DNA from: Listeria grayi DSM 20601
GTDB taxonomy: Bacteria > Bacillota > Bacilli > Lactobacillales > Listeriaceae
Reading direction: 5' to 3'
DNA length: 64,000 bases
Assembly: GCF_000148995.1 (NCBI RefSeq)
Contig: NZ_GL538352.1
Location: 682,001 to 746,000 of the forward strand
In this document: positions 1-64,000 of the stretch, one piece after another
Position numbering within the stretch: the stretch's first letter is position 1
Layout of the letters: every line of letters begins with the position of its first letter
Notes under the pieces: model-generated
Databases searched by the model: none
Seen by the model: the letters and a program-made list of their open reading frames with translations, nothing else
What the model was told of the DNA's origin: nothing
Made by a program: the position numbers and the translations under genes

Positions 1-485
1 CTGACACCCACTTCTACAGCATAATCAGCAAGCAGTGCTGCTTCTTTTAAAATCTGTAATTCTTCTGGTGTCTTGATCAGGCGGATCATTTGGATTTTTT
101 CTTCTGCATTGGCAAAGGCACTGTCTGGTAGAAGGGATTGAAGTATCTCGTAACGTTCTACAGTCATATGACCTTTTTCAACCGCTAAATTAGAGAGCGA
201 TGCACGGTTTTTTAATTGAGAAGTGATGATTTCCCAAGGGTTTTCAATGTCACTATAGCCATAAACCGGATGTGACCAGTCGCCGCCTTTGACGTCCTCG
301 ATCTCTAAACCAGGAACGAATAAAAATGGTTCTGCCTCTTGGAATACAGCTAGAGCCAGCACGCGTTCATGTGGTTCACTTACATAGCCGCTAAAATAAG
401 CGACATTTTCTGGATTGGTGATCAAGCAAGCATCGATGGCTTCCTCTGTCAGCCAATGTTGTAACACATCAATATTTTTTTCCAT
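1..485 (-). CDS. pepQ: X-Pro dipeptidase (M24 aminopeptidase P family), N-terminal part
   Basis: Reverse-strand gene cut by the left window edge; about 161 codons of the N-terminus are visible, starting at ATG 485-483 behind a GAAGGAAAG ribosome site. The protein opens MEKNIDVLQHWLTEEAIDAC and continues with segments such as TNPENVAYFSGY and IRLIKTPEEL. These are typical of the creatinase-like N-terminal domain of X-Pro dipeptidases and aminopeptidase P, and the last one marks the junction to the metal-binding pita-bread domain. The catalytic domain lies outside the window, so activity cannot be judged. The family hydrolyses Xaa-Pro dipeptides in the cytoplasm. It is divergent from ytkL, as in Listeria. 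The exact subfamily (PepQ versus YpdF-like) is uncertain. Confidence 0.85.
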   Translation of the reverse strand, partial: MEKNIDVLQHWLTEEAIDACLITNPENVAYFSGYVSEPHERVLALAVFQEAEPFLFVPGLEIEDVKGGDWSHPVYGYSDIENPWEIITSQLKNRASLSNLAVEKGHMTVERYEILQSLLPDSAFANAEEKIQMIRLIKTPEELQILKEAALLADYAVEVGV

Positions 486-667
486 GTCTAATCCTTCTTT
501 CCTTCAATTACTCTTCCTTATCATAACACGAAGCGACGGCTAGTTTAAAGAATAATGTTGAGTGGTACAAATAATGGAAAAGAGAACTGTTATATAGTAG
601 TTTATCAAAAAAAGTGATACAATAAAAAAGTAGAAAAAATTCAAGATGTAGGAAGGAAGTAAGAAAA

Positions 668-1351
668 ATGAAAATCACTTTTCATGGTCAATCTTGTCTA
701 AAAATCCAAACAAAAGGAATTGAAATTCTTGTTGATCCATTTATTTCCGGAAACGAAAAATGTGATTTGGAAGTAGAAGCGCAGCAACCTGATTTTATCT
801 TTGTCTCCCATGGACATGACGATCATGTCGGCGACACAGTAGCAATCGCAAAACAAAGCGGCGCAACGATTATTGCCAATGCAGACTTAGCAACTTTCTT
901 TTCATTGGAAGGGGCAGAAAATATCGCGCCGATGCATATTGGCGGCAAGCGGGAATTTCCGTTTGGAACAATCAAATTGACCCAAGCATTCCATGGGTCA
1001 CAAACGGTAAAAGACGGAAAAATCGTCAACCTAGGTTTTCCGACCGGGGCTGTTTTTACGCTAGAAGGAAAAAACATTTACTTTGCAGGTGATACAGGAA
1101 TATTCTCCGACATGAAACTGATTGGGCAACTGAATCCCTTGGATCTGGCGTTCTTGCCGATCGGTGACAATTTCACGATGGGACCAGAAGATGCGGCGCT
1201 GGCAGCAGAGTTTTTACAAGCTAAAACAGTTGTACCGATGCACTACAACACATTCCCGCTGATCAATCAAGATCCTGAAGCGTTTGTCGGTCTCCTTCCA
1301 GAAGGAGTTGCAGGAAAAGTGCTGGCGATCGGAGAAGGATTAGAATTATAA
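668..1351 (+). CDS. ytkL: UPF0173 metal-dependent hydrolase (metallo-beta-lactamase fold)
   Basis: 227 residues, full length for the UPF0173 family. The zinc-binding HGHDDH motif (HxHxDH) is at residues 48-53, a later AGDTG element supplies the bridging aspartate, and PMHYNTFP near residue 197 supplies the C-terminal histidine. It is therefore a metallo-beta-lactamase-fold hydrolase with an intact metal site. The natural substrate of the family is not established; a cytoplasmic phosphodiesterase or lactonase role is possible. ATG 668 follows a GGAAGG ribosome site. ytoI starts 25 bases downstream and nrnA follows, so the three probably form one operon, which hints at a role in nucleotide or signalling-nucleotide turnover (inference). 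Confidence 0.93.
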
Positions 1352-1376
1352 ACTATCTAAAGAGCAGGTGTGAAAA

Positions 1377-2678
1377 ATGGCTACCAAGCATGAGCAAATC
1401 TTAAAATATATTGAAAATCTTGCGGTCGGGGAAAAAATCTCAGTACGAAAGATCGCAAAAAATCTTTCCGTTAGTGAAGGGACTGCCTACCGCGCGATCA
1501 AGGATGCGGAAATCATGGGCTACGTTTCAACAATCAAGCGTGTGGGAACCCTCCGGATCGAGCGCAAGCAAAAAGACAGCATTGAGAAACTGACATTTGC
1601 CGAGATCGTCAATATGATCGACGGACAAGTTCTCGGTGGGCGTGAAGGGCTGTATAAGTCGCTTAATAAATTCGTGATCGGTGCGATGACGGTAGAAGCA
1701 ATGGAACGCTACACGGAAGCAGATAACCTTTTGATCGTAGGGAATCGTGTGAGTGCCCATGAATTAGCGCTGAAACGCGGAGCAGCTGTTTTGATCACTG
1801 GTGGTTTCGACACCGAAGAAGCGGTCAAAAAACTAGCGGACGAAAAAGAACTGCCGATCTTGTCGACTTCTTATGATACGTTCACTGTAGCAACGATGAT
1901 CAATCGGGCGATCTATGACCAATTGATCAAAAAAGAAGTCGTGCTTGTCGAAGATATTTTGACGTCGCTTGAAAACACTGCTTATCTGACGACTGCCGAA
2001 AAAGTTTCTGATTGGCATGATAAAGAAGAAGCAACCGGTCACAGCCGTTTCCCGGTAGTCAATAAAGCGATGCGCTTAGTTGGCATGATTACTAGCAAAG
2101 ATATTTTAGATAAGAATATGACGGCTTCAATCGAGCGAGTGATGACGAAAAATCCGCTGACCGTTGGCGAGAAAATGAGTGTGGCTTCTGCTGCACATAT
2201 GATGATCTGGGAAGGAATCGAAGTCATTCCGGTTGTCAAAGATGATCTAACGCTAGTCGGTATCGTTAGCAGACAGGATATCTTGAAATCCATGCAGATG
2301 ATCCAGAAACAGCCACAAGTCGGGGAAACGATCGACGATACGATCGCGAACCAGCTGTTTGAAAAAGAAGACGGTTTTTATGAATTTCAAGTTTCTCCGC
2401 AAATGACGAACTCGTTAGGCACACTTTCTTATGGCGTTTCTGCCCAAGTAGTCGGCGAAGTTGTCCAACAAAAATTGATGGCACTCAAAAAGCGGAATGT
2501 GGCTATTGAAAATATCAATATGTATTTCTTAAAACCTATCCAGATGGATGCGCAGCTGCAAGTCCAGCCACGAATTTTGGAAATGGGAAGAAAATCTGCT
2601 AAATTAGATGTAGAATTATATTTAGAAGGCATTCTGACAGGAAAAGCAATCGTCACCTGTCAAATGATGGAACGATAG
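1377..2678 (+). CDS. ytoI: DRTGG/CBS/hotdog domain regulator, YtoI family
   Basis: 433 residues with four modules in order. A helix-turn-helix lies at about residues 1-65 (VRKIAKNLSVSEGTAYRAIK). A DRTGG domain spans about 75-185, two CBS motifs about 190-310 (including RFPVVNKAMRLVGMITSKD and VIPVVKDDLTLVGIVSRQD), and a MaoC/4HBT-like hotdog domain the last 110 residues. CBS pairs usually bind adenine nucleotides and the HTH suggests DNA binding, so this looks like a ligand-sensing transcription regulator, but the regulon and ligand are unknown. It lies between ytkL and nrnA with gaps of about 25 bases; co-transcription with nrnA suggests a link to nucleotide signalling (inference). Confidence 0.93.
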   Translation: MATKHEQILKYIENLAVGEKISVRKIAKNLSVSEGTAYRAIKDAEIMGYVSTIKRVGTLRIERKQKDSIEKLTFAEIVNMIDGQVLGGREGLYKSLNKFVIGAMTVEAMERYTEADNLLIVGNRVSAHELALKRGAAVLITGGFDTEEAVKKLADEKELPILSTSYDTFTVATMINRAIYDQLIKKEVVLVEDILTSLENTAYLTTAEKVSDWHDKEEATGHSRFPVVNKAMRLVGMITSKDILDKNMTASIERVMTKNPLTVGEKMSVASAAHMMIWEGIEVIPVVKDDLTLVGIVSRQDILKSMQMIQKQPQVGETIDDTIANQLFEKEDGFYEFQVSPQMTNSLGTLSYGVSAQVVGEVVQQKLMALKKRNVAIENINMYFLKPIQMDAQLQVQPRILEMGRKSAKLDVELYLEGILTGKAIVTCQMMER

Positions 2679-2702
2679 CATACAAGAGTAGGGGTATCTG
2701 TA

Positions 2703-3644
2703 ATGAAAACAAAAATTTTAGAAGCAATAAAGCAATATGATGTCATTATTTTGCATAGGCATGTAAGACCAGACCCAGATGCATACGGATCGCAAATGGG
2801 ACTTGCGGAAATTATTCGCGCCAGTTTTCCGGGAAAAGAAGTTTACTCCGTGGGGCAGCCAGAAGAATCGCTTCGTTTCCTAGGTGAGGTCGATACGATC
2901 GCCGATGAGAAATATCAAGATGCGTTGGTTATCGTTTGTGATACTGCCAATGAAGAACGGGTTTCCGACCGGCGCTATACTAGCGGAAAACAACTTATCA
3001 AAATCGATCATCATCCCAATGATGATCCATACGGTGATTTGCTTTGGGTAGACACAGCAGCTTCTTCTTGCAGTGAAATGATTGTCGACTTTTATGAAAC
3101 TTTCGCCGCGGAATTGACGCTGAGTACTACCGCGGCTCGCCTGCTTTATGCAGGGATCGTTGGCGATACCGGACGCTTTTTATATCCGAGTACGACCGAG
3201 AAAACGCTGCGTTTGGCTGCGAAATTGGTCAGCTTTCCATTTGACCGCTCCGCTATTTATGAGCGCCTATATGAACTACCGCGGCCGATCATTCAATTGT
3301 CCGGCTATGTGCTGGAACATTTCGAAATGGATGAATATGGGGCGGCGACAGTATATTTGGATGATGCATTATTACAAAAATATGCCGTTGATCCACGCCG
3401 AGCCTCGGCACTCGTGTCCATACTGGAAAATGTCGAGGGAATCCGCGCTTGGATCTTATTCATCCAAGAAGGCGAGTTTATTCGGGCCCGCCTTCGTTCT
3501 AAAGGACCGGTTATCAATGAACTGGCGAAAGAATATCATGGCGGAGGTCATCCGCTAGCATCCGGTGCGACGATTCATAGCCCATCAGAAGTAGAAGCAA
3601 TGACAAGAAAACTTTCTTTATTATGTCAAAACTATTCCAAATAA
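2703..3644 (+). CDS. nrnA: Bifunctional oligoribonuclease / pAp phosphatase NrnA (DHH-DHHA1)
   Basis: 313 residues, the normal length. The DHH phosphoesterase motifs are complete: HRHVRPDPDAYGSQ at about 18-31, VCDTAN near 80, DHHPNDD near 107, and the DHHA1 motif GGGHPLASGA near 280-290. NrnA family enzymes degrade 2-5-nt RNAs from the 5' end, hydrolyse pAp to AMP, and in several Firmicutes cleave pApA, the product of c-di-AMP hydrolysis. All metal-binding Asp/His positions are visible. ATG 2703 follows an AGTAGGGG site. It is the last gene of the ytkL-ytoI-nrnA run. Confidence 0.94.
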   Translation: MKTKILEAIKQYDVIILHRHVRPDPDAYGSQMGLAEIIRASFPGKEVYSVGQPEESLRFLGEVDTIADEKYQDALVIVCDTANEERVSDRRYTSGKQLIKIDHHPNDDPYGDLLWVDTAASSCSEMIVDFYETFAAELTLSTTAARLLYAGIVGDTGRFLYPSTTEKTLRLAAKLVSFPFDRSAIYERLYELPRPIIQLSGYVLEHFEMDEYGAATVYLDDALLQKYAVDPRRASALVSILENVEGIRAWILFIQEGEFIRARLRSKGPVINELAKEYHGGGHPLASGATIHSPSEVEAMTRKLSLLCQNYSK

Positions 3645-3646
3645 GT

Positions 3647-3679
3647 GAGAGCGGCTCTTCCAATAGAAGAGTCGCTCTC
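3647..3679 (+). terminator. Strong hairpin after nrnA, probable terminator without adjacent U-tract
   Basis: GAGAGCGGCTCTTC and GAAGAGTCGCTCTC form a 14-bp stem with one G-U wobble around a CAATA loop, starting three bases after the nrnA stop. No T-run follows directly; a T-rich stretch begins about 18 bases further on. It may stop or stabilise the nrnA transcript. Confidence 0.45.
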
Positions 3680-3697
3680 GTATAAATGCGAACGTAC

Positions 3698-3726
3698 TTT
3701 CTTTTTTTTGGCTGAACCGATATAAT
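3698..3726 (+). promoter_or_regulatory. Predicted sigma-A promoter of dnaE
   Basis: Consensus -10 TATAAT at 3721-3726 with a weak -35 (TTTCTT, 3698-3703) 17 bases upstream. It lies 33 bases before the dnaE start. The -35 match is poor, so only the -10 is convincing. Confidence 0.45.
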
Positions 3727-3758
3727 AAAAGAAAAAGGCCGAGAAAGGAGTTTCGATA

Positions 3759-6700
3759 ATGGGATTTGTACATCTCCAAGTAAAAAGTGCATTTGATCTG
3801 CTTTCCAGCACAGCCTCGCTTGACGCACTCATTGCGAAGGCAAAAGCGTGTGGATTCGATTCTCTAGCGATCACAGATAAAAATGCCTTATATGGGGCAG
3901 TGAATTTTTATGAAAAATGTCAGGCTGCTCAAATTAAACCGATTATCGGAATGACCGTTTCCGTTTATGGCTATATCGATACGACACGTTCTTATGAGTT
4001 GCTTTTACTAGCTGAAACTACTGCGGGCTATCAGAACCTGCTTAAAATAGCGAGTGCCATTCAAACTCAAGATGAAAAAGTCCTGCCGCTCAATTGGTTG
4101 AAAGCTTATGGAAAAGGATTGATCGCGATTTCTCCTGGAGCGACAGGCGAAGTGGAGCATCTGCTGATGGATAGTTCTCCTGAGAGTGCTGCTGAAGTAA
4201 CAGCATACTGGCAGTCGATCTTTTCACAGGATTCTTTTTTCTTATCGATCCAAGCGGAGAACCCGCGTTTGAAAGAAGCTGTCCAGAACTTCAGTAGCGC
4301 GCAAGAAATCGATGTTGTCCTTACTAAAGATGTCCAATATCTGGATGCAGGAGACGTTCGTGCGCAGGAAGTGTTGATGGCGATCCGCGATAATCGAACC
4401 GTTGATTACGAAAAGTTGCCGCTTGCCGGACCGAATTTTCTTGCTTCCGCTGATGAAATGGCAGCAAGCCTGACTACTGACTTTGAGCAACAAGCTTATG
4501 AACAAACGGCGAAGATCGCAGCAAGATGTCAAGTTGTAATCCCAATGGGGCTGCAGCTGCTACCGCGTTTCCCGCTGAGGTCAGGCAGCAATGCCAGTGC
4601 GGAATTAGAAAAGTTGGCGCTGGCAGGATTGCAAGAAAGAAATGTTGCAAGAGACAAACGGTATTTAGACCGGTTGCATTACGAGCTGGATGTTATTACG
4701 AAAATGGGATTTCAAGACTATTTTCTGATCGTTTGGGACGTCATGCGTTTCGCCAGAGAAGTAGGGATCCTCACCGGACCAGGGCGTGGTTCTGCCGCAG
4801 GATCACTGGTTTCTTATGCTCTTCGGATCACGGATGTGGATCCGATCGCTTATCGTCTGCTGTTTGAACGTTTCTTAAACCCGGAGCGTGTAACGATGCC
4901 GGATATCGATCTGGATTTCCCAGATAACCGCCGCGATGAAGTCATTCGCTATGTCGTCGATAAATACGGCGCAGATCATGTTGCTCAGATCGGAACGTTC
5001 GGGACATTAGCTGCAAAAGCGGCGATCCGCGACACGGCAAGAACGTTTGGATTGAATGCAGTGCTACTTTCCGAATGGTCGAAAATGATCCCTAGTCAAC
5101 TTGGGATAACATTAAAAGCAGCGCGTGAACAGAATCCGCGGTTAAACAGTCATATCCATTCTTCCCATGTCAATGAGATGATCTGGGAGATCGCAGAGAA
5201 ATTGGAGGGACTGCCGCGCCATATCTCCACACATGCTGCCGGAATCGTTATCAACGATGAACCGCTCGTTACCTATACACCCGTTCAGTCGGGAAGTGGA
5301 GATGCACGTTTGACGCAATATGCGATGGGCGAGCTAGAACGTATCGGTCTTTTGAAAATGGACTTTTTAGGACTGCGGAATCTCAGCTTGTTGGATCGGA
5401 TCTTGAAAATCGTCAATTATAACCGTACGAAGCCGCTCACGCTAGCGGATATTCCACTGGAGGACAAGGCGACGCTGAATCTTTTTCAAAAAGGAGACAC
5501 AACCGGAGTCTTTCAATTCGAGTCAAGTGGGATTCGGCGTGTCCTTCGCAAACTGAAGCCGACTTCTTTTGAAGATATCGTTGCGGTCGATGCCCTGTAT
5601 CGTCCCGGTCCAATGGAACAGATCGATACTTTCATTGCCCGCAAGCATGGGGAAGAAAAGATCGTTTATCCGCATGAGGATCTGAAGCAGATCTTAGATG
5701 TCACGTATGGTGTTATCGTTTACCAAGAACAAATCATTCAAGTAGCGAACCGGATGGCTGGTTTCTCGCTAGGAGAGGCAGATATCCTTCGCCGTGCAGT
5801 GAGCAAGAAAAAGCGGGAAGTTTTAGACGGTTTTCGCAAACAATTTGTCTCCGGCGCGAATGCAAATGGTTATGCGGAGACGACTGCCAATGAAGTGTAT
5901 GATCTGATCGTTCGTTTTGCCAATTACGGCTTCAACCGCAGTCATGCTGCTGCGTATTCCAAGATCGCTTTCCAACTAGCTTATTTAAAAGCGCATTATC
6001 CAGCAGCTTTTATGTCCTCTCTATTGAGTTCTGTATTTGGGAACGATGAGAAAATCGCCCAGTACGTAACGGAAGCGAAAAACTATGGAATCGAAATGCT
6101 TGCGCCAAGCGTCAATAAAAGTGGCTATTATTTCCAAGTAGAACAGGAGAACAAGATCCGCTATAGCTTGCGTATCATTCGAAAAGTGCCGAATAAATTT
6201 ATTTTAGAGCTCTTGAATGTCAGAAAACAAGGGGGCCCGTTTGCGGATTTCTTCGATTTCTGTGAGCGTATGCCAAATAATATGCTGACCCACCAAGTTT
6301 TAGAAGCGCTGATCTATGCTGGAGCATTTGACGAATTCGGTAAAGATAGAGCGGTCCTTATGGCTTCTATTGAGACAGGACTCCAATATACAGATCTTTT
6401 CGGTGAATCGGAAGCAGGAATGAATCTCTTTGCTACAGAAGATTCTTTCTTAAAGTCGATGAAGCCGAAATATCGGGAAGCGGATCCGATGCCGATGGAT
6501 ACAAAACTAGATAAAGAAAAAGAGTTTACCGGTCAATACGTTTCCGCACATCCTGTTACTTCCTATCAACAAGTAGCGCAGACACTTGCGGTTACAGAAC
6601 TTGCTGATGTGACGAATGGAAATTCTTACGCCATTGCAGTGTATGTACATCAAATCAAGACGGTTCGCACGAAAAAAGGGTCGCAGATGTGCTTTTTAAC

Positions 6701-7091
6701 CATCAGTGATGCCTCCAAGGAATTTCGGGCTGTGGTTTTTCCAGAAGTATATGCAAAGGCGCAAGCAATTATCCAAAAAGGTGCGATCTTGCTGCTGAAA
6801 GTAAAAGTAGAGGATCGTAACGGGGAGATGCAAGCTGTTGTGAACAGTATCCAAGATATGAAAACACTCGAGCCTGCCAAACGGCTTTTTTTGAAAATCG
6901 CCACAGCTGAAGAACTGAATATGGTCAAAAAGATCTTACTTCAAAATGCCGGTGACCATGCCGTTATCGTTTATCATGCCGGGGAAAAGCAGACGCTACA
7001 ACTGCAAAATAAATTCTCCGTAAACGGCTCGGACAACTTGCTGCACCAATTAAAACAGACGTTAGGTACCGAAAATGTCGTTTGGAAATAA
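3759..7091 (+). CDS. dnaE: DNA polymerase III alpha subunit, DnaE type
   Basis: 1110 residues, the length of Firmicute DnaE, the second C-family replicase beside PolC, used in primer extension on the lagging strand. N-terminal PHP domain at about 1-280; polymerase palm with GPGRGSAAGS near 342 and the catalytic PDIDLDFPD near 381-389; fingers, helix-hairpin-helix and a C-terminal OB domain (RTKKGSQMCFLTISD near residue 970). The PHP metal motif is degenerate: the opening is HLQVKS where active PHP domains carry an HxH motif, so proofreading by this domain is unlikely. ATG 3759 follows GAGAAAGGAG. It stands alone between the nrnA hairpin and the accD promoter. Confidence 0.97.
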   Translation: MGFVHLQVKSAFDLLSSTASLDALIAKAKACGFDSLAITDKNALYGAVNFYEKCQAAQIKPIIGMTVSVYGYIDTTRSYELLLLAETTAGYQNLLKIASAIQTQDEKVLPLNWLKAYGKGLIAISPGATGEVEHLLMDSSPESAAEVTAYWQSIFSQDSFFLSIQAENPRLKEAVQNFSSAQEIDVVLTKDVQYLDAGDVRAQEVLMAIRDNRTVDYEKLPLAGPNFLASADEMAASLTTDFEQQAYEQTAKIAARCQVVIPMGLQLLPRFPLRSGSNASAELEKLALAGLQERNVARDKRYLDRLHYELDVITKMGFQDYFLIVWDVMRFAREVGILTGPGRGSAAGSLVSYALRITDVDPIAYRLLFERFLNPERVTMPDIDLDFPDNRRDEVIRYVVDKYGADHVAQIGTFGTLAAKAAIRDTARTFGLNAVLLSEWSKMIPSQLGITLKAAREQNPRLNSHIHSSHVNEMIWEIAEKLEGLPRHISTHAAGIVINDEPLVTYTPVQSGSGDARLTQYAMGELERIGLLKMDFLGLRNLSLLDRILKIVNYNRTKPLTLADIPLEDKATLNLFQKGDTTGVFQFESSGIRRVLRKLKPTSFEDIVAVDALYRPGPMEQIDTFIARKHGEEKIVYPHEDLKQILDVTYGVIVYQEQIIQVANRMAGFSLGEADILRRAVSKKKREVLDGFRKQFVSGANANGYAETTANEVYDLIVRFANYGFNRSHAAAYSKIAFQLAYLKAHYPAAFMSSLLSSVFGNDEKIAQYVTEAKNYGIEMLAPSVNKSGYYFQVEQENKIRYSLRIIRKVPNKFILELLNVRKQGGPFADFFDFCERMPNNMLTHQVLEALIYAGAFDEFGKDRAVLMASIETGLQYTDLFGESEAGMNLFATEDSFLKSMKPKYREADPMPMDTKLDKEKEFTGQYVSAHPVTSYQQVAQTLAVTELADVTNGNSYAIAVYVHQIKTVRTKKGSQMCFLTISDASKEFRAVVFPEVYAKAQAIIQKGAILLLKVKVEDRNGEMQAVVNSIQDMKTLEPAKRLFLKIATAEELNMVKKILLQNAGDHAVIVYHAGEKQTLQLQNKFSVNGSDNLLHQLKQTLGTENVVWK

Positions 7092-7121
7092 GGTTTAAAT
7101 TTCCTATCTTTCCAAAAAGTA

Positions 7122-7130
7122 TGGTATAGT
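7122..7130 (+). promoter_or_regulatory. Extended -10 promoter upstream of accDA
   Basis: TGGTATAGT is an extended -10 element 31 bases after dnaE. No good -35 is visible. If used, it gives accD a leader of about 220 nt. Confidence 0.45.
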
Positions 7131-7137
7131 GTAGAAT

Positions 7138-7355
7138 GGAATTTATTTGTTAAGAATCTTTTTCTTTATCTTTCGGCGGGATGGCGGTTGTTCATTTCTG
7201 AGGAGAAGAGCTGGTATTGGTGCGAGCACCAAGCAAGACCTTTTCATGCAGAAGGAAGGCACTGTTGTCTCGCTGAGATCAGTTTTTGTTTGAAAAAGTA
7301 TCATGCACTTATTAGATTTAAAATTATAGAAAGCGTAATGGGGAGGTTTTTTTCC
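7138..7355 (+). promoter_or_regulatory. Long untranslated leader of accDA with a hairpin
   Basis: About 220 bases separate the putative promoter from the accD start. The stretch contains a perfect hairpin TTGGTG-CGAG-CACCAA at 7217-7232 and a GC-richer segment around 7175-7280 unlike ordinary spacer DNA. The accD reading frame stays open upstream to 7188, but the predicted peptide has no family match and lacks a ribosome site, so I treat the region as leader. No T-box or known riboswitch core was recognised. Confidence 0.35.
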
Positions 7356-8240
7356 TTGTTAGGAGATTTGTTTACAAAACCGAAAAAAAGGAAGTATGCA
7401 AGTGTGTCAGCTAGTGGGGCCAAGACAGAAGTACCAGAAGGCATCATGACAAAATGTCCCGACTGTAAGAAAATCATGTACACCAAAGAACTGCAAAAAA
7501 ACAAAATGGTATGCAGCCATTGTGGATATCATCATCCAATAGGGGCAATGGCTCGTATCGAGATGCTCGTTGATGAAGGTTCTTTTCAAGCGCTGGATGC
7601 AGATCTTACGACTGCTAACCCGCTTGGGTTTGACGATTATATGGATCGCATCGAGAAAGATAAGAAGAAAACCGGATTGAACGAAGCAATCGTGACTGGA
7701 CATGCCAAACTTGATGGCGTTCCATTTGTTGTTGCTGTCATGGATTCCAGATTCCGGATGGCAAGCATGGGATCTGTCGTAGGTGAAAAGATTCTTCGTG
7801 CTGTGGAAGAAGCAGATCGGACCAAAGAAGCATTCATTATTTTCACCGCTTCAGGTGGTGCCAGAATGCAAGAAGGAATGATCTCGCTGATGCAAATGGC
7901 GAAAACTTCTGCTGCCTTCAAACGCTTCAGCAATCATGGCGGACTTGCGATCACGGTTATGACGCACCCGACAACTGGCGGAGTCTCTGCTAGTTTTGCT
8001 TCCCTTGGTGATTTTAACTTTGCTGAGCCAAAAGCATTGATCGGCTTTGCAGGACGCCGAGTAATCGAACAGACTGTTCGCGAAGAGTTACCAGAAGACT
8101 TTCAAACTGCTGAATTTTTATTGAAACATGGACAGTTGGATGATGTTATTTCTAGACTCGATATGAACGAGAAGCTGGCATTCATTTTGCAAGTCCATGC
8201 TCCAAAGAATGAGGAAGTAGGTGAACAGGATGGCGAGTGA
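7356..8240 (+). CDS. accD: Acetyl-CoA carboxylase carboxyltransferase subunit beta
   Basis: 294 residues from TTG 7356, which has GGGAGG 9 bases upstream and gives the expected N-terminus [16 protein letters not shown] 7338 and an upstream start at 7188 are in frame but misplaced relative to the ribosome site. A Cys4 zinc ribbon lies at residues 34, 37, 53 and 56 (CPDC...CSHC), followed by the crotonase-fold carboxyltransferase domain with [12 protein letters not shown]. With AccA it transfers the carboxyl group from carboxybiotin to acetyl-CoA, the committed step of fatty acid synthesis. It overlaps accA by 11 bases, consistent with coupled translation of the two subunits. Confidence 0.95.
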
Positions 8241-9186
8241 ATTAGAATTTGAAAAACCGATACTCGAACTCAAAGAGAAGATCACCGATTTAAAAGAGTA
8301 TAATGAAAATGCGGAAGTGGATTTGACCCGCGAGATCGAAAAGCTGGAAAAACGTCTGGCTAAGCTAGAAACAGATATCTATGACAACATGACAGCTTGG
8401 GACAAATTCCAAGTAGCGAGACATCCTGAACGCCCGACTACGCTAGACTATATCCCTTATCTGTTTGATAATTTCATGGAGCTGCATGGTGACCGGGCCT
8501 ATGGTGATGATGCGGCTATCGTTGGCGGTATCGCGACCTTTAAAGGCACACCGGTAACCGTTATTGGTCACCAACGCGGGAAAGATACTAAAGATAATCT
8601 TGTCCGCAATTTCGGGATGCCACATCCCGAAGGCTTCCGCAAAGCACTTCGCTTGATGAAACAAGCGGATAAATTTGGTCGCCCGATCATTTGTTTTATC
8701 GATACTAAGGGTGCTTATCCGGGTCGAGCTGCCGAAGAACGCGGCCAAAGTGAAGCAATCGCACGGAACCTATATGAAATGAGCGACATGAAAGTGCCGA
8801 TCATTTCCATCGTTATTGGGGAAGGCGGAAGTGGCGGGGCGCTGGCACTAGGTGTCGGCAACCAGATCTTTATGCTAGAGAATGCGGTCTTTTCCGTTAT
8901 TTCTCCAGAAGGCGCTGCAGCGATCCTTTGGAAAGATGCGAGCAAAGCCCAAAAAGCGGCAGAATCTATGAAGATCACGGCCGATGATCTATATGAACTG
9001 CAGATCACGGATGGTATTATCCCAGAAGTGAAAGGCGGCGCGCATCGCGATTTAGAGGAACAAGCGAAAGCAATCAAAAAAACACTGAGCAAAGCGCTTC
9101 ATACATTGACAGCTCTTTCAGAGGAGCAATTGGTGGAACAGCGTTATAATAAATTCAAAAAAATCGGCGTCTATGAAGTCGAATAA
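8230..9186 (+). CDS. accA: Acetyl-CoA carboxylase carboxyltransferase subunit alpha
   Basis: 318 residues from ATG 8230 ([12 protein letters not shown]), the usual Listeria length; an in-frame GTG at 8221 lies inside the ribosome site. N-terminal coiled-coil helix (about 1-50), then the crotonase-fold domain with [20 protein letters not shown] and the oxyanion-hole glycines [15 protein letters not shown] near residue 196. It forms the alpha2beta2 carboxyltransferase with AccD. It starts inside the end of accD, so the two are translationally coupled, and the unit ends at a strong terminator. Confidence 0.97.
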
Positions 9187-9194
9187 ATAACAAT

Positions 9195-9239
9195 GAGGGA
9201 AGAAACGCCTAGATTCGCAGTTCTTCCCTCGTTTTTTTT
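9195..9239 (+). terminator. Intrinsic terminator of accDA
   Basis: GAGGGAAGAA and TTCTTCCCTC form a perfect 10-bp stem followed by G and eight T. Confidence 0.93.
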
Positions 9240-9297
9240 GTAATTAGTGAAATATTTTTCAAAGTCACGAGAAGGTAGACCAATTCCCGGACGCCCT

Positions 9298-9316
9298 AAT
9301 GAAAAACGTTTTCATT
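9298..9316 (+). promoter_or_regulatory. Cre-like inverted repeat upstream of pfkA
   Basis: AATGAAAA-ACG-TTTTCATT is a perfect 8-bp inverted repeat with a 3-base spacer, about 70-85 bases upstream of the predicted pfkA -35. It resembles the CcpA cre consensus TGNAANCGNNNNCA but carries one extra A, so it is out of register with the canonical 14-mer. Confidence 0.35.
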
Positions 9317-9382
9317 GTCTATTCCAATCATCCAGAATAGGAATAAAAGTAGAAAACATTTGAAAAAACGCCGGAATCCTGC

Positions 9383-9411
9383 TTTCCATTTACATTGTTT
9401 TCATGTAAAAT
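9383..9411 (+). promoter_or_regulatory. Predicted promoter of pfkA
   Basis: TTTCCA (9383-9388), 17-base spacer, TAAAAT (9406-9411); 50 bases upstream of the pfkA start. Moderate matches in both boxes. Confidence 0.45.
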
Positions 9412-9427
9412 GAAATACGAAGAATGA

Positions 9428-10420
<993 letters not shown>

Positions 10421-10425
10421 GACAG

Positions 10426-10452
10426 AGAAGGCTGCCCATAATGGCGGCTTTT
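10426..10452 (+). terminator. Probable terminator after pfkA
   Basis: AGAAGGCTGCC and GGCGGCTTTTC can pair through about 10 positions with G-U wobbles around CATAAT. No long T-run follows, so termination may be partial, allowing pfkA-pyk read-through. Confidence 0.5.
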
Positions 10453-10544
10453 CTGCTGCGCGTATGGAATCGTAGCATTGCGATGTTTTTCACAAATAAG
10501 CAGATCTTACTAGGTTGTAGCTGGTAAATTCGTTTGTTTATGTA

Positions 10545-10550
10545 TATAAT
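10545..10550 (+). promoter_or_regulatory. -10 element of a pyk promoter
   Basis: Consensus TATAAT, 35 bases before the pyk start. No convincing -35 at the right distance. Confidence 0.4.
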
Positions 10551-10585
10551 GAAGAGGAATAGGTAGTTCTAGGAGGAGTATTAAC

Positions 10586-12343
10586 ATGAAAAAAACTAAG
10601 ATCGTTTGTACTATTGGGCCAGCCAGTGAATCGATAGATACATTGGTAAAATTGATTGAGTCGGGAATGAACGTTGCTCGCCTTAACTTTTCCCATGGTG
10701 ACTATGAAGAACACGGTGCTCGAATCGAAAATATTCGCAAAGCATCTGAACAAACAGGGAAACAAGTAGCTATTTTATTAGATACAAAAGGCCCTGAAAT
10801 CCGCACGAATGATATGGCAGGCGGCAAGTTAGAATTCGCTACTGGAGATATCGTACGCGTAGCAATGGAAGAAGTAGAAGGAACAAAAGAAAAATTCTCC
10901 GTTACTTACCCACAATTATTTGACGACGTAGAAGTTGGATCATCTATCTTATTGGATGATGGTTTGATTGCGCTGGAAGTAACTGAAAAAGATGCTAAAA
11001 ACCGCGAATTAGTAACGAAAGTATTGAATCCAGGCGTATTGAAAAACAAAAAAGGCGTTAACGTGCCAAATGTTTCGATCAACTTGCCAGGTATCACTGA
11101 AAAAGATGCTAACGACATTCGTTTTGGTTTAGGTCAAGGAATCGACTTTATCGCTGCTTCTTTTGTACGCCGTGCATCAGATGTACTGGAAATTACGAAA
11201 ATTTTAGAAGAAAATGATGCGACTCACGTTCAAATCATCCCTAAAATCGAAAACCAAGAAGGTGTCGACAACATCGACGAAATCTTGCAAGTATCGCAAG
11301 GCTTGATGGTTGCTCGTGGCGACCTTGGAGTTGAGATCCCAGCGGAAGAAGTTCCGATCGTTCAAAAACAATTGATCAAAAAATGTAATAAATTAGGTAA
11401 ACCTGTTATTACTGCTACACAAATGCTAGATTCGATGCAACGCAACCCACGTCCAACTCGTGCGGAAGCAAGTGACGTTGCCAATGCTATTTTCGACGGA
11501 ACAGATGCGATCATGCTTTCTGGTGAAACAGCAGCTGGGGATTATCCAGTAGAAGCAGTTAAAATGATGGCACAAATCGCGATCCGTACAGAAGAAGTGA
11601 TTTCGACACAAGACAAAGTAGCGCTTAAAATGCATGAAAATACAGATATGACGGAAGCGATCGGCCAAGCAGTTGGTCATACGGCGCGTAACCTAGATGT
11701 TCATACGATCGTTGCTGCGACACAAAGCGGTCACACAGCGCGCATGATCTCTAAATACCGTCCGAAATCGCATATCGTTGCCGTAACATTCAACGAACAT
11801 GTATACCGCAGCTTGGCGTTGTCATGGGGCGTTTATCCTCGTCTAGCAGAGCCAGTTTCCAATACAGATGAAATGTTTGAATTAGCAGTGAAAGAATCTG
11901 TTGATTCCGGAATCGCAAAACAAGGTGATTTGATCATCATCACGGCTGGTGTACCAGTTACAGAAAGTGGTACAACTAACTTGATGAAGATCCAATTGAT
12001 TGGTGAAAAAGTAGTCAAAGGCCAAGGGATCGGCGACAAATCCGTAAGCGGAAAAGCAATCGTTGCCAAATCCAATAAAGAAGCTTTAGCGAAGGCAGAA
12101 GAAGGCGGCATCCTTGTTGTAAAAACAACGGATAAAGAAATTCTTCCAGCAATCGAAAAAAGCGTAGCGATCATCGTAGAAGAAGGTGGATTGACAAGCC
12201 ATGCAGCTGTTGTAGGAATCAACTTAGGTATTCCTGTTGTTGTTGGTGCAAAAGATGCCACTTCCCTAATCAATGATGGGGAAGTAATCACGGTTGACTC
12301 TCGTCAAGGCAGTGTCTACAATGGTAAAACATCAACTCATTAA
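10586..12343 (+). CDS. pyk: Pyruvate kinase
   Basis: 585 residues, the long Bacillus/Listeria form. Residues 1-470 are the classic enzyme: [10 protein letters not shown] at the start, [10 protein letters not shown], the metal-binding PKIENQEG near 220, and [12 protein letters not shown] near 245. The C-terminal 110 residues form the extra PEP-utilising phosphohistidine-like domain with [13 protein letters not shown] near 535, found in Bacillales pyruvate kinases. It converts PEP and ADP to pyruvate and ATP. ATG 10586 follows AGGAGG. It is followed by a strong terminator. Confidence 0.97.
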
Positions 12344-12357
12344 AATAATGATCATCG

Positions 12358-12390
12358 ACCGGTAAAGCCTTGTGCTTTGCCGGTTTTTTT
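12358..12390 (+). terminator. Intrinsic terminator of pyk
   Basis: ACCGGTAAAGC and GCTTTGCCGGT form an 11-bp stem with one wobble, loop CTTGT, then seven T. Confidence 0.93.
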
Positions 12391-12471
12391 ATTTCCATGT
12401 CTAATTTACTGAAATTGAGGTATAATAACTGAAATAAGAACTGCAATTTGAATTAGCTTCAATTGTTTTTT

Positions 12472-12510
12472 CTTATGCTATATAGAAAATAACATAAGGT
12501 TTACTTTATG
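12472..12510 (+). promoter_or_regulatory. ATAA/TTAT dyads, candidate CcpC operator
   Basis: CTTATG (12472-12477) and CATAAG (12493-12498) form a perfect inverted repeat; CATAA (12493-12497) and TTATG (12506-12510) form a second one that touches the -35 box of the following promoter. CcpC, the citrate-responsive LysR repressor of TCA genes in Bacillus and Listeria, recognises ATAA-N7-TTAT dyads; the spacing here is N8 for the proximal pair. Operator function is inference. Confidence 0.35.
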
Positions 12511-12535
12511 ACATTTAGTGATTTTATGTTATAAT
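12508..12535 (+). promoter_or_regulatory. Promoter of the DUF441-citZ-icd unit
   Basis: ATGACA (12508-12513), 16-base spacer, extended -10 TGTTATAAT (12527-12535). 44 bases upstream of the DUF441 start. Confidence 0.65.
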
Positions 12536-12578
12536 TACTTCTATCTTGCGAGTTTGCAAGTTTGAAAGGTGTAATGGA

Positions 12579-13043
12579 ATGTTTTCAGAAAGCATGTTAT
12601 TTTTATTACTTTTTTTACTCCTTGGTTTAATAGCGAAGAACAATTCATTGATTATTGCTGTCGTGGTCGTTTTGTTATTAAAAATTTTCCATGTTGATGG
12701 CAAGATCTTAGAAACGATCCAAGCAAAAGGTATTAATTGGGGAGTAACGATCATCACGATTGCGATCTTGATTCCAATTGCCACGAATCAAATCGGCTTG
12801 AAAGATCTGATTGAATCTTTTAAGTCCGCAGCTGGTTGGATTGGCTTAACAGCGGGGATCCTTGTGTCGATTCTTTCTAAAAAGGGTGTCGGCTATATGT
12901 CCGTTGATCCGCAAATCACTGTCTCGCTTGTTTTCGGGACAATACTAGCTGTTGTACTTTTCCGCGGAATCGCTGCTGGACCAGTTATTGCTGCGGGAAT
13001 AGCGTACATAGCCATGCAAGTGGTTGGTTTTATCGGTAGATGA
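12579..13043 (+). CDS. ytwI: UPF0756 / DUF441 membrane protein, YtwI family
   Basis: 154 residues from ATG 12579 (MFSESMLFLLLFLLLG), preceded by GAAAGGTG. At least four hydrophobic segments: about residues 5-20, 27-36, 50-64, and a glycine/alanine-rich C-terminal half (VFGTILAVVLFRGIAAGPVI). No catalytic motif; function unknown. In Bacillus and Listeria the family sits just upstream of citrate synthase, and here too it directly precedes citZ and appears to share its promoter. A role in the membrane linked to citrate or TCA flux would be a guess. Confidence 0.9.
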   Translation: MFSESMLFLLLFLLLGLIAKNNSLIIAVVVVLLLKIFHVDGKILETIQAKGINWGVTIITIAILIPIATNQIGLKDLIESFKSAAGWIGLTAGILVSILSKKGVGYMSVDPQITVSLVFGTILAVVLFRGIAAGPVIAAGIAYIAMQVVGFIGR

Positions 13044-13065
13044 GGTTTGTGAAATACACGAATAG

Positions 13066-13098
13066 TGCAAAGCCTTCTAAAGAGGGCTTTGCATCTTT
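13066..13098 (+). terminator. Hairpin between DUF441 and citZ
   Basis: TGCAAAGCCTTC and GAGGGCTTTGCA pair over 12 bp with one wobble around TAAA, then TCTTT. It ends only two bases before the citZ ribosome site. It could be a weak terminator or attenuator reducing read-through into citZ, or a processing/stability element. Confidence 0.5.
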
Positions 13099-13115
13099 AA
13101 AAGGAGGAATAAATC

Positions 13116-14237
13116 ATGCCACTTTCTAAAGGATTAGAAAATGTCTACGTTGCTGAAACATCGATCAGTTCCATTGTAGATGATACGCTGACTTATGTTG
13201 GCTATAGTATCGACAATTTGATGGAGAATGATGCGTCATTTGAAGAAGTGATCTATCTTCTTTGGCACCTGCGCTTGCCGAATGCGAAAGAACTTAAAAA
13301 ATTCCAAGAAGAAATTGAAGCAAATATCGAAGTTTCCGAAACGATTATTACTAGCCTACGAATGCAGAACCACCAAAATTTGCATCCGATGAGTGTTTTG
13401 CGCACAACGGTATCGATGCTTGGGGTATTTGATACGGAGTCGGAACTGGAAGACGGGGAAGCGGTATACCGTAAAGGACTGCGATTACAAGCGAAAATGC
13501 CTACGATCGTAGCTGCTTTTTCAAGAATCCGCCGCGGATTAGATCCAATCGCGCCCAAAAAAGGACTTTCGATGGCTGCAAACTTTTTGTATATGCTGAC
13601 GGGAGAAGAGGCAGATGAACTTTCTGTAACTGCCATGAATAAGGCACTTGTTTTGCATGCTGATCATGAGTTCAACGCTTCCACCTTCACTGCCCGCGTT
13701 TGTGTAGGAACCCTTTCGGATGTCTATTCCGGAGTCACTGCTGCGATCGGCGCATTGAAAGGACCACTTCATGGCGGAGCAAATGAACGTGTTTTCGATA
13801 TGCTCGAAGACATCGCCGAATTAGAGAATGTCAGATCCTATATCGGGAATAAAATCGACAATAAACAAAAAATCATGGGATTTGGTCATCGCGTGTACCG
13901 AAATGGTGATCCAAGAGCAAAATATCTACAAGAAATGTCTCAAAAAGTAACAGCTGAATCTGGTGAAGAAAAATGGTATTTGATCTCGAAAGAAGTAGAA
14001 CAAGTCGTATGGGAATTAAAACATTTGCATCCGAACGTCGACTTTTATTCGGCTTCGCTCTATCACGCGCTCGGAATCGATCATGATCTGTTTACACTTG
14101 TCTTTTCTGTAAGCCGTGTATCCGGTTGGCTAGCACATATTTATGAACAATATCGCGATAACCGTCTGATCCGTCCACGTGCGATTTACGTAGGACCGGA
14201 AAACAGGGAATATCAACCAGTTGAAAAACGCTTGTAA
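13116..14237 (+). CDS. citZ: Citrate synthase
   Basis: 373 residues, the short Gram-positive type II form. Catalytic motifs are complete: LHGGANERV near 218 (His), GFGHRVY near 255 (His), and [15 protein letters not shown] near 305 (Asp), plus [14 protein letters not shown] near 185. It condenses oxaloacetate and acetyl-CoA to citrate. icd follows after 20 bases, so the pair makes 2-oxoglutarate for glutamate synthesis. No malate dehydrogenase gene follows, in line with the known incomplete TCA cycle of Listeria. Strong AAAGGAGG ribosome site. Confidence 0.97.
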
Positions 14238-14257
14238 TAAAGGAGGAAAAGCAAGAT

Positions 14258-15526
14258 ATGACTATTGGTGAAAAAATTCAAGTAGAACAAGGGACATTAC
14301 ATACCCCGAACAATCCGATCATTCCTTTTATTGAAGGGGATGGAACAGGAAGAGACATTTGGCGTGCGGCGAAGCGAGTATTAGATGCAGCAGTCAAAAC
14401 GGCATATAAGGGTGAGAAAGAAATTGTCTGGAAGGAAGTATTAGCTGGGCAAAAAGCTTTTGACACGACTGGGGAATGGCTTCCAAAGGCAACATTAGAT
14501 ACCATTCGTGAGTATCTGATCGCAATCAAAGGCCCTCTAACAACACCGATCGGAGGCGGGATCCGTTCGTTGAATGTAGCACTTCGTCAAGAACTCGATC
14601 TTTATGTATGTCTGCGCCCAGTTCGTTATTTCGAAGGAGTTCCTTCTCCAGTCAAACGTCCAGAAGATACGGACATGGTGATTTTTCGGGAAAACACGGA
14701 AGACATCTATGCGGGGATCGAATTTGCAAAAGGAACAGAAGAAGCTGAAAAGCTGATCGCTTTCTTGAAAAAAGAGTTTGGCGTGAACAAGATCCGTTTT
14801 CCAGAGACATCCGGGATCGGTATCAAGCCGATCTCTCAAGAAGGAACGGAACGGTTAGTGCGTTCTGCGATCGACTATGCGATCAAAGAAGGCCGTAAAT
14901 CGGTTACGTTGGTCCATAAAGGAAACATCATGAAGTTCACAGAAGGAGCCTTCAAAAACTGGGGCTACGAATTAGCAGAACGGGAATACGGTGACCAGGT
15001 CTTCACGTGGAATGAATATGACCGTATCAAAGAAGAAAAAGGGATCGAAGCAGCTGATAAAGCGCAAACACTTGCTTTAAATGCTGGTAAGATATTGATC
15101 AAAGATTCGATCGCTGACATCTTCTTGCAGCAGATTCTCACAAGACCAGCTGAATTTGATGTTGTGGCTACGATGAATCTAAACGGCGATTATATTTCTG
15201 ACGCGCTTGCTGCCCAAGTCGGCGGCATCGGGATCGCTCCGGGGGCTAATATCAATTACGATACCGGTCATGCTATTTTTGAAGCAACGCATGGAACAGC
15301 ACCTAAATATGCAGATCTTGATAAAGTGAATCCATCCTCTGTCATCCTCTCTGGAACATTGTTGCTAGAGCATATCGGTTGGAGCGAAGCAGCAGAATTG
15401 ATCACGAGATCTATGGAGAAAACGATCGCTTCTAAAGTCGTGACTTACGATTTTGCCCGCTTGATGGAAAATGCTTCTGAAGTTAAATGTTCGGAATTTG
15501 CGGATGAATTGATTAAAAATCTATAA
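14258..15526 (+). CDS. icd: NADP-dependent isocitrate dehydrogenase
   Basis: 422 residues, normal for the homodimeric bacterial enzyme (CitC in Bacillus). It oxidatively decarboxylates isocitrate to 2-oxoglutarate. Visible motifs: substrate loop [20 protein letters not shown] near 99, [13 protein letters not shown] near 147, [14 protein letters not shown] near 215, [17 protein letters not shown] near 310, and [11 protein letters not shown] near 347, the nucleotide-binding HGT element. It is co-transcribed with citZ (20-base gap, AAAGGAGG site) and the unit ends at a strong terminator. Confidence 0.97.
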
Positions 15527-15596
15527 TATAGAGATTTTAAGCAATCTATAACTAGTCTGTAATTTTGATTTTAGATAAAAACATTCAGTTAATGAG

Positions 15597-15635
15597 AAAT
15601 AACTTCTTAGCGAATTTGCTGAGAAGTTATTTTTT
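15597..15635 (+). terminator. Intrinsic terminator of citZ-icd
   Basis: AAATAACTTCTTAGC and GCTGAGAAGTTATTT form a 15-bp stem with one wobble, loop GAATTT, ending in a T-run. Confidence 0.93.
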
Positions 15636-15677
15636 GTGACAAGCAATGCGACCGCAAGTGTTTTTCCCCTATACCTA

Positions 15678-15686
15678 TGTTAAAAT
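15678..15686 (+). promoter_or_regulatory. Extended -10 element upstream of polA
   Basis: TGTTAAAAT, an extended -10, 37 bases before the polA start. The -35 region (GTGTTT) is a poor match. Confidence 0.4.
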
Positions 15687-15723
15687 AAAGATATTGAAGC
15701 AAGAAACAAGGAGGATATCCCTG

Positions 15724-18357
15724 ATGAATAAATTGATTTTGATTGATGGTAACAGTATCGCGAATCGCGCATTCTATGCATTGCCACTCTTAAATAATGA
15801 TAAAGGTGTCTATACAAATGCTGTTTACGGCTTTGCAATGATGCTGATAAACGTGATCGAAAAGGAAAAGCCAACACATGCACTAGTTGCATTTGATGCA
15901 GGGAAAACGACGTTTAGACATAAAACTTTTAAAGCATATAAAGGCGGCCGCCAAAAAACACCAAGCGAACTTTCCGAACAATTCCCCTTTATTCGCGAAC
16001 TGCTAGATGCTTACAGTATTGCCCGTTATGAATTGCCCGACTATGAAGCAGATGATATCATCGGTACGCTTGCTCGCGAGGCAGAAAAGGAAGCGTTTGA
16101 AGTCATCGTGATCACAGGAGATCGCGACTTGACACAACTTGCTTCATCGCACATCACGGTCTATATCACTAAGAAGGGTATCACCGATATGGAAAAAAAT
16201 ACGCCCGAATCTCTTCAAGAAAAATATCAATTAACACCAGCACAGATTATTGATATGAAGGGCCTAATGGGAGATTCCTCCGATAACATTCCCGGAATTC
16301 CAGGAGTTGGCGAAAAAACAGCGCTCAAGTTGTTACATCAATACGGTGGGACGGTCGAAAGTGTATTGGAACATGCTTCTGAGATTTCCGGCAAAAAATT
16401 GCAGGAAAAAGTGATGGAAAATAAAGAACTAGCGCTACTAAGCAAAGAATTAGCAACAATCAATACCGAAGCACCTGTCGAAGTAAAAATCGCGGATACA
16501 GCTTATTCCGGCTATGATACCGAAAAAGTTATTCCGTTGCTTAAAGAAATGAACTTTACATCCTTGCTGAAAAATATCAGTGCAGAGGATCCGGAAGAAG
16601 AGAAAATAGAGCTACAAGGGATCGACGTAACGATCAAAACCGATGTTTCTCCTGAGGATTTCGGGAAACACACCTCTTTTTATATCGAATTACAAGGAGA
16701 AAATTATCACACCGCTGACATTATCGGCGTTGCAATTTCTTCCGATAAAGGAAATTTTTATTACAGTGCAGCAACGATCCAAAACAGCACTGCGTTTGCA
16801 GATTGGATCAGCGACCCCAATCAGACAAAAGCCGTATACGATGCCAAAAAAACAATGGTTACATTAAATCGTTTAGGACTGCCATGCGAAGGGATCTTGT
16901 TCGACTTTATGCTCGCTTCATATGTGCTCGATCCTTCTCAGACGATCGATGATTTCGCTAGTGTAGCCAGTCGTTATGATTATACGCAAGTAGAGGCAGA
17001 TGAACTTGTTTTCGGTAAAGGAGCAAAATACAATGTTCCAGACGAAACGAAAGTAGCAGATCATTTGGCCCGCAAAGCAGTAGCTATTGCCAAGCTTGAA
17101 CAAACAGTCAATGAATCGCTGGAAAAAAATGAGCAGTTGGAACTTGTGGATAACTTGGAATTACCTCTGACATTTGTCCTTGCGAAAATGGAAATGGAAG
17201 GCGTTCGTGTTGATACGGAGCGCTTAGAAGAGATGAAATCAGAAATGGCAGTGCGTCTGCAAACAATCGAATCTAGCATTCATGAACTTGCTGGAACGAC
17301 TTTCAATATCAATTCACCAAAACAACTAGGTGTGATTTTATTTGAGACGCTTGGCCTGCCGCCAGTCAAAAAAACAAAGACTGGTTACTCGACGGCTGCA
17401 GATGTTTTAGAAAGCCTCTCTGGTAAGCACCCGATCATTGATGAGATCCTGTTATATAGACAATTAGGTAAGCTCCAATCCACCTATGTGGAAGGACTGC
17501 TAAAAGTGACTGATAAAAAGACAAGCAAAGTCCACACTCGTTTCAACCAAACACTGACACAAACAGGACGTCTGAGTTCTGTTGATCCGAACCTGCAAAA
17601 CATCCCGATCCGCTTAGAAGAAGGCCGGAAGATCAGACAAGTTTTCGTTCCAAGCCATCCAGGCTGGAAAATGTTTTCTGCCGATTATTCGCAAGTAGAA
17701 TTACGGGTGCTAGCCCACATTTCCCAAGATGAAAACTTAGTCTATGCCTTTAGAAACGATTATGATATCCATACGAAAACAGCTATGGATGTTTTCCATG
17801 TTTCGGAAGCGGAAGTGGACAGCTTGATGAGAAGGCAAGCGAAGGCAGTCAATTTCGGCATCGTTTATGGTATCAGCGATTATGGTCTATCGCAGAACCT
17901 TGGAATCACCCGAAAAGCGGCAAAAGATTTTATTGATCGTTATTTCGCTAGCTATCCAGATGTAAAAGTCTATATGGAAGAGATCGTCCGTTCTGCCAAA
18001 GAAAAAGGGTACGTGGAGACGATCTTGCATAGACGTCGCTATATTCCAGAAATCACCAGTCGTAATTTTAATGTCCGCAGCTTTGCTGAGCGAACAGCGA
18101 TGAACACGCCAATCCAAGGAAGTGCAGCTGATATCATCAAACAAGCGATGCTACTCATGGATGAACGCTTAGAGTCCGAACAAATGGAAGCAAAATTACT
18201 GCTTCAAGTACACGATGAATTGATTTTTGAAGCACCAGAAGCAGAAATCGCAAAATTAGCCGAGATCGTTCCAGATGTTATGGAAAATGCCGTAGCACTT
18301 TCGGTACCGCTGAAAGTAGACAGTGCCCATGGCGACTCTTGGTACGATGCAAAATAA
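15724..18357 (+). CDS. polA: DNA polymerase I
   Basis: 877 residues from ATG 15724 (AAGGAGG 9 bases upstream); the frame is open further upstream but without family similarity. N-terminal 5' nuclease domain (about 1-290: ITGDRDLTQL, MGDSSDNIPGIPGVGEKTA), a vestigial 3'-5' exonuclease domain (about 300-470), and the A-family polymerase (about 480-877: motif A DYSQVELRV near 654, O-helix RRQAKAVNFGIVYG near 703, motif C VHDELIFE near 830). The exonuclease DxE position reads FYIELQ, so proofreading is lost as in Bacillus PolA. It fills gaps and removes RNA primers. First gene of polA-mutM-coaE. Confidence 0.96.
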   Translation: MNKLILIDGNSIANRAFYALPLLNNDKGVYTNAVYGFAMMLINVIEKEKPTHALVAFDAGKTTFRHKTFKAYKGGRQKTPSELSEQFPFIRELLDAYSIARYELPDYEADDIIGTLAREAEKEAFEVIVITGDRDLTQLASSHITVYITKKGITDMEKNTPESLQEKYQLTPAQIIDMKGLMGDSSDNIPGIPGVGEKTALKLLHQYGGTVESVLEHASEISGKKLQEKVMENKELALLSKELATINTEAPVEVKIADTAYSGYDTEKVIPLLKEMNFTSLLKNISAEDPEEEKIELQGIDVTIKTDVSPEDFGKHTSFYIELQGENYHTADIIGVAISSDKGNFYYSAATIQNSTAFADWISDPNQTKAVYDAKKTMVTLNRLGLPCEGILFDFMLASYVLDPSQTIDDFASVASRYDYTQVEADELVFGKGAKYNVPDETKVADHLARKAVAIAKLEQTVNESLEKNEQLELVDNLELPLTFVLAKMEMEGVRVDTERLEEMKSEMAVRLQTIESSIHELAGTTFNINSPKQLGVILFETLGLPPVKKTKTGYSTAADVLESLSGKHPIIDEILLYRQLGKLQSTYVEGLLKVTDKKTSKVHTRFNQTLTQTGRLSSVDPNLQNIPIRLEEGRKIRQVFVPSHPGWKMFSADYSQVELRVLAHISQDENLVYAFRNDYDIHTKTAMDVFHVSEAEVDSLMRRQAKAVNFGIVYGISDYGLSQNLGITRKAAKDFIDRYFASYPDVKVYMEEIVRSAKEKGYVETILHRRRYIPEITSRNFNVRSFAERTAMNTPIQGSAADIIKQAMLLMDERLESEQMEAKLLLQVHDELIFEAPEAEIAKLAEIVPDVMENAVALSVPLKVDSAHGDSWYDAK

Positions 18358-18378
18358 GTAGAAAAAGGGGTAACAGCA

Positions 18379-19200
18379 ATGCCAGAACTACCAGAAGTAG
18401 AAAATGTCAGAACAACACTCGAACGCCAAGTTATCGGAAAAACGATCGATCAAGTGATTGTTCATGTTCCGAAAATGATTCACGGACTTCCGGCAGATGA
18501 GTTTGTCCATATGTTGGTTGGCCAAGAAATCGAAGCGGTAAGACGTCGCGGAAAGTTTCTGCTTTTCGACCTGACGGACTGCACGATTCTTTCACATTTG
18601 CGGATGGAAGGGAAGTTTCGCGTTTATCCCGAAACCGAACCAACTACGAAGCATACGCATATCATTTTTCATTTTACCGATCAAACTGAATTACGGTTCT
18701 TGGACGTCCGTAAATTCGGAACCATGCAAGTTGCCGCCAAGCATCAGGAAGAAACGACAAATTCTCTCCAAAAGCTCGGACCTGAACCGCTTTCCGCTCA
18801 TTTTGAGCTAGCTGCTTTTGCAAGTAAACTAAAAAAAACGACCCGCGCGGTCAAAACGGCTTTATTAGATCAAAAATTAGTCGCAGGAGTTGGCAATATC
18901 TACGCCGATGAGATCTGCTTTGAAGCAGAGGTGCTACCGATGCGGGGAGGAAATGAATTAAGCGATGCTGAAGTCGCTGCATTATATGAAGCCACCAAAA
19001 AAATCATTGGTATTGCAGTCGAAGCAGGCGGTTCCTCCATTCGAACTTATGAAAATTCACAAGGAAAGAAAGGGAATTACCAAGACTTTCTCAAAGTTTA
19101 CGGTCGGACGGGTGAAAAATGTCTACGTTGCGGCGGTACAGTGGAAAAAATAAAATTAAATGGACGCGGCACTCACTTTTGCCGGGGATGTCAGAAGTAG
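18379..19200 (+). CDS. mutM: Formamidopyrimidine-DNA glycosylase
   Basis: 273 residues. The mature N-terminus PELPEVENV supplies catalytic Pro2 and Glu3; Lys57-type residue in RRRGKFLLF; helix-two-turn-helix with LLDQKLVAGVGNIYADE near 160-176; C-terminal zinc finger CLRCGG...CRGC at about 247-270. It excises 8-oxoguanine and formamidopyrimidines and cuts the abasic site. It lies 21 bases after polA and 8 bases before coaE, as in other Firmicutes. Confidence 0.97.
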   Translation: MPELPEVENVRTTLERQVIGKTIDQVIVHVPKMIHGLPADEFVHMLVGQEIEAVRRRGKFLLFDLTDCTILSHLRMEGKFRVYPETEPTTKHTHIIFHFTDQTELRFLDVRKFGTMQVAAKHQEETTNSLQKLGPEPLSAHFELAAFASKLKKTTRAVKTALLDQKLVAGVGNIYADEICFEAEVLPMRGGNELSDAEVAALYEATKKIIGIAVEAGGSSIRTYENSQGKKGNYQDFLKVYGRTGEKCLRCGGTVEKIKLNGRGTHFCRGCQK

Positions 19201-19208
19201 GTGGAAGA

Positions 19209-19802
19209 ATGAGTAAAACGATTGGATTAACGGGCAGTATCGCTACAGGAAAATCTGCCGTCAGCAAAATGCTTGCTGATAAACAGATTCCTGTCGTAGA
19301 CGCAGATGTCGCTGCGAGAGAAGTTGTAAAAAAAGGTAGTGAAGGGCTGGCAATGATCGAAGCAACTTTTGGAGCTTCCTTTTTGAATGGAAATGGCGAT
19401 TTAGACCGGGCAAAGCTAGGAGAACTGATTTTCCAAGATGAGACGCAGCGTGAAAAGTTGAACCAAATCACGCATCCACTAGTGCGAAAGTATATGTTGG
19501 AAAAACAACAGGAGTGGATAGCGGAAGGAGCACCATTGATCATTTTCGATATTCCGTTACTATATGAAAGCAAGCTGACCCATTTGGTCGATAAGGTCAT
19601 TGTCGTCAAAGTGGATCCAGAAGTTCAGCTACAACGTTTGATGTCGCGCAATCATCTTTCCGAAAAAGATGCCAAGCTCAGGATCGCAAGCCAAATCTCG
19701 ATTTCTGAAAAAGCGAAACTTGCCGATTATGTCATTGATAATAATGGTACGCTGGAAGAAACAGAAGCACAGCTGAATCGGATCTTGGCAGAATTGCGTT
19801 AA
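19209..19802 (+). CDS. coaE: Dephospho-CoA kinase
   Basis: 197 residues from ATG 19209 (MSKTIGLTG), preceded by AGGTGG; upstream in-frame starts lie inside mutM. P-loop GSIATGKS at 9-16, Asp in VVDADVAAREV near 36, and lid/substrate motifs IFDIPLLYES and LMSRNHLSEKDA. It phosphorylates dephospho-CoA at the ribose 3' hydroxyl, the last step of CoA synthesis. Third gene of the polA-mutM-coaE unit; nrdR has its own promoter downstream. Confidence 0.96.
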   Translation: MSKTIGLTGSIATGKSAVSKMLADKQIPVVDADVAAREVVKKGSEGLAMIEATFGASFLNGNGDLDRAKLGELIFQDETQREKLNQITHPLVRKYMLEKQQEWIAEGAPLIIFDIPLLYESKLTHLVDKVIVVKVDPEVQLQRLMSRNHLSEKDAKLRIASQISISEKAKLADYVIDNNGTLEETEAQLNRILAELR

Positions 19803-19810
19803 GAACAAAT

Positions 19811-19839
19811 AGTCAGTCCGCCCGCATCATGGTATAATA
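19811..19839 (+). promoter_or_regulatory. Promoter of nrdR-dnaB-dnaI
   Basis: TAGTCA (19811-19816), 17-base spacer, TATAAT (19834-19839) preceded by TGG (extended -10). 31 bases upstream of nrdR. Confidence 0.72.
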
Positions 19840-19870
19840 AACACAAAAATGCTTTAAGGGAAGTGATAGC

Positions 19871-20335
19871 ATGAGATGTCCCAATTGTAAATATAATGGA
19901 ACACGTGTCGTAGATTCAAGACCAGCAGATGCTGGAAATTCCATTCGCAGACGAAGAGAATGCGAACAATGCGGGTTTCGATTTACGACATTTGAAAAAG
20001 TGGAAGAAAGTCCACTGATCGTAGTGAAAAAAGATGGTGCACGCGAAGAATTCGCGCGCGAAAAAGTCAGACGAGGACTCATTCGTGCTTGTGAAAAACG
20101 TCCCGTCAGTGCAGAACAGTTAGAAGAGATCGTAAACGAAGTAGAACGCGAGCTGCGTAACATTGGTGACAGCGAGATCTCTTCTGAATTGATCGGTGAA
20201 AAAGTCATGGATAAATTGGCGAATCTCGATGAAGTAGCATATGTGCGCTTTGCTTCTGTGTATCGGCAATTTAAAGACATCAATGTATTCGTTGAAGAAT
20301 TAAAAGAACTGATGGAAAAAAATAAAGAAAGGTGA
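19871..20335 (+). CDS. nrdR: Transcriptional repressor NrdR
   Basis: 154 residues. Zinc ribbon with Cys3, Cys6, Cys31 and Cys34 (CPNC...CEQC) followed by an ATP-cone domain (about 45-140). NrdR senses ATP/dATP and represses ribonucleotide reductase genes by binding paired NrdR boxes. As in other Firmicutes it heads an operon with the replication-initiation genes dnaB and dnaI, linking dNTP supply to replication. No NrdR box is apparent in its own promoter. Confidence 0.97.
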
Positions 20336-20340
20336 GCGCT

Positions 20341-21720
20341 TTGGCCGGATTTTGGATGGAATTACAAGCGATAGACAGCTATCAAGTAAAACTAAATGGT
20401 ACATTTAATACGATCGATGCCAAAACACTCACGATGCTTTACCAACCCTTGATGGGAACAAGCAGCCTAGCGCTATACCAAACGTTAGCCGCAGAAGTAG
20501 AAGAGAACCGTCTTTGGACAGCAGAAAGCCGCTCTCACATGCAGCTCCTAAGCATGCTTCATGTGGGACTCGAAGAATTATTTGAAGCACGCTTGAAACT
20601 AGAAGGACTAGGGCTACTCAAAGTCTTTATGAAAGATGCGGACGATACCCGTGAATACGTGTACGAGATCTTGCCGCCACTCTCGCCAGCCCAATTTTTC
20701 GGGGATGGCTTACTGAATATTTATTTATTCAGCCAAGTAGGCGAAAAGCAGTTCAAACGATTACGCACATTTTTCTCAGATAAACCATTACCAGCAAACG
20801 ATTATAAAGAAGTGACACGATCCTTCCAAGATGTTTTTGAAACTTTTAAAGGTACTGCGATTCCACCCGATGTTAACCATGTTGCTTCCGAAGTTTTTCA
20901 GAAAAGTAAACCGACAGTGATCCAATTAGATAAAAAAACATTCGATTTTGAAGCCTTTTATCAAATGCTTTCTCCGCAATTGATCACACGGGAACAAATC
21001 ACGCCTGCTGTCGAACAAGCACTGGTGAAAATGCACACGATCTATGGCGCTTCAGCAGAAGAATTAGTGACTTACTTATATCGCGCGCTAGAACCGAGCG
21101 GCGATATCGATTTAGAATACTTACGAAAAATCGTTCGCAACGGCTATCATATCGAGACCGGCAGACTACCGGCTCTTAGCATGAAAAAAAGCGCCCCAAA
21201 AGAAAAAATACCAGAGCAGTCAGAACCGGCCAGCGATGAAGAAGCTTTGCAGATCTATTTGGAGAACATCACGCCGTTTCAGCTACTGGTAGACATTGCG
21301 GATGGAGCAAGACCCGCTGAGACCGATTTGAAAATCGTGGAAGAAGTAATGGAACAACAGCAGTTGCCGACACCAGTCATGAATGTCTTGATCGAGTACG
21401 TTCTTTTGCGCCTAGATGGCAAGATCGCCCGTAACTACATGATGACGATCGCGGCACACTGGAAACGTAAAAAAGTCCAAACTGCAAAAGATGCGATGGA
21501 GCTTGCTTGGGCTGAACACGAGAAATACAAGCGCCTACAGGAAGAAACCAAAGACAAGCCAACGAACTACTCACGCCGCGGCAATGGAAAGAAAGAAGTC
21601 CTGCCGGAATGGTTTGATAAAGAAACTGCAGAACCGACTGACAGCAAAATGACGAATAAAGAAAAGCAAACCTTGGAAGAACAGGTTCGCGAAATCAAAG
21701 AAAAACTAAAAAAGAGGTAG
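20341..21720 (+). CDS. dnaB: Replication initiation and membrane attachment protein DnaB
   Basis: 459 residues from TTG 20341, which has GAAAGGTG 7 bases upstream; an alternative GTG at 20332 overlaps the nrdR stop and has a weaker site. N-terminal winged-helix-like domain (about 1-130) and the DnaB_2/DnaD-like domain (about 300-400, YLENITPFQLLVDIADG onward) followed by a charged Lys/Glu-rich tail. It cooperates with DnaD and DnaI to load the DnaC helicase at oriC and restart sites. Translationally linked to nrdR and dnaI. Confidence 0.93.
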   Translation: MAGFWMELQAIDSYQVKLNGTFNTIDAKTLTMLYQPLMGTSSLALYQTLAAEVEENRLWTAESRSHMQLLSMLHVGLEELFEARLKLEGLGLLKVFMKDADDTREYVYEILPPLSPAQFFGDGLLNIYLFSQVGEKQFKRLRTFFSDKPLPANDYKEVTRSFQDVFETFKGTAIPPDVNHVASEVFQKSKPTVIQLDKKTFDFEAFYQMLSPQLITREQITPAVEQALVKMHTIYGASAEELVTYLYRALEPSGDIDLEYLRKIVRNGYHIETGRLPALSMKKSAPKEKIPEQSEPASDEEALQIYLENITPFQLLVDIADGARPAETDLKIVEEVMEQQQLPTPVMNVLIEYVLLRLDGKIARNYMMTIAAHWKRKKVQTAKDAMELAWAEHEKYKRLQEETKDKPTNYSRRGNGKKEVLPEWFDKETAEPTDSKMTNKEKQTLEEQVREIKEKLKKR

Positions 21721-21729
21721 GTGAAAGAA

Positions 21730-22653
21730 ATGGATAAAATCAATCAGACGCTAGGTAACCTCTTCGACGGACGTGATTTCGATGATCGTTATCAAAAACT
21801 GAAACAAGAAGTTTTGGCTTATCCGCGGGTAAAAACGTTTCTTGAAGAAAATAAAGACGTGCTCTCCGAACAAATGGTCAATCAAAATTTATCAAAGCTA
21901 TATGAATTTATGACCGAAAATCAAAAATACGAAGAGAAACAAGAAACCATGATGCCGGGCTATGCGCCAAGATTATCCTTGAATGGCGAATATATCACTG
22001 TCAGTTATTATCCTACGAAGGAAAAAGTCGAAGCAGATAAAAGACGTGCGATCGAAAGACGGATGCGCTCTCTCTACATGCCGAAACAAGTGCTGGAAGC
22101 AGATCTCGAAGATTTTTTCACGGACGAAGAATCGCGCCAAGTCGCCTTGGTTGAAGCTTATCAATTTTTGAACAGCTACCCAAGTGCAAACGGTGAGCGT
22201 CTAAAAGGTCTCTATATCCATGGTAATTTCGGGACAGGAAAATCCTATTTGCTAGGAGCGATGGCGAAAGAGCTTGCCGTAAAAGGCATCTCATCAACGC
22301 TTGTCTATCTGCCTGAATTCATGCGTGAGATCAAACAGTCGATCTCAGATAATACCGTTGGCGAAAAGATCCAGTTTGCGAAAGAAACCGATATTTTGAT
22401 GCTGGATGACATCGGTGCCGAAGCCATGACAGCATGGACCAGAGATGAAGTTCTCGGTGCGATCCTGCAGTTCCGTATGCAGGAAGAACTACCGACATTC
22501 TTTTCGTCCAATTACACCATGAACGAGCTGGAAAGCCATTTGATGTTTACCGGGAACGGAAATGAAGAACGATTGAAAGCAAGGCGAATCATGGAACGTA
22601 TCCGTTATTTATCCAAAGAAGTCGGTTTGGAAGGCAAAAACAGACGCTATTAA
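21730..22653 (+). CDS. dnaI: Primosomal protein DnaI, helicase loader
   Basis: 307 residues from ATG 21730 (MDKINQTLGNLF), with AGGTAGGTG just upstream. N-terminal helicase-binding domain (about 1-130) and an AAA+ domain: Walker A GNFGTGKSYL near 165-174, Walker B ILMLDDIGAEAMT near 222, sensor 1 in PTFFSSNYTM. It delivers the replicative helicase onto DNA using ATP. It lies 9 bases after dnaB. Confidence 0.95.
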   Translation: MDKINQTLGNLFDGRDFDDRYQKLKQEVLAYPRVKTFLEENKDVLSEQMVNQNLSKLYEFMTENQKYEEKQETMMPGYAPRLSLNGEYITVSYYPTKEKVEADKRRAIERRMRSLYMPKQVLEADLEDFFTDEESRQVALVEAYQFLNSYPSANGERLKGLYIHGNFGTGKSYLLGAMAKELAVKGISSTLVYLPEFMREIKQSISDNTVGEKIQFAKETDILMLDDIGAEAMTAWTRDEVLGAILQFRMQEELPTFFSSNYTMNELESHLMFTGNGNEERLKARRIMERIRYLSKEVGLEGKNRRY

Positions 22654-22661
22654 AAAAAGAC

Positions 22662-22690
22662 TTGAAAATTAGCCGATTGTAGCATATAAT
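22662..22690 (+). promoter_or_regulatory. Promoter of thrS
   Basis: TTGAAA (22662-22667), exact 17-base spacer, TATAAT (22685-22690), immediately before the T-box leader. Confidence 0.87.
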
Positions 22691-22699
22691 GCTTATCAT

Positions 22700-22950
22700 A
22701 TACTAACAAGTAACGATGAGGACAACCATTCTAATTGGTGATTACAGAGAAGGAGGGGTAGCTGCGAACCTCCGAATCGAAAATTAGAAATCGGACCACC
22801 TCTAAACTGCTGTCAGGAACGCTTTTGCAACTATTGACAGCCGGCTTGCCTCGTTATTGGCAACAAGAGTGAAGCTTTTTTAGCTTCAGAATCTTGGGTG
22901 GAACCACGAGCGTAAACTCGTCCCTTGAGCGTAGTAGGGGCGGGTTTTTT
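22700..22950 (+). promoter_or_regulatory. T-box riboswitch, threonine, upstream of thrS
   Basis: Stem I is closed by AACGATGAGG near 22709 with CCTCGTTA near 22849. The specifier candidate is ACC (22795-22797) followed by A, matching threonine. The T-box core TGGGTGGAACCACGAG at 22895-22910 precedes a terminator stem CTCGTCCCT (22917-22925) / AGGGGCGGG (22936-22944) and six T. Uncharged tRNA-Thr should stabilise the antiterminator and turn on thrS. This accounts for the 350-base gap between dnaI and thrS. Confidence 0.93.
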
Positions 22951-23003
22951 ATTTTGCCTTCCTTTACTTACAAAATCTAAAACAAACAAAGGAGTCGATA
23001 AAA

Positions 23004-24926
23004 ATGAAAATCACTTTCCCAGATGGTGCAGTAAAAGAATTTGATAAAGGAGTTTCTACTGCAGACATCGCCGCATCCATCAGCCCAGGACTGAAAAAGA
23101 AAGCCTTAGCTGGAAAAATCAATGGTGAATTGGTGGATCTGGCAACACCAATCGAAGAGGACGGAAAAATCGAGATCGTCACTCCTGATCATGAAGACGC
23201 CCTTGGCATTTTACGTCACAGCACAGCACACTTGCTTGCTCAAGCACTTAAACGCCTTTATCCCGACATCAAATTTGGAGTTGGACCGGCAATCGAAACA
23301 GGCTTTTACTACGATGTCGATACAGAAGAACCAATCAGTGAAGAATCTTTCCCAGTGATCGAAAAAGAAATGCAGAAAATCGTCCGCGAAAATCTGCCGA
23401 TCGTTCGGGAAGTTGTCAGTCGCGAAGAAGCGATCAAACGCTTTGAAGCAATTGGCGATCATTATAAATTGGAATTGATCGAAGCGATACCAGCGGATGA
23501 AACGGTAACTATTTATTCACAAGGTGAATTTTTCGACCTTTGCCGCGGGATCCATGTCCCTTCCACTGGCAAACTACAAGTCTTCCAATTGCTTAATGTA
23601 GCCGGTGCATACTGGCGCGGCGATAGCAATAACAAGATGCTGCAGCGTATTTACGGAACAGCTTTCTTCGATAAAAAAGACCTAAAAGCTTTCTTGAAAA
23701 TGCAAGAAGAAGCAAAAGAACGCGATCACCGTAAGTTAGGTAAAGAACTAGGGTTGTTCGCGATCTCCCAAGAAGTAGGGCAAGGCTTGCCACTCTGGTT
23801 GCCGAAAGGTGCTACGATCCGCCGCGTGATCGAACGCTATATCGTAGATCGTGAAGAGCGTCTCGGTTATAGTCACGTCTATACACCAATCATGGCCAAA
23901 GTAGATTTTTACAAACAAAGCGGTCACTGGGATCACTATCATGAAGATATGTTCCCACCAATGAAGATGGATAACGAAGAATTGGTTCTACGCCCAATGA
24001 ACTGTCCGCATCACATGATGGTCTATAAAAATGACATCCACAGCTATCGTGAGTTACCGATCCGAATCGCCGAACTAGGCCTGATGCACCGTTATGAAAT
24101 GAGTGGTGCCTTATCAGGATTGCAACGTGTTCGCGGGATGACATTAAATGATGCGCATGTTTTCGTAAGACCAGATCAAATCAAAGATGAATTCAAACGC
24201 GTGCTTGAACTTATCCTTGCCGTATACAAAGACTTCGACATTACAGATTATAAATTCCGCTTGAGCTACCGCGACCCTGAAAATACAGAAAAATATTTTG
24301 ATGATGATGCGATGTGGGAAAAAGCACAAACAATGCTCAAAGATGCGATGGATGAAATGGAAATGGATTATTTTGAAGCAGAAGGCGAAGCAGCATTTTA
24401 CGGACCGAAATTAGACGTCCAAGTAAAAACAGCGATTGGGAAGGAAGAAACACTATCGACTGTTCAACTTGATTTCCTTTTACCAGAACGCTTTGATCTG
24501 ACTTATATCGGCGAAGACGGCGAAAAACACCGCCCAGTTGTTATCCACCGCGGTGTTGTTTCTACAATGGAACGCTTTGTCGCTTATTTGATTGAAGAAT
24601 ACAAAGGTGCCTTCCCAACTTGGCTGGCTCCGATCCAAATGCAGATCATTCCAGTCAATCGCGATGCTCATTTCGATTACGCTAAAGAAGTAGAAGACAA
24701 ATTAGTCCGAGCTGGTTTACGCGTGGAAATCGATGACCGCAATGAAAAACTTGGTTATAAGATCCGCGAAGCGCAAACACAAAAGATTCCATACGCATTA
24801 GTCGTTGGCGATCAAGAGTCGGAAAACGGCACAGTCAATATTCGCAGATATGGTTCTAAAGATTCCGAAACACTTTCTGTAGATGACTTTATCAAACAAG
24901 TCGTTGCAGAAGTAAATAAATTTTAA
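23004..24926 (+). CDS. thrS: Threonyl-tRNA synthetase
   Basis: 640 residues, full length. TGS domain (1-62), editing domain with HSTAHLLAQ near 72 and the zinc-dependent HxxxH, class II core (about 240-530: [10 protein letters not shown] near 332, motif 2 and YGPKLD motifs) and anticodon-binding domain (about 535-640). It attaches threonine to tRNA-Thr and removes mischarged serine. ATG 23004 follows AAAGGAG. Controlled by the threonine T-box directly upstream; ends at its own terminator. Confidence 0.98.
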
Positions 24927-24934
24927 GAAATGAG

Positions 24935-24965
24935 TCACTCTCCAAATAGGGGAGTGATTTTTTTT
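24935..24965 (+). terminator. Intrinsic terminator of thrS
   Basis: TCACTCTCC and GGGGAGTGA pair over 9 bp around AAATA, followed by eight T. Confidence 0.93.
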
Positions 24966-25015
24966 GCAATATCCGTTATACTTAGCAAAGAAGCTATTTG
25001 AAGTAGGGGGAAATT

Positions 25016-25603
25016 ATGAACGTAAACAACGTTGAACTTGTAATCAGTGCCGTTTGGCAGGAGCAATATCCAGAAGGCGGATTACCAGAGTTCGCACTTG
25101 CAGGAAGGTCAAATGTTGGTAAATCTTCTTTTATCAATACGATGATCGGCCGTAAAAGTATGGCACGTATTTCATCGAAACCAGGGAAAACGCAGACCCT
25201 TAATTTTTACAACATTGAAGATACACTCTTTTTTGTCGATGTACCAGGTTACGGGTTTGCTAAAGTATCTAAAAAAGAACGTGAAAAATGGGGAGAAATG
25301 ATCGAAACCTATATCACTTCCCGTGAACCGCTTCGGGCAGTGGTTCAAATCATCGATCTTAGACATAAACCGACAAAAGACGATGTTATGATGTATGAAT
25401 TCTTAAAGTATTACGACATTCCAGTCATTATTATTGCCACAAAAGCGGATAAGATCCCACGTAGCAAATGGTATAAAAATGCCAAAGTCGTCAAAGAAAC
25501 ACTCGATTTTGATGCCAACGATAAATTAGTATTGTTTTCTTCTGAAACGAAAATGGGGAAAGAGGAAGCTTGGCAGCATATCGAATCATTTCTTAATCGC
25601 TAA
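25016..25603 (+). CDS. engB: Ribosome biogenesis GTP-binding protein YsxC/EngB
   Basis: 195 residues, TRAFAC GTPase of the EngB family. G1 GRSNVGKS at 30-38, G2 threonine in [13 protein letters not shown]3 DVPGYG near 75, G4 TKAD near 142, and G5 in [10 protein letters not shown]. It is an essential GTPase needed for late 50S subunit assembly. In this genus it follows thrS and precedes hemA; here it is a single-gene unit between two terminators. ATG 25016 follows TAGGGGG. Confidence 0.96.
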
Positions 25604-25608
25604 AACTG

Positions 25609-25651
25609 CCCCTCCGTCCCTGAAATCTAATCAGCTGGGAAGGGGTTTTTT
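25609..25651 (+). terminator. Intrinsic terminator of engB
   Basis: CCCCTCC near 25609 and GGAAGGGG near 25638 form an imperfect stem with a long loop, followed by six T. Confidence 0.75.
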
Positions 25652-25690
25652 AGTTTGTCCGAATCAAAAGCAGATTCACAAACGGCGTAT

Positions 25691-25719
25691 TTGGTTTCAC
25701 AAATGAAAAGTGATAAAAT
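25691..25719 (+). promoter_or_regulatory. Promoter of the hemACDBL operon
   Basis: TTGGTT (25691-25696), 17-base spacer, extended -10 TGATAAAAT (25711-25719). 32 bases upstream of hemA. Confidence 0.72.
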
Positions 25720-25751
25720 AAACAATGAATTTAAATCTAGGGGGATTATCC

Positions 25752-27062
25752 ATGTTCATACTCTCTATGGGGCTCAATTTTAAGACCGCTCCAGTAGACA
25801 TTAGAGAAAAACTTTCCTTTATAGAATCAGAAGTGGAAATGGCGCAGATCACATTGCAACAAGAAAAGAGCATTTTAGAAAATGTGATCATTTCGACTTG
25901 CAATCGAACAGAGATCATTGCGGTTGTAGATCAAATACATACAGCACGCTTTTATTTGAAACGCTTTATTGCAGATTGGTTCCAAATGGAAATAAGCGCT
26001 GTGGAGAATTATCTTTATTTTTATGAAGATGGCGAAGCAGTCAAACATTTATATGAAGTAGCAGCTGGATTAGATTCCCTTGTTCTTGGCGAAACACAGA
26101 TTCTCGGTCAAGTAAAGAACGCCTTTGATACCGCGCATCAACTAGGCACAACGGGAACGCTACTGAATCAATTGTTCAAAATGACGATCACATTTGCTAA
26201 AAGTGTGCACTCGCAAACTAAAATCAACGAAAATGCAGTTTCTGTGAGTTATGCAGCTGTGGAAGTGGCCAAAAAAGTACACGGTGATATCGCTGGAAAG
26301 CATTTCAGTATTTTAGGGGCTGGAGAAATGAGCAAACTGGCATTACAAAATATTGCTGGGCAAAAGGCGACCGATTTGACGATTTTAAACCGGACTTTAT
26401 CTCGCGCAGAAGTACTTGCTGCCAAACATGGCGGGAAAGCAGCACCTATCGATGAACTGGGAGCTATTTTGACAGAAACGGATGTATTCATCAGTTCTGT
26501 GAGTGTGGCAGAACCGATTATTTCCAAGGCAGACATGGAAGCTTGGTTGGCTACTCGTCCAGAAAAAGAATTATTGGTCATCGACATCGGTGTGCCTCGA
26601 AATATTGCCGATGAATGTGCAGAAATTCCCAATTTGATTTTATACAATATTGACGATCTGGAGGGTGTTGTTTCGGCGAATACCGAAGAACGCAAACGAA
26701 TCGTTGCCAAACTTGGAGTAGTGATCGAACAAGAAGTAGCCGCTTTCTATGAATGGCAAAAACAGTTAGGTGTTGTTCCAATCATTCGAGAGCTTCGTAA
26801 CAATGCGCTTCAAATCCAAGCGGAAACAATGAGAAGCTTGACGCAAAAAATCCCTGGATTAACAGATCGGGAAGAGAAAGTGATCGGAAAACATATGAAG
26901 AGTATTATCAATCAGCTTCTCAAACAACCGATCTCTGAACTGAAAGAAATGTCTGCGGAAGAAGATGCCGCTTATAAATTAGATATTGCCAAACGAATTT
27001 TTCAAGTTGAAGCCACAACAGAAATGAGTGAAACAGAAATAGAAATGGGGAATAAACAGTGA
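25752..27062 (+). CDS. hemA: Glutamyl-tRNA reductase
   Basis: 436 residues from ATG 25752 (MFILSMGLNFKTAPVDIRE), with TAGGGGGA upstream. Catalytic Cys50 lies in STCNRTEI; substrate-domain motif GLDSLVLGETQILGQ near 105; NADPH Rossmann domain with ILGAGEMS near 190; C-terminal dimerisation helices. It reduces glutamyl-tRNA to glutamate 1-semialdehyde, the first and usually feedback-controlled step of haem synthesis. It overlaps hemC by 4 bases; the hemX gene found between these two in Bacillus subtilis is absent. Confidence 0.97.
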   Translation: MFILSMGLNFKTAPVDIREKLSFIESEVEMAQITLQQEKSILENVIISTCNRTEIIAVVDQIHTARFYLKRFIADWFQMEISAVENYLYFYEDGEAVKHLYEVAAGLDSLVLGETQILGQVKNAFDTAHQLGTTGTLLNQLFKMTITFAKSVHSQTKINENAVSVSYAAVEVAKKVHGDIAGKHFSILGAGEMSKLALQNIAGQKATDLTILNRTLSRAEVLAAKHGGKAAPIDELGAILTETDVFISSVSVAEPIISKADMEAWLATRPEKELLVIDIGVPRNIADECAEIPNLILYNIDDLEGVVSANTEERKRIVAKLGVVIEQEVAAFYEWQKQLGVVPIIRELRNNALQIQAETMRSLTQKIPGLTDREEKVIGKHMKSIINQLLKQPISELKEMSAEEDAAYKLDIAKRIFQVEATTEMSETEIEMGNKQ

Positions 27063-27994
27063 AAAGCCAAATCATTGTCGGCTCTAGACGGAGCAAACTG
27101 GCGCTAGTGCAGACCAATTGGGTAATAAACGAACTAAAAAAACATTATCCCACTATTGATTTTCGCATAGAAGAAATGGTGACAAAAGGGGATAAGATTC
27201 TCGATGTCACATTAAGTAAAGTTGGCGGCAAAGGACTCTTTGTCTCCGAAGTCGAACAAGCATTAGTAGATAAGCATATTGATTTTGCTGTTCACAGTAT
27301 GAAAGATGTTCCAGCGGTTATAGAAGAAGGTCTAACGATCGCAGCGATTCCAGAGCGCGAATCTGCAAATGACGTATTCGTCTTTAAAGAAGTCCATGAT
27401 TTCGGTGATCTGCCAACCCAAGCAATCATTGGGACAAGCAGCTTGCGTCGTGCCTCGCAAATATTAGCAGAACGTCCTGATTTGCAGATCAAATTTATCC
27501 GCGGTAATATCGATACCCGGCTTCGTAAATTACGCGAAGAAGATTTTGATGCGATCATTCTCGCACAAGCAGGATTAAGTCGCATGGGCTGGTTGGAAGA
27601 CGATTCGCTTCGTATTCAAACGATCCCTGAAACGATTTGTCTACCAGCAGTTGGTCAGGGAGCATTGGCAATTGAATGCCGTGAAGAAGATAATGATACC
27701 AAAGATATCTTGCGCAGCATCCATCATGCGATCACAGCAAATTGCGTTGCCGCTGAACGCGCTTTTCTAAAGACATTAAATGGCGGCTGCGAAATACCGA
27801 TCGCTGGTTATGCTACTCAATCTGGAAGTAAAGTATCTTTCAAAGGACTTGTTGGAACACCAGACGGCAAAACGATCTGGGAAGCCGAACGAGTGGGAGA
27901 AGACGCGGATCAGATTGGCACAGAAGCAGCAAATGAGCTTCTGGAAAAAGGTGCTGGAGCATTGATCGCCTCGCTCCGAGATGAAAATGTCTAA
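27059..27994 (+). CDS. hemC: Porphobilinogen deaminase (hydroxymethylbilane synthase)
   Basis: 311 residues from GTG 27059, which overlaps the hemA stop as GTGA. SRRSKLALVQT at the start, SLKDVP-like HSMKDVPAV near 80, RGNIDTRLRKL near 148, and dipyrromethane-cofactor Cys244 in LNGGCEIPIAGYA. It polymerises four porphobilinogen units into hydroxymethylbilane. It overlaps hemD by several bases. Confidence 0.97.
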   Translation: MKSQIIVGSRRSKLALVQTNWVINELKKHYPTIDFRIEEMVTKGDKILDVTLSKVGGKGLFVSEVEQALVDKHIDFAVHSMKDVPAVIEEGLTIAAIPERESANDVFVFKEVHDFGDLPTQAIIGTSSLRRASQILAERPDLQIKFIRGNIDTRLRKLREEDFDAIILAQAGLSRMGWLEDDSLRIQTIPETICLPAVGQGALAIECREEDNDTKDILRSIHHAITANCVAAERAFLKTLNGGCEIPIAGYATQSGSKVSFKGLVGTPDGKTIWEAERVGEDADQIGTEAANELLEKGAGALIASLRDENV

Positions 27995-28709
27995 AACATT
28001 CGTATTGACGAGGACGGCTGCTGATAATGAAAAATGGCTGCCCTATTTTCATGAGCTGGGAGTAGAAGCAGTATCATTACCACTCATTGAAACCAAAGCG
28101 CTCCCTTTTCAAATTGAAAAGGAGTATGATTGGATTTTCTTTACAAGTGCGAAAGCCATTCATTACTTTGCTGAAAAATATGATCTAGCGGTCGTGACTG
28201 CTAAGATTGCGGTAATTGGAGAAAAAACGGCAGAAGCCTTAATTCGATATGGAAGAAAAGCTGATTTCGAGCCTTCCAGCTATGTGGCGGAAACGTTTTT
28301 AGAAGAATGGCTGCCTCAATATTCGGCTGACAAACGCATCTTGTTCCCGCGAAGCAGTTTGGCTCGGGAGGTTATTGCGAAAACTTTGCGTGAGCAAGGC
28401 TATTCGGTAGAAGAAATAGATATTTATGAAACAGTTATACCTGCTTCCAGTTCAAACCTATTTGCAGCGCTGATCCAAACAGAAAAAGACTTTCTTTTTC
28501 TATTTGCCAGCCCCTCTGCATGGCATAATTTTGAAGCAATCTGCCAAACGAGGAACCAGTCCGTACAAGCATGGGAGTATGGATCGATCGGCCCGATCAC
28601 TAGCCGGGCAATCGAGGCATCTGGTTGCTCTGTGAAATATCAGCCGGCAGATACTTATACGATGGAAGCGATGATTCAGGAAATAATGAGGGAGGAAAAG
28701 CAATCATGA
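27987..28709 (+). CDS. hemD: Uroporphyrinogen-III synthase
   Basis: 240 residues from ATG 27987 (MSKTFVLTR); ATG 27981 is an in-frame alternative. Neither has a strong ribosome site, and coupling to hemC is likely because the start lies inside its end. The family is poorly conserved, but the HEM4 pattern is visible: two alpha/beta domains, [12 protein letters not shown] near 50, [10 protein letters not shown] near 120, [10 protein letters not shown] near 175 and a C-terminal [10 protein letters not shown] helix. It closes hydroxymethylbilane to uroporphyrinogen III with inversion of ring D. It overlaps hemB as ATGA. Confidence 0.9.
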
Positions 28710-29689
28710 ACTATGATTTTGATAGACATCGCCGTCTACGCTCAAGTAGCGTGATGCGTGATTTAGTGAGAGAGACCATTTTAACGATGGATGATATGAT
28801 CTATCCGATTTTTGTAAAAGAAAGCAATGAACCGAAAACGGAGATCCCTTCAATGCCAGGTATTTATCAATATCCTCTAAATGAACTAGCAGCGGAGATC
28901 AAAGAAATATCGCAATTAGGTATAAAAGCCGTTCTTTTATTCGGGATCCCTAATGAAAAAGATGCGATCGGAAGTGGGGCTTTTCACACACATGGAATCG
29001 TCCAAGAAGCAACTCGGGTAGTTAAACAAACCGTTCCCGAAATGCTCGTAGTAGCAGATACATGTCTTTGCGAATATACAGATCATGGCCATTGTGGTGT
29101 TATCCAAGAAGGTCAGATCTTGAACGATGAATCACTGGAATTATTGAAAAAAACAGCTGTCAGTCAAGTAGAAGCAGGAGCAGATATTATTGCGCCTTCT
29201 AATATGATGGACGGATTCGTCCAAGCGATCCGAGCAGGTTTGGATGAAGCAGGGTACTTTGATATTCCGATCATGTCTTACGCTGTGAAATATGCTTCCG
29301 CTTTTTATGGGCCATTCCGTGACGCCGCAGGAAGCGCTCCGCAGTTTGGGGATCGTAAAACGTATCAAATGGATCCCGCGAATCGCTTGGAAGCACTAAG
29401 GGAAGCGCAAAGTGACGAAAAGGAAGGTGCTGATTTTATTATTGTAAAACCATCACTTTCTTACTTAGATGTCATGCGCGATGTTAAAAACCAAACGAAT
29501 CTACCAGTTGTTGCCTATAATGTAAGTGGTGAATATTCCATGGTAAAGGCAGCCGCTATAAATGGCTGGATCGATGAGGAAAGAATCGTTATGGAAATGT
29601 TGACGAGCATGAAACGCGCAGGATCTTCTTTGATCATCACATACTTTGCGAAAGATGTTGCTCATTATCTAAAGAAAGCAGGGATGTAA
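28706..29689 (+). CDS. hemB: Delta-aminolevulinic acid dehydratase (porphobilinogen synthase)
   Basis: 327 residues from ATG 28706, with GAGGGAGG upstream; the longer open frame lacks family similarity. The zinc-binding cysteine cluster [14 protein letters not shown] near 118 marks the Zn-dependent class. Active-site lysines sit in MSYAVKYAS near 193 and [11 protein letters not shown] near 245. It condenses two aminolevulinate molecules to porphobilinogen. Fourth gene of hemACDBL; hemL starts 3 bases after its stop. Confidence 0.97.
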
Positions 29690-29692
29690 TAG

Positions 29693-30985
29693 ATGGCTAA
29701 TTATTCTAAATCTAAATCTGCATTCAAACAAGCTATAGACATCATGCCTGGCGGAGTAAATAGTCCTGTCAGAGCTAACAAAGCAGTTGATGCCCCGCCA
29801 ATCTTTATGGAAAGCGGAACAGGAGCCTATTTAACAGATATCGATGGCAATTCTTATATCGACTATGTTTTATCTTGGGGCCCACTTATTACCGGACATG
29901 CTAATCCCCTCGTAGTCGAAGCGATCACTTCTGCCGCGGCAAAGGGAACAAGCTTTGGCACACCGACCGAGATCGAAACAGAATTGGCAAAACTAGTGAT
30001 TGAACGTGTCCCTTCGATCGAGATGATCCGAATGGTCTCTTCCGGCACTGAAGCAACGATGAGTGCTATTCGTTTGGCACGAGGCTATACGAAAAGAGAG
30101 AAAATCTTGAAATTTGAAGGTAGCTATCATGGTCATGGCGACTCCCTTCTGATCAAAGCCGGTTCCGGCGTCGCAACTTTGGGATTGCCTGATTCTCCAG
30201 GAGTAACGAAAAATCTAGCGGCCGATACGATCACAGTTCCCTATAATGATCTCGAAAGCACCCGATTAGCCTTTGAAAAATACGGCGATCAGATCGCTGC
30301 TGTCATGGTAGAACCTGTTGCTGGAAACATGGGTGTAGTCCCGCCTATCGCTGGTTTCTTAGAAGGTCTCCGCGAATTGACTACCCAGTATGAAAGTCTG
30401 CTTATCTTTGATGAAGTAATGACCGGTTTCCGCGTAGATTATTATTCGGCACAAGGATATTACGTGGTCACTCCTGATATTACTTGTCTAGGAAAAGTTA
30501 TCGGCGGCGGTCTGCCAGTTGGTGCCTATGGCGGTAAAAAAGAGATCATGGAGCAAATTGCCCCAAGTGGACCGATTTATCAAGCAGGAACTTTATCAGG
30601 AAATCCATTAGCAATGAATGCCGGATTTGCGACTTTGAAACAATTGACGCCAAATCATTACGATGTCTTTCGGTCGCTGATCAGCCAAATGGAGGAAGGA
30701 CTAAACTTGCTTTCAGAGCAATACGAAGTCCCAGTCCATATCAATAAAGCGGGGTCCATGTTCGGCTTCTTCTTTACAAAAGAAAAAGTCATTGATTTTG
30801 AAACAGCAAAAACAAGCGATTTAGAATTCTTCCGTCAGTATTACCGTGAAATGTTGGGCCAAGGGATCTTTTTACCACCGTCTCAATTTGAAGGGATATT
30901 TATTTCCACTGCCCATACGGAAGCAGAAATCAATAAAACATTAAACGCGTTAGAGTATACATTTAAACAGCTAAAGAACAATTGA
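29693..30985 (+). CDS. hemL: Glutamate-1-semialdehyde 2,1-aminomutase
   Basis: 430 residues, PLP fold type I class III aminotransferase. [10 protein letters not shown] at the N-terminus, [16 protein letters not shown] near 118, [12 protein letters not shown] near 238, and the Schiff-base lysine in [17 protein letters not shown] near 268. It converts glutamate 1-semialdehyde to 5-aminolevulinate. Together hemACDBL take glutamyl-tRNA to uroporphyrinogen III. The valS promoter -35 overlaps its stop codon and no terminator was seen after it, so some read-through into the valS leader is possible. Confidence 0.97.
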
Positions 30986-31010
30986 CTAAATCACGCTAGT
31001 TTGCTAGAAT
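30982..31010 (+). promoter_or_regulatory. Promoter of valS
   Basis: TTGACT (30982-30987), exact 17-base spacer, TAGAAT (31005-31010) with extended TGC. The -35 overlaps the hemL stop codon. Confidence 0.87.
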
Positions 31011-31029
31011 AAAGGCAATTAAATTTTTA

Positions 31030-31268
31030 AATGCTAAGAAGAGGAAGAGTAAAATAGTGTTTTTCTCCAAGAGAGAAGGAAAAGCTGAGAACCTTTAGAA
31101 AAAACTATTTGAACGTAACCTTGGAGCAGTTTTTCTGAACGAGCAGTAAGAAAAACCGGTGTGTGAAACATCGTTATCGTAATGAAGTGCTTACTTTCAA
31201 GTGAGTAAAAAGGTGGTACCGCGAATGATACTCTTTTCGTCCTTTTATAGGATGAAGAGAGTTTTTTT
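31030..31268 (+). promoter_or_regulatory. T-box riboswitch, valine, upstream of valS
   Basis: Stem I contains the inverted repeat CTCCAAG (31065-31071) / CTTGGAG (31120-31126) flanking the specifier region. The specifier candidate GTA (31115-31117) followed by A matches valine. The T-box core AAGGTGGTACCGCG (31210-31223) overlaps the antiterminator, and the terminator stem (31230-31242 with 31250-31262, 13 bp with two wobbles) is followed by T7. It fills the 304-base gap between hemL and valS. Confidence 0.93.
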
Positions 31269-31289
31269 ATTGAAAAAAGGAGGATGTTT

Positions 31290-33938
<2,649 letters not shown>

Positions 33939-33945
33939 TAAACTG

Positions 33946-33981
33946 GTCATATCTGTCAGTTGACGGATATGACTATTTTTT
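33946..33981 (+). terminator. Intrinsic terminator of valS
   Basis: GTCATATCTGT and ACGGATATGAC pair over 11-13 bp with one wobble, followed by TATTTTTT. Confidence 0.93.
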
Positions 33982-33999
33982 ACAGAAAGTTGGGGATCA

Positions 34000-35304
34000 A
34001 TGGTGAAATTCAATGATTACGAAGCAGTTATTGCTTGGATACATGGAACTCTCCGTCTGGGAATAAAACCAGGATTAGACCGAATGGAGTTTTTATTGGA
34101 ACGGTTAAACAACCCCGAACGGAGTAATAAATGGATTCATGTAGCCGGCACCAATGGGAAAGGATCCACAGTTACTTTTATTAGAGAGATTTTAGAACAT
34201 AGCGGATACAAAGTAGGCACATTTACATCTCCTTATATCGAAACCTTCAATGAACGGATCTGCGTCAATGGGAACCCGATTCCGGATGAGGATCTAGTGA
34301 CGATTGCAAACCTTATTTATCCAATAACCTTAGAAATGAAAGAGAGCGAATTTGGCTCGCCATCGGAATTTGAGATAATTACAGCTATGATGTTTGTTTA
34401 TTTTGCAGAAGTTGAAACAATTGATATTGGTGTGATTGAAGTTGGCTTAGGCGGAAGGTTGGATTCAACAAATGTATTAACACCTCTAATCAGTGTCATC
34501 ACAACCATTGGAATGGATCATATGGAATTCTTAGGCGATAATCTAGCAGTGATTGCCAAAGAAAAAGCTGGGATCATTAAAGACTCACTTCCAATCATTT
34601 CAGGAGTTATTCAGCCAGAAGCATCAGAAGTGATCGAAATGATTGCTAGGGATAGACAGGCACCGTTATACAAGATAAATAAAGATTTTGACATAAAAAC
34701 ATCGACTAAGTCAGAATTGCGTTTTGTAAGTAGAAATAAAGAATTGCCCGATTTAAAACTAGGGTTGGAAGGGAAGCATCAATATCACAACGCTGCTTTG
34801 GCAGTGGAAACGGTTCTTTCACTGGCAGAGACAACGGACTTTTCAATCTCCAATCAAGCCATCAAATTAGGTTTGGCCAATGCTTTTTGGCCGGGAAGAA
34901 TGGAAACGATCTCCAATCATCCGCTTTGCATTCTAGATGGTGCTCATAATCCAGAGGGAGTGCAGGCATTTGCTGATAATGCTTCGGCAATTTTGGGTGA
35001 TAAAGTTATTTTGTGTAGCATCCTAGGGGATAAGGATCATAGGCAGATGTTAGCTACTCTAAAATCCATACCAAATGCCAAAGTTTATTTAACCACATTC
35101 GATTATCCAAGAGCGATGGATCAGGAAGAGCTTCGCCACACAGCAGAAATACATTCGATTGAAGCGGTGGTGGATTGGAAGTCCTGGTTACAGACTTATT
35201 GGAGTCAAGAAGAATTAGAAAAAACATTATTTATTACTGGTTCGCTCTACTTCATTTCGGAGGTACGTCATTTTATAAAGAATGGTGAAGCGAAAAGTAA
35301 ATAA
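34000..35304 (+). CDS. folC: Bifunctional folylpolyglutamate / dihydrofolate synthase
   Basis: 434 residues, Mur ligase superfamily. P-loop AGTNGKGST near 50, HMEFLGDNLAVIAKEKAGII near 170 and the C-terminal domain motif ILDGAHNPEGVQAF near 310. It adds glutamates to folates and, in many bacteria, also makes dihydrofolate. ATG 34000 is preceded by TGGGG only 5 bases upstream; GTG 34003 is an alternative. It follows the valS terminator closely and no separate promoter is obvious, so read-through from valS is possible. Confidence 0.95.
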   Translation: MVKFNDYEAVIAWIHGTLRLGIKPGLDRMEFLLERLNNPERSNKWIHVAGTNGKGSTVTFIREILEHSGYKVGTFTSPYIETFNERICVNGNPIPDEDLVTIANLIYPITLEMKESEFGSPSEFEIITAMMFVYFAEVETIDIGVIEVGLGGRLDSTNVLTPLISVITTIGMDHMEFLGDNLAVIAKEKAGIIKDSLPIISGVIQPEASEVIEMIARDRQAPLYKINKDFDIKTSTKSELRFVSRNKELPDLKLGLEGKHQYHNAALAVETVLSLAETTDFSISNQAIKLGLANAFWPGRMETISNHPLCILDGAHNPEGVQAFADNASAILGDKVILCSILGDKDHRQMLATLKSIPNAKVYLTTFDYPRAMDQEELRHTAEIHSIEAVVDWKSWLQTYWSQEELEKTLFITGSLYFISEVRHFIKNGEAKSK

Positions 35305-35336
35305 AACTGATTGGTTATGCAAAGTGGAGCGGTAAT

Positions 35337-35399
35337 ATGTTTCATTATAACAATCACCATTATTTCTTCAACTCCCGATATTCTTTTTTTGAGAGGTAA
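35337..35399 (+). CDS. Possible 20-residue aromatic/His-rich small protein
   Basis: A short frame in the gap between folC and comC: ATG 35337 with GGAG 7 bases upstream, TAA at 35397-35399. The peptide MFHYNNHHYFFNSRYSFFER has nine Tyr/Phe and three His in 20 residues. A strong terminator follows 15 bases later, so it could be the last cistron of the folC transcript. Chance occurrence cannot be excluded and I recognise no homologue. Confidence 0.2.
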   Translation: MFHYNNHHYFFNSRYSFFER

Positions 35400-35414
35400 T
35401 AGTTACATAAAAAC

Positions 35415-35447
35415 AGCTTTTTCTCTATAGACGAAAAAGCTTTTTTT
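35415..35447 (+). terminator. Intrinsic terminator downstream of folC
   Basis: AGCTTTTTC and GAAAAAGCT form a perfect 9-bp stem followed by seven T in total. Confidence 0.93.
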
Positions 35448-35524
35448 ATATAGAGAAAATATGATTTTTGCCAATGCAGCTAAAATCAATTCCTGCTACT
35501 ATACAAATAAAAGGAAAGATGCCA

Positions 35525-36217
35525 ATGCTTTTTTTCTGGTTATTTGTGTATAGCGCTATTGCTACCTCATTTGTACTTTTTCTCGCAGAACATTTTTTTG
35601 AATGGCAAAAACATTTGTGGCGAAAATCCAAGTGTGATCATTGCGGTTCCATGCTGCATTGGACTCAATTGATTCCGATCTTTTCCTTTCTCAGGCAACG
35701 CGGAAAAGCCATATGCTGTCATAATAGATTGAGGCTGCATTATGTCGTTTTAGAAGTCGTATCTCCATTGTTTATCTGCTTGTTATATGTAAAATATAAT
35801 TTCTCTATCTCCTTTTTTTATTACCTTCTTCTATTTATTTTTTTATTGTTTTTCACAGTTACAGATTATTTATATATGTATATTCCATTACGTTATTTGT
35901 ACTTCTTGTTGGTGATCCTCTTTATATGGAATTTAACCAACTGGCCCTTTTATCAATCTCTCTTACTCTGTAGTATTTTTTACGCCTGTCTTTACTTGCT
36001 CTTTCACCAAGGTATCGGCAGCGGGGATATCCAACTGCTTATTATTTATAGTGCTGCATTAGGATGGAGACAAGGATATATATTATTTACTGGGGCAGTA
36101 ATAATAGGGTTGATTAGCTTACTATTACTAGTGAAGTTCAAAAAAATCTCTAACTCTGCAAAAGCGCCGTTTGTTCCGTTTATTTTCATCAGTTACATGG
36201 GCATAATATTATTTTAG
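35525..36217 (+). CDS. comC: Prepilin peptidase (type IV leader peptidase), ComC-like
   Basis: 230 residues from ATG 35525 ([10 protein letters not shown]), with AAGGAAA 7 bases upstream; ATG 35519 and an earlier TTG are alternatives. GXGD aspartyl protease: catalytic Asp in DYLYMYIPL near 114 and GIGSGD near 164-169, and a cytoplasmic Cys cluster at 37, 40, 64 and 65 (CDHC...CC) typical of the zinc-binding N-terminal loop. Six or more membrane segments. It cleaves and methylates prepilin-like competence proteins (ComGC type). Same position between folC and radC as in Bacillus and Listeria. Confidence 0.92.
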
Positions 36218-36228
36218 GAGGGTTTTTT

Positions 36229-36909
36229 ATGCAAATGAAAGAAATGCAGATTTTTGATAAACCTCGAGAAAAAATGCAGACAAGAGGGCAAGCGCAACTT
36301 ACCATAACGGAACTTCTTGCGATATTATTGGAAACGGGAACGAAAGAAGATTCCGTTTTATCATTAGCCAATAAAATCATTCTTAAATATAAATCGCTAG
36401 GAGATATCAAAGATCTGACTATCGAAGAATTGCGATCTATCAATGGTATTGGACTTGCGAAAGCTACTAAAATCATGGCTGCGATCGAGATTGGGAAACG
36501 GATCTGTCTGCAAAGTGAATCAGAAAAAAATAATATAGCGATCAGAAGTCCACAAGATGCAGTGTCCATTGTTTTGCCAGAGCTTGCTTTTCTTTTTCAA
36601 GAACATTTTCATTGCGTGCTTTTGAATACACGAAATCAGATTGTTCATCGTCAGACTATCTTTATCGGCAGTTTGAATGCTTCTATTGTTCATCCGCGAG
36701 AAGTTTATGGATTAGCTGTACGGAAATCTGCCGCCCAAATCATGTGTTTTCACAATCATCCATCGGGAGATCCAACTCCTTCTCCCGAAGACATCCAAGT
36801 TACTAAGAATTTGGCAAAAGCCGGGGACATCATCGGCATTCCCTTGATTGATCATATCATCATTGGCAAGGGTTCATTTACCAGTTTAAAAGAACAGGGA
36901 TATTTTTAA
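36229..36909 (+). CDS. radC: RadC family JAB1/MPN domain protein
   Basis: 226 residues. N-terminal helix-hairpin-helix (about 60-85: [20 protein letters not shown]) and C-terminal JAMM metalloprotease-like domain with the complete motif [14 protein letters not shown] near 175. Despite the name, a role in DNA repair is not supported in most bacteria, and the biochemical function is unknown. ATG 36229 follows TAGGAGGG, 11 bases after comC, so the two are co-transcribed. Confidence 0.95.
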
Positions 36910-36966
36910 AGAAAAGTATAAATTTACGGGAAGCGTGAGAAAATGGATGTCTGTTTCTTTAGAGTA

Positions 36967-36975
36967 TGCTATAAT
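36967..36975 (+). promoter_or_regulatory. Promoter of mreBCD
   Basis: Extended -10 TGCTATAAT (36967-36975). A weak -35 ATGTCT lies 17 bases upstream at 36947-36952. This implies a leader of about 110 nt before mreB, with no recognised motif. Confidence 0.55.
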
Positions 36976-37092
36976 AAAATGGTTGTTTATGTATACTTTA
37001 TGGATAAATATAAAAGCAGATTTATTGGGTTTAAGAGATGATTTTAAAGCTGATATACATAACGAAAACCGTAGATGAAAAGGAGAATATGG

Positions 37093-38100
37093 ATGTTTAG
37101 ATTTGGAAATAAAGATATTGGTATTGACTTGGGAACTGCAAATACACTTGTTTATGTAAAAGGAAAAGGGATCGTACTGCGTGAACCTTCCGTTGTTGCT
37201 ATGAAGAAAGATACACAAGAAATTGTGGCTGTAGGTAGCGAAGCAAAGAATATGATCGGTAGAACGCCTGGAAATATCGTTGCTATTCGACCGATGAAAG
37301 ATGGAGTTATTGCTGATTATGATACAACTGCTGCGATGATGAAATACTACATCCAAAAAGCGAGCAAAAATATCAATGCAGGTAAGCCGCGCGTTGTTGT
37401 GTGTGTTCCTTCTGGTATTACCGGAGTAGAAAAACGTGCCGTAACAGATGCGACGATCCAAGCAGGAGCGAAAGAAGCTTATCCGATCGAAGAGCCTTTT
37501 GCAGCCGCAATTGGAGCAGGACTTCCTGTATGGGATCCAACGGGAAGCATGGTCGTTGACATCGGCGGCGGAACAACAGAGGTTGCCGTTATTTCTTTGG
37601 GAGGTATCGTGACAAGTCGTTCCGTGAGAACAGCAGGGGATGATATGGATGACGCAATTATCAATTATATCCGTAAAAAATATAATTTATTGATCGGTGA
37701 CCGTACTGCGGAAACGATCAAAGTTGAAATCGGTTCGGCTGGACATAGTTTTGAGGGACTTGCTCCTTTCAGCATCCGCGGCCGTGATTTAGTAACAGGA
37801 CTTCCAAAAACGATCGAGATCCAACCTGAAGAGATCAGCGAAGCATTGCGTGATACTGTTTCTGCAATCATCGATGCAGTGAAAAGCACGTTGGAAAACA
37901 CACCGCCAGAACTTTCTGCAGATATCATGGATAAAGGAATCGTTCTTACAGGTGGCGGAGCATTATTGCGTCAACTGGATGACGTTATTTCAGAAGAAAC
38001 AAAAATGCCAGTTATTTTAGCTGAGGATGCACTGGATTGTGTGGCGATCGGAACAGGGAAATCGTTGGACAACATGGATGTTTACAGAAAGAAAAACTAA
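37093..38100 (+). CDS. mreB: Rod shape-determining protein MreB
   Basis: 335 residues from ATG 37093 ([20 protein letters not shown]), with AAAAGGAG 7 bases upstream; ATG 37075 is in frame but has no site. Actin fold: phosphate-1 [10 protein letters not shown] near 10-20, phosphate-2 [15 protein letters not shown] near 156, adenosine motif [15 protein letters not shown] near 282. It polymerises beneath the membrane and guides the elongation machinery. It heads mreBCD next to minCD, the Bacillus/Listeria arrangement. Confidence 0.97.
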
Positions 38101-38156
38101 CGACTAAGTCCTGTGCGAATAATGCAGGAAGAATATTAGCGAGATGAGGTGTCCAC

Positions 38157-39020
38157 ATGCCGCAATTTTTTCTTAATAAACGTTTGATTATCTTGTTGAT
38201 ATCCATCATTGTGCTCGTAGCTTTGGTTGGATTTTCGTTGCGGGACCGAGAAAATGCTTCTTGGCCGGAACAGTTTGTTAAAGACGTTGTTGGGTTTGGA
38301 GAGAATATCATTTCTAAACCAGTTTCGTTTGTTGCAAATGTAACTGGAAATGTTTCTTCTTTGAAAAACACCTATAAAGAAAATGAAGAATTGAAAAAAC
38401 GTTTAGAAAAAGTAGCTCAATTAGAGAGTGATGTAGCAGATTTAGAAAAAGAAAATAAAGACTTGAAAAGCACGTTGAAGATCCCGGCAAGTATTCGTGA
38501 TTATAAATCGATCAATGCATCGGTCATTTCTAGAAATCCGAATAACTGGAACGATCAAGTAGAACTGGACAAAGGGACCAACGACGGCGTGAAGCCGGAT
38601 ATGGCAGTTGTTACGCCAGCAGGATTGATCGGGAAGGTCACTACTGCTGGGGCAAAATCGTCGACAGTTGAACTGGTTTCTTCTGTTGATGTGAAAAATC
38701 GCGTATCTGCGAGCGTTCAAGGAAAAGATAGAGCTTTCGGAATCATCAACGGTTACAATGCGGATTCAAAATTATTGGAATTAACGCAGTTGCCGTATGA
38801 TATGACGTTCAAGAAAGGGCAAAAAGTCGTTACTTCTGGGCTTGGCGGAAAATTTCCTGCTGGAATTTATATCGGAACGATCCAAAAGGTAGAGACCGAT
38901 AAAATGGGGCTTTCCCAAACAGCGTCGTTGAAGACCGGGGCTGATCTGTATGACTTGAATCATGTGATCGTCTTGGACCGCAGTGTTCAATCCGGCAGCT
39001 CCGATGATGGAGGTAATTGA
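38157..39020 (+). CDS. mreC: Rod shape-determining protein MreC
   Basis: 287 residues. One N-terminal membrane segment (about 8-24, LIILLISIIVLVALVGF), a coiled coil at about 65-105 rich in Glu/Lys/Leu, and the periplasm-side beta-barrel domain (about 115-275: VTPAGLIGKVTT and VVTSGLGGKFPAGIYIG motifs). The tail is Ser/Asp/Gly-rich. It links MreB to the PBP/RodA elongasome. ATG 38157 follows GATGAGGTG; mreD starts just after its stop. Confidence 0.96.
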   Translation: MPQFFLNKRLIILLISIIVLVALVGFSLRDRENASWPEQFVKDVVGFGENIISKPVSFVANVTGNVSSLKNTYKENEELKKRLEKVAQLESDVADLEKENKDLKSTLKIPASIRDYKSINASVISRNPNNWNDQVELDKGTNDGVKPDMAVVTPAGLIGKVTTAGAKSSTVELVSSVDVKNRVSASVQGKDRAFGIINGYNADSKLLELTQLPYDMTFKKGQKVVTSGLGGKFPAGIYIGTIQKVETDKMGLSQTASLKTGADLYDLNHVIVLDRSVQSGSSDDGGN

Positions 39021-39022
39021 GC

Positions 39023-39535
39023 ATGGATTTGAGAAAAAATGTTGCGCTACCTGCTATCATTATCTTGACTTTTATCCTAGAAGGGGTAGCCAGTCTGATT
39101 TTCGGCAAACAACTTTTTGCTGAAAATCGGCTGTTTATTCCTCATTTTCTTTTAGTTATGCTGATTTTGATGACAGCTTTCTACAAAAGAAATCCAACTT
39201 TGATCTATGCTTTTATTTTGGGATTGGTTTATGATATTTACTATACGAATATCATGGGTGTTTTCTTTGCCCTCTTCCCATTGATCGTTTACATTACGGA
39301 TAAATTTTTGCAGGTTTTCCAGAAAAATATTTTGCTGTTAGCATTGATAACGATTTTTGATATTATCTTGATGGAAAGCATCGTTTATGCTTTTTATCTG
39401 CTGATCGGCAAAACGAATATGGAGATTTTTGCCTTTATCGATACTCGTCTATGGACGACGATCTTATTGAATTTTGCATTTTACTTGATTGCATATTTTC
39501 CATTCAGGCGCTTTTTATTAAAACTAGAAAATTAA
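39023..39535 (+). CDS. mreD: Rod shape-determining protein MreD
   Basis: 170 residues from ATG 39023, 9 bases after GGAGG; an in-frame TTG at 39017 is too close to the site. Five or six hydrophobic segments, including ALPAIIILTFILEGVASLIF and LALITIFDIILMESIVYAFY. MreD is the integral membrane partner of MreC in the elongation complex. It ends the mreBCD unit at a long-loop terminator. Confidence 0.94.
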   Translation: MDLRKNVALPAIIILTFILEGVASLIFGKQLFAENRLFIPHFLLVMLILMTAFYKRNPTLIYAFILGLVYDIYYTNIMGVFFALFPLIVYITDKFLQVFQKNILLLALITIFDIILMESIVYAFYLLIGKTNMEIFAFIDTRLWTTILLNFAFYLIAYFPFRRFLLKLEN

Positions 39536-39542
39536 CATAGAG

Positions 39543-39602
39543 CAGCTTAAATCGTTTTCCGCATGCAGGTAAATAGACTGTAGCACGATTTAAGCTGTTT
39601 TT
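39543..39602 (+). terminator. Intrinsic terminator of mreBCD with a large loop
   Basis: CAGCTTAAATCGT (39543-39555) and ACGATTTAAGCTG (39585-39597) form a perfect 13-bp stem enclosing a 29-base loop, followed by TTTTT. The loop is much larger than in the other terminators here. Confidence 0.8.
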
Positions 39603-39613
39603 ATAGAAAAGAA

Positions 39614-39642
39614 ATGTCAAGTCAACTTTTTCCTGTTATAAT
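39614..39642 (+). promoter_or_regulatory. Promoter of minCD
   Basis: ATGTCA (39614-39619), 17-base spacer, extended -10 TGTTATAAT (39634-39642). 45 bases before minC. Confidence 0.72.
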
Positions 39643-39686
39643 GGAAACAATGACAGGATACACCATAAAGTGGGGTGAATTTGAAA

Positions 39687-40364
39687 ATGCAAAAAAATGT
39701 ACAAATCAAAGGTACGAAAGATGGGATCGTGATCAGTCTTAGCGACAAAGCAGATATCATGCAGTTAAGGCAGGAGTTACTGCAATTATTGGTAGAACAG
39801 AAGCAAGGTCCTTATTCTGGCGAGAAACTGGAAGTACAAGTTCAATTGGGGAATCGGCTGTTTTCTGAAGAAGAAGAGGCGGATTTTGCTGGGATCATCC
39901 ATGATAACAGCCAGATGAAGATCAAAGCTTTTTATAGTAATGTCATGACGAAAGAAGCTGCCAAAAAGTGGAAAGAAGAAGAACAAATCTATTCGATGGC
40001 AACGATTATTCGTTCCGGACAAGTTATTCATGTTCCTGGCGACTTTTTATTGATCGGAGATATTAATCCTGGTGGGCAAATTCGCGCAGATGGAAATATT
40101 TTTGTTTTAGGTCAAATCAAAGGAATCGTGCACGCCGGCTTTGCTGGATCAAAGGATGCAGTTGTTGCTGGCAAATTTTTATATCCGTCACAAATACGGA
40201 TCGCTAGCGAATTTTACAGCTTTGATGATGAAGCCTATAAAGAAATTGGAGATACCGATTTGAAGGCGGCTTTTATTACAGATACAAAAGACATCAAAGT
40301 GGACGGCGTACATACATTAAGAAAAGTAAGACCGCATATTGCTAATTTTCAAGGAGGGCGTTAA
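39687..40364 (+). CDS. minC: Septum site-determining protein MinC
   Basis: 225 residues from ATG 39687, 9 bases after GGGGTG; GTG 39675 and TTG 39681 are less well placed. N-terminal FtsZ-inhibiting domain (about 1-100) and C-terminal beta-helix (about 105-220: RSGQVIHVPGDFLLIGD, AGKFLYPSQIRIA), which dimerises and binds MinD. It blocks Z-ring formation near the poles. No minE gene follows, so pole targeting should rely on the DivIVA/MinJ route as in other Firmicutes. minD starts 2 bases after the stop. Confidence 0.95.
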   Translation: MQKNVQIKGTKDGIVISLSDKADIMQLRQELLQLLVEQKQGPYSGEKLEVQVQLGNRLFSEEEEADFAGIIHDNSQMKIKAFYSNVMTKEAAKKWKEEEQIYSMATIIRSGQVIHVPGDFLLIGDINPGGQIRADGNIFVLGQIKGIVHAGFAGSKDAVVAGKFLYPSQIRIASEFYSFDDEAYKEIGDTDLKAAFITDTKDIKVDGVHTLRKVRPHIANFQGGR

Positions 40365-40366
40365 AA

Positions 40367-41167
40367 ATGGGAGAAGCGATAGTCATAACTTCCGGGAAAG
40401 GTGGCGTAGGTAAGACTACTTCTACTGCTAATCTGGGGACGGCATTAGCCCTGCAAGGTAAAAAGGTATGCTTGATCGATATGGATATCGGATTACGTAA
40501 CTTAGATGTTATATTAGGACTCGAAAATCGAATTATTTATGATCTCGTAGATGTAGTGGAAGGCAGATGCAAGATTCATCAAGCACTTATCAAAGATAAA
40601 CGTTTTGATGACTTGCTCTATCTATTACCTGCAGCACAAACGACAGATAAAAGTGCGGTCTCTGGTGAGCAGATGATCGCGTTAGTAGAAGAATTGCGCC
40701 CTGATTATGATTTTATTTTGATCGATTGCCCTGCTGGGATTGAAACAGGTTATAAGAATGCAGTGGCCGGAGCTGATAAAGCGATCGTAGTGACGACACC
40801 GGAGATCTCTGCAGTGCGTGACGCAGACCGAATCATCGGGTTGCTTGAAAAAGAAGCTATTGAGCCGCCGAAATTGATCATCAACCGTATTCGGACGCAA
40901 ATGATGGAAAATGGTGATGTGATGGATATTGATGAGATCACTTCCCATTTGTCGATTGAACTACTTGGTATCATTATTGATGATGATGCGGTTATCCGAT
41001 CATCTAATAGTGGAGATCCAGTGGCGCTTTTGCCGAATAATCGGGCATCACAAGGGTATCGCAATATCGCAAGACGGATTTTGGGAGAATCGATTCCATT
41101 GATGTCGATCGAAACCAAGAAAAAAGGCTTTTTTGCCAAATTAAAACGTTTCTTCGGTGGAAAATAA
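40367..41167 (+). CDS. minD: Septum site-determining protein MinD
   Basis: 266 residues, deviant Walker A ATPase: SGKGGVGKTTS at 9-19 with signature Lys11, Walker B FILIDCPAGIETG near 118. The last 15 residues (KKGFFAKLKRFFGGK) form the amphipathic membrane-targeting helix. It recruits MinC to the membrane in the ATP state. It shares the minC promoter; a hairpin follows 5 bases after the stop. Confidence 0.97.
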   Translation: MGEAIVITSGKGGVGKTTSTANLGTALALQGKKVCLIDMDIGLRNLDVILGLENRIIYDLVDVVEGRCKIHQALIKDKRFDDLLYLLPAAQTTDKSAVSGEQMIALVEELRPDYDFILIDCPAGIETGYKNAVAGADKAIVVTTPEISAVRDADRIIGLLEKEAIEPPKLIINRIRTQMMENGDVMDIDEITSHLSIELLGIIIDDDAVIRSSNSGDPVALLPNNRASQGYRNIARRILGESIPLMSIETKKKGFFAKLKRFFGGK

Positions 41168-41172
41168 TATGT

Positions 41173-41210
41173 AGAAAAGGTATCGGGCTTTTGCTCTATG
41201 CCTTTTCTTT
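41173..41210 (+). terminator. Probable terminator between minD and rng
   Basis: AGAAAAGGTAT and ATGCCTTTTCT form an 11-bp stem with one wobble and a 14-base loop, followed by only TT. The rng ribosome site begins 3 bases after it, so it may attenuate rather than stop transcription. Confidence 0.6.
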
Positions 41211-41225
41211 ATAAGGATGACGAGA

Positions 41226-42557
41226 ATGAAAGAAATTATTATCAGTAATAAAAATACAGAGGGTCATTTAGCGTTGCTGGAATCGGGGCGACTATTGGAA
41301 TATCGGCTTGTAAGACCGTCAGAGGATGTTTCTGTTGGCGACATCTATTATGCGGCTGTTGAAAAAATCGACAAAAAAATCAATGCCGCTTTTTTGAATC
41401 TGGGAGGATCGGAAAAGGCGTTTATCCATATGAAAGATGCCCCAGCTGCTTTTAAATGGATACAGGGAGCCAAACTTCCTGTGCAGATCACACGGGAAGG
41501 AACCGCAATCAAGTTGCCTTTGGCTACCGGCAATATTGAATTTGCCAATGATTTAGTGGTTCTTATTGAAGGCGCACATTATCTTTCTGTTTCCAAGCGT
41601 TTGACTTCGGAACAGAGAAGCAGCTGGGTCAAGGCGGTAGAACCTATATTAGAGGCTGATGAAGCAGCTATTCTGCGGTCGAAAGCTGCCGAGAAGAGCA
41701 TAGAGGAAGTGACTAGCGCGATTTTCGAGCTGCGTCAGCGTTTCCAAACTTTAAAAGAAAAAATCGGTTCCCGCAAAAAAGCAGGGTTAGTACAAAAAAA
41801 TGTGCTCGACTTCACTGAAGTTATCTCGCAGTGGCAGCAGCATTACCCAGATGTCATGCGAGTCGTCACGGATGATAAACGCGCTTCTATTTATACAGAT
41901 TACCAGGAAGATACGTTTCACAGCTACCATTTACAACCAGCGATTGAAAACCTGCTCCAGCCGGAAGTTATTTTAGCAAACGGTGTTTCGTTGTTTATTG
42001 AAAAAACAGAAGCAATGTGGATCATTGATGTCAACACCCACCGTTATAAGAGTAACCAAGCGAAAAGTGAAGTTATGGCAACGGTAAACCTTGCGGCTGC
42101 AGAAGAGATCGTGCGGCAGATCCGGCTTCGAAATATGAGTGGCTTGATCGTGATCGATTTTGTTGGCGGTATGAATGAAACGGGCTTCCAAAAAGTGAAA
42201 GATAAAATGGAAGTATTAGCAAATAAAGAATATGTGACTACGCAGGTGGCGGACTTTTCCAAAACGGGACTAATGCAGCTAACGCGCAGAAAAAAGCAGC
42301 AATCGCTACTTGAGACTGTCACAGTGGCTTGCCCGGTCTGTAATGGCAGTGGGCATATCCAATCTGCGTTGTCGCTTGCGTATCAGCTAGAACGGGAGCT
42401 GATGAGTTACAAAGGGCTTTCTTATGCAAGCGTCTATGTTACAGAACCGGTATTATCTGCTTTTCTGGATCTACAAGTATGCGAGCATATTGATCTGGAA
42501 TGGGAGATCGGGGAAGAGGCAGTTCCATTTTATGCTATCAGACGCACGGAAAGTTGA
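41226..42557 (+). CDS. rng: Ribonuclease E/G family protein
   Basis: 443 residues from ATG 41226, 6 bases after AAGGATG; ATG 41217 lies in the site. S1-like RNA-binding domain (about 35-120), then the RNase H-like/DNase I-like catalytic core with metal ligands in IIDVNTHRY near 268 and LIVIDFVGGM near 311, and the zinc-link CPVCNGSGH near 369-377. The length matches RNase G rather than RNase E, without a scaffold tail. It cleaves single-stranded RNA near 5' monophosphate ends. It lies between minD and rplU. Whether it is a processing RNase alongside RNase Y/J is inference. Confidence 0.93.
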   Translation: MKEIIISNKNTEGHLALLESGRLLEYRLVRPSEDVSVGDIYYAAVEKIDKKINAAFLNLGGSEKAFIHMKDAPAAFKWIQGAKLPVQITREGTAIKLPLATGNIEFANDLVVLIEGAHYLSVSKRLTSEQRSSWVKAVEPILEADEAAILRSKAAEKSIEEVTSAIFELRQRFQTLKEKIGSRKKAGLVQKNVLDFTEVISQWQQHYPDVMRVVTDDKRASIYTDYQEDTFHSYHLQPAIENLLQPEVILANGVSLFIEKTEAMWIIDVNTHRYKSNQAKSEVMATVNLAAAEEIVRQIRLRNMSGLIVIDFVGGMNETGFQKVKDKMEVLANKEYVTTQVADFSKTGLMQLTRRKKQQSLLETVTVACPVCNGSGHIQSALSLAYQLERELMSYKGLSYASVYVTEPVLSAFLDLQVCEHIDLEWEIGEEAVPFYAIRRTES

Positions 42558-42582
42558 CACTGACATGTGGATATGCTATTAT
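42554..42582 (+). promoter_or_regulatory. Promoter of rplU-prp-rpmA
   Basis: TTGACA (42554-42559), 17-base spacer, TATTAT (42577-42582) with extended TGC. The -35 overlaps the rng stop codon. Confidence 0.88.
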
Positions 42583-42587
42583 TTTAC

Positions 42588-42691
42588 TGTTATGTTTGTA
42601 GCGCACCACGCTACAACCGCACAAAGCAGGAATTAAGCAATGGCAACATTCTCCTGTGCTGGCGAGTCTTAGTATATGAGGAGGTGCAAGT
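42588..42691 (+). promoter_or_regulatory. Ribosomal protein L21 leader
   Basis: A structured leader before rplU: a perfect hairpin TTGTAGCG-CACCA-CGCTACAA (42596-42616), followed by a second stem formed by GCACAAAGCAGGA near 42620 with TCCTGTGC near 42652. Position and architecture match the conserved Firmicute L21 leader, thought to mediate autoregulation by an L21-operon product. The ligand is not established. Confidence 0.75.
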
Positions 42692-43000
42692 ATGTACGCG
42701 ATTATCGAAACAGGTGGGAAACAAATCAAAGTAGAAGCAGGCCAAGAGATCTATGTTGAAAAATTAGCAGGTGAAATTGGTGATGTAATTACTTTTGACA
42801 AAGTTCTTTTAGTTGGAGGCGACGACTCAAAAGTTGGGGCTCCTTTTATCGACGGCGCTACAGTTACGGCTAAAGTTGAAAAACAAGGTCGTGCTAAAAA
42901 GTTAACTGTTTATAAATATAAACCTAAAAAGAATTACCACAAAAAACAAGGTCATCGTCAACCTTATACAAAATTGACTGTTGATGCAATCAACTTGTAA
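42692..43000 (+). CDS. rplU: 50S ribosomal protein L21
   Basis: 102 residues, typical length. Starts [21 protein letters not shown]-terminal basic rRNA-binding stretch ([20 protein letters not shown]). It binds 23S rRNA on the 50S subunit. ATG 42692 follows GAGGAGGTG. First gene of the L21-Prp-L27 operon. Confidence 0.98.
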
Positions 43001-43043
43001 GGTTTGGACTGCTCGTCAGTCGCAAGCGAAAGGACGATAAAAG

Positions 43044-43361
43044 ATGATTCAAGTCAATGTAAAACGTAGAGAAGACCATGTTATATCATTTACAATGAGC
43101 GGACATGCAGATTTTGCCGAACATGGCAGTGATCTTGTCTGTGCAGGTGCTTCTTCGATTGCTTTCGGTATGGTGAATGCCATTTCGGAAATAAAAGAAA
43201 CAGAGCCGATTGTAGAACAAAGTGAAGGCTATCTTCATTATGTAGTTCCTATAGAATGGGAAAATGATACGACTGTTCAAACTTTACTTACAGGGATGGA
43301 ACATCAATTAAGATCACTAGCGTACAGCTATCCTGATCATATTAAAATTTACTCCAACTAG
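43044..43361 (+). CDS. prp: Ribosomal-processing cysteine protease Prp
   Basis: 105 residues. The Prp signature is complete: catalytic His21 in [10 protein letters not shown] and catalytic Cys33 in DLVCAGASS. In Staphylococcus aureus Prp removes the N-terminal extension of L27, which is required for functional ribosomes. The gene lies between rplU and rpmA, and the L27 encoded here carries a matching N-terminal extension, so the pair should work the same way. Formerly YsxB/DUF464. Confidence 0.95.
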
Positions 43362-43374
43362 GAGGTGGAATTTC

Positions 43375-43665
43375 ATGTTAAAATTTGATATTCAACATTT
43401 TGCGCACAAAAAAGGTGGCGGTTCGACTTCTAACGGCCGTGACTCAGAATCCAAACGTCTTGGAGCTAAACGTGCTGATGGTCAATTTGTAACAGGTGGA
43501 TCTATCCTTTACCGTCAACGCGGTACAAAAATCTATCCTGGTGCTAACGTTGGCCGTGGCGGCGATGATACACTTTTTGCTAAAACAGAAGGTATCGTTC
43601 GTTTCGAACGCGTTGGACGCGACAAGAAAAAAGTGAGCGTTTATCCAGTAGTTCAAGAAGCATAA
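43375..43665 (+). CDS. rpmA: 50S ribosomal protein L27 with cleavable N-terminal extension
   Basis: 96 residues. The N-terminus [18 protein letters not shown] has the Firmicute extension ending in Phe9, with the mature protein starting at the conserved Ala-His-Lys-Lys-Gly that reaches the peptidyl-transferase centre. It should be cut by Prp after Phe9. The rest ([32 protein letters not shown]) is standard L27. ATG 43375 follows GGAGGTGG, 13 bases after prp; a strong terminator ends the operon. Confidence 0.98.
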
Positions 43666-43669
43666 GACT

Positions 43670-43697
43670 AAAAACCATTCTTCGGAATGGTTTTTTT
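43670..43697 (+). terminator. Intrinsic terminator of rplU-prp-rpmA
   Basis: AAAAACCATTC and GAATGGTTTTT form an 11-bp stem capped by a TTCG tetraloop, ending in seven T. Confidence 0.95.
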
Positions 43698-43789
43698 ATT
43701 TTTCTAACAAGCGTTACTTTTTTCATAACAAGGGTATAAATATATAACTACAACAAAATTTATTGTGACCATTTGTACATATCATTTGA

Positions 43790-43818
43790 TTGACAGCGCT
43801 TTCTCCATATGTTTAAAT
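43790..43818 (+). promoter_or_regulatory. Promoter of glpFK
   Basis: Consensus TTGACA (43790-43795), 17-base spacer, TTAAAT (43813-43818) with extended TGT. About 150 bases upstream of glpF. Confidence 0.72.
43791..43804 (+). promoter_or_regulatory. Cre site (CcpA) overlapping the glpFK -35
   Basis: TGACAGCGCTTTCT matches the cre consensus TGNAANCGNNNNCA except at two positions and overlaps the -35 box, so CcpA binding would block RNA polymerase. This fits carbon catabolite repression of glycerol use. Confidence 0.65.
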
Positions 43819-43850
43819 GGGGGTAAGTTAATAATTAGTCAGGAGAAGAG

Positions 43851-43908
43851 ATGACAATCAAATTCGATCGGTGTAGCCACCTGTCGCTTTGTTTGTCATT
43901 CTTTTTTT
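43851..43908 (+). terminator. Leader terminator upstream of glpF (possible GlpP-type antitermination)
   Basis: ATGACAATCAAA (43851-43862) and TTTGTTTGTCAT (43888-43899) pair over 12 positions with one mismatch, followed by TC and seven T, all between promoter and glpF. A terminator here only makes sense if conditional; in Bacillus subtilis GlpP with glycerol 3-phosphate antiterminates glp leaders. The loop also contains CGGTG...CACCTG, which can form an inner stem. Confidence 0.6.
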
Positions 43909-43967
43909 GAATATAAATATCTGCTTTCAATGTAGCAGAAAAACGTAATCAAAAGGAGTTGGAAAAG

Positions 43968-46297
<2,330 letters not shown>

Positions 46298-46302
46298 AAA
46301 AG

Positions 46303-46332
46303 AGGATGCCGGTTAATCGGCATCCTTTTTTT
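46303..46332 (+). terminator. Bidirectional terminator between glpK and the reverse-strand gene
   Basis: AGGATGCCG and CGGCATCCT form a perfect 9-bp stem flanked by an A-run on the left and a T-run on the right, so it can serve glpK on the plus strand and the convergent gene on the minus strand. Confidence 0.95.
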
Positions 46333-46341
46333 GCACTATTA

Positions 46342-46857
46342 TTATCTATAGAATTTTCGCTTCCTTGGTTTTGCTTTCGATAATATATCCGTACCAGTTC
46401 GTTTGACTGTTTTTGTTGCAATCATTAAGGCGGGAAGGGCGCCGACAAAAAGCGAAATGAATTTTTTCTCTTTTTTATTCGGTTTTTGCTGATTGTTGTA
46501 GCGGGTATACAAGATCGCCAACTGTTTTTTATGATAGGCGTTGAAACTGCCTTCCACCGCATAGCTATAATTATCTAAAGCATGTAGCATTTCTCTGCTG
46601 ATGAGCAAAGCTGTTTTTTCATCAGCTTCTAGCTCCGGTTTTTCACCTAGCGTATCTACTGTATTTTCATAACTGGCGATCGCCAATCTATAAGCGTGTT
46701 CATTACGTTTAACGGCTGCTGATTTTTTATCCTTGTTTTTTTCAGCGAACTTATGAATACCTTCTTTTGCCGCTTGTGCAACTAGGTCGGCTACACCAGC
46801 TTGGATCGCTAGCTTGACGATTTTCTTAGCTGCAGTTTTTATTAGGAATGGATTCAT
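46342..46857 (-). CDS. Hypothetical basic protein of 171 residues
   Basis: Unrecognised. It is the only complete gene on the minus strand. The ATG at 46857 has GAGGTG upstream and the gene ends just before a bidirectional terminator. N-terminal helix with alternating Lys and hydrophobic residues (about 1-35, KIVKLAIQAGVADLVAQAAK), a Lys-rich linker (38-52), a mid region of probable helices (NYSYAVEGSFNAYHKKQLAI near 95-115), a short hydrophobic stretch near 135-150 (FISLFVGALPALMIATK) and a very basic tail ending KPRKRKFYR. Overall strongly cationic. Membrane-associated or nucleic-acid-binding roles are both possible; no motif decides. Confidence 0.8.
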   Translation of the reverse strand: MNPFLIKTAAKKIVKLAIQAGVADLVAQAAKEGIHKFAEKNKDKKSAAVKRNEHAYRLAIASYENTVDTLGEKPELEADEKTALLISREMLHALDNYSYAVEGSFNAYHKKQLAILYTRYNNQQKPNKKEKKFISLFVGALPALMIATKTVKRTGTDILSKAKPRKRKFYR

Positions 46858-46900
46858 TTTTACACCTCGCTTTGTCTTTTTTGTAAGGGAACTAGTATTA

Positions 46901-46930
46901 ATTATACCCTTTTCTCATAAATTTAGTCGA
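46901..46930 (-). promoter_or_regulatory. Promoter of the reverse-strand hypothetical gene
   Basis: On the minus strand: TCGACT, 18-base spacer, TATAAT (complement of 46901-46906) within GGGTATAAT. The GGGTAT overlap also resembles a sigma-B -10, but no GTTT -35 is present. Confidence 0.5.
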
Positions 46931-46978
46931 TTTAGGTCTGATGAGCAAGAAACAGAAGATATTTCTATTTTAACGAAC

Positions 46979-47007
46979 TTGAATTAAATCGCATTATAGA
47001 GTACACT
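46979..47007 (+). promoter_or_regulatory. Promoter of obg
   Basis: TTGAAT (46979-46984), 17-base spacer, TACACT (47002-47007). 85 bases upstream of the obg start. Confidence 0.62.
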
Positions 47008-47092
47008 TTAGAATATCAAGCAAATAGAATGCTACTTCAGAGATAGAGAGAATACAATAACTTTTTTATAAGAATAGGAGAATTTCATTTAC

Positions 47093-48382
47093 ATGTTTGT
47101 CGATCAGGTAAAAATATATGTTAAAGGCGGTAACGGTGGTGACGGAATGGTCGCATTCCGCCGCGAAAAGTTTGTCCCGAACGGCGGGCCGGCTGGCGGA
47201 GATGGCGGTAAAGGCGCGAACGTCGTCTTTATCGTGGAAGAAGGACTGCGGACATTAGTAGACTTCCGTTATAAACGTCATTTCAAAGCACATCATGGAG
47301 AACACGGTATGAGTAAAAGTATGCACGGACGCGGGGCAGACGATCTAGTTGTCAAAGTTCCACCGGGCACGATCGTAAAAGATATTGATACGGGAGAGAT
47401 CATTGCGGATTTGGTAGCTCACGGTCAAACAGCTATTATTGCTAAAGGCGGACGCGGCGGACGCGGTAACAAGCGTTTTGCGACGCCGGCCAATCCTGCG
47501 CCGGAGCTTTCCGAAAACGGCGAACCAGGTCAAGAACGTAATATCCAGTTGGAGCTTAAAGTTCTTGCAGATGTTGGCTTAGTCGGTTTCCCAAGTGTTG
47601 GTAAATCCACGCTTCTTTCTGTTGTATCGGCTGCACGTCCGAAAATCGCAGCCTATCATTTCACAACGATCGTCCCTAATCTAGGAATGGTGGATACACA
47701 TGACGGAAGAAGTTTCGTTATGGCTGATCTGCCGGGACTTATCGAAGGCGCTAGCCAAGGTGTTGGCTTAGGTCATCAATTCTTACGTCATATCGAGCGG
47801 ACGCGCGTTATCGTTCATGTGATTGATATGTCGGGTTCCGAAGGCAGAGAGCCGATCGAAGACTTTAAAGCAATCAATCAAGAGCTTGAAACATACAACC
47901 TTCGCCTTATGGAACGCCCGCAAATCATCGTAGCCAATAAAATGGATATGCCGGAAGCGGAAGAAAACTTAGAAAAATTCCGCAAAGAAATTCCAGGGGA
48001 ATACCCGATCTTCCCAATTTCTGCAGTTACCCAAACAGGTCTGAAAGAACTGATCTTGGCAATTGCTGATAAATTGGAAGATACACCAGCCTTTCCGCTG
48101 GATGAAATCTTGGAACAAGAAGAAGAAAATACAGTTTTGTATAAATTTGAAAAAGAAGAACCAGATTTCGAGATCACTCGCGATCCAGATGGTGCGTTTG
48201 TGCTTACTGGGGCGAAAGTGGAGCGCTTGTTCACAATGACGAACTTCGAACGAGATGCTTCCATCAATCGTTTCTCCAGACAGCTTCGTTCACTTGGAGT
48301 CGATGAAGCCTTGCGGAAACGTGGAGCTAAAGACGGCGATGTTGTTCGTCTGCTTGATTTTGAATTTGAGTTTATGGAATAG
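47093..48382 (+). CDS. obg: GTPase Obg/CgtA
   Basis: 429 residues, the three-domain Firmicute form. Glycine-rich Obg fold (1-158: [18 protein letters not shown]), G domain (159-330: G1 GFPSVGKST near 165, switch [10 protein letters not shown]3 DLPGLIEGA near 212, G4 NKMD near 282), and C-terminal OCT domain (about 350-429). It acts in 50S maturation and stress signalling and binds ppGpp in Bacillus. The TAGGAG site lies a rather long 12 bases before ATG 47093. Single-gene unit. Confidence 0.97.
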
Positions 48383-48392
48383 CACGCATAGG

Positions 48393-48431
48393 AGCCTAAT
48401 GTATTTTTCGCGAAATGCTTAGGCTTCTTTT
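48393..48431 (+). terminator. Intrinsic terminator of obg
   Basis: AGCCTAA (48393-48399) and TTAGGCT (48419-48425) pair, with an inner ATTT/AAAT stem, followed by TCTTTT. Confidence 0.75.
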
Positions 48432-48455
48432 CTACATAAGAAAGGGGTATGAAAA

Positions 48456-49304
48456 ATGAAAGTCGCATACTTAGGACCAGCTGCCTCCTTCACGCATTCA
48501 GCTGCGTCCAAAGCATTTCCTTATGGGGAGATGCAAGCAAAAAATACGATTCCTGATTGCATCATGGCCATTGAAAAAGAAGAGGTCGACGTGGCAGTTG
48601 TCCCAATCGAAAATACAATTGAAGGTAGCGTCAATGTGACACTCGACTACTTGTTCCATTTTTCTAAAGTACCTGTCGTAGCAGAGATCGTTTTGCCGAT
48701 CTCACAACATTTGATGGTCCATCCGGAGAATAAAACAGCATGGAAATCGGTACAAAAAGTAATGTCGCATCCGCAAGCTTTAGCTCAATGCCATACGTTC
48801 TTACAGGCAGAATTATATGGAACCGAACAGGAAGTCACACCTTCTACGGCATATGCAGCTAAATATGTAAGCGAGCACCCGGAAGAACTGCTTGCTGCTA
48901 TCGCTCCACGTATGGCCTCAGAACGATATGGTTTGGAGATCGTCCAGGAAGACGCGCAGGACTTGGAGCTCAACCAAACGCGCTTCTTTGTGCTGAGTCG
49001 GATCCCGATTGAGATTCCGCTCATTAAAGAAGAAGAAAAAACAACACTTACGTTTCTACTCCCACAAAATTTACCTGGTGCATTACATAAGATATTGTCG
49101 ACGTTTGCTTGGCGCAATATCGATATGAGCCGGATCGAATCTCGGCCGCTAAAAACATCACTCGGAGAATATTTCTTTTTCGTTGATTTGTTATCAGCGG
49201 GAAAATCGCAATTAGTAGCAAATGCAGTGGAAGAGATCGAATTGATCGGCGGTGAAGTCCGCAACTTAGGAACCTACCATGTCTACCGCCTTGCTAAGGA
49301 TTGA
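48456..49304 (+). CDS. pheA: Prephenate dehydratase
   Basis: 282 residues, monofunctional. Catalytic domain (1-185) opens MKVAYLGPAASFTHSAA, contains PIENTIEGSVNVTLD near 50, and has the catalytic TRF triad in QTRFFVLSR near 175. The ACT regulatory domain (about 195-282) carries GALHKILSTFAWRNIDM and the Phe-binding ESRPLKT near 227. It converts prephenate to phenylpyruvate and is feedback-inhibited by phenylalanine. ATG 48456 follows AAAGGGG. The last codons are part of its own terminator stem. Confidence 0.97.
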   Translation: MKVAYLGPAASFTHSAASKAFPYGEMQAKNTIPDCIMAIEKEEVDVAVVPIENTIEGSVNVTLDYLFHFSKVPVVAEIVLPISQHLMVHPENKTAWKSVQKVMSHPQALAQCHTFLQAELYGTEQEVTPSTAYAAKYVSEHPEELLAAIAPRMASERYGLEIVQEDAQDLELNQTRFFVLSRIPIEIPLIKEEEKTTLTFLLPQNLPGALHKILSTFAWRNIDMSRIESRPLKTSLGEYFFFVDLLSAGKSQLVANAVEEIELIGGEVRNLGTYHVYRLAKD

Positions 49305-49320
49305 TGCTTAGCAGGGCTTT
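49288..49320 (+). terminator. Terminator overlapping the pheA stop
   Basis: GCCTTGCTAAG (49288-49298) and CTTAGCAGGGC (49307-49317) form an 11-bp stem with one wobble, followed by TTT. The stem begins inside the pheA coding region. Confidence 0.65.
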
Positions 49321-49352
49321 ATGCTTCTTGATTTGAAGAAAGGATGATAATG

Positions 49353-50081
49353 ATGTCTGGACATTCGAAATGGAACAATATTCAAGGACGAAAAAATGCG
49401 CAAGATGCGAAACGCGCTAAAACGTTTCAAAAAATAGCGAAGGAACTATATGTGGCAGCTAAAGGCGGGGCAGATCCCGATATGAATCCGAGTCTACGTC
49501 TTGTGATGGATAAAGCAAAAGCGGCTAATATGCCTAATGATAATATCAAACGGGCAATCGATAAAGCGACAGGGGCAAATGCGACAGAAAATTATGAAGA
49601 AGTCACTTATGAAGGATATGGCCCGGCAGGTGTTGCCGTCTTGGTCCATGCTTTAACTGACAACAAGAATCGTACGTCTACCAATGTTCGTGTCGGATTT
49701 AATAAAAATGGCGGTAGTTTAGGTGAAACTGGAACAGTCAATTATTTGTTTGATCGAAAAGGATATTTAGTGATCGAACGTACAGATACAGAAGTTGAGG
49801 AAGACAATTTCATGCTCGAAGCAATCGAGGCAGGAGCAGAAGATGTCTTCGTCTATCCGGAAGTGTTTGAAGTGCTTACGGATCCAAGTGATTTTACAGC
49901 TGTAAAGGATAGTCTGCAGGACGCTGGATATGTATTCGCAGAGGCAAATCTGATAATGAAACCGCAAACAACGATTGAAGTTCCTGAGGATAAAAAGGAA
50001 CAATTAGAGCAAATGATCGATGTGTTGGAAGAGGACGACGATGTCCAAGAAGTTTATACGAATGCAGCGCATCTCATTTAA
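49353..50081 (+). CDS. yebC: YebC/PmpR family protein (DUF28)
   Basis: 242 residues from ATG 49353 ([19 protein letters not shown]), with AAAGGATG upstream; ATGs at 49344 and 49350 precede it in frame but fit the site less well. Full family length with three domains, including [15 protein letters not shown] near 52 and [20 protein letters not shown] near 85. Members act as transcription regulators in some bacteria, and recent work assigns a translation role relieving stalling at proline stretches. The acidic C-terminus ([10 protein letters not shown]) is typical. Confidence 0.95.
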
Positions 50082-50122
50082 AAACTACTATAATATTATT
50101 ATGTAAACAAGAAAATAAAACA

Positions 50123-50150
50123 GTACAAACGTTCTTTTTTATGCTATCAT
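50123..50150 (+). promoter_or_regulatory. ruvAB promoter with LexA-like box
   Basis: GTAC-AAAC-GTTC (50123-50134) is one mismatch from the Gram-positive LexA core GAAC-N4-GTTC and covers the -35 region. The extended -10 TGCTATCAT lies at 50142-50150. SOS control of ruvAB is known in Bacillus; here it is inferred from this site only. Confidence 0.5.
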
Positions 50151-50183
50151 AAATGGTATGAGTAAAGAAAGAGAGGAACTTTT

Positions 50184-50786
50184 ATGTACGATTATATCAA
50201 TGGCACCGTTACGGACATTACCCCGGAATTCATCGTGGTGGAAGCCGGACAAGTCGGTTATCAGTTAATCACCGGCAATCCGTTTGCCTTTCAGTCTATG
50301 AGCGGACAGACCGCCAAAGTATTTGTATATCAGCATGTGAGAGAAGATAGTCTAACACTTTTTGGTTTTAAAACCAAAGAAGAGCGTTTCCTATTCAAAA
50401 AATTACTGAGCGTTTCTGGGATCGGTCCGAAAAGTGCTTTGGCGATCATTGCGACTGGGGACGCCAATGCATTGATCGGTGCGATCGAGGCAGAAGACGA
50501 TGTTTATTTGACGAAATTCCCGAGTGTCGGTAAGAAGACAGCTAGGCAGATCATTTTGGATTTAAAAGGCAAACTAAGCGATGTGGATACTTCCTTTGCA
50601 AAGATGCAGAGAAAAGAAGAAGATTTGACAGCTGGTTTGACAGAAGCGTTGGAAGAAGCTATTTTAGCATTAGAAGCATTAGGTTATAATAAAAAAGAAT
50701 TAAAAAAAGTCATTCCAAAATTGGAAAAAGAAGATTTGAGCAGCGATGCTTATATTAAATTAGCGCTACAATTGATGACAAAGTAA
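50184..50786 (+). CDS. ruvA: Holliday junction branch migration protein RuvA
   Basis: 200 residues. OB domain (1-62), two helix-hairpin-helix motifs (about 70-135: [19 protein letters not shown] and [16 protein letters not shown]), and C-terminal RuvB-contacting domain (about 150-200: [20 protein letters not shown]). Tetramers hold the four-way junction while RuvB drives migration. GAGAGGAAC precedes ATG 50184. ruvB follows closely. Confidence 0.97.
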
Positions 50787-50802
50787 AGGAGGGATTATGG
50801 AC

Positions 50803-51810
50803 ATGGAAGAACGGATCATTTCTGGAGAATCTGTGAATCCTGAAGAAGAAAGTTTTGAGATGTCACTAAGACCTCAACTGTTGGCCCATTATATCGGTCA
50901 AGATAAAGTAAAAGATAACTTGAAGATCTTTATTGAAGCAGCAAAAAAAAGAAATGAAGCCCTCGATCATGTGCTACTGTATGGACCGCCTGGACTTGGG
51001 AAAACGACGCTAGCAATGGTTATCGCCAATGAAATGGGTGCCGGGATCAGAACGACAAGTGGTCCGGCAATCGAACGACCAGGGGACTTGGCTACAATTT
51101 TGACCAGCCTCGAGCCGGGGGATGTTTTATTTATCGATGAGATCCACCGTCTATCGCGAACGGTCGAAGAGATACTTTATCCAGCAATGGAAGATTATTT
51201 TATTGATATCGTGATCGGTAACGGCCCTACTGCGAAATCTGTTCGTCTTGATCTTCCGCCATTCACATTGATTGGCGCAACAACTCGGGCAGGACAACTA
51301 TCAGCGCCGCTACGTGATCGCTTCGGTGTTATCGATCACTTGGAGTTTTACACAGAAGCACAATTAGAAGCAATCATCACGCGGACTGCTTCGATATTGG
51401 ATACCGAAGTAGATGTTCCCGGTGCAGAAGAGATCGCACGTCGCTCACGCGGGACCCCGCGAATCGCGAATCGTCTATTAAAGCGCGTGCGTGATTTTGC
51501 TGATGTGAAGGCAGATGGCTATGTGACTGAAAGGCTTGCTAAAGAAGCGCTGGAACTTCTGCGTGTCGACCCCCGTGGTCTGGATACGATCGATCAGCGT
51601 TTATTACAAACGATTATTCACTCGTTCGGAGGCGGACCTGTCGGAATCGAAACAATTGCGGCAAGTATCGGTGAAGAACGCGAAACTATTGAAGATATGC
51701 AAGAACCTTACCTGCTGCAGATCGGTTTTCTGCAACGAACGCCTCGTGGTCGGCTAGTTACGGAAAGAGCATATAATCATTTAGGAATTTCATATGAAAA
51801 AGGTGTGTAG
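50803..51810 (+). CDS. ruvB: Holliday junction branch migration ATPase RuvB
   Basis: 335 residues from ATG 50803, 9 bases after AAAGGAGGG; ATG 50797 is only 3 bases from the site. AAA+ motor: Walker [10 protein letters not shown] near 61-69, Walker [12 protein letters not shown] near 110, sensor 1 [10 protein letters not shown] near 155, arginine finger LRDRFG near 170, winged-helix DNA-binding tail ([16 protein letters not shown]). It pumps DNA through RuvA-bound junctions. queA starts 2 bases after its stop. Confidence 0.97.
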
Positions 51811-51812
51811 AA

Positions 51813-52841
51813 ATGAAAGTAGAAGATTTTGATTTTGATTTGCCAGAAGAGCTGATTGCCCAAACTCCATTATTAGATAGAACGGCCAGTCGCTTGATGG
51901 TATTAAATAAAGAAACCGGAGCCATTGATGATAAACATTTTGCTTCGATCGTTGATTATCTGGAACCTGGGGACGCGCTTGTTCTTAACAATACACGCGT
52001 TCTTCCTGCCAGACTTCATGGCCTCAAAGATGAAACCGGCGCCCATATCGAAGTGCTGCTCTTAAAGCAAAAAGCAGATAATGAATGGGAAACCTTGGTA
52101 AAGCCGGCGAAGCGTATTCGGGTCGGGCAAACGATCACATTTGGTAATGGCGAACTAAAAGCAGTCTGCAAAGAAGAGTTGGAGCATGGCGGTCGCATCC
52201 TTGAATTTCACTATGAAGGTATTTTTTATGAAGTTTTGGAAAACCTTGGTGAAATGCCGCTGCCACCGTACATTAAAGAACAGCTGGAGGACCAAGGACG
52301 CTATCAGACAGTATATGCGAAAGAAAATGGTTCCGCTGCAGCACCGACTGCAGGCCTCCATTTTACAGAAGCCTTGCTGGATCAAATTCGGGAAAAAGGA
52401 GTAAAAGTGATTTTCTTGACACTTCATGTTGGTCTTGGGACATTTCGTCCTGTCGATGTCGCAGATACGGATAATCACAAAATGCACTCTGAATTTTACC
52501 GACTGACGAAGGAAGCCGCAGCAGAGCTAAGCGAAGTGAAAGCTGCCGGTAAGCGTATTATTGCAGTGGGCACTACGTCGATCCGAACACTGGAAACGAT
52601 CGCTTCGAGAAATAATGGTGCTTTAGTAGAAGAATCTGGTTGGACAGATATTTTTATCTCCCCTGGGTTTACTTTCCAAGCAGTAGATGCGCTGATCACC
52701 AATTTCCACTTGCCCAAGTCAACGCTGATCATGCTCGTATCAGCACTTTCCAACCGCGATATCATCTTACATGCATATCGGCATGCCGTAGAGAACCGTT
52801 ATCGTTTCTTTAGTTTCGGCGATGCGATGTTTATTCATTAA
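51813..52841 (+). CDS. queA: S-adenosylmethionine:tRNA ribosyltransferase-isomerase
   Basis: 342 residues, typical length. [15 protein letters not shown] near the start, [13 protein letters not shown] near 55, [11 protein letters not shown] near 184, [10 protein letters not shown] near 208, and the C-terminal [17 protein letters not shown]. It transfers the ribosyl part of SAM to preQ1 in tRNA to give epoxyqueuosine. It belongs with tgt, the next gene, in queuosine modification of GUN-anticodon tRNAs. Coupled to ruvB by a 2-base gap. Confidence 0.97.
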
Positions 52842-52904
52842 TACAAACAATACCGGCTGCGCGAAATAGGCGAAAAAGATTGAATTCGTATTTTCTTCCG
52901 TCTG

Positions 52905-52928
52905 ATACTTGTAATAGACAAGTATTTT
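52905..52928 (+). terminator. Short hairpin between queA and tgt
   Basis: ATACTTGT and ACAAGTAT form a perfect 8-bp inverted repeat around AATAG, followed by TTT. It is a weak terminator at best and overlaps the putative tgt promoter, so it could instead be an operator. Confidence 0.4.
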
Positions 52929-52937
52929 CGTTATGCT
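52909..52937 (+). promoter_or_regulatory. Possible promoter of tgt
   Basis: TTGTAA (52909-52914), 17-base spacer, TATGCT (52932-52937), 30 bases before the tgt start. It is embedded in the inverted repeat noted for the same place. Confidence 0.42.
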
Positions 52938-52964
52938 AGTAAAAGAACAAGTAGAAAGAGGTAA

Positions 52965-54107
<1,143 letters not shown>

Positions 54108-54143
54108 TATATAATAACATATCGGAGAGGGGTTAAGTTTTAT

Positions 54144-54467
54144 ATGCAAATGTTAATTCCATTGGTCTTAATGATCGTACTTTTCTATTTTTTGTTGATA
54201 AGACCGCAACAAAAACGTCAAAAACAAGTACAACAAATGCAAAGTGGTTTGTCTAAAGGTGATAAAATCATCACTATTGGAGGACTGCACGGTATTGTAG
54301 ACGCAATCGAAGATAACACTGTTATCTTGAATTGTGGCGGCGCTCGATTGACTTTTGATCGCAATGCGATTCGTACTGTACTTGAAAAAACTGCAGAACC
54401 AAGTGTACTTGCAGATGAAGAAGTAGTAGAAGAAGTTCAAGAACCGGATAATGATCAAACCAAATAA
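54144..54467 (+). CDS. yajC: Preprotein translocase accessory protein YajC
   Basis: 107 residues. One N-terminal membrane segment (about 3-20, MLIPLVLMIVLFYFLLIRPQ), then the family motif RPQQKRQKQ and the SH3-like GDKIITIGGLHGIV near 41, and an acidic tail (DEEVVEEVQEPDND). It associates with SecDF at the SecYEG translocon; secDF is nearby. GAGAGGGG precedes ATG 54144. It ends at its own terminator. Confidence 0.95.
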   Translation: MQMLIPLVLMIVLFYFLLIRPQQKRQKQVQQMQSGLSKGDKIITIGGLHGIVDAIEDNTVILNCGGARLTFDRNAIRTVLEKTAEPSVLADEEVVEEVQEPDNDQTK

Positions 54468-54475
54468 GTAAACGG

Positions 54476-54514
54476 ATGCTCTTTATAGCTTGAAAACTGT
54501 AAAGGGCATTTTTT
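54476..54514 (+). terminator. Intrinsic terminator of yajC
   Basis: ATGCTCTTTA and TAAAGGGCAT form a 10-bp stem with one wobble, followed by TTTTT. Confidence 0.92.
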
Positions 54515-54636
54515 ATTAGGGAAAAGCTGCTTTTTCTGTTAAAAAAGGAATTCCTTCATTTTTTTCTTTTCATTTGACCCGAGATTAGATAAAATGGAGA
54601 TATGTTGATTGTTTTTGGAGAAGGAGGGGAAACGAA

Positions 54637-54996
54637 ATGGCGAATAACTACCAAGAGTGGCATGACACACTTGAGCCGGCGATATTGATCAAAGTAGAAG
54701 ATTTCCATATATTAGGGTACCGCGAAGTGAAAAAACAAGATATCTGGGAATTTCTTACGGAAGTCATATGGGCGAACAAACCCACTCCTGCTCTGCATGA
54801 ACGGATAAATGATGTTATGCAGATGAAGATAGGGCAATTAATACAATTTATTATGAGGACATCTGAAAAAAACGTACCAGAAGCAGGTGCGAAACTGGAT
54901 CAGGAATTGGTGGATGCGGTCATCGATAACCCAAAACAGGAAGAAATCGCCCCTGCGGCAAACATTTCAGATGAGGAAGGAACGAGTCATACATGA
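54637..54996 (+). CDS. comN: Post-transcriptional regulator, ComN (YrzD) family
   Basis: 119 residues. The conserved part (about 5-75) is helical with EWHDTLEPAILIKVEDFHIL and FLTEVIWANK, matching the Post_transc_reg family; the remaining 40 residues are acidic and variable. In Bacillus subtilis ComN controls comER/comE mRNA localisation and accumulation through DivIVA. ATG 54637 follows AAGGAGGGG. The stop overlaps the secDF start as ATGA, so it is coupled to secDF here, as I recall for Listeria. Confidence 0.88.
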   Translation: MANNYQEWHDTLEPAILIKVEDFHILGYREVKKQDIWEFLTEVIWANKPTPALHERINDVMQMKIGQLIQFIMRTSEKNVPEAGAKLDQELVDAVIDNPKQEEIAPAANISDEEGTSHT

Positions 54997-57263
54997 TTAA
55001 GAAAAGCAGAATCGTTGCGTTCTTACTTGCACTGGCTATCATTTTCGGCGTCGTTTTTGGAACGGCAAAGGTGGTACTTAGTCATATCAATTTAGGATTG
55101 GATCTTCAAGGTGGTTTTGAAGTTCTCTATCAAGTAGAACCAGCAAATGGCAAGGGAACAGTAGATAAATCTACGTTATCAGATACTGTGAGTGCGCTTG
55201 ACCGCCGGGTAAACACACTTGGTGTTGCAGAACCAAGTATTACCATTGAAGGCAAAAATCGGATCCGTGTGCAATTAGCAGGGATCAAGGACCAAACAGA
55301 AGCAAGAAAGTTGCTTTCCACAACGGCCCAATTATCTTTCCGTGATGCGGATGATAAGCTAATGATGGACGGAAGCGATCTAGTTGGCGGTGGCGCAAAA
55401 CAAGCGTTTGATAACAATAATCGTCCGATCGTAACGTTGAAACTCAAAAGTGCATCCAAATTTGCCAAAGTAACCAAAGAGATCCTAGCAAAAGCACCAA
55501 CGCAGGAAAATCAACTCGTTATTTGGCTGGATCATAAAAAAGGACAAAAATACAAAGAGGAAAGACAAAAAGAAAAACCGGCTTTCCTATCAGCACCAAA
55601 TGTCAGTCAAGTCCTAGACACGAACCAAGTGGAGATCACTGGTGATTTTGAAGTAAAAGAAGCCAAAGATCTAGCTAACTTGCTGAATTCTGGAGCACTA
55701 CCAGTTAAAATGAAAGAAGTTTACTCTACTTCGGTAGGTGCACAATTCGGACAAGATGCGCTAAACGAAACAGTAATGGCTGGGTTGATCGGTGTACTTG
55801 CGATTTTCATTTTCATGATGGCTGTTTATCGTTTCCCAGGTTTTGTTGCCTCTGTTACTTTGGTTGCATACACCTACTTAGTCTTGCTGATTTTAAGTCT
55901 GCTGCATGCGACGCTGACTCTGCCAGGTATTGCAGGGTTGATACTGGGTATTGGGATGGCAGTCGATGCGAATGTTATCACCTATGAACGGATAAAAGAA
56001 GAGATCAAGATCGGTCGATCGATCAAGTCGGCATTTGAGATCGGCGGTAAAGAAGCTTTCCGTGCCATTTTTGACGGAAACTTTACCACATTGCTTGTTG
56101 CTGTCGTATTGTTCTATTTTGGAACAAGCTCGATCAAAGGCTTTGCTACGGTATTGATCATCAGTATCTTGATCAGTTTCTTGACGGCTGTTTGGGGATC
56201 TCGTTTACTGCTTCGCTTTGCGATCGACAGTAATTTCCTTAATAAACGTCCAGGCTGGTTTGCAGTCAGAAAAGATGAGATCTATGATCTGCATGAAGAT
56301 ATCAGCACATTTAAGTTAAAAACGCATTTTGACCGCTTTGATTTTGTTAAACATCACCGCGGCTTCTTATGGACTTTCGCAGTGATCACAATAGCCGGGG
56401 TCATCTTGTTGTCCGTCTTCAAAATGAATCTTGGTATTGATTTCTCGAGCGGTACGCGTGCAGATGTAACAGCGGATCATACGCTTACAGCGGCTGCTGT
56501 CCAAAAGGACTTGAAAGAGATCAATATGCCTGCTGAAACGATCGTTTTACAAGGGAAAGACCAAAAAGTTGCGGTTGTTTCCTATAAAGGCGCGCTTAGC
56601 CAGCAGGAAATCGCGAAATTCAAGGCAGAATTCAAATCGAAATATGGTCATGAACCAAGTATTAGTACAGTAACCCCTACGGTCGGCAAGGAATTGGCAA
56701 AAAATGGTTTCTGGGCATTGGGAGTCGCTTCCATCTTGCTTGTGATCTATATCGGTATTCGTTTTGAACTTTATATGGGTATCGCAGCGATCTTGTCACT
56801 CCTATTTGATGCTTTTGTGATCTTTATTTTCTTCAGCATCTTCAGGCTGGAGGTCGATCTTACCTTCATTGCCGCGGTGTTGACGGTTATTGGTTATTCG
56901 ATCAATGATACGATCGTTACGGCTGATAGGATTCGGGATATCAGTAAACAAATGAAACGTTTCAAAACGAAAGAGGAGATCGCTAGCAGTGTCAATAGTG
57001 CGCTAAGACAAACGTTTACTCGTTCGATCAATACGATCTTAACGGTTATTTTCACAGTTGTAGCTTTAGTAGCATTCGGAAGCAGTTCCATCTTGAACTT
57101 CTCCATTGCTTTGCTAGTTGGTCTGATCTCCAGTGTATTCTCTTCTATCTTTATGGCAATGCAGTTATGGTACGTCTTCAAGGTACGTCAATTGAAGAAA
57201 AAAGGTACGATTACTACAGTCAAGAAGAAGAAAAAACGAAACGGTGGTCAACCAGTCGTATAA
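54993..57263 (+). CDS. secDF: Fused protein translocase subunit SecDF
   Basis: 756 residues, SecD and SecF in one chain as in Bacillus. SecD half (about 1-430): LGLDLQGGFEVLYQV near 31, a P1-type extracytoplasmic domain, and GIGMAVDANVITYERIKEE near 315 with the proton-relay Asp. SecF half (about 440-756): LGIDFSSGTRADV near 485 and YSINDTIVTADRIRD near 635. Twelve membrane segments expected; basic tail KKKKKRNG. It uses the proton motive force to complete protein export. Translationally coupled to comN. Confidence 0.97.
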   Translation: MIKKSRIVAFLLALAIIFGVVFGTAKVVLSHINLGLDLQGGFEVLYQVEPANGKGTVDKSTLSDTVSALDRRVNTLGVAEPSITIEGKNRIRVQLAGIKDQTEARKLLSTTAQLSFRDADDKLMMDGSDLVGGGAKQAFDNNNRPIVTLKLKSASKFAKVTKEILAKAPTQENQLVIWLDHKKGQKYKEERQKEKPAFLSAPNVSQVLDTNQVEITGDFEVKEAKDLANLLNSGALPVKMKEVYSTSVGAQFGQDALNETVMAGLIGVLAIFIFMMAVYRFPGFVASVTLVAYTYLVLLILSLLHATLTLPGIAGLILGIGMAVDANVITYERIKEEIKIGRSIKSAFEIGGKEAFRAIFDGNFTTLLVAVVLFYFGTSSIKGFATVLIISILISFLTAVWGSRLLLRFAIDSNFLNKRPGWFAVRKDEIYDLHEDISTFKLKTHFDRFDFVKHHRGFLWTFAVITIAGVILLSVFKMNLGIDFSSGTRADVTADHTLTAAAVQKDLKEINMPAETIVLQGKDQKVAVVSYKGALSQQEIAKFKAEFKSKYGHEPSISTVTPTVGKELAKNGFWALGVASILLVIYIGIRFELYMGIAAILSLLFDAFVIFIFFSIFRLEVDLTFIAAVLTVIGYSINDTIVTADRIRDISKQMKRFKTKEEIASSVNSALRQTFTRSINTILTVIFTVVALVAFGSSSILNFSIALLVGLISSVFSSIFMAMQLWYVFKVRQLKKKGTITTVKKKKKRNGGQPVV

Positions 57264-57270
57264 ATCCGAG

Positions 57271-57301
57271 ACCAAGCAGCTACGGTTGCTTGGTTTTTTT
57301 T
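57271..57301 (+). terminator. Intrinsic terminator of secDF
   Basis: ACCAAGCAGC and GTTGCTTGGT form a 10-bp stem with one wobble, capped by a stable cTACGg tetraloop and followed by eight T. Confidence 0.95.
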
Positions 57302-57318
57302 CTGGGAAAATGGGGTAA
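57293..57318 (+). promoter_or_regulatory. Sigma-B-like promoter of lapA
   Basis: GTTTTT (57293-57298), 14-base spacer, GGGTAA (57313-57318) resembles the sigma-B pattern GTTT-N12-15-GGGWAW. The T-run of the secDF terminator inevitably supplies the GTTT, so the match may be fortuitous. A TAAAAT at 57324 is an alternative sigma-A -10. Confidence 0.33.
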
Positions 57319-57346
57319 ATGAGTAAAATGAAAGGGAGGGATTTTT

Positions 57347-57670
57347 ATGAAAGTACAATGGCAAGTGATTGTTGGAATTATATTAGCACTTCTTATTGCT
57401 ATTTTTGCTGTTATCAATGTAGATGCAGTGCAAGTCAATTTCTTAATTGTCGAGGCGCAGTGGCCACTAATCTTGATCATCATCGGTTCCGTGCTGATTG
57501 GTTGTCTGATTATTTTCTGTTTGAATCTTGGCAAAGCTCGTTCACTGAAAAAACAAATCAAACAACTAAACAGTCAAAATGACGATCTAAACCGTCAATT
57601 AACGGCTTTCCGCGAGCAAAATGCTGCGAAACCGAAACGTGCTCCAAGTACGCAAACGCCAATCGAATAA
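57347..57670 (+). CDS. lapA: LapA domain membrane protein (DUF1049), YrvD family
   Basis: 107 residues. Two hydrophobic helices (about 5-25 and 38-60, WPLILIIIGSVLIGCLIIFC) and a cytoplasmic coiled coil (about 63-95, KKQIKQLNSQNDDLNRQL) with a Pro/Lys/Thr tail. In Escherichia coli LapA works with LapB in lipopolysaccharide assembly control, which cannot apply in this Gram-positive; the role of the Firmicute members is unknown. AAAGGGAGGG precedes ATG 57347. Single-gene unit. Confidence 0.88.
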   Translation: MKVQWQVIVGIILALLIAIFAVINVDAVQVNFLIVEAQWPLILIIIGSVLIGCLIIFCLNLGKARSLKKQIKQLNSQNDDLNRQLTAFREQNAAKPKRAPSTQTPIE

Positions 57671-57681
57671 AGAAGTATTCC

Positions 57682-57726
57682 TAGCAGATCAGTGTTCCAG
57701 CATTTTGACATTGATTTGCTATTTTT
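57682..57726 (+). terminator. Probable terminator of lapA overlapping the next promoter
   Basis: TAGCAGATCA (57682-57691) and TGATTTGCTA (57712-57721) pair over 10 positions with one wobble around a 20-base loop, followed by TTTTT. The loop contains the -35 box of the HSP90 promoter. Confidence 0.6.
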
Positions 57727-57733
57727 GTATACT
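57705..57733 (+). promoter_or_regulatory. Promoter of the HSP90-TPR operon
   Basis: Consensus TTGACA (57705-57710), exact 17-base spacer, TATACT (57728-57733). No CIRCE element, in-register CtsR box or sigma-B promoter was found, so housekeeping expression is likely. Confidence 0.87.
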
Positions 57734-57768
57734 TTAACTACTAGATAGTAGCGAAAGGGGAACGTTTT

Positions 57769-59562
57769 ATGGAAGAAAACATGCGCTTCAAAGTAAATCT
57801 CGGTGGCATGATCGACATTTTATCCAACCACCTGTATGATTCCAAAGATGTTTATATTCGGGAACTGCTGCAGAATGCTACAGATGCAATTCGAGCTCGC
57901 AAAAAAAACGAATCTTCGCTAACAGGAGAAATCGCTGTTAGTTTAAATACATCGGACCAAGGCGGTTCGGTGATTATTTTTGAGGACAATGGGATCGGAC
58001 TTACCACCGAGGAAGTCCACGAATTTTTAGCAACGATTGCCAGCTCTTCTAAAGGGTCTAAGCGTTTTCAAATCGAAGAGAATGATTACATCGGTCGCTT
58101 TGGGATCGGTCTGCTTTCCTGTTTTATCGTCAGTGATGAAATCGTCATGATCTCCACATCAGCAAAAACAAGGCAGACAGTGGAGTGGCGTGGGAATGCG
58201 GATGGCACGTATCAGATCCGTGAACTTGATCTGCCGGATCGTGAGCCGGGAACGCATGTTTATTTGCGTGCTGATCCAGAGGCGGAAGAAGGATTGGAGT
58301 GCTTCGAAGCGGAGCAACTGGAAAAAGTACTTAAAAAATATGGAGCTTCGCTGGAGATCGCGATTCGCTATGAGGATCAGATCATTAATGAAACAACGAA
58401 ACAGTTTGCTGACCTAGAAACCTTGCAACAACTTTCTTCGCATGAGATCCTTGCGTTTGGCCGCGAACTCTATCAAACGAACTTTGAAACGTATTGTCTG
58501 CTTCAATCAGAAAATAAACGTACATATGGGATTGCCTATGTTATTCCGTATGCGATCCAAATGAATGCGAAACGCAACCATACCGTGTATCTCAACAACA
58601 TGTTTGTGACGGGACAGTCCGCCGATATTTTACCAGAATGGTCTTTCTTTACTAATTGTGTCTTATGGACAGATGAGCTTCAGCCAGTCGCTTCTCGGGA
58701 AGACTTTTATAAAAATGCTACGCTGGAAAAGGTGGCTGGTTCACTTGGAAAAGCACTTAAAAAGGGGATCGAATCACTTAATCAAGAAGTGTTGGAACGA
58801 ATCGTTTACACACATTTCCACGCATTCAAACTGATGGCATTAGAAGATAATGAGTTTTTAGAATTGATCTATCCTTACTTGCCTTTCCGGTCAGGAAACG
58901 GCGAAGAAAGTCTCGCTGCGGTTTTAAAGCGAACAAGCGACATTTATTATACGTATTCTGTTGATGATTTTAGACAGATCATCGATTTAGCAAGAAGTAA
59001 AGGCATGGAAGTGATCAATGGTGGTTTTAGTTACGATGCAGCAATCTTGCGTGCGCTAAGCGATATGGTCGAAAACGTGCAGCTCGAAATGATCGAGCCA
59101 GCTCAGCTGTTAAATGAGTGGAATGAGATCTCGGCGGACGAACAGCAGTTTTTCGCGGCACTTCTGGAGTCTTTAAATCAGCGGATGGCGGAGTATAAAG
59201 TCAAAGTAGCAATCAAAAAGTTTGAACCACGCGACATGCCAGTGCTGTTTATCAATCCGACCGCAACGCAGCAGCTTCGTGAATTGGAGCGTGCCCAAGA
59301 AGAGTCCAATAGCTTATTTAGTTCGATCTTAGAGAGCATCCAAAGTGATTATGGAGTGGAACGTGTCTTTGCCGAGTTGTATCTCAACTTGGAAAATCCA
59401 TTGATCAAACGCTTGTTTTCCCAAGATCGAACGGCGGAGTCGCTAGAAACGATCGTAAAAATGCTGTATATCCAAGCATTGCTATTCGGCCATTATCCGT
59501 TGAAACAAAAAGAAATGACATTAATGAACGACAATTACCTGCAAATTTTGAGCATGTTATAG
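57769..59562 (+). CDS. HSP90 family chaperone ATPase, divergent HtpG-like
   Basis: 597 residues, about 30 shorter than Bacillus or E. coli HtpG. The GHKL ATPase domain (about 1-215) keeps catalytic Glu32 and Asn36 in RELLQNATDA, FEDNGIGLT near 72-80, and the lid/G2 motif GRFGIGLLSCF near 109, where classic HtpG has GQFGVGFYSAF. The middle domain (about 220-440) retains the SRE arginine in VASREDFYKNA near 308. The C-terminal dimerisation domain is short and has no MEEVD-like tail. So ATPase activity should be intact while client or partner contacts differ. ATG 57769 follows AAAGGGG; ATG 57781 is an alternative. The next gene, a TPR-like protein, starts 9 bases downstream. Listeria encodes a relative (lmo0942 in L. 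monocytogenes, from memory) at another locus. Confidence 0.93.
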   Translation: MEENMRFKVNLGGMIDILSNHLYDSKDVYIRELLQNATDAIRARKKNESSLTGEIAVSLNTSDQGGSVIIFEDNGIGLTTEEVHEFLATIASSSKGSKRFQIEENDYIGRFGIGLLSCFIVSDEIVMISTSAKTRQTVEWRGNADGTYQIRELDLPDREPGTHVYLRADPEAEEGLECFEAEQLEKVLKKYGASLEIAIRYEDQIINETTKQFADLETLQQLSSHEILAFGRELYQTNFETYCLLQSENKRTYGIAYVIPYAIQMNAKRNHTVYLNNMFVTGQSADILPEWSFFTNCVLWTDELQPVASREDFYKNATLEKVAGSLGKALKKGIESLNQEVLERIVYTHFHAFKLMALEDNEFLELIYPYLPFRSGNGEESLAAVLKRTSDIYYTYSVDDFRQIIDLARSKGMEVINGGFSYDAAILRALSDMVENVQLEMIEPAQLLNEWNEISADEQQFFAALLESLNQRMAEYKVKVAIKKFEPRDMPVLFINPTATQQLRELERAQEESNSLFSSILESIQSDYGVERVFAELYLNLENPLIKRLFSQDRTAESLETIVKMLYIQALLFGHYPLKQKEMTLMNDNYLQILSML

Positions 59563-59571
59563 GAGGACGCG

Positions 59572-60567
59572 ATGAATTATTTAGAAGACCTAGAGTTAGC
59601 CTACCAATTAGGCGATCAAAACCCGGAAGTCATCCCGATATTGGAACGCGTGATCGCTGCGGCAGATGTTTATCAAGACATTGAAGTGGGCGTTGAAGCA
59701 CGCGATTTGATGATCGAAGCTACTGTCTATAATGGACAAATGAAAAAAGCGCTGCAAGCGTTTGCCTGGTTGATAAAAAAATATGAAGAAAAAAGCCCAT
59801 TTGTATCCACGTATGATATTTTATGGAAATACAAATGGATCGCGGGCGACACTTGCGGGATTTTGGCGATTTCTAAAGAACAAATAGAAAACTTGCTAGC
59901 CGATATGAAAACAAAATTCCAAGAAAACGGCTTTTCGCTGCGGCCTTATTATAAAACAGTTGCGATCGCAGCGGAAGAAATGGGGAACGCAGAAACCGCG
60001 GCCGACTATTTTGCGAAATGGCAAGCGACACCAGCTGATTATATGAATGATTGTGTGGCCTGCGAAACAAACGATGTGGCGCATCATCATTACTTCACTG
60101 GTGACAGCCAAAAGGCGATTCAAGCCGCAAAACCGGTCATTAATGGCAAACAAAGCTGTGCAGAGATACCGCATTTAACATATGGCTTCGCAGCTCTGGC
60201 ATTTTTGGATGTCGATCAACCTGATCAGGCAGCAGCTTGTTTTGCTAAAGGGTACCCGCTGGTGCGGCAAGAACCGGAATATTTAAAAACGATCGGTCAA
60301 TTTGTTGCTTATCATTATCAAATCGGGGATCTTGTGAAGGCAAAAGAAATTATTGCTGAGAATGAAGTGATCTTGGAAAAATCGGATTCTGAAATGAGTA
60401 AGATGCTCTTTATGATCCATGCATTGCCAGTCGTTCAAGCTGACAGTAGTTTCCCGGAGATATCGCGTGATTTAGCGGCAAGATTCGATGCTAGAAATGG
60501 TAATGATTATTATTCGAAATTATGGCAAACCTCCATGGATAAACGAGAAAGAGACTTGGAAATTTAA
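59572..60567 (+). CDS. TPR-like helical repeat protein, putative partner of the HSP90 homologue
   Basis: 331 residues, no signal peptide, acidic, almost entirely helical by pattern. Repeated helix pairs with A/G/Y/L spacing typical of tetratricopeptide-like arrays are visible: MKKALQAFAWLIKKYEEKSP near 63, AEEMGNAETAADYFAKW near 135, PDQAAACFAKGYPLV near 215, and YHYQIGDLVKAKEIIAENE near 248. In the middle is NDCVACETNDVAHHHYF with Cys161, Cys164 and His171-173, a possible metal site, then KQSCAEIPHLTYGFAAL near 193. AGGAGG overlaps the end of the HSP90 gene and the gap is 9 bases, so both products are made together. TPR proteins are standard Hsp90 co-chaperones in eukaryotes; a co-chaperone or client-adaptor role here is inference. 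Confidence 0.88.
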   Translation: MNYLEDLELAYQLGDQNPEVIPILERVIAAADVYQDIEVGVEARDLMIEATVYNGQMKKALQAFAWLIKKYEEKSPFVSTYDILWKYKWIAGDTCGILAISKEQIENLLADMKTKFQENGFSLRPYYKTVAIAAEEMGNAETAADYFAKWQATPADYMNDCVACETNDVAHHHYFTGDSQKAIQAAKPVINGKQSCAEIPHLTYGFAALAFLDVDQPDQAAACFAKGYPLVRQEPEYLKTIGQFVAYHYQIGDLVKAKEIIAENEVILEKSDSEMSKMLFMIHALPVVQADSSFPEISRDLAARFDARNGNDYYSKLWQTSMDKRERDLEI

Positions 60568-60584
60568 CCGATTTCCAGTATAAT
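60556..60584 (+). promoter_or_regulatory. Promoter of recJ-apt
   Basis: TTGGAA (60556-60561), exact 17-base spacer, TATAAT (60579-60584), overlapping the end of the TPR-like gene. TGGAAAT (60557-60563) and ATTTCCA (60571-60577) make a perfect inverted repeat within the promoter. Confidence 0.87.
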
Positions 60585-60608
60585 TGGAAGGTTGAAAGGT
60601 GTGGTAAT

Positions 60609-62933
60609 GTGATTCGTTCCAAATATACATGGAAAATAAAGCAGACAGACGAAAAACAAGTGGCTGCACTTGCAGAAGAATTAGCGATACCAGTTCCACT
60701 CGCAAATATGTTGTGGAAGCGTAAGATCACTACTGCTGGTCAATACGACAAATTTTTCCACCCTACCAAATACGATGTTTACGACCCATTTCTGCTTCCG
60801 GAAATGGACAAAGCAGTAACGCGTATCAAAAAAGCGATCGCAAGCGGAGAACGTATTCTTATTTATGGCGATTACGATGCAGACGGTGTAACAAGTATCG
60901 CTGTTCTCTATAAAACATTGATCAAATTAGGTGCGGAACCTAGTTTTTATATCCCTAATCGATTCACAGAGGGCTACGGTCCGAACAGCGCTGCTTTCCA
61001 AGCGGCCAAAGCAGACGGTGTGGACCTGCTGATCACGGTAGACAACGGGATTGCTGCGCTTGATGTGATGGAAGAGGCAGCTGCGATCGGATTAGATGTG
61101 ATCGTGACCGATCATCATGAAGGACGCGACACATTGCCGAAAGCATTGGCAGTTATCCATCCACGTCATCCAGAAAGCGATTATCCGTTCCCGGATCTAG
61201 CCGGAGTTGGTGTTGCTTATAAATTGGCGCATGCTTTGCTTGGAGCGGAGCCGACAGAATTACTCGACCTCGTGGCTGTCGGAACGATCGCGGATCTTGT
61301 TTCCCTAACGGATGAAAACCGTTTGCTTGTCCAAAGAGGATTGCGGAAACTACGTGAAGAACCAACGCTCGGTTTAGCTGCTTTAGCAAAAAAAGCGAGT
61401 GTGAAGTTAGAGGCGGCAACGGAAGAAACGGTTGGTTTTGCCTTAGCACCCCGTCTGAATGCAATTGGTCGTTTAGGCCCGGCTGATCCAGCTGCTGATT
61501 TATTATTGACCCCTGATGAGGAAGAAGCAGGCTTTTTGGCTGAGGAGATCGATGAAGCCAATAAAGAACGAAAAGCGATCGTGGCTGCTATTACAGAAGA
61601 AGCAGTTACATTGGTAGAAGAAAACGGCCTTGCAGAGGATCGCGTTTTGATTCTTTCTAAAGAGGGCTGGAATGCCGGTGTATTAGGGATCGTAGCATCA
61701 CGCTTAGTGGATCGCTACGCTCGCCCCGTGATTATGCTTGCTAGCGATCCAGCTACTGGAATCGCAAAAGGCTCTGGCCGAAGCATACCTGCGTTTCATC
61801 TTTATCAAGAGCTAGATAAAAATCGTGCGTTGATGATCGCTTTCGGTGGACACCCGATGGCTGCAGGTCTGACTATCGCAACAGAACAAGTCGAGGAACT
61901 GCGCAGCCAGCTCAATCAGCAAGCAGCGCTATTAAAGGACGAAGATTTTCAATTGGAATTGATCGTAGAAGATAAATTAGCGCTAGCCGATATCGATGTA
62001 GCGTTCATTTCAAAAATAGAGAATCTAGCTCCATTTGGCACGGATAATCCGAAGCCAGTCTTCCGCTTGCAGAATTTGAAACTACAAAATACGAAACGGA
62101 TCGGCGGAGACAAAACGCATTTAAAAACGTTGCTTGTTGATGAGAACAATACTTCCGCAACGCTCGATGCGGTAGGTTTTGGTTTTGGTGATCTCGCAGA
62201 AAAGGTTTCGGCGCAGGCAACGGTAGAAATTGCTGGCGAGTTATCAATCAACGAATGGAATAATGTCCGGAAACCACAACTACGGTTGGTGGACATGCAT
62301 ATCGAAAAATGGCAACTCTTTGATGTCCGTAATAAAACTGATTGGCAGCAATTGATCAAACAGCAAGTTGCCGATCGGATGATTATTTGCTTCCAACCGG
62401 AAACAGCAGACAAATTGAGCAGCGAACTGAACAATGAAGAAGTGATCGCGGCCAAAGATGCAGCCACGGTGACAGGTGAGGGCTCATGCGAGGAATTGAT
62501 CTTTGCGGATCTGCCGGCCGAAGCAGAACAAGTGACCTCGCTCGTGAACAAGATCAAACCGGCACGGATCTACATCCATTTTTCTGATTCAGAAGAAATA
62601 GCTGCGATCCCAGACCGTTCTGCATTTGCAAAACTATATAGCTTGATCAAAAAGTTCCAGCCATTTTCCTTAGAAAAATACATTCCGCATTTATCAAAAC
62701 AATTTGGTTGGACGACCGCACAAATTAATTTTATGTCAAACGTGTTTTTTGACTTAAATTTTGTTACAATGAATGATGGTGTTATTTTATTAAATGAAGT
62801 AAAGGAAAAGCGTAACTTGGAAGACTCGACAGTCTATCAGACAAAAGCGAATAAGCTTGCGGTCAAACAAAAACTGCTTTATGCGAACTACCAGGAGCTG
62901 CACGACTGGATTGCAAAATCGATGGATTTCTAG
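60609..62933 (+). CDS. recJ: Single-stranded-DNA-specific exonuclease RecJ
   Basis: 774 residues from GTG 60609, with AAAGGTGTGG upstream. DHH core: [12 protein letters not shown] near 84-95, VDNGIAALD near 145, [11 protein letters not shown] near 167, RLNAIGRLG near 285; DHHA1 motif GGHPMAAG near 413-420; OB domain (about 450-560); and a long Firmicute-type C-terminal extension (about 560-774) of unknown role. It degrades single-stranded DNA 5' to 3' in recombination and mismatch repair. Followed 23 bases later by apt, as in other Firmicutes. Confidence 0.96.
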
Positions 62934-62956
62934 GTTACCTAGTTGGAGGAAAAAAC

Positions 62957-63478
62957 ATGAATTTGAACGAGTTAAGAGATTATGTAGCGATTGTGAATGA
63001 TTGGCCCAGTGAAGGGATCGTTTTTAAAGACATCACGCCTTTAATGAATAACGGAGAGGCATACAGATTTGCGACTGATCAAATCGTAGCATATGCCAAA
63101 AAATTAAATATCGATATCGTGGTCGGTCCGGAAGCACGCGGTTTTATTATCGGCTGTCCAGTGGCATATTCACTTGGTATCGGCTTTGCACCGGTTAGAA
63201 AGCCTAATAAATTACCGCGTAAAACGATCGAAAAAAGTTATGATCTTGAATATGGTTCCAATGTATTGACCATGCATGAAGATGCGATCAAACCTGGACA
63301 ACGTGTTTTGATCACGGACGATCTGTTAGCAACAGGCGGGACGATCGAAGCGACGATCAAGTTAGTAGAAGAACTTGGCGGCATCGTTGCCGGCTGTGCC
63401 TTTTTGATCGAACTAACAGAATTAGAAGGACATAAAAAATTAAACGGCTATGACCGCTTGATTTTGATGGAATTCTAA
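62957..63478 (+). CDS. apt: Adenine phosphoribosyltransferase
   Basis: 173 residues, standard length. PRPP-binding loop [13 protein letters not shown] near 117-129, [18 protein letters not shown] near 56, and the [14 protein letters not shown] loop near 78. It converts adenine and PRPP to AMP (purine salvage). ATG 62957 follows TTGGAGG. The order recJ-apt-relA is conserved in Firmicutes; relA has its own promoter here. Confidence 0.98.
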
Positions 63479-63521
63479 AAATTACCAAACAGCTTCTTTT
63501 TTCAGAAAATGAACGAATTTT

Positions 63522-63535
63522 AAGGAAAATTCCTT
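63522..63535 (+). repeat. Palindrome overlapping the relA -35
   Basis: AAGGAA-AA-TTCCTT is a perfect 6-bp inverted repeat touching the -35 region of the predicted relA promoter; it could be an operator, or a weak terminator end for apt. Confidence 0.35.
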
Positions 63536-63562
63536 TATAAAGCGCAATTTTCCATGTATAAT
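63534..63562 (+). promoter_or_regulatory. Promoter of relA
   Basis: TTTATA (63534-63539), 17-base spacer, TATAAT (63557-63562). 80 bases before the relA start. Confidence 0.65.
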
Positions 63563-63575
63563 AAAAATAACCTTT

Positions 63576-63607
63576 GAAAAGCACTCTGGGAGACCTGGGT
63601 GCTTTTC
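63576..63607 (+). terminator. Stable hairpin in the relA leader
   Basis: GAAAAGCACTCTGG (63576-63589) and CCTGGGTGCTTTTC (63594-63607) form a 14-bp stem with one wobble and one mismatch, capped by GAGA. No T-run follows, so it may be a leader stability or attenuation element; it starts about seven bases after the expected transcription start. Confidence 0.45.
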
Positions 63608-63641
63608 ATTCACATAAAAACACACTAAAGGGGTGATGAAG

Positions 63642-64000
63642 ATGGCAAAGGAAAAAAATCTCACTGCTGAGCAAGTGATTGAAATGGCTGCTCATTATAT
63701 GAATAAAGAACATCTAGCGATCGTAGAAAAAGCCTATACATTTGCTCGCGATGCCCATAAAGAACAATTTCGTAAATCAGGTGAGCCATATATTATTCAT
63801 CCCATTCAAGTTGCGGGAATCTTAGCGGAACTGCGGATGGATCCTTCTACCGTAGCATCAGGATTCCTGCATGACGTTGTAGAAGATACGCCTGTAACGC
63901 TTGATGACTTAAAAGCAGAATTTGGCGAAGAGGTTGCCATGCTCGTTGATGGCGTAACGAAACTTGGTAAAATCAAATATAAATCACACGAAGAGCAACA
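63642..64000 (+). CDS. relA: GTP pyrophosphokinase RelA/SpoT homologue (Rsh), N-terminal part
   Basis: The first 119 codons are visible; the gene runs off the right edge. ATG 63642 is 8 bases after AAAGGGG; ATG 63636 is in frame but only 2 bases from the site. The fragment MAKEKNLTAEQVIEMAAHYM... contains the HD-domain hydrolase motifs: FRKSGEPYIIHPIQVAGIL near 44-62 and FLHDVVEDT near 75, with the conserved His-Asp pair. The hydrolase half of a bifunctional long Rsh is therefore present and looks intact; the synthetase, TGS and ACT parts lie outside. It sets (p)ppGpp levels during starvation. Confidence 0.95.
   Translation, partial: MAKEKNLTAEQVIEMAAHYMNKEHLAIVEKAYTFARDAHKEQFRKSGEPYIIHPIQVAGILAELRMDPSTVASGFLHDVVEDTPVTLDDLKAEFGEEVAMLVDGVTKLGKIKYKSHEEQ

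Follow-up and report, generated by a model that had tools for sequence, protein, structure and literature searches.

A Conserved Gene Pair Encoding an NF010683-type Hsp90 and a TPR Superhelix Protein in Listeria grayi: a Candidate Bacterial Hsp90 Co-chaperone Module

The Locus Encodes a Complete Hsp90 and a Predicted TPR Superhelix

The 64,000-nucleotide stretch of Listeria grayi DSM 20601 DNA analyzed here (referred to below as the window) contains a pair of genes on the forward strand (Table 1), the first of which encodes a 597-residue protein of the HSP90 family. Over its whole length, this protein scored 673.8 bits against the NCBIfam model NF010683 ("HSP90 family protein"; cut-off 455), whereas its identification as HtpG (NF003555) was rejected because its score of 185.6 bits fell below the cut-off of 371. 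The predicted model of the protein aligned over residues 7-597 with full-length Hsp90s, and the N-terminal, middle and C-terminal domains were all represented in this alignment. The initial annotation had described intact ATPase residues in the first gene, and inspection of the motifs confirmed it: E32, N36, D73-NGIG, IGRFGIG (108-114) and SRE (309-311) are all present, and E32, N36, D73, G75, G77, G109, G112, G114, S309, R310 and E311 are invariant in 34 Hsp90 sequences, with only N74, I76 and R110 being variable among these motif residues. We take the Glu, the Asn, DxGxG and GxxG to be the GHKL ATP-binding motifs and the SRE arginine to be that of the middle domain. The profile scores and the model alignment show that the product of the first gene is a complete Hsp90, with an intact catalytic residue set and a predicted Hsp90 fold, and that it belongs to a subfamily other than HtpG. 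This protein was the sole Hsp90-type match found in the source genome, and the pair would thus be the whole Hsp90 system of the cell.

Table 1. Features of the Hsp90/TPR locus (positions in the window)
Feature	Position	Strand	Basis
Promoter-like site TTGACA-N17-TATACT	57705..57733	+	11 of 12 consensus matches
Palindrome CTACTA-GA-TAGTAG, just past the -10 element	57738..57751	+	Sequence; candidate operator
HSP90-family ATPase, NF010683 type, N, M and C domains	57769..59562	+	NF010683 score; model alignment
TPR superhelix partner, no named family	59572..60567	+	pLDDT 97 model
Partner motif DCxxCE ... CxxxPH, residues 160-201	60049..60174	+	Conserved; candidate metal site

Although this Hsp90 shares with HtpG the three-domain fold and the catalytic residues, its identity to 11 HtpGs is about 22%, and 46 positions that are conserved in its subfamily are rare (15% or less) among those HtpGs. 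It is a clear member of NF010683 (PRK14083), a family model that covers the Hsp90 alone. The HTPG groups described by Chen et al. 2006 (PMC1525184) probably include NF010683, and protein lengths and taxa lead us to guess that Group C is its counterpart there. The main text of that paper nowhere uses the word "operon".

The second gene had been described as encoding a helical-repeat protein of 331 residues that begins 9 bases after the Hsp90 ORF; its coordinates were exact, and the predicted structure (Table 1) agrees, consisting of stacked helix-turn-helix repeats that form a TPR superhelix. When the model was compared with known structures by VIA-align, it appeared as a single long superhelix resembling MalT domain III. 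The downstream gene is thus predicted to encode a TPR superhelix, and we refer to its product as the partner. The partner gave nothing above cut-off in Pfam or NCBIfam and no PADLOC match, and the PDB held no sequence match to the partner alone. Cysteines C161, C164 and C196 are each present in 49 of 50 aligned partner sequences, all three being missing in the same one (L184), and they may form a metal site.

Promoter Region and Extent of the Transcript

The pair had been proposed to lie under one strong promoter with no other gene in the unit. The TTGACA-N17-TATACT site upstream of the Hsp90 gene is indeed the best of 14 promoter-like sites detected across 5 kb (chance alone would give 9.8), but an identical site was absent from all 18 other Listeriaceae copies; inspection by eye revealed TTGTGA-N17-TATACT upstream of one of them (L053), and the remaining copies differ. 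The second part of the proposal could not be upheld, because recJ lies on the same strand, starts 41 bases 3' of the partner ORF and is separated from it by no listed terminator-like site, so that read-through into recJ is possible. A weaker promoter-like site is located at 60556-60584, ahead of recJ.

The palindrome that follows the -10 element is the only exact occurrence of CTACTANNTAGTAG across the 2.6 Mb genome, and it is possibly a private operator or a hairpin at the transcript start. Heat-shock control was also considered, and the 250 bases preceding each of 19 Hsp90 genes showed no CIRCE, CtsR, sigmaB or PerR/Fur-like pattern; the patterns used are simple and weak, so this result is not decisive.

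The Partner Gene Adjoins the Hsp90 Gene across Bacterial Genomes

The initial annotation had called for a count of how often the TPR gene adjoins the Hsp90 gene in other genomes and had regarded a lack of conserved adjacency as contrary to a joint function. In a set of 100 genomes of relatives, the Hsp90 was present in 19, namely in 18 of the 25 congeneric genomes (the source genome included) and in 1 of the 75 others. Partner matches were obtained in 22 genomes, comprising the same 19, two with fragments of 94-95 residues (G009 and G021) and one with a weak match (G078; E 7e-6). In all 19 Listeriaceae genomes that carry the Hsp90, the partner is the next gene 3' of it and lies on the same strand. 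In a sample of 398 Bacillota genomes, NF010683 exceeded its cut-off in 6, the partner was found in the same 6, and neither gene was found alone (the Hsp90 and partner draws are taken as one sample, since their size and listed handles agree); because 5 of these 6 positives belong to one family, they are not independent events. The partner was directly downstream in all five Paenibacillaceae cases of this sample. Another 147 of the 398 genomes contained only a sub-cut-off Hsp90-family match, ranging from clearly HtpG-type to marginal, and none of these had the partner.

Among named genomes, a single-protein scan confirmed no relatives, and a profile scan found 282; the best 80 of these 282 all had the partner directly downstream. 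A first gene-calling pass had recovered the Hsp90 in 78 of these 80 loci and an adjoining partner in 72, spurious ORFs masking the rest, and a scan of all ORFs gave the partner in 80 of 80. Some genomes are shared between the Listeriaceae, Bacillota and named sets. When the longest ORF starts are used, the two genes overlap in 45 of the 80 loci, are separated by 0-30 bases in 31 and by 33-270 bases in 4. In a collection of plasmids, tblastn with the Hsp90 matched 306 records, mostly ones with other Hsp90 types, and the partner adjoined the Hsp90 in all five of the best annotatable NF010683-like records, two of which (L189 and L190) were counted by hand because an over-long partner ORF start overlaps the Hsp90. 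A sixth record, NZ_CP030101, has the Hsp90 and the partner at adjoining coordinates, and two L. monocytogenes "plasmid" records look chromosomal. One of 148 Bacteroidota genomes exceeded the NF010683 cut-off, and it was the genome from which that sample started.

These counts showed that the Hsp90 and its partner accompany each other in almost every case examined, and the idea of a joint module thus survived the comparison. Chance or neutral linkage of two unrelated housekeeping genes is very improbable, given an adjacency that extends over several phyla, the matching presence and absence in the 398 genomes and the congruent trees described below, and it is refuted as far as genomes allow.

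Exceptions were nevertheless observed. The Hsp90 is missing from 7 of the 25 same-genus genomes and is thus dispensable. Two Listeria genomes devoid of the Hsp90 contain an N-terminal partner fragment of 94-95 residues (L068:8523-8810 and L069:7778-8062) that is open in both species and adjoins a gene which, by eye, looks like an ArsR-type regulator. In Actinomyces oris, the region L187:6304-11021 contains a long TPR partner homologue and, close to it, two genes that matched YbjN, one of them below cut-off; no Hsp90 was found in the 17 kb read or elsewhere on the 415 kb plasmid.

The Pair Occupies Different Genomic Sites

Cophenetic distances in the Hsp90 and partner trees were strongly correlated (r 0.95 for 85 pairs, leaving out L155, whose partner is split; the best of 500 label shuffles gave 0.31), although r alone does not prove interaction because label shuffles leave shared descent in place. 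In a 24-leaf view of both trees, two Alcaligenaceae fall within the Listeria/Bacillaceae group, and a Planctomycetota MAG, which may be misbinned, stands beside Streptomyces; both placements look like transfer of the pair. The trees disagree locally, in that the source-genome Hsp90 groups with that of L107 and its partner groups with those of L106 and L108, probably because the first partner of L107 is a deep paralogue.

Within the Listeriaceae, the pair was found at four sites, three of them used in 15, 2 and 1 genomes, respectively, and the fourth, between lapA and recJ, in this genome alone. At the commonest site, the pair lies beside a divergent gene of 156-167 residues that is taken to be fri (dps). 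We refer to this position as the fri site, since the gene order is identical in an annotated L. monocytogenes record, where fri, of 156 residues, takes the place of that gene. The insertion of the pair between lapA and recJ within an otherwise conserved gene order had been noted initially and was borne out, since secDF-lapA-recJ is uninterrupted in all 21 other same-genus genomes examined (G022-G024 lie outside this set). Movement of the two genes as a unit is strongly supported: they are adjacent, they are present or absent together, their trees agree and their insertion sites differ. In contrast, the implied view that the pair is a newcomer to Listeria is contradicted by its presence in most of the same-genus genomes searched, 15 of them with the fri-type locus; the unusual feature of this genome is the lapA-recJ position. 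The GC content of the Hsp90 gene (0.43) and of the partner gene (0.42) matches that of the window (0.42), and recent acquisition of foreign DNA was discarded on this ground and because most congeners carry the pair elsewhere.

The surroundings of the pair were surveyed in 32 loci by taking up to two proteins of 90-900 residues per side; the commonest Pfam family among the resulting 107 neighbor proteins had 3 members. A conserved third gene was sought as well, and DUF4026 follows the partner in two Bacillaceae loci only. In the L. monocytogenes record, an SMI1/KNR4 (SUKH) gene (L188:11864-12610) comes directly after two partner copies at the fri site, and a SUFU gene is located near the pair in Heyndrickxia.

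SUKH and SUFU occur as immunity proteins, and the pair might accordingly be read as a conflict module, for phage defense or toxin/immunity, with the Hsp90-like ATPase and the TPR protein serving to sense or disarm an invader. The patchy distribution, the differing sites, the tandem partner copies and the TIR and helicase genes near a cyanobacterial (Pseudanabaena) HSP90-like gene would fit this reading as well. We consider it improbable, because the neighbor families do not recur, the partner copies are under purifying selection (see below) and no PADLOC model matched the partner, while those that matched the Hsp90, namely TmtA, REase_II and one HEAT-ARM model, did so mostly across its ATPase domain. 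Moreover, none of 73 pattern matches in viral contigs was confirmed. Five phage records contain a partner match; all are unannotated, four are named as Listeria phage, and the two that were opened are marked UNVERIFIED. They are probably host DNA, and phage carriage was set aside.

Tandem Copies of the Partner Gene

The number of partner ORFs ranges from 1 to 4 over the Listeriaceae, with 2-4 in 7 of the 19 genomes. Of the 80 named loci, 7 likewise have multiple partner ORFs, and four of these come from the same Listeria genomes; an eighth apparent case (L155) is one split copy. Some paralogue groups are common to several species. With three short pieces left out, dN/dS between partner copies had a median of 0.14 and a maximum of 0.24 (158 pairs with usable dS out of 406, from 29 copies), indicating that the copies are under purifying selection, and most of them look kept rather than decaying. 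G004 departs from this pattern in that its extra copies are fragmented; the alignment of the copies includes 34 unknown residues, and assembly gaps may have caused the breaks.

In the annotated L. monocytogenes record, the HSP90 family gene is followed by two partners beside fri. According to PMC3534079, lmo0942 adjoins fri (lmo0943), and this numbering, together with the annotated order, makes lmo0941 the gene after the Hsp90; lmo0941 is thus taken to be the first partner gene. In PMC6901971, lmo0941, whose function is called unknown, shows selection signals in neuroinvasive isolates, detected in lineage I by two methods, with a third method being inconsistent between lineages.

The diverged copies bear on a second alternative, in which the TPR protein is the dedicated client of the Hsp90, that is, a ligand-sensing superhelix, likened to MalT domain III or Rap/NprR, that needs the Hsp90 to fold or switch, so that the pair would be a sensor with its private chaperone. 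A dedicated client explains the conserved adjacency equally well, although we consider this reading unlikely. Several diverged copies per Hsp90 fit adaptors better; short partners show no output domain, and in Streptomyces globosus, where the partner has 1033 residues, the partner domain is combined with a further TPR array instead of a recognized effector.

A Candidate Bacterial Hsp90 Co-chaperone System

We favor the interpretation, with a probability of about 0.6, that the two genes constitute a dedicated bacterial Hsp90/TPR co-chaperone module in which the TPR protein acts as a client adaptor or as a regulator of the Hsp90 cycle. The adjacency, the matched presence and absence, the congruent trees, the non-recurring neighbors and the purifying selection on the copies speak for it. 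Physical association of the two proteins is inferred from the gene overlaps and the short intergenic distances, which favor co-production, and an adaptor or regulator is preferred over a client because several partners are maintained alongside a single Hsp90. On the other side stand the partner homologue on the A. oris plasmid, a Nonomuraea TPR protein (see below) without Hsp90 in the DNA read, the Listeria partner fragments without Hsp90, the dispensability of the Hsp90, the lack of a promoter common to the other copies and the lack of a MEEVD tail.

Eukaryotic Hsp90 is likewise paired with TPR co-chaperones (Hop/Sti1, FKBP51/52, PP5 and AIP). The bacterial pair differs from these systems in that its genes are adjacent on one strand and in that a MEEVD tail is absent from the C terminus of this Hsp90 and from those of nine relatives inspected, so that any binding of the partner would need to differ from that of the eukaryotic clamp. 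Eukaryotic TPR clamps are three-repeat domains, whereas the partner model is one long superhelix. In the proposed mechanism, surfaces peculiar to this Hsp90 subfamily would let the partner dock on the Hsp90 dimer without the tail, and the docked partner would hold or select clients or gate the ATPase cycle; client selection or ATPase tuning, as proposed initially, would be plausible. Where multiple partner copies exist, each might offer the one Hsp90 a different client range, and the three-cysteine site could tie two neighboring repeats of the partner together, perhaps with zinc.

The conservation of the pair in distant bacteria and its apparent joint movement suggest that certain Hsp90s of bacteria are served by a co-chaperone dedicated to them. 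If so, a small, portable, two-gene system would provide a minimal model of how clients are selected or the Hsp90 cycle is set, and it could lead to the discovery of new clients in bacteria. Among the open-access matches listed, which mostly do not include subscription papers, no paper on Hsp90 paired with this TPR partner came to light, and a report elsewhere is possible. A direct-phrase search of the open-access literature for a bacterial Hsp90 or HtpG co-chaperone found none, although, if a co-chaperone is understood simply as a helper, M. tuberculosis HtpG is reported to associate with DnaJ2 (PMC10269695).

HSP90-like/TPR Neighbors in Other Bacteria

The tblastn search of the plasmid collection also met HSP90-like genes in Xanthomonas vasicola (L241) and P. 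aeruginosa (L242) whose products scored 277-293 bits with NF010683, below its cut-off, and 185-192 bits with HtpG. Each is directly followed, with gaps of 24 and 36 bases, respectively, by a gene for a protein of 774 or 764 residues that gave a weak TPR signal, below the Pfam cut-off; the two regions are L241:4956-9179 and L242:5890-10131. The order is thus the same as in the Listeria pair, but these large proteins did not match the partner profile (E 0.2-0.6). The two gamma-proteobacterial loci provide a further point that would favor the module. A wider proposal is that bacteria possess an Hsp90 co-chaperone system independent of MEEVD, with one to four tandem TPR adaptors that have separate client ranges and a three-cysteine site, and that HSP90-like/TPR pairing arose or diverged repeatedly, giving the NF010683 and gamma-proteobacterial types; we advance it tentatively, at somewhat less than even odds.

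A 758-residue homologue of the 764-residue protein was found in Nonomuraea, where the 14 kb read contained no Hsp90. The HSP90-like gene of Pseudanabaena scored 383 bits with NF010683, and a TPR gene lies two places downstream of it. In the region L243:5932-9314, the gene directly after this HSP90-like gene encodes a product that shares 32% identity with residues 663-877 of the HSP90-like protein, which form a C-terminal extension.
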